Shown here piece by piece: positions 1 through 41,589 of a DNA stretch of 41,589 nucleotides. The translations under genes were made by a program, and so were the position numbers. Position 1 is the first letter of the stretch. Each line of letters starts with the position of its first letter. Under the pieces are notes generated by a model that saw only the letters and a list, made by a program, of their open reading frames with translations, had not been told where the DNA came from and did not search any database. Source of the stretch: Thermoplasmata archaeon (GTDB lineage Archaea; Thermoplasmatota; Thermoplasmata; Lutacidiplasmatales; UBA184); the NCBI GenBank assembly GCA_027315455.1, contig DAHUXZ010000019.1, forward strand, positions 1 through 41,589. The letters are read 5' to 3'.

Positions 1-151
1 CCGAGGACCAGGTGCATCGATGAAGCACAACCACTTCGGTTCGCGCCGCCGAGAGCAACTACTTACGGGATACCACACTCGCGGGGAGGCACGGGCACGC
101 CGCGCCATCCTCTTGAGCCGACCCCGCCTGCCCGGGACCGGGGGGCGGAGC

Positions 152-1645
152 GTGGCCGGAAAGCTGCTGATCGGAGGGGAATGGGTCGAGGCCGAGGGCG
201 GTGCGACGCGGCCCGTCCTGAGCCCCTACGACGGGAAGGAGATCGCCGCCGTGGCGAACGGCACGCGCGAGGACGCCCGGCGGGCCGTGGACGCGGCGCG
301 GGAGGCGTTCGACCGGGGTCCGTGGCCGAAGCTCCCGCCGAAGTCGCGGGCCGAGGTGCTCCTCAAGGCCGCGCGTCTCCTCCAGGAGCGGGCGACGGAG
401 CTCGCCGAGCTCGAGAGCCGCAACCAGGGCAAGACGATCAAGCAGGCCGCTGACGCCGACCTCCCCTTCTGCATCGACAATCTCGTGTTCTACGCGGGCG
501 CCGCCCGCACGCTGGACGCGCGCAGCCCGAGCGAGTTCACGGGCGATGGCACGACGTTCTTCCGGCGCGAGCCGGTCGGCGTCGTGGCGACGATCACTCC
601 CTGGAACTACCCGATCATGATGGCGATCTGGAAGGTCGCTCCGGCGCTGGCCGTCGGCAACAGCGTCGTCCTTAAGCCGGCCAGCTGGACCCCGCTTACC
701 TCGCTCGAGCTCGGCCGGGTCTTCCTGGACGCGGGCCTGCCGCCCGGGGTCCTCAACGTCGTGACCGGTCCCGGGGAGGTCGTCGGCGACGAGCTGACCC
801 GGCACGCGAAGGTCGACATGGTCGCCCTGACCGGCGACACCGCGACGGGCCGGACGATCATGGCGGCGGCGAGCGCGACGGTCAAGCGGGTCCAGCTCGA
901 GCTCGGGGGCAAGGCGCCGTTCGTCGTCTTCGAGGACGCCGACCTGGGTGCCGCCGTCGAGGGGGCCATCGTCGGCGGGTTCGTCAACGGCGGCCAGGAC
1001 TGCACGGCGGCGACGCGCCTGCTCCTGCACGCGAGCGTGCGGGACCGGTTCCTCACGCACCTCCTCGCGCGGGTCCGGACGATCCGGATGGGCGACCCGC
1101 TCTCCCGGGGCACGGATCTGGGTCCGCTCGTCCACCGGTCGCACCAGACGAAGGTCCTCGACTGGGTCGCGCGGGGCGTGGCCGACGGGGCGAAGCTCGA
1201 AGCCGGCGGCGGCGCCGGGACCGGCCCCCTCGCCGCGGGGGCGTTCGTCGCCCCGACGGTCCTCTCCGGGGTCGCGCCGGACATGGCGATCGCGCAGAAG
1301 GAGGTCTTCGGCCCCGTGCTCGACGTGATGACGTTCACCACGTTCGACGAGGCGATCGAGATCGCGAACGGCGTCGAGTACGGCCTCGCGGCGAGCGTCT
1401 GGACCCGCGACGTCCGCACGGCGCTCCGGGCGGCCCACGCCCTCCGCTTCGGGGACGTCTGGGTCAACGACCACCTCCCCCTCGGCTCCGAGACCCCCCA
1501 CGGCGGGATGAAGCAGTCCGGGTTCGGCAAGGACCTCGGCACCGACTCCCTCGCCGACTACACCGTCCTCAAGAACATCTACGTCGACCTGACCGGCCAG
1601 ACCCGGAAGGGCTGGCACTACACCGTCTACGGGGACCCCGCGTAG
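152..1645 (+). CDS. NAD(P)-dependent aldehyde dehydrogenase, aminobutyraldehyde/betaine-aldehyde type
   Basis: This enzyme oxidises an aldehyde to the acid with NAD(P)+ in the cytoplasm. The 497-residue product is of normal family length. It shows the TPWNYP cofactor-domain motif, general-base Glu250 in LELGGK and nucleophile Cys284 in GGQDCT. The C-terminal ETPHGGMKQSGFGKD and DYTVLKN segments resemble 4-aminobutyraldehyde dehydrogenase (PatD) and betaine-aldehyde dehydrogenase more than succinate-semialdehyde enzymes. I chose the GTG at 152, preceded by GGCGGAG. The open frame runs back to an ATG at 20, but the extra 44 Arg-rich residues do not look like this family, whose conserved start (LLIGGEWV) begins just after the GTG. 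A second dehydrogenase follows at once and an aminotransferase lies beyond, which suggests amine or GABA breakdown. The exact substrate is inferred. Confidence 0.9.
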   Translation: MAGKLLIGGEWVEAEGGATRPVLSPYDGKEIAAVANGTREDARRAVDAAREAFDRGPWPKLPPKSRAEVLLKAARLLQERATELAELESRNQGKTIKQAADADLPFCIDNLVFYAGAARTLDARSPSEFTGDGTTFFRREPVGVVATITPWNYPIMMAIWKVAPALAVGNSVVLKPASWTPLTSLELGRVFLDAGLPPGVLNVVTGPGEVVGDELTRHAKVDMVALTGDTATGRTIMAAASATVKRVQLELGGKAPFVVFEDADLGAAVEGAIVGGFVNGGQDCTAATRLLLHASVRDRFLTHLLARVRTIRMGDPLSRGTDLGPLVHRSHQTKVLDWVARGVADGAKLEAGGGAGTGPLAAGAFVAPTVLSGVAPDMAIAQKEVFGPVLDVMTFTTFDEAIEIANGVEYGLAASVWTRDVRTALRAAHALRFGDVWVNDHLPLGSETPHGGMKQSGFGKDLGTDSLADYTVLKNIYVDLTGQTRKGWHYTVYGDPA

Positions 1646-1690
1646 AAGGCCGCCACGATCGAGGGGATCCCCCGGGACGGGCGGGCGCGG

Positions 1691-3136
1691 CTGTTCATCG
1701 GCGGGGCCGCGCAGGAACCGACCGGCGGTGCCTACCAGCCGATCACCGACCCCTCGACCGGGGAACGGCTCGGCCTCGTCGCGGTCGGCACGGCCGACGA
1801 TGCCGCGCGGGCCGTCGATGCCGCTGCGGCCGTGGCGGAGACGTGGGGAGCCACGCCCGGCCACGAACGGGCCCGGCTCCTTCGCGCCGTCGCCGAGCGC
1901 CTGCGCGCGGACCGGGAGGTGATGGCCCGCCTCATCGCCTCGGAGGTGGGCAAGCCGATCGTCGACGCCCGGGTGGAGGTCGACCGCGCGAGCCAGGTCT
2001 TCGACTTCTCCGCCGAGGAGATCCGCCACCTGACCGGCGAGAGCTTCCCGGCCGACGCCTACGCCCTGCCGGCCGGGAACGACCGTCGGTTCCTCTTCTC
2101 CGTCCGGGACCCGATGGGCGTCGTGGTCGCGATCAGCCCGTTCAACTTCCCGCTCAACCTCCTCGCCCACAAGGTCGCCCCGGCCCTCGCCGCGGGCGAC
2201 CCCGTCGTCGCGAAGCCGACGAGCGCCGCCCCGTTCACCGCCCTGCGCCTCGCCGAGCACGCCCAGGCCGCCGGCCTGCCGCCGGGGGTCCTCAACGTCG
2301 TCCTCGGCCCCGGGGGGAGCGTCGGGGGTGCCCTCATCGAACACCCGGCGACGCGCCTCGTCACGTTCACCGGCTCGACGGAGGTGGGGAAGGGGATCGC
2401 CGAGCGCGCCGGACGGCACGCGAAGCGCCTCATCCTCGAGATGGGCGGGCTCGACCCGTTCGTCGTCCTCGAGGACGCTCCGATCGGGCCGACGGCCGCC
2501 GCCGCCGTCCGCGGCGCGTTCACCTATTCCGGCCAGGTCTGCACCGCCTCGAAGCGGCTGCTGGTGGCGAGCGGGGTCGCGGACGCGTTCGCCCGCGAGG
2601 TCGCCAAGCGCGCCTCCGAGCTCCGGGTCGGCCCGGCGCTCGACGAGCGGACCCAGGTCGGCCCGGTGATCGACGCGGGCGCGATCGAGCGCCTCGACCG
2701 CCTGGTCGGGGATGCCGTCGGCCGCTCGGCACGGCTGCTCACCGGTGGGGGGCGCGCCGGGGGACCGGGGCACTTCTACCGGCCGACGGTGCTGGACGCC
2801 GTACCGGCCGAAGCCGCCGTCGCCCGCGAGGAGCCGTTCGGCCCTGTCGTGCCGATCCTCCGCTTCGACCACGACGAGGACGCGGTCCGTCTCGCGAACG
2901 GGACCCCGTTCGGACTGCAGGCGTCGGTCTACACGAACGACCTTCGGCGCGCGTTCAGGCTCGCGAAGCAGATCCGGGCCGGCGGCGTCCACGTCAACGA
3001 CCCGACGACGCTGCGCTGGGACGCCCTCCCGTTCGGGGGCATCAAGGAGAGCGGCCTCGGCCGGGAGGGGATCCGCTACGCCATGCTCGAGATGACCGAG
3101 GTCAAGCTCATCTCGGTCAACTTCGATCCCTCGTGA
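1691..3136 (+). CDS. Aldehyde dehydrogenase, lactaldehyde/semialdehyde type (start codon uncertain)
   Basis: A second NAD(P)-dependent aldehyde dehydrogenase. With a start at 1691 it has 481 residues, Glu250 in LEMGG and Cys284 in GQVCTA. The SPFNFPLN motif and the C-terminal PFGGIKESGLGREG, then EMTEVK, place it near archaeal lactaldehyde (CofA-like), non-phosphorylating GAPDH and succinate-semialdehyde enzymes. Conserved N-terminal sequence (FIGGAAQEP, then PITDPSTGERLG) lies upstream of the first GTG in frame (1832), so starting there would remove about 47 conserved residues. Between the previous gene's TAG (1643-1645) and the conserved part there is no ATG, GTG or TTG in frame. CTG at 1691 is the best-placed candidate. 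It probably works with the upstream dehydrogenase, perhaps as the semialdehyde-to-acid step after the nearby aminotransferase. Confidence 0.88.
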   Translation: MFIGGAAQEPTGGAYQPITDPSTGERLGLVAVGTADDAARAVDAAAAVAETWGATPGHERARLLRAVAERLRADREVMARLIASEVGKPIVDARVEVDRASQVFDFSAEEIRHLTGESFPADAYALPAGNDRRFLFSVRDPMGVVVAISPFNFPLNLLAHKVAPALAAGDPVVAKPTSAAPFTALRLAEHAQAAGLPPGVLNVVLGPGGSVGGALIEHPATRLVTFTGSTEVGKGIAERAGRHAKRLILEMGGLDPFVVLEDAPIGPTAAAAVRGAFTYSGQVCTASKRLLVASGVADAFAREVAKRASELRVGPALDERTQVGPVIDAGAIERLDRLVGDAVGRSARLLTGGGRAGGPGHFYRPTVLDAVPAEAAVAREEPFGPVVPILRFDHDEDAVRLANGTPFGLQASVYTNDLRRAFRLAKQIRAGGVHVNDPTTLRWDALPFGGIKESGLGREGIRYAMLEMTEVKLISVNFDPS

Positions 3137-3373
3137 GGTACGCCGAACCGGGCCGTCGTGGCCCGGTCGGCTGCCCCGGCCCCGGCGACGCGGGGACGGG
3201 GGGGCGAACGCGCATCGGCCGCGGCCCGTAGGCCGCCTGGTGCACCCGCTGCGTCCGCTCCGGGACGTCGGCGGCCGTTGCAACCGCCCACGTCCGGGCT
3301 CGGTCCGACATCCCGAGGATAGGGAGAGCCGTTCCCCTACTTAGTCCATTGAACGCTTAACCGGCTAATCCGG

Positions 3374-4219
3374 CTAATTGCGGCGCCGCCCGAACAGCCG
3401 GAGGGCGAGCCGTCCCTGGTCGGTAAGGCGCACCCGGCCGCGCGCCCCGACGGCGTCGCTCGATACGAACCCCCAGCGGCTCTCGAGCGGGACGAGGCGC
3501 GTCCGGAGGCGGCTGTGCTGCGACTGGGGCGTGGGGACACGGCCGGCCGGGTCCCCCGGGGCCGGCCGGTCGAGCCCGAGCTCCCGGATCAGCTCGCGCT
3601 TGCGGAGCGTCCCCCCGCGCCGCTCGAGCGCCTCGAGCAGCTCGACGAGCTCCGGAGCCGGGGCGCGCAGCTCGTAGACGGAGACGGGGTCGATCCGCCC
3701 GACGACGTCGTTGACGGGACGCACCCGGGGGGTGAGCCCCGAGTACCAGGCCCGGGTGACCTGGGCGTAGTACGCCTCGCCCCGCCAGAGCATGCAGGCG
3801 AGCGTGCCGGCGATCGCGGTGATCTTCGTCCCCGTCGAGACGTTGACGCGGATCGGGACGACGCCCGCGGCGTGGCGGTCCTCGCGCCGCTCCCGCTCGA
3901 AGATAGCGCGGAGGGCGCCGAGGGCGCCGAAGACGTCCCAGATCTCGGTCCGCTCGACGCGGACGTCGACCGGGGGGCGCGCTCGCGCGAGCCGCCGGAC
4001 GACCTCGTCGACGAACGGCCGGGCCGCGTCGTCCCCCGACCGCGTCAGGAGGTAGGCCCGGTCCGCCCGCTCGGAAAGGATCGGCTCGGTGACCCGCTCG
4101 ACCTCGAAGCCGACGGGAGCGATGTGGATGCGGGCATGCGGGTCGCCGTCGGGGAACGGCCGCGCCGCCGGGGTCGACGGCCGCCGCCTGGATGTGGACC
4201 CCGCGCGCCGGGACGGCAA
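3374..4219 (-). CDS. HFX_2341/DUF6293-type regulator: CARF-like sensor plus winged helix
   Basis: A probable transcription regulator of 281 residues. Residues about 30-175 resemble the haloarchaeal HFX_2341 family: IHIAPVGFEVERV, then ADRAYLL, then VNVSTGTKITAIAGTLACML. This pattern belongs to the Rossmann-like, CARF-related sensor fold, and the Ser-Thr-Gly-Thr-Lys stretch is the likely ligand loop. The C-terminal part (about 185-281; LVELLEALERRGG, RKRELIRELG, then QSQHSRLRTRL) looks like a winged helix-turn-helix. The start is TTG at 4219, 12 bp after the aminotransferase stop, so the two are likely cotranscribed. No ATG or GTG lies in frame before the conserved domain. The ligand is unknown: a cyclic nucleotide or a metabolite of the adjacent enzymes are both possible. 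The family call is from memory of the motif pattern. Confidence 0.72.
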   Translation of the reverse strand: MPSRRAGSTSRRRPSTPAARPFPDGDPHARIHIAPVGFEVERVTEPILSERADRAYLLTRSGDDAARPFVDEVVRRLARARPPVDVRVERTEIWDVFGALGALRAIFERERREDRHAAGVVPIRVNVSTGTKITAIAGTLACMLWRGEAYYAQVTRAWYSGLTPRVRPVNDVVGRIDPVSVYELRAPAPELVELLEALERRGGTLRKRELIRELGLDRPAPGDPAGRVPTPQSQHSRLRTRLVPLESRWGFVSSDAVGARGRVRLTDQGRLALRLFGRRRN

Positions 4220-4231
4220 CGAAGTTCCCGC

Positions 4232-5722
4232 CTACGGAAGGTTGCGCCCGGGGGGCGGGGGAGGATGCGGCGTATGGACGGGGGGAGGGATATCGGGGAA
4301 CGGGGCCGGTTCCCGGGCGGGAAGGCCCGGGCCGCGGCGCACGGCCGCCGCGGCCGCCGGCGGCCCCTCGAGGACCGTCAGTGCCTGGTCGAAAAGCCCG
4401 AGCCCACGGGCGAGGAGGGGTTCCTCGATGACGAGCGGGGCCATGAACCTGAGGACCTGGTCGTACGCCCCGCAGGTGTGCATAAGGAGGCCGGAGAGGA
4501 GCAGCTGCCGGCGCATCTCGCGCGCGCGCTCGCCCCAGGGGGTCCGGTGGGCCGGGTCCGAGACGAACTCGAGCCCGATCATGAACCCCTTGCCCCGCAC
4601 GTCGCCGATCGACGGGTGGCGGTCGGCGATCTCGCGGAACTCGCGGAGGAGGGTCGCGCCACGCTCGCGTACCCGGTCCAGGATCGGCTCGTCCCTGAGG
4701 ATGCGCAGCACCTCGGTCCCGACGGCGAGGGCGAGCGGGTTCGCCCGGTACGTTCCGAGGTGAAAGCCCGGGGGCAGCTCGCGGCCGAGGTCGTCCCGGT
4801 AGGCGATCATCGAGACCGGGATCCCGCCGCCGATCGTCTTCGCGATGCAGAGGATGTCGGGAGTGACCCCGCTGTGCTCGACGCACCAGAGCCGCCCGGT
4901 CCGACCGAGGCCGGTCTGGATCTCGTCGACGATCAGGAGCAGCCCATGCCGGTCGCAGAACTCCCGCAGCGCCGGGAGGAAGTCGTCCGGCGGGACGACG
5001 TACCCCCCTTCGCCGAGGATCGGCTCGACGAGCACGGCGCCGACCTCGTCGACGCCCGAGTACGGGTCGGCGAGCAGGCTCTCGAGGTAGCGGATCGTCG
5101 CGGCGCTCGACCCGTCGCCCAGCACCGGGCGGTACGGGTTCGGGTACGGCACCCGGACGACCTGGGCGCCGTGGAACGCCGTCGTCTCGTGGTAGCGCCG
5201 GCCGCTCGTGAGGTTCGCCGCACCCCCGTGCACGCCGTGGTAGGCGCCGGAGAAGGCGATCACCCCATGGCGCCGGGTGACGAACTCGGCGACGTTGACC
5301 GCCGTCTCGACGGCATCCCCGCCGGTCACGGTGAACAGGATACGGGCATGGCCGCGCAGGCGACCCGGAAGCATCGCGTTCAGCGTCTCGAGGAACTCGA
5401 TGCGCGCCTCGGTCGGTACCTCGAGGGCGTGCCAGACCTTCCGCGACTGCGCCGCCAGCGCCGCCTCGAGCCGCGGGTGGCGGTGGCCGAGATTGAGGAC
5501 CGAGACGCCGGCGACCCAGTCGATGTAGCGGTTGCCGTCGACGTCCTCGATCGTCGAGCCCCGGGCCTCGGCGATCGCGAGCGGGAAGTGCCGCGCGTAG
5601 ACGACCGCCTCGGTCTCGAGGCGCCGCTGCACGTCGAGAAGGCGCCGGGAGTTCGGTCCGGGCGGGGGCACCCGGATGCGGGGAGCGTCTAGGAAGCTTC
5701 CGGAGGAAGGGGCATCGGTCAC
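4232..5722 (-). CDS. Class-III pyridoxal-phosphate aminotransferase, 4-aminobutyrate type
   Basis: Transfers an amino group from an omega-amino acid to a 2-oxo acid, using PLP, in the cytoplasm. The 496-residue protein has the class-III signature: IVDEIQTGLGRTG with PLP-contacting Asp266, and Lys295 (IAKTIGGG) as Schiff-base lysine. The N-terminal DVDGNRYIDWVAG and GHRHP motifs also fit. Archaeal relatives are annotated as GABA, acetylornithine or diaminobutyrate aminotransferases, and some members are amino-acid racemases, so substrate is open. The GTG start at 5722 is preceded by GGAGA at about 8 bp. The open frame extends 54 residues further upstream, but that part is low-complexity. Adjacent aldehyde dehydrogenases support GABA or a related omega-amino acid. 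The CARF-like regulator gene follows 12 bp downstream. Confidence 0.88.
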   Translation of the reverse strand: MTDAPSSGSFLDAPRIRVPPPGPNSRRLLDVQRRLETEAVVYARHFPLAIAEARGSTIEDVDGNRYIDWVAGVSVLNLGHRHPRLEAALAAQSRKVWHALEVPTEARIEFLETLNAMLPGRLRGHARILFTVTGGDAVETAVNVAEFVTRRHGVIAFSGAYHGVHGGAANLTSGRRYHETTAFHGAQVVRVPYPNPYRPVLGDGSSAATIRYLESLLADPYSGVDEVGAVLVEPILGEGGYVVPPDDFLPALREFCDRHGLLLIVDEIQTGLGRTGRLWCVEHSGVTPDILCIAKTIGGGIPVSMIAYRDDLGRELPPGFHLGTYRANPLALAVGTEVLRILRDEPILDRVRERGATLLREFREIADRHPSIGDVRGKGFMIGLEFVSDPAHRTPWGERAREMRRQLLLSGLLMHTCGAYDQVLRFMAPLVIEEPLLARGLGLFDQALTVLEGPPAAAAAVRRGPGLPAREPAPFPDIPPPVHTPHPPPPPGRNLP

Positions 5723-5835
5723 GGTCCGTCTCCGGGGCCGCGGGGGCCCTGGGCGCGGCCAATGGGGTTCCCCGCTCTTGAGTATTTGCCGAAGGCCCGG
5801 CCGGTCGCGAGGGGGGACGCCGAGTCCGGCAACGA

Positions 5836-5844
5836 CTATCTTTG
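5836..5844 (+). promoter_or_regulatory. Probable archaeal TATA box for the amidohydrolase gene
   Basis: CTATCTTTG is an A/T-rich island in GC-rich DNA, centred about 31 bp before the GTG at 5872. That spacing would give a transcript with almost no leader. A GGGGGAGAG stretch also precedes the GTG, so a short Shine-Dalgarno leader is possible. Confidence 0.4.
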
Positions 5845-5871
5845 CGACCGGCTTGGGACCGGGGGGGAGAG

Positions 5872-6726
5872 GTGGGCGCTCCACGGGACCTCCGGTTCGA
5901 CGTCCACCTCCACCTGAGCCGCTACTGGCCGGACCTCCCGACGAACTCCTACCGTTCCGGGCTCGACTTCACCGTCCGGGGGCTCCTCGCCGAAATGGAC
6001 CTCGCCCACATCGGAGCGGGGATCCTCCTGCCGATCCACGGGGCCCCGAGCGTTGAAGAGACGCTGCGGGAGGGGGAGGAGCTCGCCGTCGCGAGCGATG
6101 GCCGGCTGCTCCGTACCTCGACCGTCAACCCGACGCTCGGCGCCGAGGAGGTCGCGCGGGCCGTGGCGCTGTGGGAGACGACCGGCGACCTCGCGGCGAT
6201 CAAGCTGTTCCCCGGGTACTTCCCCTTCTACCCCCACGACGCCCGCCTCGACCCGGTCTACGAGTTCGCGCATCGGCAAAACGTGCCGGTCATGGTCCAC
6301 CAGGGCGACACGTTGGACCGACGGGGCCTCGTGAAGTACGCGCGTCCGGTCGAGCTGGACGAGGTCGCGGTCCGCTACCGCGACGTGCGCTTCGTCCTCT
6401 GCCACTTCGGCAACCCGTGGATGGAGGAGGCGAGCGAGATCGTCTACAAGAACGAGAACGTCTACGTCGACACCTCCGGCCTCCTCCCGCCCCCGCGCGT
6501 GCCCCACTTCGCCTCCGCCGTGGCCCGGACCGTCGACCGCCTCGCGGACGCGATCGCGTTCATCGGCGACGTCGACCGGATCCTCTACGGCTCCGACTGG
6601 CCGCTCGAGTCGCTCCCGACGGCCGTCAGCCTCATCGAGTCGCTCGACCTCGCGGCGGAGGAGAAGGAGCTCCTCCTGGGAGGGAACGCCCGCCGCCTCT
6701 TCCGGCTCCCAAGGTCCGGCGCGTAG
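5872..6726 (+). CDS. Amidohydrolase-related TIM-barrel metal-dependent hydrolase
   Basis: A 284-residue member of the amidohydrolase-2 family (metal-dependent hydrolases and decarboxylases with a TIM barrel). Visible metal and active-site elements, in order: His12-x-His14 (DVHLHL), a Lys-containing strand (AIKLFPGY), HQGDT, LCHFGNPW, and the terminal YGSDWP aspartate. These match the usual HxH, H, H, D pattern. Family members cleave C-N, C-O or C-C bonds in small cyclic or aromatic acids, and the substrate cannot be told here. The GTG at 5872 was chosen because GGGGGAGAG precedes it and a TATA-like box sits at the right distance. A TTG at 5842 in frame would overlap that box. It is divergent from the aminotransferase operon and upstream of the reductase gene. 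Confidence 0.82.
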   Translation: MGAPRDLRFDVHLHLSRYWPDLPTNSYRSGLDFTVRGLLAEMDLAHIGAGILLPIHGAPSVEETLREGEELAVASDGRLLRTSTVNPTLGAEEVARAVALWETTGDLAAIKLFPGYFPFYPHDARLDPVYEFAHRQNVPVMVHQGDTLDRRGLVKYARPVELDEVAVRYRDVRFVLCHFGNPWMEEASEIVYKNENVYVDTSGLLPPPRVPHFASAVARTVDRLADAIAFIGDVDRILYGSDWPLESLPTAVSLIESLDLAAEEKELLLGGNARRLFRLPRSGA

Positions 6727-6840
6727 CCCCCTTGCCCGGCGTGCCGCGGGCTTGCACCGCCCGCAAGGGGCCCGCCGGCCGAAGCTTCAATACGCCCGGC
6801 GCGTCGAGCGACCGGCCGCCGCGAGGGCGGCCCGACGGTC

Positions 6841-7782
6841 ATGCGCCGTACCCTGGCCCGGTCGCTGGAGCGGCGACCGCTGTTCTTCGAGCCCGTTCCG
6901 CCGAGCGCCCGGGCGACCCCCGCCCGCATCCTCGCCTACGTGTCCGACCTCACGGCGCGCCTCGCCGCCGTCCCGCGCCTCGACGCCGCGGACATTCCCG
7001 AGCTCGTCGACGAGAACCATGACGGGCGTCCGTACTACCGCAGCGGCGACACCCGGGCCTTTGCGCGCACGATCGCGGAGCGCTCGGGGCTCGAGGTCGT
7101 GGTCAACAAGGTCGTCGCCCACCTCCCCTCGGCCGACGCGCTCGCCGGCTGGGCCCGCGAGTCGGTGGAGCGGGGCTGTCCGCACCTCGTCCTCGTCGGC
7201 GGGTCGAGCCGCTATATCCCCTACCCGGGCCCCACCGTCCTCGAGGCGAACCGGGTCGTCCGTCCCGTCCTCGAGCCGGTCGGAGGACTGCTCGGCAACA
7301 TCGCGATCCCGCAGCGTACGGGGGAGGCGCACCGCATGCTCGGCAAGACCCGGGCCGGCGCGGCGTTCTTCACGACGCAGATCCTCTTCGACTCGGAGAG
7401 CGTGCTTCGGCTCGCCCGGGAGTACGAGGGCCTCTGCCGTCAGGCCGGCCGCCCTCCCGCCGCCCTCCTCCTCAGCGTGGCCCCCTTGGCCGACGACGGG
7501 GACGCCGAGTTCGTCCGCTGGCTGGGCGCGGACATCCCCGAGTCGGCCGAGCGGGCCATCCTGAACGGCGACGAGGCGGGGGCCGCGGCCCGCTCGATCG
7601 CCCACGCGCTCAAGATCTGGGGCGAGGTCGTCGACGGCGCGGCCCACGACGGGCTCGAGATGGCCCTGGGCATCAACGTCGAGCAGATCACCCAACGCCA
7701 CCTCGGTTCCGCGATCGAGATGCTGCAGGCGTTCGCGACGGCGATCGACGGGGACCCGCCCGGTCCACCGGCCGTTGAGTAG
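6841..7782 (+). CDS. metF: Methylenetetrahydrofolate reductase-like flavoprotein
   Basis: A 313-residue protein related to 5,10-methylenetetrahydrofolate reductase, an FAD-containing TIM barrel that makes methyl-tetrahydrofolate (or uses another one-carbon carrier) for methionine synthesis or C1 metabolism. Supporting segments: ELVDENHDGRPYYR near residue 50, a central HLVLVGGSS strand, GNIAIPQR, then RMLGKTRAGAAFFTTQILFD, the conserved flavin/substrate face of MetF-like proteins. The N-terminal FFEPVPPS replaces the usual FE.FPP motif. It is close to the shorter, atypical branch rather than E. coli MetF, so the electron donor and pterin are uncertain. The ATG at 6841 follows the amidohydrolase stop by 114 bp, with a weak A/T-rich stretch (TTCAATA) about 50 bp upstream. 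Confidence 0.8.
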   Translation: MRRTLARSLERRPLFFEPVPPSARATPARILAYVSDLTARLAAVPRLDAADIPELVDENHDGRPYYRSGDTRAFARTIAERSGLEVVVNKVVAHLPSADALAGWARESVERGCPHLVLVGGSSRYIPYPGPTVLEANRVVRPVLEPVGGLLGNIAIPQRTGEAHRMLGKTRAGAAFFTTQILFDSESVLRLAREYEGLCRQAGRPPAALLLSVAPLADDGDAEFVRWLGADIPESAERAILNGDEAGAAARSIAHALKIWGEVVDGAAHDGLEMALGINVEQITQRHLGSAIEMLQAFATAIDGDPPGPPAVE

Positions 7783-7827
7783 GTGCGGCGCCGGCGCCGC
7801 GGACGGGGCCGAAGGCACGCCGCCGCC

Positions 7828-7998
7828 TCAGGGGACGGTGCGATGATGGCGCGCCCATACCCTCCCGTCCAGCCGCCGAGTGCTCCCACCCCCCACGTCG
7901 ACGGGCGGGACCCCCTCCTCGCGAACCCACTGCCGGATCTCGCTGGCCCCTGCGGTCCCCTCGTACACGCGGCGCATCGCCCAGTAGCCACTCTCCAT
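7828..7998 (-). CDS. Possible small protein, 56 residues, unknown
   Basis: A short ATG-initiated frame with strong G/C preference at third codon positions. It begins MESGYWAMRRVYEG and continues with a charged stretch (SEIRQWVREEG) that could be a helix. It lies 79 bp downstream of the secreted glycosidase gene on the same strand, in an otherwise empty 294-bp gap (7783-8076). I recognise no family and see no ribosome-binding site. The last 20 residues are Arg/Gly-rich and less convincing. In DNA this GC-rich the third-position bias is only weak support. Confidence 0.3.
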   Translation of the reverse strand: MESGYWAMRRVYEGTAGASEIRQWVREEGVPPVDVGGGSTRRLDGRVWARHHRTVP

Positions 7999-8076
7999 GG
8001 TCGTCCCTCGACCGCCACAGGGCGTGGACCGCCTAGGGGAACGCGCCGCCGTCCGACGCCGTCGTTCGACGGCCGT

Positions 8077-9672
8077 CTATCGACCCCCCACGGGGGGTCT
8101 TCCGCAACCCGGGATCGTCGCGGGGCGGGGTCTCTCGATGAGCCAGGTCGACGACGTCGCCGCCCCGTCTCCGTGCCCGACCGGCGCGAGGGAGGCCGCG
8201 ACGGGGGGCGCTATTGCGACGGAGAGGTTGGTGCGGAGGAGGGCGATGCTCACCGGCGGCAGGGACAGGACGGAGGGGAGCCCGCTCGGGAGGGGGGACC
8301 GGACCGGCGAGGGGGTGCGGCCATCCCACGACCACTCCCAACCACTGCCGGAGGTCGGGGGGGCCGAAAGGGCGAACGTGAACCCGGTCGTCGTGTTGAG
8401 GTTCGCGACCAGGAGCGCCAGCGACCGCCCCGCGGGGTCCGTGGCCGCGACCGCGGTCAGCCCGGCGCCGGCTGCCGCGACGCTCGAGCCCACGACCACG
8501 TCGGGAAAGCCGGGGAGGACCTCCGTATAGAGCGACGCGAGGGGATGGACGACACCGGCCGCGGAGAGCCAGGCGCCGGCCGACGGGGTCTCGAGCTGGG
8601 AGAGGTAGGCTCCCGTGAGATTGGCGATCATCCCCTGGCCCAGGAGCGTCGCCACCGCCGGCACCTCCGGAAAGCCGGTGGCGTACGGGAGGTAGCTCCC
8701 TTCGAGGTCGCCGACGTTGAGCTCGGTGACCAGGACCGGGACCGTCGGACAGCCCGGGCAGCCCGCCGCGACGGCCGCACGGGCGGACGCGAGCCGGGCC
8801 GGGAGCGACCGCGACCCCGTGAGGTTCCGGTAGAACTGGTCGAGCGACGCGCTGCCCGACGGCGGGGAGCCGGCGGGGTAGACGTGGATCCCGATGGCGC
8901 TCACGTTCGGACCGTTCTGGGCGAGGGTGGCCCGGATCCAGCCCGGCTCCCCGTAGCCGCCGGTGCCGACCCCGTCGAGTCCGAGGAACCGGGCCGTGGG
9001 ATCGACCGTCCGGACCGCGGCGATGTAGGCGTGCACGACCGCGGCGTACGACGCGGGGGTCGCATTGCCCGTCGGGGCACCGGACCATTCGGCCCACGGG
9101 GTGCCGAAGTGCGTCCACACGGCCGGTTCGTTCCCGATCCCCCAGAGGTCGGGCCGGAACCCCAGCGTGCGCTCGGTGTAGGCGACGTCGTAGGCGGCCG
9201 TCGCGGGGTCGTCGATCTCGCCCGGCAGCTCGAGCACGGCGTGGCAGGCCGTCGCGCGGCACCAGCCGACGAACGCCGAGAGGTTCGTCCGGGCCGTGCT
9301 CACCGCCCCGGTCGAGTTCGTCACGAGGCCCGTCGTGTAGTTGACCCCGTCCCCGGCGGCGCCCCCGGGCCATCGGACGAAGCCGACGGGGCTCTGGGCG
9401 AGGAGCCCCGCGAGCGGCCCGTCGAGGGGGGTGGTGGGGCCGAGGTTCGCGCCCCAGAACGACGGGGGAAGTACGGCCAGTCGCTCCGCGGGCACGATCG
9501 TGATCGTGCCGTTGAGGAAGGGGCTGGGGTACCCGGAGTGCGTCCCGACTCCCCCGAGGAGGAGGCCGCCGGCGTAGGCGGTGGCCGCGAGGATGAGGGC
9601 ACCGAGGACGACCCCGGCGACGTTCCTACCCCGCGCGCGATGGGCCGGTCGATGGGATGGCTCGGTGGCCAA
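8077..9672 (-). CDS. Secreted or membrane-anchored glycoside hydrolase, clan GH-A type
   Basis: A 531-residue exported protein, probably a retaining glycosidase acting outside the cell. Residues about 18-42 form one hydrophobic helix (signal anchor or uncleaved signal) after an Arg/His-rich start. The rest looks like a (beta/alpha)8 catalytic domain: FVRWPGGAAGDG near the start, WGIGNEPAVW with the Asn-Glu pair of the clan-A acid/base, and VLVTELNVGD with a glutamate at the nucleophile position. GH39, GH51 and GH79 share this architecture and I cannot choose among them. The C-terminal part (GRSLALLVANLN and beyond) fits the small beta domain of these families. The start is TTG at 9672 with GGAG about 9 bp upstream and an A/T-rich ATTAA at 9714-9718 as likely TATA. 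Confidence 0.7.
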   Translation of the reverse strand: MATEPSHRPAHRARGRNVAGVVLGALILAATAYAGGLLLGGVGTHSGYPSPFLNGTITIVPAERLAVLPPSFWGANLGPTTPLDGPLAGLLAQSPVGFVRWPGGAAGDGVNYTTGLVTNSTGAVSTARTNLSAFVGWCRATACHAVLELPGEIDDPATAAYDVAYTERTLGFRPDLWGIGNEPAVWTHFGTPWAEWSGAPTGNATPASYAAVVHAYIAAVRTVDPTARFLGLDGVGTGGYGEPGWIRATLAQNGPNVSAIGIHVYPAGSPPSGSASLDQFYRNLTGSRSLPARLASARAAVAAGCPGCPTVPVLVTELNVGDLEGSYLPYATGFPEVPAVATLLGQGMIANLTGAYLSQLETPSAGAWLSAAGVVHPLASLYTEVLPGFPDVVVGSSVAAAGAGLTAVAATDPAGRSLALLVANLNTTTGFTFALSAPPTSGSGWEWSWDGRTPSPVRSPLPSGLPSVLSLPPVSIALLRTNLSVAIAPPVAASLAPVGHGDGAATSSTWLIERPRPATIPGCGRPPVGGR

Positions 9673-9763
9673 TGCCTTGCTCCGCCGGGTACGCCGACCG
9701 GCCTCCGAGGGTCATTAACGCGCGCCCCGGGGAGAACCGGGGGTCTTCCGGTCCCGCCGGCCC

Positions 9764-9769
9764 TTTAAG
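9764..9769 (+). promoter_or_regulatory. Archaeal TATA box for the PHP-domain gene
   Basis: TTTAAG stands alone in GC-rich DNA, centred about 28 bp before the ATG at 9794. This predicts a leaderless transcript. Confidence 0.6.
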
Positions 9770-9793
9770 CCGGGCCGGCTCCCCGGTACGCCC

Positions 9794-10501
9794 ATGGCCC
9801 CCCGCCGGTCCTCGCCGCGAAGATCCCCGGGCCCCGCGGACCTCCGCTACGATTTCCACTCCCACACGTTCCTCACCGACGGCACCGCCTCCCCAACGGA
9901 CATGTGGACCGAGGCCGCCGGCCGTGGCCATCGCGCGCTTGCGATCACGGACCACCTGGCGATGGAGGACCCCGCGCCGCTGCTCGATCGCCTGCGCTCC
10001 GAGGCCCGCGCCTTCGAGGACTCCCCCCTGATCCCCATCTTCGGTGTCGAGGTATCGATGGTCCCGCCGCGGCACCTGGCCCGCGTCGCCCACGGCGCCC
10101 GTCAGGCCGGGGCGGAGATCGTCATCGTCCATGGGGAGAGTCCGGTCGAGCGGACGCCCGCGGGAACGAACCGGGCCGCGGTGCTCAGCGGGGAGATCGA
10201 CGTGCTGGCCCATCCCGGCCTCCTCTCGACCCGGGAGGCGGAACTGGCCCGGGAGAACGACGTGTTCCTCGAGCTGTCGGCCCGACGGGGGCACTCGCTC
10301 GCCAACGGCCACGTGGCCCGGACCGCGATCACCGCGGGGGCGGCCCTCCTGGTCGACTCGGACGCGCACTCCCCCCGGGACCTGGTCCCGTACGAGCTCG
10401 CGCGGCGGATCGCGGCCGGGGCCGGTCTCCCACCGGCCGGGGTCGTTCGGGCGCTCCGCGACGCCCCGCGCCGCCTCCTGCGACGGCTTGGCAAGGCCTA
10501 G
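9794..10501 (+). CDS. PHP-domain metal-dependent phosphoesterase
   Basis: A 235-residue PHP (polymerase and histidinol phosphatase) domain protein, a trinuclear metal phosphoesterase fold. The motifs follow the family order: DFHSHT near residue 20, ALAITDHL near 54, a Glu in the GVEVSM strand, VHGES, VLAHPGLL, and the terminal VDSDAHSPRD. All main metal ligands appear present. Family members hydrolyse histidinol phosphate or small nucleotide and nucleic-acid phosphates. No neighbouring gene fixes the substrate, and no his genes are present. The ATG at 9794 is chosen because a TATA box sits 28 bp upstream and the conserved part begins soon after. The first 17 residues are basic and low-complexity. 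Confidence 0.85.
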   Translation: MAPRRSSPRRSPGPADLRYDFHSHTFLTDGTASPTDMWTEAAGRGHRALAITDHLAMEDPAPLLDRLRSEARAFEDSPLIPIFGVEVSMVPPRHLARVAHGARQAGAEIVIVHGESPVERTPAGTNRAAVLSGEIDVLAHPGLLSTREAELARENDVFLELSARRGHSLANGHVARTAITAGAALLVDSDAHSPRDLVPYELARRIAAGAGLPPAGVVRALRDAPRRLLRRLGKA

Positions 10502-10561
10502 TCGGCGCGGCCGTCCCACCGGCGGTCCGTATCGTTCTCAGGTACAATTTAATCCGGAACG

Positions 10562-10567
10562 TTTAAA
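10562..10567 (+). promoter_or_regulatory. Archaeal TATA box for the Kelch/PKD surface protein gene
   Basis: TTTAAA lies in GC-rich DNA with its centre about 28 bp before the ATG at 10593, the standard leaderless geometry. A second A/T-rich element (TTTAAT, 10548-10553) lies just upstream and may be an alternative box or an extended recognition element. Confidence 0.65.
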
Positions 10568-10592
10568 CCGCCTCCGGGACGAGTACGCACTC

Positions 10593-12536
10593 ATGCGCGT
10601 TCTTGCGGAGCTTCTCCGTGGCGGGCGGGGACTTCGGCTCTGGGCCGTGATCGGGCTCATCGGCGCCCTGGCATTCGGGGCGGTGCCGATCGCCGGGCCC
10701 CCCGCGGCCGGCCTGTCCTTGGGCACGGCGGCCCTGGCGGCGCCGGAGCCGGCGGCGGCCCTGTCGCCGGCCCTCGCGCCGACCACGGACTGCAGCGGGG
10801 TCTGCGCGAGCTCGGTCTCCGACGCGTCCGAGAACTGGCTCCCGTACCTCAGCGGACACTCCGCGTCACCGGGCGGCCGCACGGCGCCGGCGATCGCCTA
10901 CGACTCCGCGGACGGCTACCTCCTTCTCTTCGGCGGCTGCGCCCGCCACGTCTGCCCGCTCGCGGACACCTGGAAGTACCAGGGCGGGGCCTGGGTCAAC
11001 CTCACGGCGGTGCTCCCCGTCTCGCCGCCGGCCCGGTTCGGCGCGGCGATGGTCTACGACCCCGCGCTGGGGTCGGTCGTCCTCTTCGGTGGGATCGGCG
11101 CGAACGGCACCCTCGCCGACACCTGGCAGTTCTCCGGCGGGACCTGGACGGAGCTCACGCCGACCCCGGCCCCGCCGGCGCGCGCGTTCGCCCAGGCCAC
11201 GTATGACGCGGCGCTCGGCGAGGTCCTCCTCTTCGGCGGCAACGGCTCGTCGGGGACCCCGCTCAACGACACCTGGACGTTCCAGTCGGGGACGTGGACG
11301 AACCAGACCGCGGCCTCCGGCCCGGCCCCGGCCGCCCGCGCGGACGGGGCGCTCGCGTTCGACCCCGCGGACTCCGAGGACGTCCTCTTCGGCGGCACCG
11401 GCGGGTGCGGAGCCGCCTGCAACGACACCTGGACGTACGCCCGGTCCACGTGGACCCGCCTTGCGGCGACCTCGGGATCGGTCCCGCCCGGGCGCAGCGG
11501 CGCCGATATCGGCTTTGACCCCGGCCTCGACCGCGTGATCCTTTTCGGGGGGCAGGGATCGGTCGTCCTCGCCGACACCTGGTCGTTCCACGCGGGCACC
11601 TGGACGGACCTCACGCTCAACCTGACGCGAACGCCGCCCGCCCGCACGCAGGCCGGAGGGGACTACGACGCCCGAGATGGTTACTATCTGATCTACGGCG
11701 GCCGCGACGGGACGCTCCTTAGGACGGGAACCTGGGTCCTCACTTCCCCGCTCGCCGCCGGCATCCGAACGAGCGCCACCGACCTCGCGCCGGGGACCGC
11801 CGCAACCTTTTCGGCGGTGGTCTCGGGCGGGCTCGCCCCCTACGCCTTCTCCTGGGACTTCGGGGACGGGAGCCCGACGACGAACGGGACCGTGGCGGCC
11901 CACACCTACGCCGGGGCCGGCACCTACGTGGTCGCCCTCGTCGCGGCCGACTCGCTGGGAGGGCAGGTCGCGGTCGAGCTCACCCTGACCGTCGCGTACC
12001 CCCCGCTCTCCATCGCCCTGTCCGCCTCCCCCGCGGCGCCCCGGGCCGGCGAGGCCGTCTCGTTCGTCGCCACGGCCGAGGGAGGCGTATCGCCGTACGC
12101 CTTCGCGTGGGCCGGCGCCACCAGCGGCTGCCGGGCCACGGGCGGGGCGGCCCTGAGCTGCCCATCGGTGGCGGCGGGCCCGCTCGAGATCGTGGTCACG
12201 GCGACGGACGCCGCGGGGCACTCGGCCACGGCGTACCTGAACGTCTCGGTGGCCGGCACCTCGGCCCCCAGCCCCATCGGCAACGCGACGCCGCCGGCGA
12301 CCGCACCGGTCTCCTCGGGGGCCTCCCCGTCCGCTACCTCGGCGGCCGGGGCGCTCGTGATCCTCCCGGCGCTGGCGGCCGTCGGCGTCGCGGGCGCGGT
12401 CGGCTACGCCACGTTCCGGTCCGCCGCGCGCCGGCCCCCGACGACTCCCCGGCCCCTCTGCTATGCCGTGCCGCTCTGGTCCGAGACGCCCGAGGAGTAC
12501 CGGCCCGAGGACGAGGTCCCGGTCCGGCTCCGCTAG
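10593..12536 (+). CDS. Cell-surface protein: Kelch-type propeller, PKD domains, C-terminal anchor
   Basis: A 647-residue exported surface protein. An N-terminal hydrophobic helix (about 14-35) is followed by an Ala/Pro-rich spacer. Six Kelch-like repeats span roughly 95-385, each with a hydrophobic strand ending in LFGG or IYGG followed by DTW; six would close a propeller. A PKD domain follows (SWDFGDG, then HTYAGAGTY), and then a second Ig/PKD-like unit (AFAWAGA) with a likely disulfide. A Ser/Thr/Pro linker leads to a single transmembrane helix near the C terminus (about 588-612) and a short cytoplasmic tail. This is the usual layout of archaeal adhesion or S-layer-associated proteins. The start is fixed by the leaderless TATA box; the frame continues far upstream through the PHP gene without meaning. 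The binding partner is unknown. Confidence 0.82.
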   Translation: MRVLAELLRGGRGLRLWAVIGLIGALAFGAVPIAGPPAAGLSLGTAALAAPEPAAALSPALAPTTDCSGVCASSVSDASENWLPYLSGHSASPGGRTAPAIAYDSADGYLLLFGGCARHVCPLADTWKYQGGAWVNLTAVLPVSPPARFGAAMVYDPALGSVVLFGGIGANGTLADTWQFSGGTWTELTPTPAPPARAFAQATYDAALGEVLLFGGNGSSGTPLNDTWTFQSGTWTNQTAASGPAPAARADGALAFDPADSEDVLFGGTGGCGAACNDTWTYARSTWTRLAATSGSVPPGRSGADIGFDPGLDRVILFGGQGSVVLADTWSFHAGTWTDLTLNLTRTPPARTQAGGDYDARDGYYLIYGGRDGTLLRTGTWVLTSPLAAGIRTSATDLAPGTAATFSAVVSGGLAPYAFSWDFGDGSPTTNGTVAAHTYAGAGTYVVALVAADSLGGQVAVELTLTVAYPPLSIALSASPAAPRAGEAVSFVATAEGGVSPYAFAWAGATSGCRATGGAALSCPSVAAGPLEIVVTATDAAGHSATAYLNVSVAGTSAPSPIGNATPPATAPVSSGASPSATSAAGALVILPALAAVGVAGAVGYATFRSAARRPPTTPRPLCYAVPLWSETPEEYRPEDEVPVRLR

Positions 12537-12539
12537 GGC

Positions 12540-13028
12540 TCAGTCCCGTGCGGCGCCGTGCGGGTGGTGGTGGCCGGTCCGGCCGCCCGCGGCCGCCGGG
12601 CTCGTAACGAGGAACGCGCCCTCGACGATCCCGCGGACGCCCCGGAGGTCCTCGGCGGCGCTCTCGACCTCGTGGCGCTTGCCCAGAAGTACCAGGACCT
12701 CGGCGCACGCCTCCCCCTTGAGGTGGACGTGGGTGCTGGCGCGCACGTGCTCGCCCCAGCGGTGCTCGGCGGCCGTCAGGCGGCGCAGCACGTTGGGAGT
12801 GTCATGGCGATAGAGAAGCGCGACCGCTCCGAGCGCATCCGCCTGGGGGTCCTCCAGGGCACGGCCGGCGAGCTCCTTGCGGATGAGGAAGCGAATGGCG
12901 TCCGACCGGCTCGGGCTGTTGCGCCGGCGGACCCAGGCATCGAGCCGGGCGAGGAGCTCCGGCTCCAACGAGACGCCCAGGCGCACCACCCCGCGGCGCG
13001 GCCGTCGAGCGCGAGCGGTCCCGGCCAC
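12540..13028 (-). CDS. nikR: NikR nickel-responsive transcription regulator
   Basis: A 162-residue ribbon-helix-helix repressor that binds Ni(II) and shuts off nickel uptake. The N-terminal strand and helices (VRLGVSLEPELLARLDAWV, then SRSDAIRFLIRKEL) form the DNA-binding unit. The C-terminal ACT-like domain carries His89, His100, His102 and Cys108. Their spacing (11, 2, 6) equals that of the E. coli nickel site (His76, 87, 89, Cys95), so all four ligands are kept. The last residues are His-rich (GHHHPHG), a possible extra metal-binding tail. The GTG at 13028 lies only 4 bp after the stop of the nickel transporter gene and has GGAGG upstream, so the genes are cotranscribed and translation is probably coupled. 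The repressor thus controls its own operon. Confidence 0.92.
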   Translation of the reverse strand: MAGTARARRPRRGVVRLGVSLEPELLARLDAWVRRRNSPSRSDAIRFLIRKELAGRALEDPQADALGAVALLYRHDTPNVLRRLTAAEHRWGEHVRASTHVHLKGEACAEVLVLLGKRHEVESAAEDLRGVRGIVEGAFLVTSPAAAGGRTGHHHPHGAARD

Positions 13029-13032
13029 CGTC

Positions 13033-14142
13033 TCAGCCCTCCACGACGGGCGCCGGGGTCGGCGCCTCGTTCGGGCCGATCTCATCGATGCGCTTTACGC
13101 GATAGTAGGCGACGGAGACGGCCCACGTCGCGAGCAGCAATCCGACGATGAGGAATCCGAGGAGCGTGAGATCGAGGCGGCCCACCGCCGACCAGAACGG
13201 TCCCGTGAGGCCGAGGGACTCGGACAGGACCTGGAGGAACTCGAAGCCGCCGATGGCGAACGCGACGAGGACCGACATCACCGTGACCGTGAGGTTGTAG
13301 TAGACCTTGCGGATCGGCCTCGCGAACGCCCAGCCGTAGGCGTAGCGCATCGCGACCCCATCGGCGGTGTCGACCAGGATCATCCCGCAGAGGAAGAGCA
13401 GCGGGAGGAGCAGCACGACGTACAGGGGGATCAGCGTGACCACCCCGACGCTGATCGCGATGAGCGCCACCTCGGTCGCCGTGTCGAAGCCGAGGCCGAA
13501 GAGCAGGCCGATCGGGTAGATCTGGCGGGGGGTCTCGACCATACGGAAGAACCGCCCGAAGTACCGGCTCATGAACCCGCGCTGGCTGAGCTGCGCCTCG
13601 AGCGCCTGCTCATCGCCCCGTCCCTCGCGCATCCCACGGAAGATGCGCCAGATCTCGAGAACGATGACGACGTTGACGATCCCGATGAGCCAGAGGAAGG
13701 CGCCCGAGACCGCGGCGCCGATGACCGGACCCGCGCTCTGGAGCACGGGGAGCGCGCGGGTCACGTAGCCGGTCGCCGCGGCGAGCGCTACGATGAGGCC
13801 GACCACGATCGTGGAGTGGCCGAGGGAGAACCACGTCCCGACGGTGAGCGGGCGCTTTCCCTCCTGGAGGAGCTTGCGCGTCGTGTTGTCGATCGCCGCG
13901 ATGTGGTCCGCGTCCACCCCGTGCTTGAGCCCGAAGGTGTAGACGAGGATCCCGAGGGTCACGAGGAGGATCGCCGGCCGGTCTCCGGTCGCCGGCGAGT
14001 CGTAGCGCTGGGCGGCCAGCAATAGACCGACGAACCCCAGCACCGTGACGGCCCCGATCGCTCCGAAGAGCAGCACCAGGCTGAGCTTCTCGCCGCGATC
14101 GAAACCGGACGACGCCGGGACCCTACTCGGGCCCGGGGACAT
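13033..14142 (-). CDS. NiCoT-family nickel/cobalt permease
   Basis: An integral membrane Ni2+/Co2+ permease of 369 residues with about eight hydrophobic segments. All four family signatures are visible: HGVDADHIAAIDN in helix 2, WFSLGHSTIV, LGFDTATEVAL, and GMILVDTADGVAM. The first of these carries the His/Asp cluster that selects the metal. ATG 14142 follows a TATA-like box by 26 bp, and the upstream extension of the frame lacks family similarity. Cotranscription with nikR points to nickel rather than cobalt as the main substrate. No nickel enzyme (urease, hydrogenase) is encoded in this window, so the consumer lies elsewhere. Confidence 0.93.
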   Translation of the reverse strand: MSPGPSRVPASSGFDRGEKLSLVLLFGAIGAVTVLGFVGLLLAAQRYDSPATGDRPAILLVTLGILVYTFGLKHGVDADHIAAIDNTTRKLLQEGKRPLTVGTWFSLGHSTIVVGLIVALAAATGYVTRALPVLQSAGPVIGAAVSGAFLWLIGIVNVVIVLEIWRIFRGMREGRGDEQALEAQLSQRGFMSRYFGRFFRMVETPRQIYPIGLLFGLGFDTATEVALIAISVGVVTLIPLYVVLLLPLLFLCGMILVDTADGVAMRYAYGWAFARPIRKVYYNLTVTVMSVLVAFAIGGFEFLQVLSESLGLTGPFWSAVGRLDLTLLGFLIVGLLLATWAVSVAYYRVKRIDEIGPNEAPTPAPVVEG

Positions 14143-14163
14143 GCGGTCCAACGACCGGCGCGG

Positions 14164-14171
14164 CCTATTTA
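14164..14171 (-). promoter_or_regulatory. TATA box of the NiCoT-nikR operon
   Basis: On the minus strand this reads TAAATAGG, centred 26 bp before ATG 14142, predicting a leaderless mRNA. It directly abuts the likely NikR operator. Confidence 0.6.
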
Positions 14172-14201
14172 GCGTTATGTCGCTTTCCCGAATCGTAACA
14201 C
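14172..14201. promoter_or_regulatory. Candidate NikR operator, GCGTTAT-N16-GTAACAC
   Basis: Two 7-bp half-sites face each other across exactly 16 bp. The right half GTAACAC and the left half GCGTTAT differ from perfect symmetry at two positions. As I recall, the layout matches the GTGTTAC-N16-GTAACAC class of NikR sites described in some bacteria. The site ends next to the TATA box of the nickel operon, where a bound repressor would block TBP/TFB. It also lies in the 138-bp space shared with the divergent CHAD gene. Confidence 0.6.
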
Positions 14202-14280
14202 CGCCGCCGGGGGTGACCGGGCGAAGCGAGGCCGGCCGCGGACTTATCGGCCGATGCGCCCATGGCCGGGCCGGCCCACC

Positions 14281-15228
14281 ATGCCGCCGTCGCGCGTTCG
14301 TCGTCCGCCCGGGATCGGCCGGGCCTTGGCACGCCGGGCGCGTCGCGCCCGGGACCAGGCGCTCGCCTGGGTCAAGGACCCGGGGGATGCGGAGGCGCTC
14401 CACCGGCTCCATCAGGAGCTGCGACGGATGCGGGTCGGCCTCGCGGTCCAGAAGAGGACCCTGCCGCCGGACCGGGCCCGGCAGATCGCCCGCCTCTCCT
14501 CACGGCTGGGCGCACTGACCCGGGCCGTCGGCGAGACGAGGGATAGGGACGTCACCTTCGCGGTGGCGGGTCGGGCGCTCCGTCGAGCGGGCCCTGCGGA
14601 CCGGCGGCCGGGTAACGCGCGGGTGCTCCGGCTCTTGAAGCGCGATGGCGACGCGCGCCGGCGGGCGCTACGACGCCGGCTCCGCGCGGCGCCGTGGGCG
14701 TCGTGGATCTCCCGGACCGCGGAGGAGGCAAAACGGGAGTCCGCGGGTCCGGCGCCCGCGCGATCCGCAGCGGCGTTCGAGAAGGAGCGGGCACGCCGCG
14801 CCCGCCGCCTCCGGCAACGTCTGCGGGAGGCCCGGCGGGCACCGAGCGTGGGACGCTGGCACCGGCTTCGGCAGGCGATCCGCGCGGTCCGTACCCTGCG
14901 GTCGCTGGAGGGCGAGGCGGCGGGGAGGGTCCCCGACGGGGGGCCGAACTCGATCCTCCGCCTGCAGCGCCGGCTCGGTCGGCTCCACGACCTCGACCGC
15001 ACGCTCGCCGTCTGGCCCGAGGGGGGTCCATCGTCGGAGGAGGCCGGGCGCGCCCGGCTCGTCGCGCGCCGCCGCGCCCTGGCAGACGCGGTCGCTCGGG
15101 CCGCGGCGGACCCATCGCTCCGCCGACGGCTGCGCCGCTTCGCGAACGACGCGGGCCGACCCGCCCGGACGGGCGAGCGGTCAGGGATGGCCGCGCGCCC
15201 CCGGCAGCGGCGCGTGAACCCGAGATGA
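14281..15228 (+). CDS. CHAD-domain protein (polyphosphate-binding type)
   Basis: A 315-residue, strongly basic, all-helical protein with conserved-histidine alpha-helical (CHAD) features: LHRLHQELRRMRVGL near the start, GETRDRDV, then in the second half RWHRLRQAIRAVRTLRS and LGRLHDLDR. These repeat the His/Arg/Lys-rich helices that bind inorganic polyphosphate in characterised CHAD proteins. There is no CYTH catalytic domain, so it is a stand-alone CHAD. The start is ATG 14281: a TATA-like ACTTATC at 14242-14248 is about 36 bp upstream, while the in-frame ATG at 14254 would be too close to it. The gene diverges from the nickel operon and shares its regulatory gap, so nickel control is possible but unproven. 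Confidence 0.78.
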   Translation: MPPSRVRRPPGIGRALARRARRARDQALAWVKDPGDAEALHRLHQELRRMRVGLAVQKRTLPPDRARQIARLSSRLGALTRAVGETRDRDVTFAVAGRALRRAGPADRRPGNARVLRLLKRDGDARRRALRRRLRAAPWASWISRTAEEAKRESAGPAPARSAAAFEKERARRARRLRQRLREARRAPSVGRWHRLRQAIRAVRTLRSLEGEAAGRVPDGGPNSILRLQRRLGRLHDLDRTLAVWPEGGPSSEEAGRARLVARRRALADAVARAAADPSLRRRLRRFANDAGRPARTGERSGMAARPRQRRVNPR

Positions 15229-15272
15229 CCTACCGCTGATGAGCGCTCAAGCGACTCAGCCATCGGTAGGCC

Positions 15273-16136
15273 ATGCTGGAGATACGTTTCCACGGTCGGG
15301 GGGGCCAGGGGGCCGTCGTCGCCTCCGAGCTTCTCGCCCAGGCCGCGTTCCTGGACGGGAAGCGCCCCCAGAGCTTCCCGTTCTTCGGGGTCGAGCGGCG
15401 GGGGGCGCCGGTGACGGCGTACTGCCGCATCGACGACCGGGAGGTCCGCCTGCGGACCTCGATCACCCGTCCGGATATCGTCGTGGTGCTCGAGCCGGGG
15501 CTTCTACGCGCCGGCAGCGCCATGGAGGGGCTCAAGCCGGACGGCATTCTCCTCGTGAACTCCCGGGAGGAGCCCGCCGCGCTGCCCGCCCCGGCGGGCG
15601 TGCGCCGGGCCAGCGTGGACGCCACGACGATCGCCCTCACGCACGGGCTCGGCACGCCGATGATGCCGATCGTCAACACGGCGATCCTCGGTGCCCTCGC
15701 CGCGGCGAGCGGCGCCGTCAGCCTCGGCGCGCTCGAGCAGGCCATTGACCGCTTCGTGCCGGCGCACCCGGCCGAGAACCGGGCCGCGGCGCGGGACGGG
15801 GCCGCGGCCGTCCGGGTCGCCCCCCCGCTGACCGCAGGACATTCGCGCGGGGCCTCCTCGGCGGTCGCGCGCGCGCCCCCGCTCGAGCTGCCGGACGCCC
15901 CGATGGCGGTCGCGTCCAGCGCGACGATCGCGACCGCGGCGTGGCGCACGCTGCGACCGGAGATCGACCAGCGCCGGTGCACCCGCTGCAACTTCTGCTG
16001 GAAGTTCTGCCCGGACGTCGCGATCGAGCTCAACGCGGAGGGCTTTCCCGTCGTCCATCTGGAGCACTGCAAGGGCTGCGGGATCTGCGCGGCCGAGTGC
16101 CCGCCCGGGGCGATCGCCATGGTCGCGGAGGGGTGA
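15273..16136 (+). CDS. 2-oxoacid:ferredoxin oxidoreductase, fused gamma-delta subunit
   Basis: The gamma (about residues 1-180) and delta (about 228-287) subunits of a pyruvate- or 2-oxoisovalerate-type ferredoxin oxidoreductase in one 287-residue chain. Gamma shows FHGRGGQGAVVAS, FPFFGVERRGAPV and a closing AIDRFVP. Delta is a two-cluster ferredoxin, with Cys236, 239, 242, 246 and Cys266, 269, 272, 276, each set as CxxCxxCxxxC, for two [4Fe-4S] centres. Between them lies an Ala/Pro-rich linker of about 45 residues. The enzyme decarboxylates a 2-oxoacid to acyl-CoA and reduces ferredoxin in the cytoplasm. The alpha gene begins within a few bases downstream, so the three genes form one operon. 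Confidence 0.92.
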   Translation: MLEIRFHGRGGQGAVVASELLAQAAFLDGKRPQSFPFFGVERRGAPVTAYCRIDDREVRLRTSITRPDIVVVLEPGLLRAGSAMEGLKPDGILLVNSREEPAALPAPAGVRRASVDATTIALTHGLGTPMMPIVNTAILGALAAASGAVSLGALEQAIDRFVPAHPAENRAAARDGAAAVRVAPPLTAGHSRGASSAVARAPPLELPDAPMAVASSATIATAAWRTLRPEIDQRRCTRCNFCWKFCPDVAIELNAEGFPVVHLEHCKGCGICAAECPPGAIAMVAEG

Positions 16137-16141
16137 GCACG

Positions 16142-17323
16142 ATGACCCAGATCGTGATGTCCGGCAACTCCGCCCAGTCGTACGCGGCCCTGCTGGCCCG
16201 GGTCCAGGTCATCGCGGCGTACCCGATCACTCCCCAGACCACCATCGTGGAGAAGCTCGCGGAGTTCGTCGCCAACGGGCGGCTCGCGGCCCAATACCTT
16301 CAGGTCGAGTCCGAGCACAGCGCCCTCCAGAGCGTCGTCAGCGCCTCGGCGCTCGGCGCGCGGACCTACACCGCCACCTCCAGCCAGGGGCTCCTTCTCA
16401 TGCACGAGGTCCTGCACTGGGCCTCCGGGCTCCGGGTGCCGGTCGTGATGGGCGTGGTCAACCGCGCCGTCGCTCCCCCCTGGTCGATCGGGGCGGACCA
16501 CGCCGACACCATCGCCCAGCGGGACACGGGATGGATCCAGTTCTACGCAGAAAGCAACCAGGAGGTGCTCGACACGGTCCTCGAGGCCTACCGCATCGCC
16601 GAGGACCCCGCCGTGCGCCTGCCCGCGATGGTGACCGAGGATGCGTTCTACCTCTCCCACACCGTCGAGCCGGTCGACGTGCCCTCCGCCGAGACCGTCG
16701 ACGCGTTCCTTCCGGCCCGCGAGGTCCGCGCGATCCTCGTCCCGGGAGTACCGGCCCGGCTCGGCTCGTTCACCGGCCCCATCGAGTACGTCGGGTTCCG
16801 CCGGGACGTGGCGCGGGCGATGGAGCGCGTCCTTCCGACCCTGGCCGCGGTCGAGGAGGATTACGCCCGACGCACGGGACGCGACCACGGCGGTCCCCTG
16901 CCGACCTACCGGACGGAGGACGCCGACGCCGTGCTCCTCACGATGGGCACGGCCACCACGACGGCGCGCGCCGTAATCGATGCCCTGCGCGAGGAGGGCC
17001 ACCGGGTCGGCCTCGCGAAGCTGCGCGTATTCCGTCCGTTCCCCGTCGAGGCGGTCCGGGCCCTGGCCGCCTCCGTGGACCGCATCGGGGTCCTCGACCG
17101 CTCGTTCACCTTCGGCCCCACCGGCGCGGCCGCGATGGAGGTCCGCTCCGCGCTCTACGACGCGTCCCCCCGGCCGCTCGTCTCGGACTTCGTCGCCGGC
17201 ATCGGCGGCCGCGACATCACGCCCGAGGCGATCACGCGCATGTTCGCCCTTCTCGAAGGTCCTGAGCCACCCGAGCTGACCTGGATCGACCTCGCGGCAC
17301 CGGAGGCGAGCGCCGATGGTTAA
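16142..17323 (+). CDS. porA: 2-oxoacid:ferredoxin oxidoreductase, alpha subunit
   Basis: A 393-residue alpha subunit. It shows AAYPITPQT, a signature of the domain that completes the active site with beta, then ESEHSALQSVVSASALGAR and ATSSQGLLLMHEVL, all typical of PorA/VorA. The C-terminal half carries the transketolase C-like domain (LTMGTATTTAR, LRVFRPFP). I chose ATG 16142 because GGAGG at 16127-16131 is about 10 bp upstream. A GTG at 16133 in frame overlaps the preceding stop but sits too near that site. It overlaps the beta gene by 8 bp. Pyruvate is the likeliest substrate; branched-chain 2-oxoacids remain possible. Confidence 0.92.
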   Translation: MTQIVMSGNSAQSYAALLARVQVIAAYPITPQTTIVEKLAEFVANGRLAAQYLQVESEHSALQSVVSASALGARTYTATSSQGLLLMHEVLHWASGLRVPVVMGVVNRAVAPPWSIGADHADTIAQRDTGWIQFYAESNQEVLDTVLEAYRIAEDPAVRLPAMVTEDAFYLSHTVEPVDVPSAETVDAFLPAREVRAILVPGVPARLGSFTGPIEYVGFRRDVARAMERVLPTLAAVEEDYARRTGRDHGGPLPTYRTEDADAVLLTMGTATTTARAVIDALREEGHRVGLAKLRVFRPFPVEAVRALAASVDRIGVLDRSFTFGPTGAAAMEVRSALYDASPRPLVSDFVAGIGGRDITPEAITRMFALLEGPEPPELTWIDLAAPEASADG

Positions 17324-18275
17324 GCTCACGATCCCGGCGACCGAGCTCGTCCGCCCCGGCCACGCGGCGTGCCCGGGCTGTGGGCCGGCGCTCGCGATGC
17401 GGCTGCTCCTCAAGGGGCTGGGGCCGCGCACCGTCCTTTCGATGCCCGCGTGCTGCTGGACCGTGATCGCGACCCCGTATCCCACGACGGCCCTCGGCGT
17501 CGCGCTCCTCGACAACCCGATCGAATCGACCGGTGCGTCGATCTCGGGGATCCGGGCGGCCGTCGACGCCCTCGCCATCCCGGACGTGACGGTCGTGGGC
17601 TTCGCCGGCGATGGCGGCACCGCGGACATCGGTCTCCAGGCCCTGAGCGGAATGCTCGAGCGGAGGACGAACGCGATCTACGTGATGTACGACAACGAGG
17701 CGTACATGAACACCGGCATCCAGCGCAGCGGAGCGACCCCCGAGGGGGCGTGGACGACGACGACCCCGGTGGGCGGCGCCGGCCGCGGCAAGCCCGAGCG
17801 GAAGAAGGACATCATGGGGATCGTCCTCGCCCATCGCCCCGTTTATGCCGCCACCCTCAACCCGTCGTTCCCGGAGGATTTCGTGCGGAAGGCAGCGAAG
17901 GCGCGGGAGATCGCGGGTCCGCGCTTCCTCCATGTCTTCGCTCCCTGCCCCCCCGGCTGGCGGTACTCGTCGGAGGAGACGATCGAGATCGGCCGACTGG
18001 CGACGGACACCGGCGTCTTCCCGCTCTACGAGGTAGCGGACGGTCACCTGCGGCTCACGCGCCGGCTCTCCTCCCTCAAGCCCATCGGGGAGTACCTCGG
18101 CCGCCAGGGCCGGTACGCCCACCTCACTCCCGAGGAGCGGGCGCGCCTCCAGGCCGAGGTCCGCTCGGGGTGGGAACGGATCCTGCGTGAGGACGCCTCC
18201 GGCTCACCCGGCGGCCCCTTCTCGAGCCGCAGTTCGCACGCTGCCACAAAGGGTGACACCGTCGAGGCGGCTTGA
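17316..18275 (+). CDS. porB: 2-oxoacid:ferredoxin oxidoreductase, beta subunit (thiamine diphosphate-binding)
   Basis: A 319-residue beta subunit that binds thiamine diphosphate and a [4Fe-4S] cluster. The N-terminal CPGCGPA and ACCW cysteines are cluster ligands. GDGGTADIGLQ begins the ThDP-Mg motif, which ends in MYDNEAYMNTG. RSGATPEGAWTTTTPVG follows, as in pyruvate synthase beta chains. The ATG at 17316 overlaps the alpha stop in ATGGTTAA, so translation is coupled. After the usual end (near GRYAHLTPEERA) the protein has a short Ser/Gly-rich tail. It closes the gamma-delta, alpha, beta operon. Confidence 0.93.
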   Translation: MVKLTIPATELVRPGHAACPGCGPALAMRLLLKGLGPRTVLSMPACCWTVIATPYPTTALGVALLDNPIESTGASISGIRAAVDALAIPDVTVVGFAGDGGTADIGLQALSGMLERRTNAIYVMYDNEAYMNTGIQRSGATPEGAWTTTTPVGGAGRGKPERKKDIMGIVLAHRPVYAATLNPSFPEDFVRKAAKAREIAGPRFLHVFAPCPPGWRYSSEETIEIGRLATDTGVFPLYEVADGHLRLTRRLSSLKPIGEYLGRQGRYAHLTPEERARLQAEVRSGWERILREDASGSPGGPFSSRSSHAATKGDTVEAA

Positions 18276-18285
18276 CTGCCCGTCT

Positions 18286-18293
18286 CAAATAGA
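18286..18293 (+). promoter_or_regulatory. TATA-like box before a secreted-protein gene
   Basis: CAAATAGA lies about 42 bp before ATG 18332, in the 56-bp gap after the oxidoreductase operon. The spacing implies a leader of roughly 15 nt. Confidence 0.4.
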
Positions 18294-18331
18294 CCCAGCC
18301 AGGTCTCGACGCGGTTTTCGGGGGCCGCGAC

Positions 18332-19495
18332 ATGGAAGCGAAGATGGGCTGGGGAACGCGTGCGATAGTGGTGGCCACTCTCGGGGTGCTGATGCTCTCG
18401 GCGTTCGGGTTCGCGATGACCGGGGCGTCGGCCCCGCCGGCCGGCACCGGGTCGTCGTTCGCCGTGAGCGGGGGGAGCTCGGGCGGCTGCCCGGCGTCGA
18501 ACGCCATCGGCAACTTTGCGCAAGCCCCGAGCGTCGGCGCGTCCGTCGCGAAGGGCGCCTTGACGTGGACCTACTACTTCCGTTCGGCCGACCTCTCGCC
18601 GTCGAACGGGGTCCCCGGCCTCATCCAGTACTGTGTCTATCCGTCGGGCACGCTCCCCAACTCGACGACGGTCTCCGCCACCGGTGCCGACGGGAGCGCC
18701 TTCACGGCGGTCGCGGCGATCCACCAAGGCTACTTCGGGTTCTCGCGCGCGAACGGCGACCCGAGCAACCTCCCGCTCGACGGGAGCCCCCACGTGCTCA
18801 TGGGGACCGCGACCTGGACCTACGGGGCACCGACCGCGCAGACGATCCTCCTCCACATCAACGACCCCGCGACCTGCCGGGCCCTCTACGGTGGCTGGCC
18901 CTCGACGTGCTTCGTCTACCCCCGGGGCTGGCTGACGCCGCTCTGCGACGGCGCGCCGGCGTGCAAGTCGGCCACGGTCGCCGAGGCAACGTCGACGAAC
19001 CCGCTGACGGCCCCGGCGAACACCACCCTCCACGTCGAGTACACGATCACGGTCGTGAACCAGCCGTCGAACAACTTCGACATGGAGTTCCTCCCGCTGG
19101 CCGTTCCCCCGGGCACCTCCTGGACCGGGCTCCGGGACGCCTTCACCTGCTTCCTGTCGCTCGACTCGACCGGCAGCCCCGGTGCGAACGGCATCTACTC
19201 CAACTACCAGGGCAGCGGGCTCGATCTCAGGATGAGCACGGGGAACCCCTCGCCGGGCTGCCTGTTGCCGCGCCTCGAGATGAACGTCTCGTCGACGGCG
19301 CTGGTCCTGCATCCGGGCGACTCGCTCACGGTCACCATCGACATGGTCACGAACGGAGGCCTCGTGGCCCACGGTGGACCGGAGCACGGGGGGCTCTACT
19401 GCCTCAACAAGGGGGTCACCGTCCGCTGGTACGAGACCGACGACGCGATGATCCACAACTACCGGACCGCGGACGTCGACATGGTGGTGGCGTAG
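18332..19495 (+). CDS. Secreted protein of unknown function
   Basis: A 387-residue exported protein I do not recognise. Residues about 8-32 form a signal sequence (AIVVATLGVLMLSAFGFAM, then ASA as possible cleavage). The mature part is rich in Ser, Thr, Gly and aromatic residues with predicted beta strands (ALTWTYYF, TLHVEYTITVVNQ, SLTVTIDMVTNGG) and about eight cysteines, some in close pairs that could form disulfides. There is no C-terminal membrane helix, so it is probably released or held by partners. It stands alone between the oxidoreductase operon and the riboflavin gene, with its own TATA-like box. Confidence 0.7.
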   Translation: MEAKMGWGTRAIVVATLGVLMLSAFGFAMTGASAPPAGTGSSFAVSGGSSGGCPASNAIGNFAQAPSVGASVAKGALTWTYYFRSADLSPSNGVPGLIQYCVYPSGTLPNSTTVSATGADGSAFTAVAAIHQGYFGFSRANGDPSNLPLDGSPHVLMGTATWTYGAPTAQTILLHINDPATCRALYGGWPSTCFVYPRGWLTPLCDGAPACKSATVAEATSTNPLTAPANTTLHVEYTITVVNQPSNNFDMEFLPLAVPPGTSWTGLRDAFTCFLSLDSTGSPGANGIYSNYQGSGLDLRMSTGNPSPGCLLPRLEMNVSSTALVLHPGDSLTVTIDMVTNGGLVAHGGPEHGGLYCLNKGVTVRWYETDDAMIHNYRTADVDMVVA

Positions 19496-19619
19496 GTCGA
19501 CCGTCCTCCCCCCGCTGTGCCGTCGCGGGGGGCCGCCGGCCCGCCGCCCCGGTGGCGCGAGGGCCACCGCTGGGCTTTTGGGCGGCGCGGCGGTGGCCCG
19601 CGGGACGGAGCGCCGCGCG

Positions 19620-20360
19620 ATGGGACTCACGCAGCCGACGATCGAGGAGCTCCTTCGCTCGAGCGCCGGTCACGACTGCACCGACCGCGGGGGGGTGTGC
19701 GTCCGCATCGTCGCGGTCGCCCAGCTTCCGACCCGGTTCGGGGAGTTCCAGGTCGTCGCGTTCCACAGCCCGACGGACCGCAAGGAGCACGCCGCCCTCG
19801 TGCACGGGGATATCTGCGGCAAGACCCAGGTGCCGGTACGGCTCCACAGCGAATGCCTCACCGGTGACGTGTTCGGGTCCCTGCGCTGCGACTGCCGCGA
19901 GCAGCTCGAGCTCGCGCTCCGGGAGATCGGGCGGATGGAGACCGGGGTGATCCTCTATCTGCGCCAGGAGGGCCGCGGGATCGGATTCGCCAACAAGATC
20001 CGCGCCTACCAGCTGCAGGAGTCGGGTCTCGACACGATCCAGGCGAACGAGGCGCTCGGGTTCCGGGCCGATGAGCGGGACTACGCCGTCGCGGCGCACA
20101 TGCTCCATTCGCTCAACGTCCGCTCGATCCGGCTCATGTCCAACAACCCGGCGAAGATCGCCGACCTCCGTGCCCACGGGGTCCGCGTCGACGGGCGGAT
20201 CCCCATCGAGGTCCCCCCGAACCCGTACAACCGGCGCTACCTGGAGACGAAGCGCCTCAAGGCCGGGCACCTTCTCTCCCCGGAAGGCCAGCGCGTGGTG
20301 ATCTCCGAGCAGATCGACAGCGCGGACGTGGCGCCGGCCGAGCCCTCCTCGACCGAATAG
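19620..20360 (+). CDS. ribA: GTP cyclohydrolase II
   Basis: Catalyses the first step of bacterial-type riboflavin synthesis: GTP to 2,5-diamino-6-ribosylamino-4-pyrimidinone phosphate, formate and pyrophosphate. The 246-residue protein carries the zinc site (Cys79 in HSECLTGD, Cys90 and Cys92 in RCDC), the catalytic LRQEGRGIG loop, and the LMSNNPAKI substrate motif. There is no fused RibB domain. ATG 19620 was chosen: GGAG lies about 12 bp upstream, and a GTG at 19578 adds only a low-complexity stretch. Most archaea use the unrelated GTP cyclohydrolase III (ArfA), so a RibA here suggests transfer or a lineage-specific choice. A RibD-type reductase lies 645 bp away in convergent orientation. 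Confidence 0.93.
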   Translation: MGLTQPTIEELLRSSAGHDCTDRGGVCVRIVAVAQLPTRFGEFQVVAFHSPTDRKEHAALVHGDICGKTQVPVRLHSECLTGDVFGSLRCDCREQLELALREIGRMETGVILYLRQEGRGIGFANKIRAYQLQESGLDTIQANEALGFRADERDYAVAAHMLHSLNVRSIRLMSNNPAKIADLRAHGVRVDGRIPIEVPPNPYNRRYLETKRLKAGHLLSPEGQRVVISEQIDSADVAPAEPSSTE

Positions 20361-21005
20361 CGGCGACCCATCGCGCACTCCCCGGGCGATTCGATCGACC
20401 GGGTCACCGGGGCGAGCATGGTGCCCAGATTTGGAAACGACTGCCGAATCCCCTTCCGCGGGCTCCCCCGGTGTCGAGGGCGATGGCCGCTGCGGACCGG
20501 AGCCGCCGCCCCTGAACCGTGCCGCTGCTCGCCCTCCCATGGTGGGTGATCCGGATCTGGCCGCGTTCTTCCACGCCATCACCGCCACCGCCCCGGCCTA
20601 GACCCGGGGGATCGGTCACGGCACCGGCACGGCCGACCGTACCGGCTCATTGCTGGCCCGGGCCGCCGCGGCGCCCGCCGGCGTCGCCCCGCCCCGTTCT
20701 GTCCTCGGCGTCGCGGGTAGTGGCGCCGACCCGGACGGGGTCATCTCCTCGGTCCTCGACCCGCCGACGCGCGTTCGGTTCCGGTGGGGGCAGACCCCCC
20801 AGCGCACCCGGACTTGGCGGTCGTCGCCGTTACGGCGCGGCGATCGACGGACGGGCCATCCGCTTGCTCGCGTCCAGGCTACGGGGATCGGGGGTCGAGC
20901 GATCCGAGGGGCCGCTCTCCGCGCTCCTCGCCCACCGGGCGTACTACGGTGACCGCCCCCGAGGGAAAGAAAGCCGCCCCGGCGTACGCCGCCGGCGGTG
21001 CGTGA
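20361..21005. other. 645-bp stretch without a convincing gene
   Basis: This lies between convergent ribA and the RibD-type reductase. Short frames exist on both strands (for example one ending in GDPDLAAFFHAITATAPA at 20601), but none has a recognisable domain, start signal and length together. It may hold a decayed gene. I see no RNA gene or repeat. Confidence 0.4.
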
Positions 21006-21911
21006 TCAGCCGGGGGATACCCGCTCGCCGGGGAAGCCGTAGCGGAGGAAGAGGTGGTCGCCCGCTCGCCGGACCGAGCGGAGCGCGCCCCACATCGGCC
21101 GATCCGGGGCGAGCGCATGGCCCGCGACGATCCCCGGCCGGTCCGAGCGGCCGTCCCTTCCGGCCACCTGTGGGGCGACCGTGAGGAACAGCTCGTCCAG
21201 GACCCGCGCGGCCAGCATCTCCCCCAGCAGATGCGGGCCGCCCTCGACGAGGACGCGGCGCACCGGCGGACGGGGGGGGATCGCGCCCAGGATCTCGGCC
21301 GCCGGGATCGAGGTTCCGCCGGCGGCCGTCGCCACGGCGATCCTACGCTCCGAATCGGATCCGGCCAGGGTGGCCGCCCCCGCTCGGGTCGTGACGACGA
21401 GGACCGGGGCCTCGTCGCCCCGGAACAGCGGGGCCGTGGGATCGAGATCCCCCCGGGCGCTGACGATGACGGTCAAGGGGGCCGGTGGCATCCCGAGACG
21501 TTCGCGCAGCTCGGAGTAGGCCGCGCGCAACGGAGGGAAGGCCCGGGCGGCCGTCCACCGGTGTCGCGGCGAGGCGCGCACGGTTCCGGCGCCGACGACC
21601 ACCACATCGGCGACGGCCCGGAGCAGGCCGAGGATCATGCGATCGTGCGGGCTTGCCCCGGTGACCTCCCCGCCCCCCACCGCCCCGGGCGAGGGGAACG
21701 CCGCGACCCCGTCGATGGTCGAGGCGAAGCTGGCCAGAACGCGGGGCCGCCCCGCGGGGGGCGGGAACCGCAGTACCCCATAGAGTTCGGCGAGGGGCAG
21801 GGGGAGCGGGAGCGGGTCCCCTTCGGTCGCATCGAAGAGCGTCTCGAGGGGCGCGAGCGGGGTGGGGATACCCGCCCGCGCCGGGTCGTTCGGCGACGGC
21901 CCACCGGCCAT
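21006..21911 (-). CDS. RibD C-terminal-type (dihydrofolate reductase-like) pyrimidine reductase
   Basis: A 301-residue protein with the RibD_C/dihydrofolate-reductase-like fold, likely reducing the ribosyl side chain in riboflavin synthesis with NADPH. Characteristic segments: VLASFASTIDGVAA at the start of the domain, SPHDRMILGLLRAVADVVVVGAGTVR with the cofactor loop, and VEGGPHLLGEML near the C terminus, followed by LDELFLTVAPQVAG. The zinc deaminase domain of bacterial RibD is absent. The first about 65 residues are unlike the family core. ATG 21911 is chosen because the frame upstream of it is low-complexity. Some members of this fold are actinobacterial-type deazaflavin or general reductases, so the exact role is inferred from ribA next door. 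Confidence 0.8.
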   Translation of the reverse strand: MAGGPSPNDPARAGIPTPLAPLETLFDATEGDPLPLPLPLAELYGVLRFPPPAGRPRVLASFASTIDGVAAFPSPGAVGGGEVTGASPHDRMILGLLRAVADVVVVGAGTVRASPRHRWTAARAFPPLRAAYSELRERLGMPPAPLTVIVSARGDLDPTAPLFRGDEAPVLVVTTRAGAATLAGSDSERRIAVATAAGGTSIPAAEILGAIPPRPPVRRVLVEGGPHLLGEMLAARVLDELFLTVAPQVAGRDGRSDRPGIVAGHALAPDRPMWGALRSVRRAGDHLFLRYGFPGERVSPG

Positions 21912-22071
21912 GGTCCGGGAGCGCCGGGCCCGTAGATGAAGGCGCGGCCTCCGGACCAGCCGTGTCGGGGGAGGCCCCCCGTCGCCCGGGGGGGGAGAAC
22001 GGCGGCGGGCAGGTGAATCCCGGTTGACGGGGAGATTACCCTCGTCGGAGGCCACCGGAAGACTCGATCCC

Positions 22072-22656
22072 ATGAACGACCAACGCTGGTTCAACCTTGC
22101 CGCCGCCCTCATCGCCGTGGCGGTCACGGTGGGGGCGCTGGCGGTCGTCGCGCTCGCCCCGGCCCCCGCGACCCCCACCCCATCGGCGGCCCCCAATCCC
22201 TCGATCCCCACCACCTACCGGACGCTCACCATCACCCTCGACCCAGCCTCGGGCCAGTACAACTACAATGTCCGCTCGCTCTCGGTGCCCCTCCACGAGC
22301 GGGTCGTGTTCACGATCACTAACTACGACCCTGCCACGGCCCGGCTGCCGACCCCGTCCGATGCCCAGGTCACGGGGACCTACGGCGGTCCGATGACCCT
22401 CCAGAGCCCCGCCGGGGCTAGCCAGGTCGCCCAGTTGCCGGCCGGGGACGTGAGCCACACCTTCTCGATGTCGGACGCGTACTACGCCCTCAACGTTCCG
22501 ATCCCGCCGGCCGCGAACGCGGTGACCCCCTCGCAGGTCACCTTTGCCGTGGTCTTCGACACCCCGGGCGTCTACACCTGGGGATGCGTCGTCCTCTGCT
22601 TCGATGCGGGGATGGGGACCGCGGACTCGATGTACGGCTCCATGACGGTGGGCTAG
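22072..22656 (+). CDS. Membrane-anchored cupredoxin-like protein
   Basis: A 194-residue exported protein with an N-terminal membrane anchor (about 8-30), a short Pro/Thr-rich spacer and one cupredoxin-like beta domain. The strand YRTLTITLDP, a His in DVSHTFSM, and the C-terminal VYTWGCVVLCFDAG then MYGSMTV follow the arrangement of blue-copper and CuA-like domains. Cys172 and Cys176 form a CxxxC as in CuA, but the usual following His is not seen. It may carry electrons outside the membrane or bind copper. ATG 22072 precedes the anchor helix directly; the frame extends 16 residues further without a better start. Function and copper type are inferred. Confidence 0.65.
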   Translation: MNDQRWFNLAAALIAVAVTVGALAVVALAPAPATPTPSAAPNPSIPTTYRTLTITLDPASGQYNYNVRSLSVPLHERVVFTITNYDPATARLPTPSDAQVTGTYGGPMTLQSPAGASQVAQLPAGDVSHTFSMSDAYYALNVPIPPAANAVTPSQVTFAVVFDTPGVYTWGCVVLCFDAGMGTADSMYGSMTVG

Positions 22657-22719
22657 CGCCGTCCCATTCCCGCCCGCCCCACGAGCGCCGGCCCCGCCGC
22701 CCGGGCGGGGAGGCGAAAC

Positions 22720-22726
22720 CCTATAG
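22720..22726 (+). promoter_or_regulatory. TATA box of a DHA2-type transporter gene
   Basis: CCTATAG is centred about 26-27 bp before the GTG at 22750, predicting a leaderless transcript that begins at a GTG codon. Confidence 0.55.
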
Positions 22727-22749
22727 GAGCGGTCGGGGCGGGGGCCACC

Positions 22750-24231
22750 GTGGCCCCCGAGTCCGCGACCGCCCCGACCCCGCCCGCGCGCCCGTCCCCC
22801 CACGAGAACGGGGTCCTCCTCCTCGTCACGCTCGGCACCCTGATGGTCTCCGTCGACTCGACCATCGTGATCCTGGCGCTGCCGACGATGGCGCGGGAGC
22901 TCGTCTCGCCCCTCGACACCGTCATCTGGACCATCCTGGTCTACCTGCTGATCACGGCGGTCCTCACGACCCAGGCCGGTCGGCTCGGCGACATGCTCGG
23001 CCGCGGCCGGATCTACAACGCCGGCTTCGCCCTGTTCACGATCGGCTCCGGCCTCTCCGGATTCGCTCCCACCGCGGAGTTCCTCATCGCCGCCCGTGCC
23101 GTCCAGGCGATCGGGGGCGCGGTGATCTTCGCGAACGGCGGGGCGCTGATCGCGCACGTCTTCCCGCCCGAGCGCCGCGGCCGGCCGTTCGGGTTCCTCG
23201 TCTTCGGGTGGAGCGTCGGGGCGATCCTCGGCGTCCTCCTCGGCGGCGTGATCACGACGACCCTGGGCTGGCGCTACAACTTCCTCATCAACCTCCCGAT
23301 CGGGGTCGGGGCGGTCCTCCTCGGGCTGAGGACCCTCCCCCGGGGCGACCGGGAGCGGGTGCACTTCGACCTGCCCGGGTTCGTGCTGTTCTCGGCGGCC
23401 CTCGTGGGGATCTGCTACGGCACCATCGAGATCGCGGCCATCGGAGCGACCGCGATGAACGCCGCCCTCGTCGCGGTGGGGCTCGTCCTGCTCGCCGCGT
23501 TCGTGGCCGTCGAGCTGCGCGTCGCGCGGCCGATGCTCGAGCTCCGCGAGTTCCGTCAGCGCCTCCTCGGCTTCTCGCTCGCCGCGAGCTTCCTCCAGGC
23601 GCTCGGGTACCTCGCGGTCGTCTTCCTGCTCACGATGTACCTCCAAGGACTCCGCGGGCTCTCCCCCCTCGATGCCTCGGTCCTCCTCGTCCCGGGCTAT
23701 CTCGTCGGGGCGGTCGCCGGACCGTTCATGGGCCGGCAGGTCGACCGGGTGGGACCCCGCGCGCTGGCCACGGGCGGGATCGTGCTGATGATGGCGGCGG
23801 TCCTCGCCTACGCCGCGCTGTCGCTCGACGCCTGGCTCGGCTGGGTCCCGGTCATCTCCATCGTGAGCGGGGTCGGGGGCGGAATGTTCTGGCCCGCGAA
23901 CAACACCGCGATCATGAGCCAAGCCTCGCCGCGCACGTTCGGCGCGGTGAGCGGCCTGCGGGCGACGCTGTCGAACATGGGCACGCTGTTGAGCTTCGTT
24001 CTCACGCTGTCCATCGCCTCCGCGAGCGTCCCGCGGTACGTCGCCTACGAGGTCTTCCTCGGGACGACGAACCTCATCGGCGGGATCGGGGTCACGTTCC
24101 TCACGGGGATCCACGCGGCGCTCTACGGCTCGGCCGCGATCCTGGGCCTGGCCGCGCTCTTCTCCTGGGCCCGGGGGCGGCCGCCGACCGGGCCGCCGGT
24201 CCCCGCTCCCTTGGGGTCGGCTAGTCGCTGA
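22750..24231 (+). CDS. MFS multidrug exporter, DHA2 (14-helix, EmrB/QacA-like) family
   Basis: A 493-residue proton-coupled exporter with about 14 hydrophobic helices. Motif A appears as GRLGDMLGRGR after helix 2, helix 1 holds VSVDSTIVILALPTMA (motif D1, typical of drug:H+ antiporter 2), and motif C-like glycines (GWSVGAILGVLLGG) lie in helix 5. These place it with EmrB, QacA and LfrA relatives, which export hydrophobic drugs, dyes or metabolites. The GTG start is fixed by a TATA box 26 bp upstream. It converges on a second DHA2-like transporter on the minus strand; the two genes even overlap by 11 bp at their 3' ends. Confidence 0.88.
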   Translation: MAPESATAPTPPARPSPHENGVLLLVTLGTLMVSVDSTIVILALPTMARELVSPLDTVIWTILVYLLITAVLTTQAGRLGDMLGRGRIYNAGFALFTIGSGLSGFAPTAEFLIAARAVQAIGGAVIFANGGALIAHVFPPERRGRPFGFLVFGWSVGAILGVLLGGVITTTLGWRYNFLINLPIGVGAVLLGLRTLPRGDRERVHFDLPGFVLFSAALVGICYGTIEIAAIGATAMNAALVAVGLVLLAAFVAVELRVARPMLELREFRQRLLGFSLAASFLQALGYLAVVFLLTMYLQGLRGLSPLDASVLLVPGYLVGAVAGPFMGRQVDRVGPRALATGGIVLMMAAVLAYAALSLDAWLGWVPVISIVSGVGGGMFWPANNTAIMSQASPRTFGAVSGLRATLSNMGTLLSFVLTLSIASASVPRYVAYEVFLGTTNLIGGIGVTFLTGIHAALYGSAAILGLAALFSWARGRPPTGPPVPAPLGSASR

Positions 24232-25846
24232 CCGCCTCGACCGGCGCCGGGGCCGCGGGTCGCGGCGCGGCCCCGGGCGCGGCGCTGCCGTGGCCGTGCC
24301 GGGTGCCGTCGGCCAGGAACCGGTAGTTGCGCAGGGCCACGCTGAGCACCAGCCCGATCACGGAGAGGACGGCCACGAGCCCGAAGACGACCTGGAACCC
24401 CACGAGGGCGTAGGAGGTCGTCGGGACCACGAACGCCGGCCCTCCGCCGGGCGGGGTCACCGTCAGGTAGTACTGCGCGGTGAAGCTCGCGAGGATGCTC
24501 GTCGTCACCACCGGGGCGATGGCCGTCCCGAGGTTGCGGAACGTCTGGTTCATCCCCATCTGGATCCCGAGCTCGCGCCGGTCGACGGAGAGCACGATCA
24601 TGTTGGACATCGCGATGAGGACCGCGACGTTGCCGACCATCAGCGGCACCATGAAGGCGCTGAGCCCGATCGTCGACGGAGGGACGAGGACGAGGAGCGC
24701 GCCCCCGATCGCCATCAACCCGTAGCCGAGGAGCGTCACCGGCTTCGGTCCGAACCGCCCGATCGCCGCGCCGAGGAGCGGTCCGAACGCGAGCATCGAG
24801 AGCGCCGAGGGGAGGGCGAGGAGCCCGAAGGTGAGCTCGCTCACACCGAGGCCGGGACCGATGGGCAGCTCGGCGAGGATGACGACGGTGGTGAAGGCGA
24901 AGAACATCAAGAGGCCGACCAGGATCCCGTTGATGTTGGAGACGAAGATGTTCCGGGGCTTGAGCGCCTCGAACTGGATCACCGGAGCGGGGGCCCGGGG
25001 CTCCCAGTAGGCGAAGGCGAGGAACCCGATCAGGGCGAGGAGGAAGAACTCCGGCGCTCCCCAGGGGATGCCCGCGAAGTGGACCGCCGCGAAGTTCGTC
25101 CAGCCCCAGTTCGCCCCCTCGGTGATCCCCACGAGGAGCATCGCGAGCCCGAAGCCGAGGGTGGTGACACCGGGCAGGTCCAGGCTGCGCTGCTCGTGGA
25201 CGGGCGACTCCCTCAGGAGGAGAACGCCGAGGATCACGAGGGTCACGGCGAGCGGGACGACGGTATGGTAGGTGAACTGCCAGCCGTACTGCTGCGCGAT
25301 CCACCCGCCCCCGGCGAGGCCCAGGGCAGCCCCGGCCGCGAACATGGCGCTGATGACCCCCTGGGCCGGAGCGACGCGCGCCGCCGGGAACGCCTCGGGG
25401 ATCATCGCGAACGCGAGCGGGAACATCCCCATCCCGATCCCTTGGGCCGCCCGGGCGCCGATGAGGAGGTAGATCTCCTGCGGCCGGGCCATGCCGAGCG
25501 CGTCGCCGAGGTTCGGGGTGAACCCGGCGATGGTGACGGCCACGGCGTAGATCCCCATGGCGATGAGCAGCATCCGCTTCTTTCCGTAGAGGTCCCCGAG
25601 CTTGCCGAAGACCGGGACGACCACGGTGCCGACCAGGAGGTAGGCGGAGAGGATCCAGGCGATCGTTCCGAACGCGCCGGTGCCGGAGAGCTGGAAGAAG
25701 GTGTAGAACTGCTTGAACGCGGGGAGGACCATCGTCTCGACGTAGGTCACCATCAGCGCCATTCCCGCGACGATGACGAGGAGGAGGCGGGCGCGGCGCG
25801 GGTCGTAGGGCTGCCCGACCGCGGTGAGCACGGGCTCCGCGCTCAT
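24221..25846 (-). CDS. MFS exporter, DHA2 family, under MarR control
   Basis: A 541-residue transporter with about 14 membrane helices. Helix 1 reads VTYVETMVLPAF, the loop after helix 2 holds motif A (FGKLGDLYGKKR), and GMFPLAFAMIPEAFP and GAALGLAGGGWIA occupy the helix 4-5 region as in EmrB-type exporters. The C-terminal tail is Ala/Pro-rich. The ATG at 25846 shares ATGA with the stop of the marR-like gene, so the two are translated together. This pairing is classic for efflux pumps induced when a small molecule displaces a MarR repressor. Substrate unknown. Confidence 0.87.
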   Translation of the reverse strand: MSAEPVLTAVGQPYDPRRARLLLVIVAGMALMVTYVETMVLPAFKQFYTFFQLSGTGAFGTIAWILSAYLLVGTVVVPVFGKLGDLYGKKRMLLIAMGIYAVAVTIAGFTPNLGDALGMARPQEIYLLIGARAAQGIGMGMFPLAFAMIPEAFPAARVAPAQGVISAMFAAGAALGLAGGGWIAQQYGWQFTYHTVVPLAVTLVILGVLLLRESPVHEQRSLDLPGVTTLGFGLAMLLVGITEGANWGWTNFAAVHFAGIPWGAPEFFLLALIGFLAFAYWEPRAPAPVIQFEALKPRNIFVSNINGILVGLLMFFAFTTVVILAELPIGPGLGVSELTFGLLALPSALSMLAFGPLLGAAIGRFGPKPVTLLGYGLMAIGGALLVLVPPSTIGLSAFMVPLMVGNVAVLIAMSNMIVLSVDRRELGIQMGMNQTFRNLGTAIAPVVTTSILASFTAQYYLTVTPPGGGPAFVVPTTSYALVGFQVVFGLVAVLSVIGLVLSVALRNYRFLADGTRHGHGSAAPGAAPRPAAPAPVEAVSD

Positions 25847-26331
25847 GCGGCGACCGCCTCCCGGTGGGGGGCCGCCGGGGGCGGCGGTCGGGTCAGCCGG
25901 TGCAGCACGTGGGTCGCGGTGCCGATCTCGTCCGCACCGAGCCCTCCCAGCCGCTCGGCGAGCCGGCTCGAGACCCGCGTCCAGACCGTCTGGTGAAGGG
26001 TGCGACCCCGCGGAGTGGGGGAGAGAACGACCACACGTCGATCCCGGGTCGCCCGCTCCCGGCGCACGAGGCCCTCCGCGACGAGCTCCTCGACGGCGTT
26101 GCTCACCTGAGCCGGGGTCACGACGCACGCCGCGGCGACCTGACCGACGTTCCGCGGACCCCCGACGACGATGTAGTGCAGGGTCCAGAACGTGGGGGCG
26201 GACAGGTCGACCCGGTCGAGCACGTCGCGCAGGTGATCGCGCACGGCATGGGCCGCCCCGTAGAGGCCGGCGAGCAGTTCCTCGACGTCGGCCGTCCCCG
26301 CTTTCGGTGAGGTCGTTCCCGGGACGGTCAT
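25843..26331 (-). CDS. MarR-family transcription regulator
   Basis: A 162-residue winged helix-turn-helix protein. The N-terminal helix (VEELLAGLYGAAHAVRDHL) serves dimerisation. LSAPTFWTLHYIVVGGPRNVGQVAAACVVTPAQVSNAVEEL... contains the recognition region, and the wing follows with RRERATRDRRVVVLSPTPRG, a textbook MarR signature (DxR in the wing). A C-terminal helix completes the dimer interface. ATG 26331 lies just after an A/T-rich region with an inverted repeat that probably serves as its own operator. It is the first gene of an operon with an efflux pump, which it presumably represses until a ligand binds. Confidence 0.9.
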   Translation of the reverse strand: MTVPGTTSPKAGTADVEELLAGLYGAAHAVRDHLRDVLDRVDLSAPTFWTLHYIVVGGPRNVGQVAAACVVTPAQVSNAVEELVAEGLVRRERATRDRRVVVLSPTPRGRTLHQTVWTRVSSRLAERLGGLGADEIGTATHVLHRLTRPPPPAAPHREAVAA

Positions 26332-26353
26332 GCGAACGGAGGCGGACAAAATA

Positions 26354-26368
26354 GTTGAGCTACTTAAC
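26354..26368. promoter_or_regulatory. Candidate MarR-type operator in the promoter of its operon
   Basis: GTTGAGCTACTTAAC is a 15-bp imperfect inverted repeat (five of seven base pairs match) in a local A/T-rich patch 23-37 bp upstream of the marR-like start. It includes or touches the likely TATA element (TTAAG or CTATTTTG on the minus strand), so a bound dimer would block initiation. Confidence 0.45.
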
Positions 26369-26542
26369 CATTCGCGGAATCCGGGGTAACGCCACGTCGG
26401 TCGGCACGCGCGGGGTCGGCACGGGGACCGGGAGTTCGGTCGGCCGGGTGGAAGCACCGGCCGGCTCCGGACGCGACCGGGCCGGGGCTCGGGAGACGAT
26501 GGCTTAACTCCCCGTGCGCGCTACCGGACTCGGAGCGGCGAC

Positions 26543-26983
26543 ATGCAGCACGTGCCGACGGCGCGGGAGATGTACCCGCATCGGGAGTTCGGGTTGGCCC
26601 TGCTCGTCCTGGGGATACTCCTGCTCATCGTCGGGGTGGCGCTCGCGAGCTACTGTGCTGGCGGCCTGAACCCGGGGGGCCCGGGGTACCCCTCGGGCCC
26701 GGCGGTTCCCATGTATTCCTGCTACTACCAGTACATGGGGGCCGGCGCGGTCCTCGGGTTCGTCGGCTTCATCCTCCTGATCGTGGGCCTCGTCCTGATG
26801 GTGACCCGGAACCCCGTGTATGCGTCGACGGGGCCGTACTATGCCCCGCCCTGGCCCCCGCTTCCGCCCCCGCCCCCGCCGCTGGTCCCTTCCAGCCTCA
26901 TCGCGTGCAGGGGCTGCGGCCGCGTCTACCACCTGGGTCTGTTCACCTTCTGCCCGAACTGCGGGTCGAAGCTGAGCCCATGA
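26543..26983 (+). CDS. Small two-helix membrane protein with C-terminal zinc ribbon
   Basis: A 146-residue protein. Two hydrophobic helices (about 17-38 and 66-88) flank a Pro/Gly/Tyr-rich loop with two cysteines. After a proline run (PPPPPPP) the C terminus is a zinc ribbon: CRGCGRVYHLGLFTFCPNCG, i.e. CxxC...CxxC. Such membrane zinc-ribbon proteins are common and poorly understood in archaea. The start at ATG 26543 fits a TATA-like GCTTAAC at 26502-26508, about 38 bp upstream. No partner is evident; the neighbours are a MarR/efflux operon (divergent) and an MFS gene downstream. Confidence 0.75.
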   Translation: MQHVPTAREMYPHREFGLALLVLGILLLIVGVALASYCAGGLNPGGPGYPSGPAVPMYSCYYQYMGAGAVLGFVGFILLIVGLVLMVTRNPVYASTGPYYAPPWPPLPPPPPPLVPSSLIACRGCGRVYHLGLFTFCPNCGSKLSP

Positions 26984-27172
26984 GCCCTGAGCCTCTCTCC
27001 CCGCGTCGAGAAGCGAACGACGCCTCCTACGCCCACTGCCCGGAGCGGGTCGGGGGCGGGCGTCCGAAGGGCCTGGCCCCGCCGTGAGGGGACGGGGCAC
27101 GAGGATCGAGCTGAGGTCCCCTCGGCCGCCGCCGCGGGGCGGGGCCGGGCCGACGCGCTTCGGGGCCGCCGG

Positions 27173-28453
27173 ATGAGCCCTTCCGCCCCCCGCGAGGGTG
27201 CCCACGGCACGGATGGAAGGGGCCCGGCGGTGTCGCGGGACGGGCTCACCCTCCTGGTGACTCGCTCGGTCCGCGGCTTCGGGGCCGGGGCCCTATCGAT
27301 CGTTCTCGCGATCGACCTTGCCCAGGCGGGCTACGCCCCGCTCGTGATCGGTGCGCTCCTCGGCCTCGTCCTCGCCGCCGCCTCGGTCTGGTCGCTCGCC
27401 GTCCCGACCCTGGAACGGCACTGGGGCCGGCTCGGGGTCTTCACGACCGGTGCCCTCGCGTTCAGTGCGGGGGGCCTGCTCCTCTGGGCCGACCTCGGAA
27501 ATCCGTTCGTCGTCCTGGCCGCGATCGGCCTCGGTGGGCTCGTGGCCGGGGCGAGCGACGTGAGCCCGCTGGGTGCGCTCGAGCAGGCCATGCTCGCCGA
27601 CGTCGCTCCGGAGCGGCGGCGCACCGAGTGGTTCGCGACCTACAATCTCCTGGGATATGTCGGAGGGGCCCTGGGAGCGCTGTCGGCCGGGCCGCTCGCT
27701 GCGCTTTCGGGAGCGGGAGTTCCGGGGCTTCCCGCGGGTACCCACGATCTTACGGTCCTTCTCTACGGTCTCCTCGGGCTTGGCCTCGTTCCCGCGTACG
27801 CCGCGCTCTCGCGGGCCCCGTCCGCCGGCCCCTCGGAGCGGAAGGTCGGTCGCCCGACGCCGGAGGTGCGCCAGCGGATCGTCGCCCTGGCCTCCCTCTT
27901 TGCCGTTGACGCCTTCGGGGGCGGGCTCATCGCCAACAGCCTGGTCGTCTACTACTTCGCGGTGCGGTTCGCCCCGGGGGTCGACGTCCTCGGCGCGGTG
28001 TTCTTCGTCGCGAATCTCGCGGCCGGGCTGTCGTTCCTCCTCGCCGTGCCCCTCGCCCGGCGGATCGGCCTGCTGCGGACGATGGTCTTCTCCCACATCC
28101 CGTCGAACGTCCTGCTCATCCTCGTCGCGTTCGGGCCGACGTTCGCGTTCGCCGCGGGGCTGTGGATCGCCCGCTCCTGCCTGTCCCAGATGGACGTTCC
28201 GACGCGGCAGTCGTACACCCAGGCGATCGTTCCGCGCGACGCCCGGCCGGCGGCCGCCGGCTACACCACCGCGGCCCGGAGCGCGCAGGCGCTCGGAGGC
28301 CCCGTCACCGGCGCCTTCCTCGCCGCGGGGGGTCCGTGGCTCGTCGCCCCGTTCGTCGTGGCCGGTTCGGTGAAGATCGCCTACGATCTCGCCGTCTACC
28401 GACGGTTCCGGGCGATCCGCCCTCCCGAGGAGGAGGGCCGGCCCGCGGGGTGA
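27173..28453 (+). CDS. MFS transporter, 12-helix type, substrate unknown
   Basis: A 426-residue transporter with about 12 helices in two six-helix halves joined by a charged loop near residues 215-235 (SERKVGRPTPEVRQR). The end of the second half has SQMDVPTRQSYTQAIVP and AARSAQALGGP, a pattern I associate with a prokaryotic MFS group that lacks a known substrate. Motif A is weak (ERHWGRLG). The start at ATG 27173 is tentative: it is the first ATG after the stop of upstream frames and precedes helix 1 by about 24 residues. No specific partner lies next to it; the OB-fold gene converges from the other side. Confidence 0.8.
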   Translation: MSPSAPREGAHGTDGRGPAVSRDGLTLLVTRSVRGFGAGALSIVLAIDLAQAGYAPLVIGALLGLVLAAASVWSLAVPTLERHWGRLGVFTTGALAFSAGGLLLWADLGNPFVVLAAIGLGGLVAGASDVSPLGALEQAMLADVAPERRRTEWFATYNLLGYVGGALGALSAGPLAALSGAGVPGLPAGTHDLTVLLYGLLGLGLVPAYAALSRAPSAGPSERKVGRPTPEVRQRIVALASLFAVDAFGGGLIANSLVVYYFAVRFAPGVDVLGAVFFVANLAAGLSFLLAVPLARRIGLLRTMVFSHIPSNVLLILVAFGPTFAFAAGLWIARSCLSQMDVPTRQSYTQAIVPRDARPAAAGYTTAARSAQALGGPVTGAFLAAGGPWLVAPFVVAGSVKIAYDLAVYRRFRAIRPPEEEGRPAG

Positions 28454-28502
28454 GCGGCGGCCCGGCGGAAGGACCGGGGGCGGACCGAGCGCCGGGCGGC
28501 CG

Positions 28503-28811
28503 TCAGATCTTCTCGAGCTTGCCGACGCGTCCCAGGGAGACCTGGGGCCGACCCTGGTAGTCCTTCACCCAACCCTCGGTGATCCGGACGCGGTCGCCCT
28601 CGTTGACGAGGTCGACCTCCTTGCCCCAGAGCACGAGGGCGATCTCCCCGGTGGCGTCCTTGAGCCGTGCGTTCCGGACCCGCTGGTTCCGTCCGTCGCG
28701 CAGGGTGATCTCGCGGGTCTCCTCGAGCGAGGCGACGCTCGCCTCGAACGTGGCGACGCGGCTCGGCCGGAGGTCGGCGATGAACGTCGCCGGAGGCTTT
28801 CCGGTTGCCAT
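28503..28811 (-). CDS. RPA-like single-domain OB-fold nucleic-acid-binding protein
   Basis: A 102-residue protein consisting of one OB-fold domain like those of archaeal RPA/SSB. It shows the typical strand order: ITLRDGRNQRVRNARLKDATGEIALVLWGKEVDLVNEGDRVRITEGWVKDYQGRPQVSLG. The ATGEIALVLWG...EGDRVRI core matches the RPA41/SOSS-B-like pattern. It probably binds single-stranded DNA or RNA. ATG 28811 is chosen, since the frame upstream is low-complexity. It is divergent from the aminopeptidase gene. No zinc finger is present, so it is a short stand-alone form. Confidence 0.85.
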   Translation of the reverse strand: MATGKPPATFIADLRPSRVATFEASVASLEETREITLRDGRNQRVRNARLKDATGEIALVLWGKEVDLVNEGDRVRITEGWVKDYQGRPQVSLGRVGKLEKI

Positions 28812-28876
28812 GGTCGATTCCTGCGGCCGGTCCTTCGCGCTCGGCCGCGGACCTCCATGGGCGAAGGGCTCATAGA

Positions 28877-31375
28877 GTGGTGGTGTCGCCGACGGGGAGG
28901 CGTGGCCACCCCCGGGACCCACGCCCGCGGCGTCAGGTTCATCTCCGTCCGCCGGCTGGCCCGGGCACGAAGATCGAGGAGTACGCGGTCGACCTCGACG
29001 TCGACCCGGCGACGGAGCGGTTCCGTGGGACGGTCACGGTCTCGGTGCGGGACGCCGGACCGGTCGTCGAGCTGGACGCGGCGGGCCTCGAGGTCCACCG
29101 GGTGACGTGCCGGGGGGCGGAGTGCGCCCTGGCCTACGACGAGCCCCGGCAGAAGCTCGTCGTCCGCCCGCCGGTAACCGGCGACCTTCCGCTGCGGATC
29201 GAATACTCCGGGGCCGTCCGGCGGGATGTGATGAACGGCTTCTACGTCTCGCGTTTCGGCGAGCGTCGGCTGTTCACGACGATGATGCAGCCGCTCGGGT
29301 GCCGCTGGCTCTTCCCCTGCGTCGATCATCCCGCGATGAAGGCGGTCCTTCGGCTTACGGTGACGACCGACGCCGACCTCACCGTCATCGCGAACGCCGA
29401 CGTCGCCTCCGTGGCCGAGCGGGACGGGCAAAAGCTCTGGACGTTCGCGCCGACGCCTCCCATGCCCACCTACCTCGTCTACGTCGGGATCGGTCCGTTC
29501 GACCGCGCGACGACGACGCACGAGGGGATCCGGGTCGGGGCGGCGGCAGCGCCGGGGAAGGCGAAGGAGGCGGCCCGTGCGCTCGCCCTCGCCGGGCCCA
29601 TCCTCCGCGGCTACGAGGAGTACTACCGCCTCCCCTACCCGTTCCGCAAGCTCGACCTGATCGCGGTGCCGGACTTCTGGGCCGGCGGGATGGAGAACTG
29701 GGGGGCGATCACGTTCCCCGAGGTCGGCCTGCTCTGGGGCGAGTCGACGAGCCCGGCGATCGTCCGCTGGGCGATCGAGACGCTCACCCACGAGATCGCG
29801 CACCAGTGGTTCGGCAACCTCGTGACGATGGCGTGGTGGGACGACATCTGGCTCAACGAGAGCTTCACCACGTTCGTCGCGGCGAAGATGGCCGACCGGC
29901 TCCACCTGCGCCGGGACGCCTGGGGGGAGTTCCTCATCCGGACCTCGCCGGGCTACTTCGCCGACTCGCAGCGGTCGACCCATGCGATCAAGCTCACCAT
30001 CTCCGACCCGAGCGAGATCAGCCAGAGCGTCGACGACATCACCTACTTCAAGGGCGCCAACATCGTCCGGATGCTCGAGGCGTTCCTGGGCGAGGAGCCG
30101 TTCCGGGAAGGGATCACGGGCTACCTCGAGCGGTTCCAGTTCGGCAACGCCCGGGACGAGGACCTGTGGCAGGCCCTCGAGCAGACCTCGGCGCAGCCCG
30201 TTCGCCGGGTGATGGGAGCCTGGATCGATCGTCCCGGCTTTCCCATGATCGAGGTCCGCCGGTCGCCGGAGGGCTTCCGTCTTCGCCAGCGGCGGTTCTC
30301 GTTCCTGCCGGCGGGGTCGGCGGACCCGCCCTGGCCGATCCCGTTGAACTACCGGCAGAACGGTTCGACCGAGCGCCAGCTGTTCGACCAGGCCGAGCTC
30401 ACCTTGCCGGCGAGCGGCCCCGGGCTCCCCCTGCTCAATCCCGGACGGTCGGCGTTCGTCCGGATCTGGTACGAGCCGGCCCTGCGACCGGCCGCCCTCG
30501 CCCGACTGAAGGAGCTGGACCCGTTCGACCGCTGGGCGTTCGTCAGCGATGCCCTCGCCTTCCTCTTGTCCGGGGACCTCTCCCTCGACGAGTACCTCGC
30601 GGTCGTGCGGGAGGTCGCGGGGGCGATCGACTATCCCACGGTCGCGGAGGCGGCGGGCTCCCTCCACTTCCTGCGGCCGGTGCTCCGCGACCTGCCCGCC
30701 TTCCACCGGGTGTACGTCGACTTTCATCGGACCCAGGGGGATCGGCTCGGGCTCGATGCCCGGCCCGGCGAGCCGGACACCGATCCGGTCCTGCGCGAGA
30801 CCATCCTCGCCGGCCGCGTGCGGGTCGACCCCGAGCTTGCCCGCTCGCTGGCCGGGCGGTTCGACGAGATCGACCGGCTGCCCGGGGCCCTCCGCCCCGC
30901 GGTCCTCCAGGCGTACGCCCGGACCGGCGGTCCCGGTGTCGTCGACGGGATGTTCGCGCACCTCCGGTCCCAGGCGAGCGACGATCTCGCCGAGCGGGCG
31001 GCCTACGCGATCGGGGCCCTCCCGACGGAGGGGCTCCTCCGGGAAGCGCTCGGCCGGCTCTCGGAACCGGGGGTGCGGACGGTCCACACCTGCTACGCGC
31101 TGCGGAGCGTGGCGGCCAATCCGCTCGGCTGGGCGCCCGCCTGGGAGTGGCTCCGGCGGAACCTGCGCGACTACGAGAAGCGTGCCGAAGGCAGCTGGTG
31201 GCTGTCGAACCTGCTCAACTTCACCCTCCCCACCGTCGGGTTGGGGCGGGAGGCCGAGGTGCGCGAGTACTTCGCGCACGAGGCGTTCCCCGAGGGGACG
31301 CGCGGGATTCACCGGGGGCTCGAGATGCTCGAGGTCCTCGGCGCGGTGCGCCGGCGTGCCGGGATCACGGACTGA
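28877..31375 (+). CDS. M1-family zinc aminopeptidase, tricorn-interacting-factor F2/F3 type (start uncertain)
   Basis: A cytoplasmic zinc aminopeptidase that trims peptides from the proteasome or tricorn. It has the exopeptidase motif GGMENWG (Met272-Glu273-Asn274) and the zinc site HEIAHQWFGN with His305, His309 and Glu328 (HExxHx18E), catalytic Glu306 between. The C-terminal alpha-helical superdomain follows (about 500-830). Length about 830 residues resembles tricorn factors F2/F3 (about 780) plus an N-terminal extension. Conserved sequence begins at KIEEYAVDLDVDP (around 28975), but no ATG, GTG or TTG in frame lies near it. The nearest starts are a cluster of GTG codons at 28877-28885, adding about 30 unconserved residues. 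It is divergent from the OB-fold gene. Confidence 0.9.
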   Translation: MVVSPTGRRGHPRDPRPRRQVHLRPPAGPGTKIEEYAVDLDVDPATERFRGTVTVSVRDAGPVVELDAAGLEVHRVTCRGAECALAYDEPRQKLVVRPPVTGDLPLRIEYSGAVRRDVMNGFYVSRFGERRLFTTMMQPLGCRWLFPCVDHPAMKAVLRLTVTTDADLTVIANADVASVAERDGQKLWTFAPTPPMPTYLVYVGIGPFDRATTTHEGIRVGAAAAPGKAKEAARALALAGPILRGYEEYYRLPYPFRKLDLIAVPDFWAGGMENWGAITFPEVGLLWGESTSPAIVRWAIETLTHEIAHQWFGNLVTMAWWDDIWLNESFTTFVAAKMADRLHLRRDAWGEFLIRTSPGYFADSQRSTHAIKLTISDPSEISQSVDDITYFKGANIVRMLEAFLGEEPFREGITGYLERFQFGNARDEDLWQALEQTSAQPVRRVMGAWIDRPGFPMIEVRRSPEGFRLRQRRFSFLPAGSADPPWPIPLNYRQNGSTERQLFDQAELTLPASGPGLPLLNPGRSAFVRIWYEPALRPAALARLKELDPFDRWAFVSDALAFLLSGDLSLDEYLAVVREVAGAIDYPTVAEAAGSLHFLRPVLRDLPAFHRVYVDFHRTQGDRLGLDARPGEPDTDPVLRETILAGRVRVDPELARSLAGRFDEIDRLPGALRPAVLQAYARTGGPGVVDGMFAHLRSQASDDLAERAAYAIGALPTEGLLREALGRLSEPGVRTVHTCYALRSVAANPLGWAPAWEWLRRNLRDYEKRAEGSWWLSNLLNFTLPTVGLGREAEVREYFAHEAFPEGTRGIHRGLEMLEVLGAVRRRAGITD

Positions 31376-31427
31376 CCCGGGGCGCAAAACGCCGGACCCC
31401 GGGGCGGAGGAGCGGGGGTGACCCCCG

Positions 31428-32048
31428 TCACATCTTCTTTTCGAAGTCCAGCACCGCCGCGAAGAGAGCGGAGTAGAGGTGGTTCGCCCCGGCCTCCAAC
31501 TCGAGCTGCCAGACGTCGCGGATGGCGAGGATCTTGTGGCGGACGCGACCGACCTCCTGGCCCGCCGGGTCGACGATGCGGTACTTCCGGCGGATGATGT
31601 TGCCCTTCGTCGACATCGTCGGCTGGCCGTTGGGGAGCAGCCACGAGGCCTTGAGGCCCCCGATCAGGCTCCGCCGCATGTCGATCGTTCCGAACGACCC
31701 GCCCGCCTGCGGGTCCACGACCAGGAATTGGGCCCGGTTGCCCCCGGAACCCTTGCGGATCTCCATGGCGAGGGCGCCCGCCGCGTCCTTCACGGTGTAG
31801 GTGTACTGCAGGCTGCGCTTCGCCCAGCGTCCGACGAAGTCCCCCGCGATCTGCGACACCGCGGCCCCGACGAGCGCCCCCTTCATGTTCTGCTTGGCGT
31901 CCAGACCGATGCGGCAGAGGACCGTGTTGTTCTGGTCCATCACATCGTAGTTCTTTCCGAAGGAGAGGATCTGCATCTTCATCAGGAGAACCGACTGGTT
32001 CGCGAGGGCCTGAACGACATTCTGAGCCGCGGGGTTCATCCCGTTCAT
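31428..32048 (-). CDS. LURP-one-related / scramblase-like (tubby-like fold) protein
   Basis: A 206-residue protein of the LURP-one-related family, a tubby-C-like beta barrel related to phospholipid scramblases. The pattern is LLMKMQILSFGKNYDVMD then KRSLQYTYTVKDAAG, MEIRKGSGGNRAQFLVVDP, and RRKYRIVDPAGQEVGRVRHKIL, closing with a hydrophobic C-terminal helix (LYSALFAAVLDFEKKM). Bacterial and archaeal members have no established role, but membrane binding is suspected. The ATG at 32048 follows a TATA-like TAGATAAC by about 28 bp. GGAGAG lies upstream as well. It is divergent from the Nudix gene. Confidence 0.75.
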   Translation of the reverse strand: MNGMNPAAQNVVQALANQSVLLMKMQILSFGKNYDVMDQNNTVLCRIGLDAKQNMKGALVGAAVSQIAGDFVGRWAKRSLQYTYTVKDAAGALAMEIRKGSGGNRAQFLVVDPQAGGSFGTIDMRRSLIGGLKASWLLPNGQPTMSTKGNIIRRKYRIVDPAGQEVGRVRHKILAIRDVWQLELEAGANHLYSALFAAVLDFEKKM

Positions 32049-32072
32049 CGCGGCGCCACTCTCCTTCGTAGT

Positions 32073-32080
32073 TATCTACC
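32073..32080 (-). promoter_or_regulatory. TATA box of the LURP-one-like gene
   Basis: On the minus strand GGTAGATA/AC is an A/T-rich island centred about 28 bp before ATG 32048. It falls in the gap shared with the divergent Nudix gene. Confidence 0.5.
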
Positions 32081-32180
32081 CTACGCCTCCGGCTCCTCCC
32101 CCGTCCGGCGCCGCGGAGGCCGCCCTCGGACGGCCCGAAGGACCCGCAAACGCCTCATGCGCCCTCCCTACCGGCGAGCC

Positions 32181-32702
32181 ATGGTCTCCCCTCCCCCGTT
32201 CCCCGGTCCGCTGCCGCCACCCCACGTCCGGTTGGGCGTGGGGGGCGTCCTGCTCCGGAACGGATGCGTCGTGGTGAACCGGGCCTCGTACCGCCAGCGG
32301 TTCACGATACCGAGCGGCTATGTCGAGGCGGGCGAGACCCTCGCCACGGCCCTGGCCCGGGAGTTCGAGGAGGAAACGGGCGCCACGGTGGAGGTCGGTC
32401 GGCTGCTGCTCGCCCGGCACAAGGTCGTCCGGTCGGACGAGAGCGATGTCTTCTTCGCCTTCGCGCTCCGCCTGACCTCGGGCGAGCCGGCCGCCCGCCC
32501 TCCCGAGATCGTGGAGGTGCGCACGGTTCCGGTCGCGGAGGCGATCGAGGCCCCGTGGATCTCCGAGCTCTCCCGCCTCGCGATCCGGGTGGCGGTCGAG
32601 TCTCCGGGGCCGTGGCCGCGTTCCGCCGGGCCGGGCAGCGAGGCGCCCGGCCTCGGGTCCGAGGCGTTCCATCCCGACCTGACGGCCGGGGCCGACCGCT
32701 GA
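32181..32702 (+). CDS. Nudix hydrolase
   Basis: A 173-residue Nudix protein that hydrolyses a nucleoside diphosphate linked to another moiety. The Nudix box is complete, from Gly46 to Gly67: G-x5-E52-x7-R60-E61-F-E-E-E-x-G67, with the metal-binding glutamates in REFEEETG. Upstream strands LGVGGVLLRNGCVVVNRA and FTIPSGYVEAGE are typical. The C-terminal 30 residues are Gly/Pro-rich and not part of the domain. ATG 32181 is chosen; an ATG at 32157 in frame is possible and would add eight basic residues. Substrate cannot be predicted. Its only neighbours are the LURP-one-like gene (divergent) and a PUA-like gene (convergent). Confidence 0.88.
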   Translation: MVSPPPFPGPLPPPHVRLGVGGVLLRNGCVVVNRASYRQRFTIPSGYVEAGETLATALAREFEEETGATVEVGRLLLARHKVVRSDESDVFFAFALRLTSGEPAARPPEIVEVRTVPVAEAIEAPWISELSRLAIRVAVESPGPWPRSAGPGSEAPGLGSEAFHPDLTAGADR

Positions 32703-32778
32703 GACGACGGCCCGGGCACGACGCTCGGTCGCCGATCCCGGGCCGGTGGGCGGCGCCGGGGCGTTCCGTCCACCGCGC

Positions 32779-33330
32779 TCAGCCCGTCGATCCCGCGCGC
32801 CGGCCGAACCGGGCCAGCCCGGGCTGGAGGCGGAAAAGGTGCGCGAGATCGTGGGCGCCCAGGCGCAGGTCGCGCGCCCCGTTGTCCAGGAACGGAGTCC
32901 GCTCCCGGTGACTTCCGAGTCCGAGCGCCTCGCCGAGCTCCCGGAATTCCCATTCGTGCGCGCCCTCGCCCGCCCTCCGGTCGGCCCCGACCTCCCGTGC
33001 CACGACCGGTAGACCTTCGCGGACGACCTCCTCGCAGCGCACCGAAACACCAAGCACCCGCCAGCGCTCTCCCGGAGCGACGATGCTCCCCCAGCCGACC
33101 CATCGGGGGCTTCGAGGATGGGACTGGAGGTAGAGGACCGGCTGGCCGGCGATCTTGCCTCGGCTACGGGCGTCGTCCCAGAGACGGACGCCCCCGGGGC
33201 GAAGGGTGGCCGCCGCATTCTCGTCCTCGAACGCCTGGAAGACCCACGCGATCGTGCCCGGAGGCATTCCGGCCAGGAGGGCCTCGAGCACGCCCATCGC
33301 AGGAGCCGGTAGGCCCGGAGCGTCCGCCAC
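32779..33330 (-). CDS. Uncharacterised protein, possibly PUA/EVE-like
   Basis: A 183-residue protein I cannot assign with certainty. The pattern GTIAWVFQAFEDE..., VRLWDDARSRGKIAGQPVLYLQSHP and WVGWGSIVAP resembles the EVE/PUA-like fold, in which a strand pair with WxFQ starts the domain and a VGxGxI strand follows; such domains bind modified bases in RNA or DNA. The C-terminal half (EWEFRELGEALGLG, then RDLRLGAHDLAHLFRLQPG) is helical. GTG 33330 has GGAGG about 6 bp upstream. It is divergent from the ubiquitin-like gene. The fold assignment is a visual impression only. Confidence 0.55.
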   Translation of the reverse strand: MADAPGLPAPAMGVLEALLAGMPPGTIAWVFQAFEDENAAATLRPGGVRLWDDARSRGKIAGQPVLYLQSHPRSPRWVGWGSIVAPGERWRVLGVSVRCEEVVREGLPVVAREVGADRRAGEGAHEWEFRELGEALGLGSHRERTPFLDNGARDLRLGAHDLAHLFRLQPGLARFGRRAGSTG

Positions 33331-33603
33331 GGCGCCTCCAAGCCGCCGCCTCTACATCTCCCCATGGGAGCGTTGGACCGAGCCAGAGCCGACAGCGCCG
33401 ACATCGCCCGGCCGGCCGGTCGGTCGATCGGACCGACGTACCGGGTCCGTGCGGCGCTCGCGCGACCTCGGGGTGGCGGGCCAGCAGTACGGACTGACGA
33501 CCCGGCATGGAGAAACCCTCCACCCGGCGTGCGGCGGCCGGAACTTCGCCGGTGCAAAGGGATTCAAAGGGGGGGACGGCTGTGGGCGCCACCGGTCCCC
33601 CGC

Positions 33604-33882
33604 ATGGCCCCTTCCATCGATGTCCGTTTCGACAACTGGCTAAGGGAGTACGGCCCGCGCGGGCCCGAGAAGGTCGAGGCCGACTCCGTCGCCCGGCTGC
33701 TCGATGTCCTCGAGGAGCGCCATCCCCGTCTCCGCTTCAAGGTGCGGGACGAGACCGGGAAGCTGCGCCGGTACGTGCGGGTCTTCGTGGACGGGAGCGA
33801 CGTCAGCGGCACGACCGGGGTCGCCACCTCGCTCGCCGGCGCGAAGACCATCGATATCCTCCATTCGGTCGCGGGAGGGTAG
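33604..33882 (+). CDS. MoaD/ThiS-type ubiquitin-like protein with C-terminal Gly-Gly
   Basis: A 92-residue beta-grasp protein. It starts SIDVRFDNWLREYGP, has a helix (VARLLDVLEERHPRLRFKV) and a strand (VRVFVDGSDV), and ends in SVAGG, the di-glycine end needed for adenylation by an E1-like enzyme in MoaD, ThiS and archaeal SAMP proteins. No moaE, thiG or E1-like gene is near. Instead a beta-propeller gene begins 11 bp downstream, and the two are evidently cotranscribed. It may be a sulfur carrier or a protein modifier. ATG 33604 gives the expected length; a frame further upstream is meaningless. Confidence 0.8.
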   Translation: MAPSIDVRFDNWLREYGPRGPEKVEADSVARLLDVLEERHPRLRFKVRDETGKLRRYVRVFVDGSDVSGTTGVATSLAGAKTIDILHSVAGG

Positions 33883-33893
33883 GTACGAGAACA

Positions 33894-35030
33894 ATGGCAC
33901 GCAACGACAAGCTGCGGATCCTGGTGGGCACGCGCAAGGGGACCTACGTCGTGGAATCGGACCGCACGCGCCGGAGCTGGAAGGTCGGCCCCGTGGCCCA
34001 CGAGGGCAACGAGGTCTACCACGTCGTGGCGGACCCCCGACATCCCGGCGACCTCTACGCCGCGGTGAACAACATGTTCTTCGGACCCGAGGTCCAGCGC
34101 TCCCGGAACTGGGGGAAGACCTGGACCGAGATCGCGACCCCGCTCGCCCCGATGCGCAAGGACCGCGAGTTCCAGATGAACGAGGGGAACCCCAGCGCCC
34201 CGGTCCCGCGGCCGCTCAACAACCTCTGGCACATCGAGCCCGGTCTCCCGAGCGAGCCCGACACCCTCTACCTGGGAGCCGACCCCCACCTGCTCTTCCG
34301 GTCCCGCGACCTCGGCGCGAGCTGGGTGCCGATCGACGCGATCAACCAGCATCCCGCCCGGAAGGATTGGTCACCGGGTTTCGGCGGGGCGTGCCTCCAT
34401 ACGATCATCATCGACCCGCGGGACGCGGATCGCCTCTACATCGGGATGTCGTCGGTCGGGACCTTCCGGTCGGAGGACGGCGGGAAGAGCTGGACGCCGA
34501 CCAACAAGGGCGTCGAGGCCCCGTTCCTTCCGAACAAGTTCCCCGAGACCGGCCAGTGCGTCCATCACGTCGCGATCGACGCGAAGGACCCCGACACCTT
34601 CTACCGCCAGGATCACGGCGGGGTCTACGTCTCCCACGACCGCATGTCCAGCTGGAAGCGGATCGGCAAGCCCCTCGGGGACGACTTCGGCTTCTGCGTC
34701 GCGTCGCCCGCCTCCGCGCCGGGGAAGGCGTACTTCGTTCGTCTCGATGGACGGGCGCGGGTGACCGGGGAAGGTCACTTCCAGGTGCAGGAGTGGACCG
34801 ACAAGACGCGGAAGTGGCGCAAGCTGCTCACGTCGAAGGCCTTCCCGGGTCACTTCGGCGTGCAGCGGGAGGGCATCGCGACGGACAACCTTGCGCCGGC
34901 GGGCATCTATGTCGGGACGACGACGGGCCAGGTCTTCGTCAGCCCCGACGCCGGGCGCACGTGGAAGCAAATCCCGTTCCAGTTCCCTGCGATCCACTCG
35001 GTGAGCGTGTCGAACCCCGACCCCCGCTGA
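33894..35030 (+). CDS. BNR/sialidase-like beta-propeller protein, cytoplasmic
   Basis: A 378-residue protein made of repeated beta blades with BNR/Asp-box-like signatures: RSRNWGKTW, RSRDLGASW, RSEDGGKSW, SHDRMSSW, SPDAGRTW, i.e. S/R-x-D-x-G-x-x-W at regular spacing. This resembles the VPS10/photosystem-stability/sialidase-like propellers, but it has no signal sequence or recognisable sialidase catalytic residues. It starts ILVGTRKGTYVVES, so the propeller begins at once. The ATG lies 11 bp after the ubiquitin-like gene, so the two form an operon. I infer a scaffold or binding protein, perhaps a partner or target of the ubiquitin-like protein. Similar neighbourhoods in other prokaryotes come to mind, but I could not check this. 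Confidence 0.8.
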   Translation: MARNDKLRILVGTRKGTYVVESDRTRRSWKVGPVAHEGNEVYHVVADPRHPGDLYAAVNNMFFGPEVQRSRNWGKTWTEIATPLAPMRKDREFQMNEGNPSAPVPRPLNNLWHIEPGLPSEPDTLYLGADPHLLFRSRDLGASWVPIDAINQHPARKDWSPGFGGACLHTIIIDPRDADRLYIGMSSVGTFRSEDGGKSWTPTNKGVEAPFLPNKFPETGQCVHHVAIDAKDPDTFYRQDHGGVYVSHDRMSSWKRIGKPLGDDFGFCVASPASAPGKAYFVRLDGRARVTGEGHFQVQEWTDKTRKWRKLLTSKAFPGHFGVQREGIATDNLAPAGIYVGTTTGQVFVSPDAGRTWKQIPFQFPAIHSVSVSNPDPR

Positions 35031-35052
35031 CCTCGGGGGTCGCGATCGCTTC

Positions 35053-35067
35053 CCGGCCCAGGGCCGG
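35053..35067. terminator. GC-rich perfect palindrome 22 bp after the propeller gene
   Basis: CCGGCCC-A-GGGCCGG could fold to a short hairpin just after the stop at 35030. It lacks a following T-run, so a role in termination is only possible. Confidence 0.2.
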
Positions 35068-35227
35068 CGCCTCGACGAGCACGGGGCGTCCGCGTTACGG
35101 CGGGGCGGAGGCGCTCCGCCCGTTCGGGGCGGGAACGGTGCCCTCCGATGGCCCGGGAGGTTCGGGTGCGCCGGTTTGGGAGCGCTGACGCGATCGGTAG
35201 GTGATGCCCGCCGATCGCGCGGGCGAC

Positions 35228-35242
35228 CGAACGAACCGTTCG
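35228..35242. promoter_or_regulatory. Perfect inverted repeat CGAACG-AAC-CGTTCG before bioY-like gene
   Basis: A 15-bp element with two perfect 6-bp arms about 35-50 bp upstream of possible bioY starts (35277 or 35283). Symmetry and position suit a dimeric regulator. It does not match the BirA or BioR boxes that I recall. Confidence 0.4.
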
Positions 35243-35264
35243 ACAACGAGAAAAGTCGCCGGCG

Positions 35265-36167
35265 TTGGACGTCTCCGTGGCAGTGAACCTTGCGTGGGGG
35301 AGGGGGCCGGCGCTCGTCCGTGCGCTCGAGCACGTGAGCCGATCGGTGTACGCCTTTCGCGAGGAGAGCTCCCTCGCAACGCGGCTCCTCCTCGTCGTGA
35401 GCTTCGCGGCGTTCACCGGGCTTTCCGCTCAGGTGAGCTTCCCGCTTCCGTTCACCCCGGTGCCCGTCACCGGCCAGGTCTTCGCGGTCCTGGTCTCGAG
35501 CTCGGTGCTGGGCCGCTGGCTCGGCCCCGCGTCCCAGGCCGCCTACCTGGCGATCGGTGCGGCCGGGGTCCCGTGGTTCGCGCCGACCGCCGGCGCCGGG
35601 CCGTTCACCAGCGGCGGGTGGCCGGCCTTCGCGGGCGCGAGCGGGGGGTATCTCGTGGGCTTCCTGGTCGCCGCGTTCGTCGTCGGACGGATCTTGGACC
35701 GAGGCCTCCGCTCCCGATCCTTCGGCGCCAACCTGCTCGTTCTCCTTCTCGGCGTGGGAGTCATCTATGCGATCGGCTCCGCGCAACTCGCGCTCCTCCT
35801 CGACCTGGGTCCGCGGGACGCGCTCCTCTACGGCGCCGTCCCGTTTCTCCCCGGCGACATTCTCAAGGCCGTCCTCGCGGCCGGGCTCCTCGGGCTGGCC
35901 CTCCCCCGCGAATACGGGCCGTCGATGTCGTCCTCCGAGGTCGTCGTTGACCTCGGTCGCGCGGATATCGTCGGGGTGGCCGGCGTCCTCGCGGTCGTCT
36001 GGATGATCGCCGGCCTCATGGTGCTCTCCGGGATCGTCCCCGCGGACCTCGTGGCCTACTACGTCCTCTCCGCGGCGGTCAGCTCGGCGGCCGTCGTCTC
36101 GGCGCTCGGCATACGGCGGGCGTGGGGGCGGCGAGCCCCGATCTCGGGGAAACCTCGGGGAGCCTGA
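35265..36167 (+). CDS. bioY: BioY-type biotin transporter S component, enlarged
   Basis: The substrate-binding membrane component of a biotin ECF transporter. The BioY signature is clear: AAFTGLSAQVSFPLPFTPVPVTGQVF, then LGRWLGPASQAAYLAIGAAGVPWFA, GGYLVGFLVAAFVVG, and FLPGDILKAVLAAG. Normal BioY proteins have about 190 residues and six helices. This one has about 300, with a 30-residue cytosolic N-terminal piece and a C-terminal extension of roughly 90 residues holding two more hydrophobic segments (VAGVLAVVWMIAGLMVL and VAYYVLSAAVSSAAVVS). No EcfA/EcfT genes are nearby; solitary BioY is known. The TTG at 35265 is the outermost start; GTG 35277 or 35283 would fit a weak A/T-rich element (GAGAAAAG) better. 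Confidence 0.88.
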   Translation: MDVSVAVNLAWGRGPALVRALEHVSRSVYAFREESSLATRLLLVVSFAAFTGLSAQVSFPLPFTPVPVTGQVFAVLVSSSVLGRWLGPASQAAYLAIGAAGVPWFAPTAGAGPFTSGGWPAFAGASGGYLVGFLVAAFVVGRILDRGLRSRSFGANLLVLLLGVGVIYAIGSAQLALLLDLGPRDALLYGAVPFLPGDILKAVLAAGLLGLALPREYGPSMSSSEVVVDLGRADIVGVAGVLAVVWMIAGLMVLSGIVPADLVAYYVLSAAVSSAAVVSALGIRRAWGRRAPISGKPRGA

Positions 36168-36228
36168 CCGTTCGAAGGCTCCGTCCCAGATCGGCGCGGG
36201 GCCGTCTCAGGAGGGACGCTTCACTCGG

Positions 36229-36713
36229 CGGAAGGTCCGGGTCTGCCGGGGCGACCGGGTCCCCACCGATGAGGTGGCCGGGCGCTTCTTGGAGGACGGT
36301 CCGGAGGGGCCTCGCTCGTGGATCTGCTGGGGGCTCGGCACGGCCAGCCTCGAAGAACTGGCGGGGCGATGGCGCATCGTCGGTTCCGGATCGAGCGGTT
36401 CCCTGAGGAGGCGAAGATGGAACCCGGGCTCGACCACTTCGAGGGACGGCGGTGGCGGGGGCTGAACCACCACCCCACGCGGGTGCTGATCGCCCACACG
36501 TTCCTGGTCCGCGAGCAGGTTCGGGTGTCGGCCGAGGAACGAGGCGCGTCGAAGGATGTGGAGACGCCGATACCGACGCTGGCCGAGATGCGCCGACGGG
36601 TGGTCGTCGGGGTGGCGTGGGCCCTGGTGTCCCGGGCGGTGTATTCCCGACGGAGGGAGGAACGGGAGGGTTGGGGGAAGGCGATCGCGCGGTACTGGGT
36701 CGGCGCCGGATAG
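36229..36713 (+). pseudogene. C-terminal remnant of a DDE transposase (IS701/IS4-like), frameshifted
   Basis: From 36318 one frame reads RRFRIERFPEEAKMEPGLDHFEGRRWRGLNHHPTRVLIAHTFL (given here as motif pieces: RFRIERF, EEAK, GLDHFEGR, WRGLNHH), the well-known C-terminal region of IS701-like transposases with its YREK-type glutamate. The residues that should precede it (TASLEELA) lie in another frame, about 36340-36360, so at least one frameshift occurs near 36362-36375. The N-terminal two thirds and the catalytic aspartates are missing. No terminal inverted repeats were found. It is a dead element. It marks the border between the core-like genes to the left and the accessory region to the right. 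Confidence 0.7.
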
Positions 36714-37086
36714 ATGCGCATCGAGAAGACTCGGGGCATGAGACAAGCGATCCGCGAGCGGAAGCGCTCGCGAAACGAGGAGCCCTCGTCAGAAGAACGC
36801 CTGGCCGAGCCCGAGCGACCCCCGCGGTCGCCCGATGCTCAGTGTGGTACAACCGCGTACGGAGGCGGAGAGGGAACTGGCGCGCCACTCACGCCAACGT
36901 AGTGCCATTCAGCCTTCTGGCCGGCCCCTGATGGATGATTCCTCTTTGGCGTAAGTTCTTTCCGGCCCCGCGTGCCCTCGCGAAGCGAGGGCATTGTGGC
37001 AGCGCTCGTTCTCGAGAACACGCTCGACCCGGACCGCGAGGGAGAAGTGCCCCTCTCCCAGCCCGAAAGAGACGAACTCGTCACGG
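36714..37086. other. Gap without a convincing gene, with one perfect hairpin
   Basis: Between the transposase remnant and the promoter of the next secreted-protein gene. Short frames lack any recognisable domain. The only clear structure is the hairpin at 36973-36993. Confidence 0.4.
36973..36993. repeat. Perfect 9-bp stem hairpin with GAA loop
   Basis: TGCCCTCGC-GAA-GCGAGGGCA. Nine perfect pairs and a three-base loop make a stable cruciform or RNA hairpin. There is no T-run after it. It could be a terminator-like structure, an end hairpin of a small transposon, or a REP-like unit. Confidence 0.5.
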
Positions 37087-37093
37087 TTATGTA
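37087..37093 (+). promoter_or_regulatory. TATA box for the secreted-protein gene at 37116
   Basis: TTATGTA is centred 26 bp before ATG 37116, so transcription should begin at or next to that ATG (leaderless). Confidence 0.55.
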
Positions 37094-37094
37094 C

Positions 37095-37108
37095 CGATGC
37101 GCGCATCG
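37095..37108. promoter_or_regulatory. Perfect 14-bp palindrome between TATA box and start
   Basis: CGATGCGCGCATCG lies 1 bp after the TATA box and 7 bp before ATG 37116. A dimeric protein bound here would cover the transcription start, as repressors do. No matching site was noticed elsewhere in the window. Confidence 0.4.
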
Positions 37109-37115
37109 TGCTAGC

Positions 37116-37872
37116 ATGCCACATCACTCCACCACCCCCCCTCCCCCCCCACTTCCGGCGCCGTGCCGGGGTGCCGTTCGCCCTCGGCACCGCGCTCCTT
37201 CTGCGCTTTGTAGTGGTCCCGGCGGCTACCGCGATGCCGAGCTTTAGTCCTAAGTACGTCATCGCATGCACTGGTCCGTCGCCCGGCGTTGCAATCCCCA
37301 CCAACATCCCCGTGGCCTCCTATCGTGGCCTGTCCACTTCGGCGTCGTCGGGCATGTTCCGCCTCCTGAGTCAGACTGCCGGGCCCGTCGGGACTACCGC
37401 CGGCGGCAGTATCACTTCGCAGGAGTTCTTCACCGTGGATCCGTCACCATCCGGATGTTACCAGCCGACCAACTCGTACGTCACGGCTACAGCGACCTTC
37501 ACGTTCGCCTTTTCCGGAACGATGAACGAGTCGATCACCTGCGGCACAGCGACCTCTGCGGATGTTTCCCTAACGCTCTACGCCAACGTGTACTCCTCCG
37601 CCTCCGGCGCGCTCTTCGCCACGCCCCCGTCGAACCTTGCGGTCAGTCAGAACATCAACTGTGGCGCGGGCCCGACGAGCTTTACCTCGACGGTCCGCGG
37701 AGCGACGGTCACTACGGGGTCTTTCGCGGTCAGCAGCGGGGTGAAGTACGGGTTCTACGCCGAGGTCGATATTCACAATGACGTCAACACCGGCGTCGGA
37801 GGATACGGGAGCTCGAGCGAAAGTGGCTTCCAGGTCACGCTGAGCTCCGTCAGCTGCGCGGCCTGTCCTTAG
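37116..37872 (+). CDS. Secreted protein, unknown; start separated from signal peptide by a frame-breaking C tract
   Basis: The mature part is a beta-rich, Ser/Thr-rich exported protein with about six cysteines, of unknown function. A strong signal peptide precedes it: HFRRRAGVPFALGTALL then FVVVPAATA. The promoter points to ATG 37116, which gives MPHHSTTPPPPPLP and then runs through C7-T-C8. As written, that tract leaves the reading in the wrong frame. Loss of one C, or gain of two, would join ATG 37116 exactly to the Arg-rich n-region of the signal. Without a shift, the nearest start in the correct frame is GTG 37171, inside the signal and after its Arg residues, giving a 233-residue product. 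Codon use is more A/T-tolerant than in the left part of the window. No anchor is seen at the C terminus. Confidence 0.6.
37135..37150 (+). repeat. C7-T-C8 homopolymer tract inside the 5' coding region
   Basis: Seven Cs, one T, eight Cs. This slippage-prone tract lies between the likely start codon and the signal peptide of the secreted protein, and the frame is broken across it. It may be a contingency (phase-variation) switch or a sequencing miscount. Confidence 0.7.
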
Positions 37873-37992
37873 ATCGCTCGGTGGCCGGGACCCCATGAGC
37901 CCACGGGAGCTCGAAAGTGCAAGAGCGGGGGCGGGTGGTTGTACGCCCTTGGCGAATGGGGAGGACCATCGTCAAGATGTGCGTGGCGCTAG

Positions 37993-40341
37993 GTGGCTCG
38001 GCCAAACAATGACGAAGGGACTCCCGTGAGGGCTGGGGGATTCCATGGGAAGCTAGGGGTGATACCCCTTACCGCGGTGATCATCGCCGTGACGCTTCTG
38101 CCTCCGTTGCCCCTCCCGTTCCACGGAATCGAGCAACCTCGTGCGGTTGCCCGGGTCCCTATCGGGATGGGGGCGAACCCGAGCGCCAACGTTCCAACTC
38201 CGTCCGCTCCGGTTACCGTCCTGCGCACGAGCGAAACGCCGGGTGCCATCTGTGAGAGTCCCGCTCTCGCCTGCGACGCCGGGACCGACATGGCTCGGGT
38301 CACCATCTCCGCCACGACCTCATCGGCCGGGACGGCGGGTTGGCCCGCGGTCCAGGTACTCTTCGTGCTCGAGACGACCGCCTACGACGGGTCGTTCGAC
38401 TGGTACGGCTCAGGCGAGACGTTCAACAGTTCGAACCGTCTCATCCTCGCGGTCTGCTCCTCTGCATGGCCCTACCAGCTCTGCGGTGAGGCGAACTCCG
38501 TCGGTGCCTTCGTCTCCAACGCCAGCGCCATCGTCGAAGGGATGCAGGCGGCGCACCCCGCCACCCGTCTCTCCTTCGGGCTCGTTGACTACTTCGCGAC
38601 CCATGACCAGTGGGGCAACGCCAACGGGTCCGAGTACCACGTGGACATCGGGAACTTCGTACCCGCCGACCAGTTCCAATCGGCCGTCAACGCGACCCTC
38701 CTCACGCAGGTCCTCAACGACTCCCCGATCCTCCGGGACTCCGGCCTCGCAGAGAACTTCCTCCACACCTCCTCCATCACGGCGCTCTACGGGGCCTTAT
38801 CCGGCGCCGGCATCGCGTGGGCCCCCGACACCCACCACGTGATCGTCTGGATCGGCAGCACCGTCCCCCGCGACCCCCACTACGTGGTCAACTACTGCGT
38901 CAGCCAGTCCGCCCACGCGAACCACTGGGCGACCAACCTGACGAAGCCCGGCTGCTACAGCTCGGGCTGGGAGCCTTCCTACAACTTCACGCCCACGATG
39001 GAAAGCCCCGCGGGCGAGGGCTGGGTCGTCTCCCAGGACGGGAACCCCAACAACTCGATCGCGGCGCTCGCCAAGTCGTCCCCGCCGTGTGTCGACTCGC
39101 TCGGTGGGAACTGTACGATCGACACCATCGAGGTCCCGGGAGGCGCCGACTGGGCCGGGCCGCACGGGGCATACTATTGGACGCCGAACGGAACCGACTC
39201 CTACGGGAGAAGCTGGGGCTGCTTGCAGTGGGGCAACGGGTACTGTGCGCCGGCTGGGATTGTAGACACACAGCAGATCTGGCAGAACGTGAATCGGACG
39301 CGGGACGCCGCCTGCGACCTGGCGATGGCCACCGGCGGCAGCTGGGATGGCCCGCGACTCTCCTTCCCGCCGTGGGCTTGGCCCTTTGGACCCTGGCCCT
39401 CCTACTGGACCGCGCCCGAGTCGTGTTCGGGCTACACCGGGGACCTTCAGGAACCGGCATTATGGGGGACTACCCTATGGACCGGCCCCTGCATTGAAAC
39501 GAGCTGGCCCTTCTGCGACCGGGGCACCGAATACTTCAACGAGACGAACCCAACCCTCATCTCCGCCCTCTCTCGCATCAGTCTGGGGGCGGCTCCCTAC
39601 TCCCTCTCCCTCCGCGGGGCCGTCAACACACCCCTCTTCACCTTCGTCCCGTCCGGCAACATCGAGCTCGCCCCCTACCTGGAGGCCTCCATCGCCTGTG
39701 AGTCCGCCGCTCCCTTCCCGGGCGGCTGTGACACCTACGTCGGGCAGCTCCCCCTGGGTTCGACGACCGCCCTCACCTTCAACTGGAGCGCCGACCCGAA
39801 CCTCAACGTGATGCAGGCCGGGGACTCCTGGCAGGCGTCGTTCAACGTGATCGCCGTGGGACCGCCCTACGGGGTCGCCGTCCCCGTCGACGCGTGCATC
39901 GCGCCCGGGTGCGCGGCAGCCGGCAGCCAACCGGTCGAGGGGTTCTTCACCCGGGCCGACTACACCCTCGCCTCGAACGGCTCGTCGGTCGTCGCTTCCT
40001 TTCCCCTCGCCGAGCTCATCGTCGAGAACAGCACTCCGTCGGGCCCGCCTCCCACCTCGACGCCACCGCCCCCACCTCCGGGCGGTGAGACGCCCCCGCT
40101 CCCGGCGCCGCTCCCCCTGCCGGTCGCGCAGCCGATCCCGGTCGCGAGCTTGCCGGTGACCGCCGGGCTCATCTCGATCCCGGCGGTCGCGGCCGGGATC
40201 CTGATCGCGGGACTTACCCGAATCGTCGTGCGCAGTCGGACGGTCTCGATGCGGATCGCGGTGACGGCGGGACCGACCTCGCGGCCGCGGGGAGGTGCGG
40301 GGTCCGCTCCTCGAACCCAAGGTGGTGGCCCACGATGGTGA
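37993..40341 (+). CDS. Large surface protein with von Willebrand A-like domain and C-terminal anchor
   Basis: A 782-residue exported protein. A hydrophobic N-terminal helix (about 22-42) serves as signal. Residues about 115-300 resemble a von Willebrand factor A fold: VQVLFVLETTAYDG as the first strand and loop, later IVEGMQAA, RLSFGLVDY, and HHVIVWIGS as core strands. The MIDAS consensus DxSxS is not kept (ETTAY instead). The middle is aromatic- and Cys-rich (WPFGPWPSYW and many CxxxxC-like pairs), suggesting disulfides. A Pro-rich run (PPPPPPGG) leads to a transmembrane helix (about 722-745) and a short basic tail. The start is GTG 37993 or GTG 38026; neither has a clear box. Likely an adhesion or cell-envelope protein. 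Confidence 0.7.
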   Translation: MARPNNDEGTPVRAGGFHGKLGVIPLTAVIIAVTLLPPLPLPFHGIEQPRAVARVPIGMGANPSANVPTPSAPVTVLRTSETPGAICESPALACDAGTDMARVTISATTSSAGTAGWPAVQVLFVLETTAYDGSFDWYGSGETFNSSNRLILAVCSSAWPYQLCGEANSVGAFVSNASAIVEGMQAAHPATRLSFGLVDYFATHDQWGNANGSEYHVDIGNFVPADQFQSAVNATLLTQVLNDSPILRDSGLAENFLHTSSITALYGALSGAGIAWAPDTHHVIVWIGSTVPRDPHYVVNYCVSQSAHANHWATNLTKPGCYSSGWEPSYNFTPTMESPAGEGWVVSQDGNPNNSIAALAKSSPPCVDSLGGNCTIDTIEVPGGADWAGPHGAYYWTPNGTDSYGRSWGCLQWGNGYCAPAGIVDTQQIWQNVNRTRDAACDLAMATGGSWDGPRLSFPPWAWPFGPWPSYWTAPESCSGYTGDLQEPALWGTTLWTGPCIETSWPFCDRGTEYFNETNPTLISALSRISLGAAPYSLSLRGAVNTPLFTFVPSGNIELAPYLEASIACESAAPFPGGCDTYVGQLPLGSTTALTFNWSADPNLNVMQAGDSWQASFNVIAVGPPYGVAVPVDACIAPGCAAAGSQPVEGFFTRADYTLASNGSSVVASFPLAELIVENSTPSGPPPTSTPPPPPPGGETPPLPAPLPLPVAQPIPVASLPVTAGLISIPAVAAGILIAGLTRIVVRSRTVSMRIAVTAGPTSRPRGGAGSAPRTQGGGPRW

Positions 40342-40423
40342 ACCGGTCGAGCTCCGTTCCCGAGAGATAGCGTAGCAGGGTCCGGGCCTCCGGCTCCGAC
40401 AGGGGCCATCGCCGACCCGGCAT
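40214..40423 (-). CDS. Possible small protein, 69 residues, overlapping the surface-protein end
   Basis: An ATG frame whose first 45 residues look protein-like (PLSEPEARTLLRYLSGTELDRF, shortened here to EPEARTLLRYL and GTELDRFTIVGHH). Its last 25 residues are Arg/Ser/Pro-rich and lie antisense to the C-terminal tail of the large surface protein. No family recognised. It may be the intact head of a broken gene, or chance. Confidence 0.3.
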   Translation of the reverse strand: MPGRRWPLSEPEARTLLRYLSGTELDRFTIVGHHLGFEERTPHLPAAARSVPPSPRSASRPSDCARRFG

Positions 40424-41030
40424 CGCGCGGAGGGCGAGTGGCCGGGGGGCCCTAGAAGCGACGCCCGCCCGTTGCGTGCCGGACGCCCAGGGGACGGCCC
40501 CCGGGTCAGCCCCCGCCTCGCAAGCATCGGCCACCAGTTCCGTGCGACCCCTTACCTCGTCGGTCCCTCCGACGAGAGAGTCCGTGCCGCCGAGAGCGAG
40601 CGGATCCGACACGCGCGCGAGGCCGTGGCCGAGCGCGAACGTCGCGCACGCGAGGAGGCCGGGGGAAGGCTGAACGGGAGGCGGAGGCCCGCCGCGTCGC
40701 CCTCGCGGCCGAGGCCGCTCGACGTGCGCGCGAGGCCGAAGAGCAGCGCCGTCGGCAAGAGGCCGAGCACCGTCGCGCGGAGATCGACCGCGCGCTCCTC
40801 TCCGGGGAGGAGCCCAGGGCGGTGCTGTACGCCGTGCGCGGCGTGACCGAGGCCCAGTCCGGGCGCGTCAGCTCGATCTCGCCCGGGTCAAGGAGCATCG
40901 AGGCAAGCCGTGGGCCGAGCTCGCCCTCGACCACGAGATCGCCCGGCTCCTCTCCCTCGGCACCAAGCGAGACGCGATCCGCGACCATCTTGTAGTCGGA
41001 GAACAACGCGTCGCGCGGGTTCGTCGGCGG

Positions 41031-41143
41031 CACCGGACCGGCACCGGGTCGGCACCGAGGCTGCACCACCCGGCACGCGGCGTTGTCCCCGATGGCACCG
41101 GACGACACCGGGTCGACACCGGCCGACGTGTCCCGGGCACCGG
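41031..41143. repeat. Degenerate CACCGG repeat phased at 10-11 bp
   Basis: CACCGG occurs at 41031, 41042, 41096, 41106, 41117 and 41138, with near-copies at 41053 (CACCGA), 41064 (CACCAC) and 41074 (CACGCG). Nearly all gaps are 10 or 11 bp or small multiples of that, close to one DNA helical turn. A longer similarity of 64 bp spacing (41042 and 41106 both begin CACCGGGTCG) is also visible. Confidence 0.6.
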
Positions 41144-41167
41144 CCGGTGCCGCTGCTCGAACGCGCC

Positions 41168-41206
41168 CGCGTGCGCGCGCACACCCGCGCGCATGGCGCG
41201 CGCGCG
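41168..41206. repeat. Alternating purine-pyrimidine tract (Z-DNA-prone)
   Basis: Runs of strict alternation at 41168-41184 (17 nt), 41186-41195 (10 nt) and 41196-41206 (11 nt), nearly all CG or TG steps, with a perfect TGCGCGCGCA palindrome at 41172-41181. Confidence 0.55.
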
Positions 41207-41228
41207 GAGCATGGAGCTCGGAACGGCT

Positions 41229-41290
41229 GTGGGACCAATCTGCCAGCGGGCGGTCCCTTGGGACCGATTCGCCCTAGCTGGGACCGATTT
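41229..41290 (+). repeat. Three direct copies of KGGGACCRATY
   Basis: GTGGGACCAATCT (41229), TTGGGACCGATTC (41258) and CTGGGACCGATTT (41278), spaced 29 and 20 bp apart. A partial inverted copy, GGTCCC, lies at 41252-41257. They could be protein-binding sites (iteron- or operator-like). Confidence 0.5.
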
Positions 41291-41338
41291 CAACGACCGA
41301 GTCGAGTAGGCTCCCTATACCGCTCCGCTCAGAAATCC

Positions 41339-41589
41339 CTATCCCACGAAGTTCGAGTTCAGTGAGAAGCCCAGAGATGAACTGTCACCTGTTGATTGTA
41401 GTCCACTCCGAAGACCCCCGTCAGGTGCCGTCCAATTGATCCAGCCTGTCGACGAGTGCGCGGCCGACCCCAGCTGGAACGGGTAACTCACGCCTGAGAG
41501 CTCGGTGCCGGTACCGTTGACCTGTGACCCAAACGAACACCATTCCACGATGCCTACGGAAAACTCGACAGAGGCAACTGTCACCCGAA
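41339..41589 (-). CDS. C-terminal end of a probable exported protein, cut by the window edge
   Basis: At least 82 residues, ending NSNFVG before the stop at 41339; the frame is open to the edge of the window. Composition is Ser/Gly/Thr/Trp-rich with beta-strand character (SVEFSVGIVEW, WINWTAPDGG), like exported proteins nearby. Base composition is clearly lower in G+C than the left part of the window, and codons such as TCT, GTT and TCA are frequent, in line with a recently acquired region. A GTG at 41584 exists but is unlikely to be the true start. No family recognised. Confidence 0.55.
   Translation of the reverse strand, partial: RVTVASVEFSVGIVEWCSFGSQVNGTGTELSGVSYPFQLGSAAHSSTGWINWTAPDGGLRSGLQSTGDSSSLGFSLNSNFVG

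Follow-up and report, generated by a model that had tools for sequence, protein, structure and literature searches.

The window analysed here, a stretch of 41,589 nucleotides with a GC content of 72%, is contig C10 of the genome of a Thermoplasmata archaeon (G000; 1.98 Mb in 87 contigs, completeness 94%). It carries a gene for a small, predicted secreted protein and, downstream of it, a gene for a large secreted protein. Between the likely leaderless start codon of the small gene and its signal peptide lies a poly-C tract interrupted by a single T, and the start codon and the signal peptide stand in different reading frames. The features of the locus are listed in Table 1.

Table 1. Features of the small secreted-protein locus and of the adjoining gene (positions in the window)
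Feature	Position	Strand	Basis
Conserved promoter/leader block	37070..37115	+	Abrupt onset of similarity to both sister-MAG copies
TATA-like box TTATGTAC	37087..37094	+	First base 29 nt before the ATG; conserved in copies
Likely leaderless start ATG	37116..37118	+	Kept, with unchanged spacing, in L003 and L006
ATG 37116 reading as assembled, 43 codons then TAG	37116..37247	+	Translation
C7-T-C8 tract	37135..37150	+	Sequence, genome-wide pattern searches
Signal-peptide n-region HFRRRAG, +1 frame	37150..37170	+	All four changes against L005 synonymous, at third positions
Hydrophobic core and mature secreted protein (stop 37870-37872)	37171..37869	+	Homologues L003 (68%), L004 (47%), L005 (85%), L006 (76%); dN/dS about 0.2
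Large secreted protein gene, 782 aa	37993..40341	+	Adjoins the small gene in 5/5 copies

The search for relatives of the small protein covered 60 relatives, 78 genomes from the genus and 400 from the class, together with genome contigs and viral contigs. Among all genomes searched we found five copies in two sister MAGs: the window copy, L003 (contig C26) and L004 (contig C55) in its own genome, and L005 and L006 in the sister MAG YF1.bin60. The other genomes of the 78-member genus, the 400 class genomes and the viral contigs yielded no close family member, and within these searches the tract-bearing clade is confined to the two genomes. The only distant relatives in the genus, L020 and L021, have approximately 30% identity and no C-tract at the 5′ end. 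Upstream of L003, near the contig end, a frame on the minus strand (L003:61-620) resembles an IS630-type transposase by eye.

Searches of Pfam and of PDB sequences returned nothing convincing for the small protein, and structure models were of low confidence (mean pLDDT 52 and 35); Foldseek matches (best E 2e-3, TM about 0.3) pointed to jelly-roll lectins and were set aside as evidence. The family of the large protein is broader, with members in 29 of the 78 genus genomes and up to about a dozen matches in each. It has no Pfam match, and weak hints from models point to a Rossmann-like (vWA-like) N-terminal domain. Among 30 loci of the large gene (the best match per genome), a run of at least eight Cs precedes it only at the window and L006 loci, and other members of the large family are preceded by a different secreted protein (G007 contig C38, G000 contig C87).

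The first-pass annotation had taken a TATA box to point to a leaderless start at ATG 37116, and this reading holds: the TATA-to-ATG distance is identical in the window copy, L003 and L006, with CTAAGTAC at that spacing in L003. Over these 29 nt the window copy matches L006 at 29/29 positions, L005 at 27/29 and L003 at 20/29. In L005 and L004 the equivalent position is occupied by ACG (L005:4946-4948 and L004:1399-1401), which may be a non-canonical start or the mark of a silent copy. Sliding identity rises from random to 0.95 (L006) and 0.85 (L005) at 37070, and because homology between the copies begins there, starts farther upstream were rejected. GTG 37106 was also discarded as a start; although it shares the signal frame, L003 offers no equivalent and the TATA box lies too near.

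As assembled, translation from ATG 37116 yields MPHHSTTPPPPPLPAP... and runs into a TAG stop at 37245-37247. The signal-peptide frame, represented by GTG 37171 (offset 55), is +1 relative to the ATG and open to the stop at 37872. The frame break reported earlier between the start and the signal peptide is thus exact, with the tract resolving into C7 (37135-37141), T (37142) and C8 (37143-37150). The repair proposed with it also agrees with our translations: removal of one C joins the ATG to the signal peptide and gives MPHHSTTPLPPHFRRRAGVPFALGTALLLRFVVVPAATA-MPSF, with the joined signal peptide reading MPHHSTTPLPPHFRRRAG-VPFALGTALLLRFVVVPAATA-MPSF, and the addition of two Cs likewise restores the frame. 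By inspection, and with the support of the paralogues, HFRRRAG plus the hydrophobic core appears to form a complete signal peptide, as had been suggested.

In three of the five copies a C-tract follows straight after the ATG (C7TC8 in the window copy, C10 in L003 and C8 in L006). In all three the signal frame is +1, so that a change of a single unit, one C fewer, joins the ATG to the signal peptide. L005 lacks a tract and stands in frame with HFRRRAG. L004 likewise lacks one and carries an in-frame TGA before a usable GTG. A comparison of tract length in related genomes, recommended in the first-pass annotation, therefore shows a length that differs by copy and a phase that does not.

Such tracts are rare in the host genome. 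C7TC8 occurs once in the 1.98 Mb, and the window tract is the single site that matches C16 with at most one mismatch. Runs of at least nine Cs occur at 10 distinct sites (both strands counted), and of the genome's two C10 runs, one occupies the corresponding position in the paralogue L003. The C16-like run and the C10 of the paralogue, both within 35 nt of the ATG, are thus repeats far longer than is usual in this genome that lie at the 5′ end of a coding sequence, and the tract together with the frame break exceeds chance.

The frames behind the tract are open, and dN/dS is about 0.2 in every pair of the tract clade (0.20 for the window copy with L003 and with L005, 0.21 with L006), similar to or lower than the value for the downstream partner gene. 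Because dN/dS is this low and the dS between paralogues exceeds 1 (1.14 for the window copy and L003), the gene does not appear to be decaying, nor the tract to be a fossil. Since the tract has also altered over this distance, it was presumably retained or regenerated rather than inherited unchanged. These values indicate that the coding body is under purifying selection despite the break and that the gene is alive. That the breaks are genuine frameshift mutations in a decaying gene family is very improbable in the face of these open frames and ratios, even though all five copies are odd at the 5′ end, with a frame break, ACG for ATG or, in L004, an in-frame TGA.

Substitutions on the two sides of the tract bear on where the protein begins. 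Before the tract, all three differences between the window copy and L006 fall at third positions of the ATG frame, and after it, all four differences from L005 within HFRRRAG fall at third positions of the signal frame; these are small numbers from pairs picked after looking. The differences after the tract between the window copy and L006, and between L005 and L006, are mixed across codon positions (2, 1, 3 each). Together with the conserved Arg-rich n-region, the third-position patterns speak for a protein that starts ahead of the tract and is read across it. The other possibility is that the true start lies downstream, at GTG 37171 or an equivalent CTG, with the ATG and tract forming an untranslated leader or encoding a Pro-rich leader peptide. 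It would account for the GTG present at the equivalent site in the window copy, L006 and L004 (CTG in L005) and for the replacement of ATG by ACG in L005 and L004. However, a protein started there would lose the Arg-rich n-region that is kept before the hydrophobic core (HFRRRAG, HSRRALG and, distantly, SPRRGFAG in L020) and that changes only synonymously between the window copy and L005. Moreover, the C10 copy L003 has no ATG, GTG or TTG between the tract and the hydrophobic core, and nothing resembling a Shine-Dalgarno sequence was seen at a suitable distance. Because of the synonymous conservation and the situation in L003, initiation at GTG 37171, named earlier as an outcome that would speak against the frame-switching idea, is disfavoured, and we consider a downstream start quite unlikely.

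Because homopolymers are classic sites of miscounting, the frame breaks could also be consensus or assembly errors, the real tracts being in frame with one C over-called; the contig names of YF1.bin60, which give a low assembly coverage (about 1.5-1.7), fit this explanation. As a control we collected runs of at least nine Cs within 24 nt after an ATG at 88 other sites in the genus and examined 80. Of these, 40 have a clear coding signal behind the tract, and 23 of the 40 continue in the ATG frame. Most of the remaining coding sites use another frame with an upstream start of its own or are internal to other genes. One clear frame break was found, in an MscS gene of G066 (L123, G066:C36 near 5993, minus strand), where a C9 run in the first codons has one base more than a 92%-identical relative (L197, G068:C10). 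The rates leave out a crude frame scan by codon usage, whose hits were mostly artefacts of overlapping genes. In the host genome, the testable G9 tracts within coding sequence are in frame, such as those in a GHMP-kinase-like gene (L007) and in L015. ATG-near C9 runs show no excess in the genus (101 matches versus 99 in the reversed control, summed table), and the feature is therefore specific to this locus.

With 23 control genes in frame against one clear break, three broken copies out of three lie far above the background, and because long tracts are in frame both in the genus and in the host genome, systematic over-counting of Cs does not explain them. The one extra C in the unrelated MscS gene speaks for miscounting, but the same extra C would have had to arise at three independent loci in two assemblies, where two of the runs are merely C8 or C7 plus C8. 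We therefore regard a miscount, the ordinary alternative in the first-pass annotation, as unlikely, given three alleles of the same phase and in-frame C9 tracts elsewhere. Two diverged relatives of the gene are broken by the same single base at C-runs of their own. The break is therefore probably no sequencing slip but a real device, for on/off switching or for recoding.

Two kinds of device come into question. The explanation that we consider best, although we hold it tentatively and at somewhat less than even confidence, is a contingency (phase-variable) locus built on poly-C, of which the assembly shows the OFF state. Transcription would start at or next to ATG 37116 and produce a leaderless mRNA, whose first codons would cross the C-tract and lead into an Arg-rich signal peptide, that of a small beta-rich protein destined for secretion. 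During replication, slipped-strand mispairing would alter the number of Cs, so that one in three lengths would join the ATG to the signal peptide (ON), whereas the assembled length would be OFF and lead to a 43-residue dead-end peptide. What can be read from the sequences is the anatomy of the locus, a frame break that recurs in three diverged copies from two genomes, and purifying selection on the body; a tract that varies in length in the population and toggles secretion would be the step beyond them. Replication slippage agrees with where the tract lies, with its base and its lengths, with the way it turns over and with a product that is predicted to be secreted. The rarity of the tract, the differing C-tracts at the same place after a TATA-spaced ATG and the two flanks, each of which looks translated in its own frame, all favour such a locus.

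Several observations weigh against it. A T interrupts the window tract, the C8 of L006 is near the lower length limit for high slippage, and the family is carried by two MAGs only, of which YF1.bin60 has low coverage. All three tract copies are +1, and an in-frame (ON) tract allele was not found among them; the copy that is in frame, L005, has neither a tract nor an ATG, and for these reasons we lowered our claim that the locus belongs to the contingency class. If the phases were random, the chance that three tract copies share the +1 phase would be 1/9 to 1/27, which also counts against phase variation.

Because of this uniform phase, programmed or leaky +1 ribosomal frameshifting on CCC-C, which was absent from the first-pass annotation, is also allowed, and the phase appears to favour it. 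Here a tRNA-Pro would slip one C forward and a fixed fraction of ribosomes would reach the signal frame with the DNA unchanged; RNA polymerase slippage on the C-run would have the same outcome. Slippery CCC-C lies in the 0 frame, and the shift needed in all three tract copies is exactly the direction in which tRNA-Pro slips on CC[C/U]-[C/U], an m1G37-dependent event (PMC7577736, PMC4519876). In addition, the tract-free copy L005 is in frame, and the sole clear exception among the genus controls, the C9 run of the G066 MscS gene, needs +1 as well. On the other hand, a conserved stimulatory element was not found, since the downstream folding beats shuffled sequences in the window copy only (z -3.4). 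The expected efficiency is also low, with up to about 1% of +1 shifts at CCC-C beside AUG in E. coli (PMC4519876), and the sole direction of frameshifting shown for an archaeal cellular gene is -1 (PMC8211752). We thus rate frameshifting as rather unlikely, though it is the strongest of the rival explanations. A further-reaching version, to which we give little credence, is that poly-C runs serve as programmed +1 sites that tie the secretion of surface proteins to tRNA-Pro modification and poly-proline elongation, the +1 phase being kept by selection while the run turns over.

Phase variation by homopolymer slippage is textbook knowledge in bacteria. The phase-variable reading of our locus resembles these bacterial contingency loci in having a homopolymer in the first codons of a gene for a surface or secreted protein (predicted as such here), a frame that a one-base change would toggle and a short OFF peptide. 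It differs in being archaeal, leaderless and GC-rich (72%), in the T that interrupts the tract of one copy and in a length variation that is known between copies only. Homopolymeric contingency loci of bacteria (the poly-C/poly-G of Helicobacter pylori pldA, the poly-A of Listeria inlA) have been surveyed together with 18 archaeal genomes, with poly(C)/poly(G) tracts showing no bias to 5′ ends (PMC2831843). In the literature searched, no clear archaeal case of homopolymer phase variation in a surface protein was found.

The position of CCC-C near the start codon and the need for exactly +1 in three of three copies recall +1 shifting by tRNA-Pro (PMC7577736, PMC4519876), which, however, is known as an error or from suppressor strains of bacteria and not as a programmed device for an archaeal secreted protein; a conserved stimulator is lacking here. 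Like the locus described here, fucA of Saccharolobus solfataricus is an archaeal gene broken at a homopolymer, which differs by one base from that of full-length relatives, but the shift there is in the -1 direction, at an A-rich heptamer and in an intracellular enzyme (PMC8211752).

With a frame-breaking poly-C run behind a leaderless start in each of three diverged copies, spread over two genomes, the question can be tested in existing reads. The other outcome, +1 recoding on CCC-C in archaea, would be no less informative.

Two further observations concern other genes. Within the window, an aldehyde-dehydrogenase-like gene (1660-1832) is open upstream of GTG 1832, with no ATG, GTG or TTG after the preceding stop. 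In mutS of the host genome (G000:C87 near 40545; L204:1546), which is followed by a mutL-like frame, a 4-nt insertion that is absent from the aligned relatives (G007, G084, G089 and others) breaks the frame, possibly reflecting a mutator lineage or an assembly flaw. If real, this break would weaken mismatch repair, raise slippage and make homopolymers less stable in the lineage.
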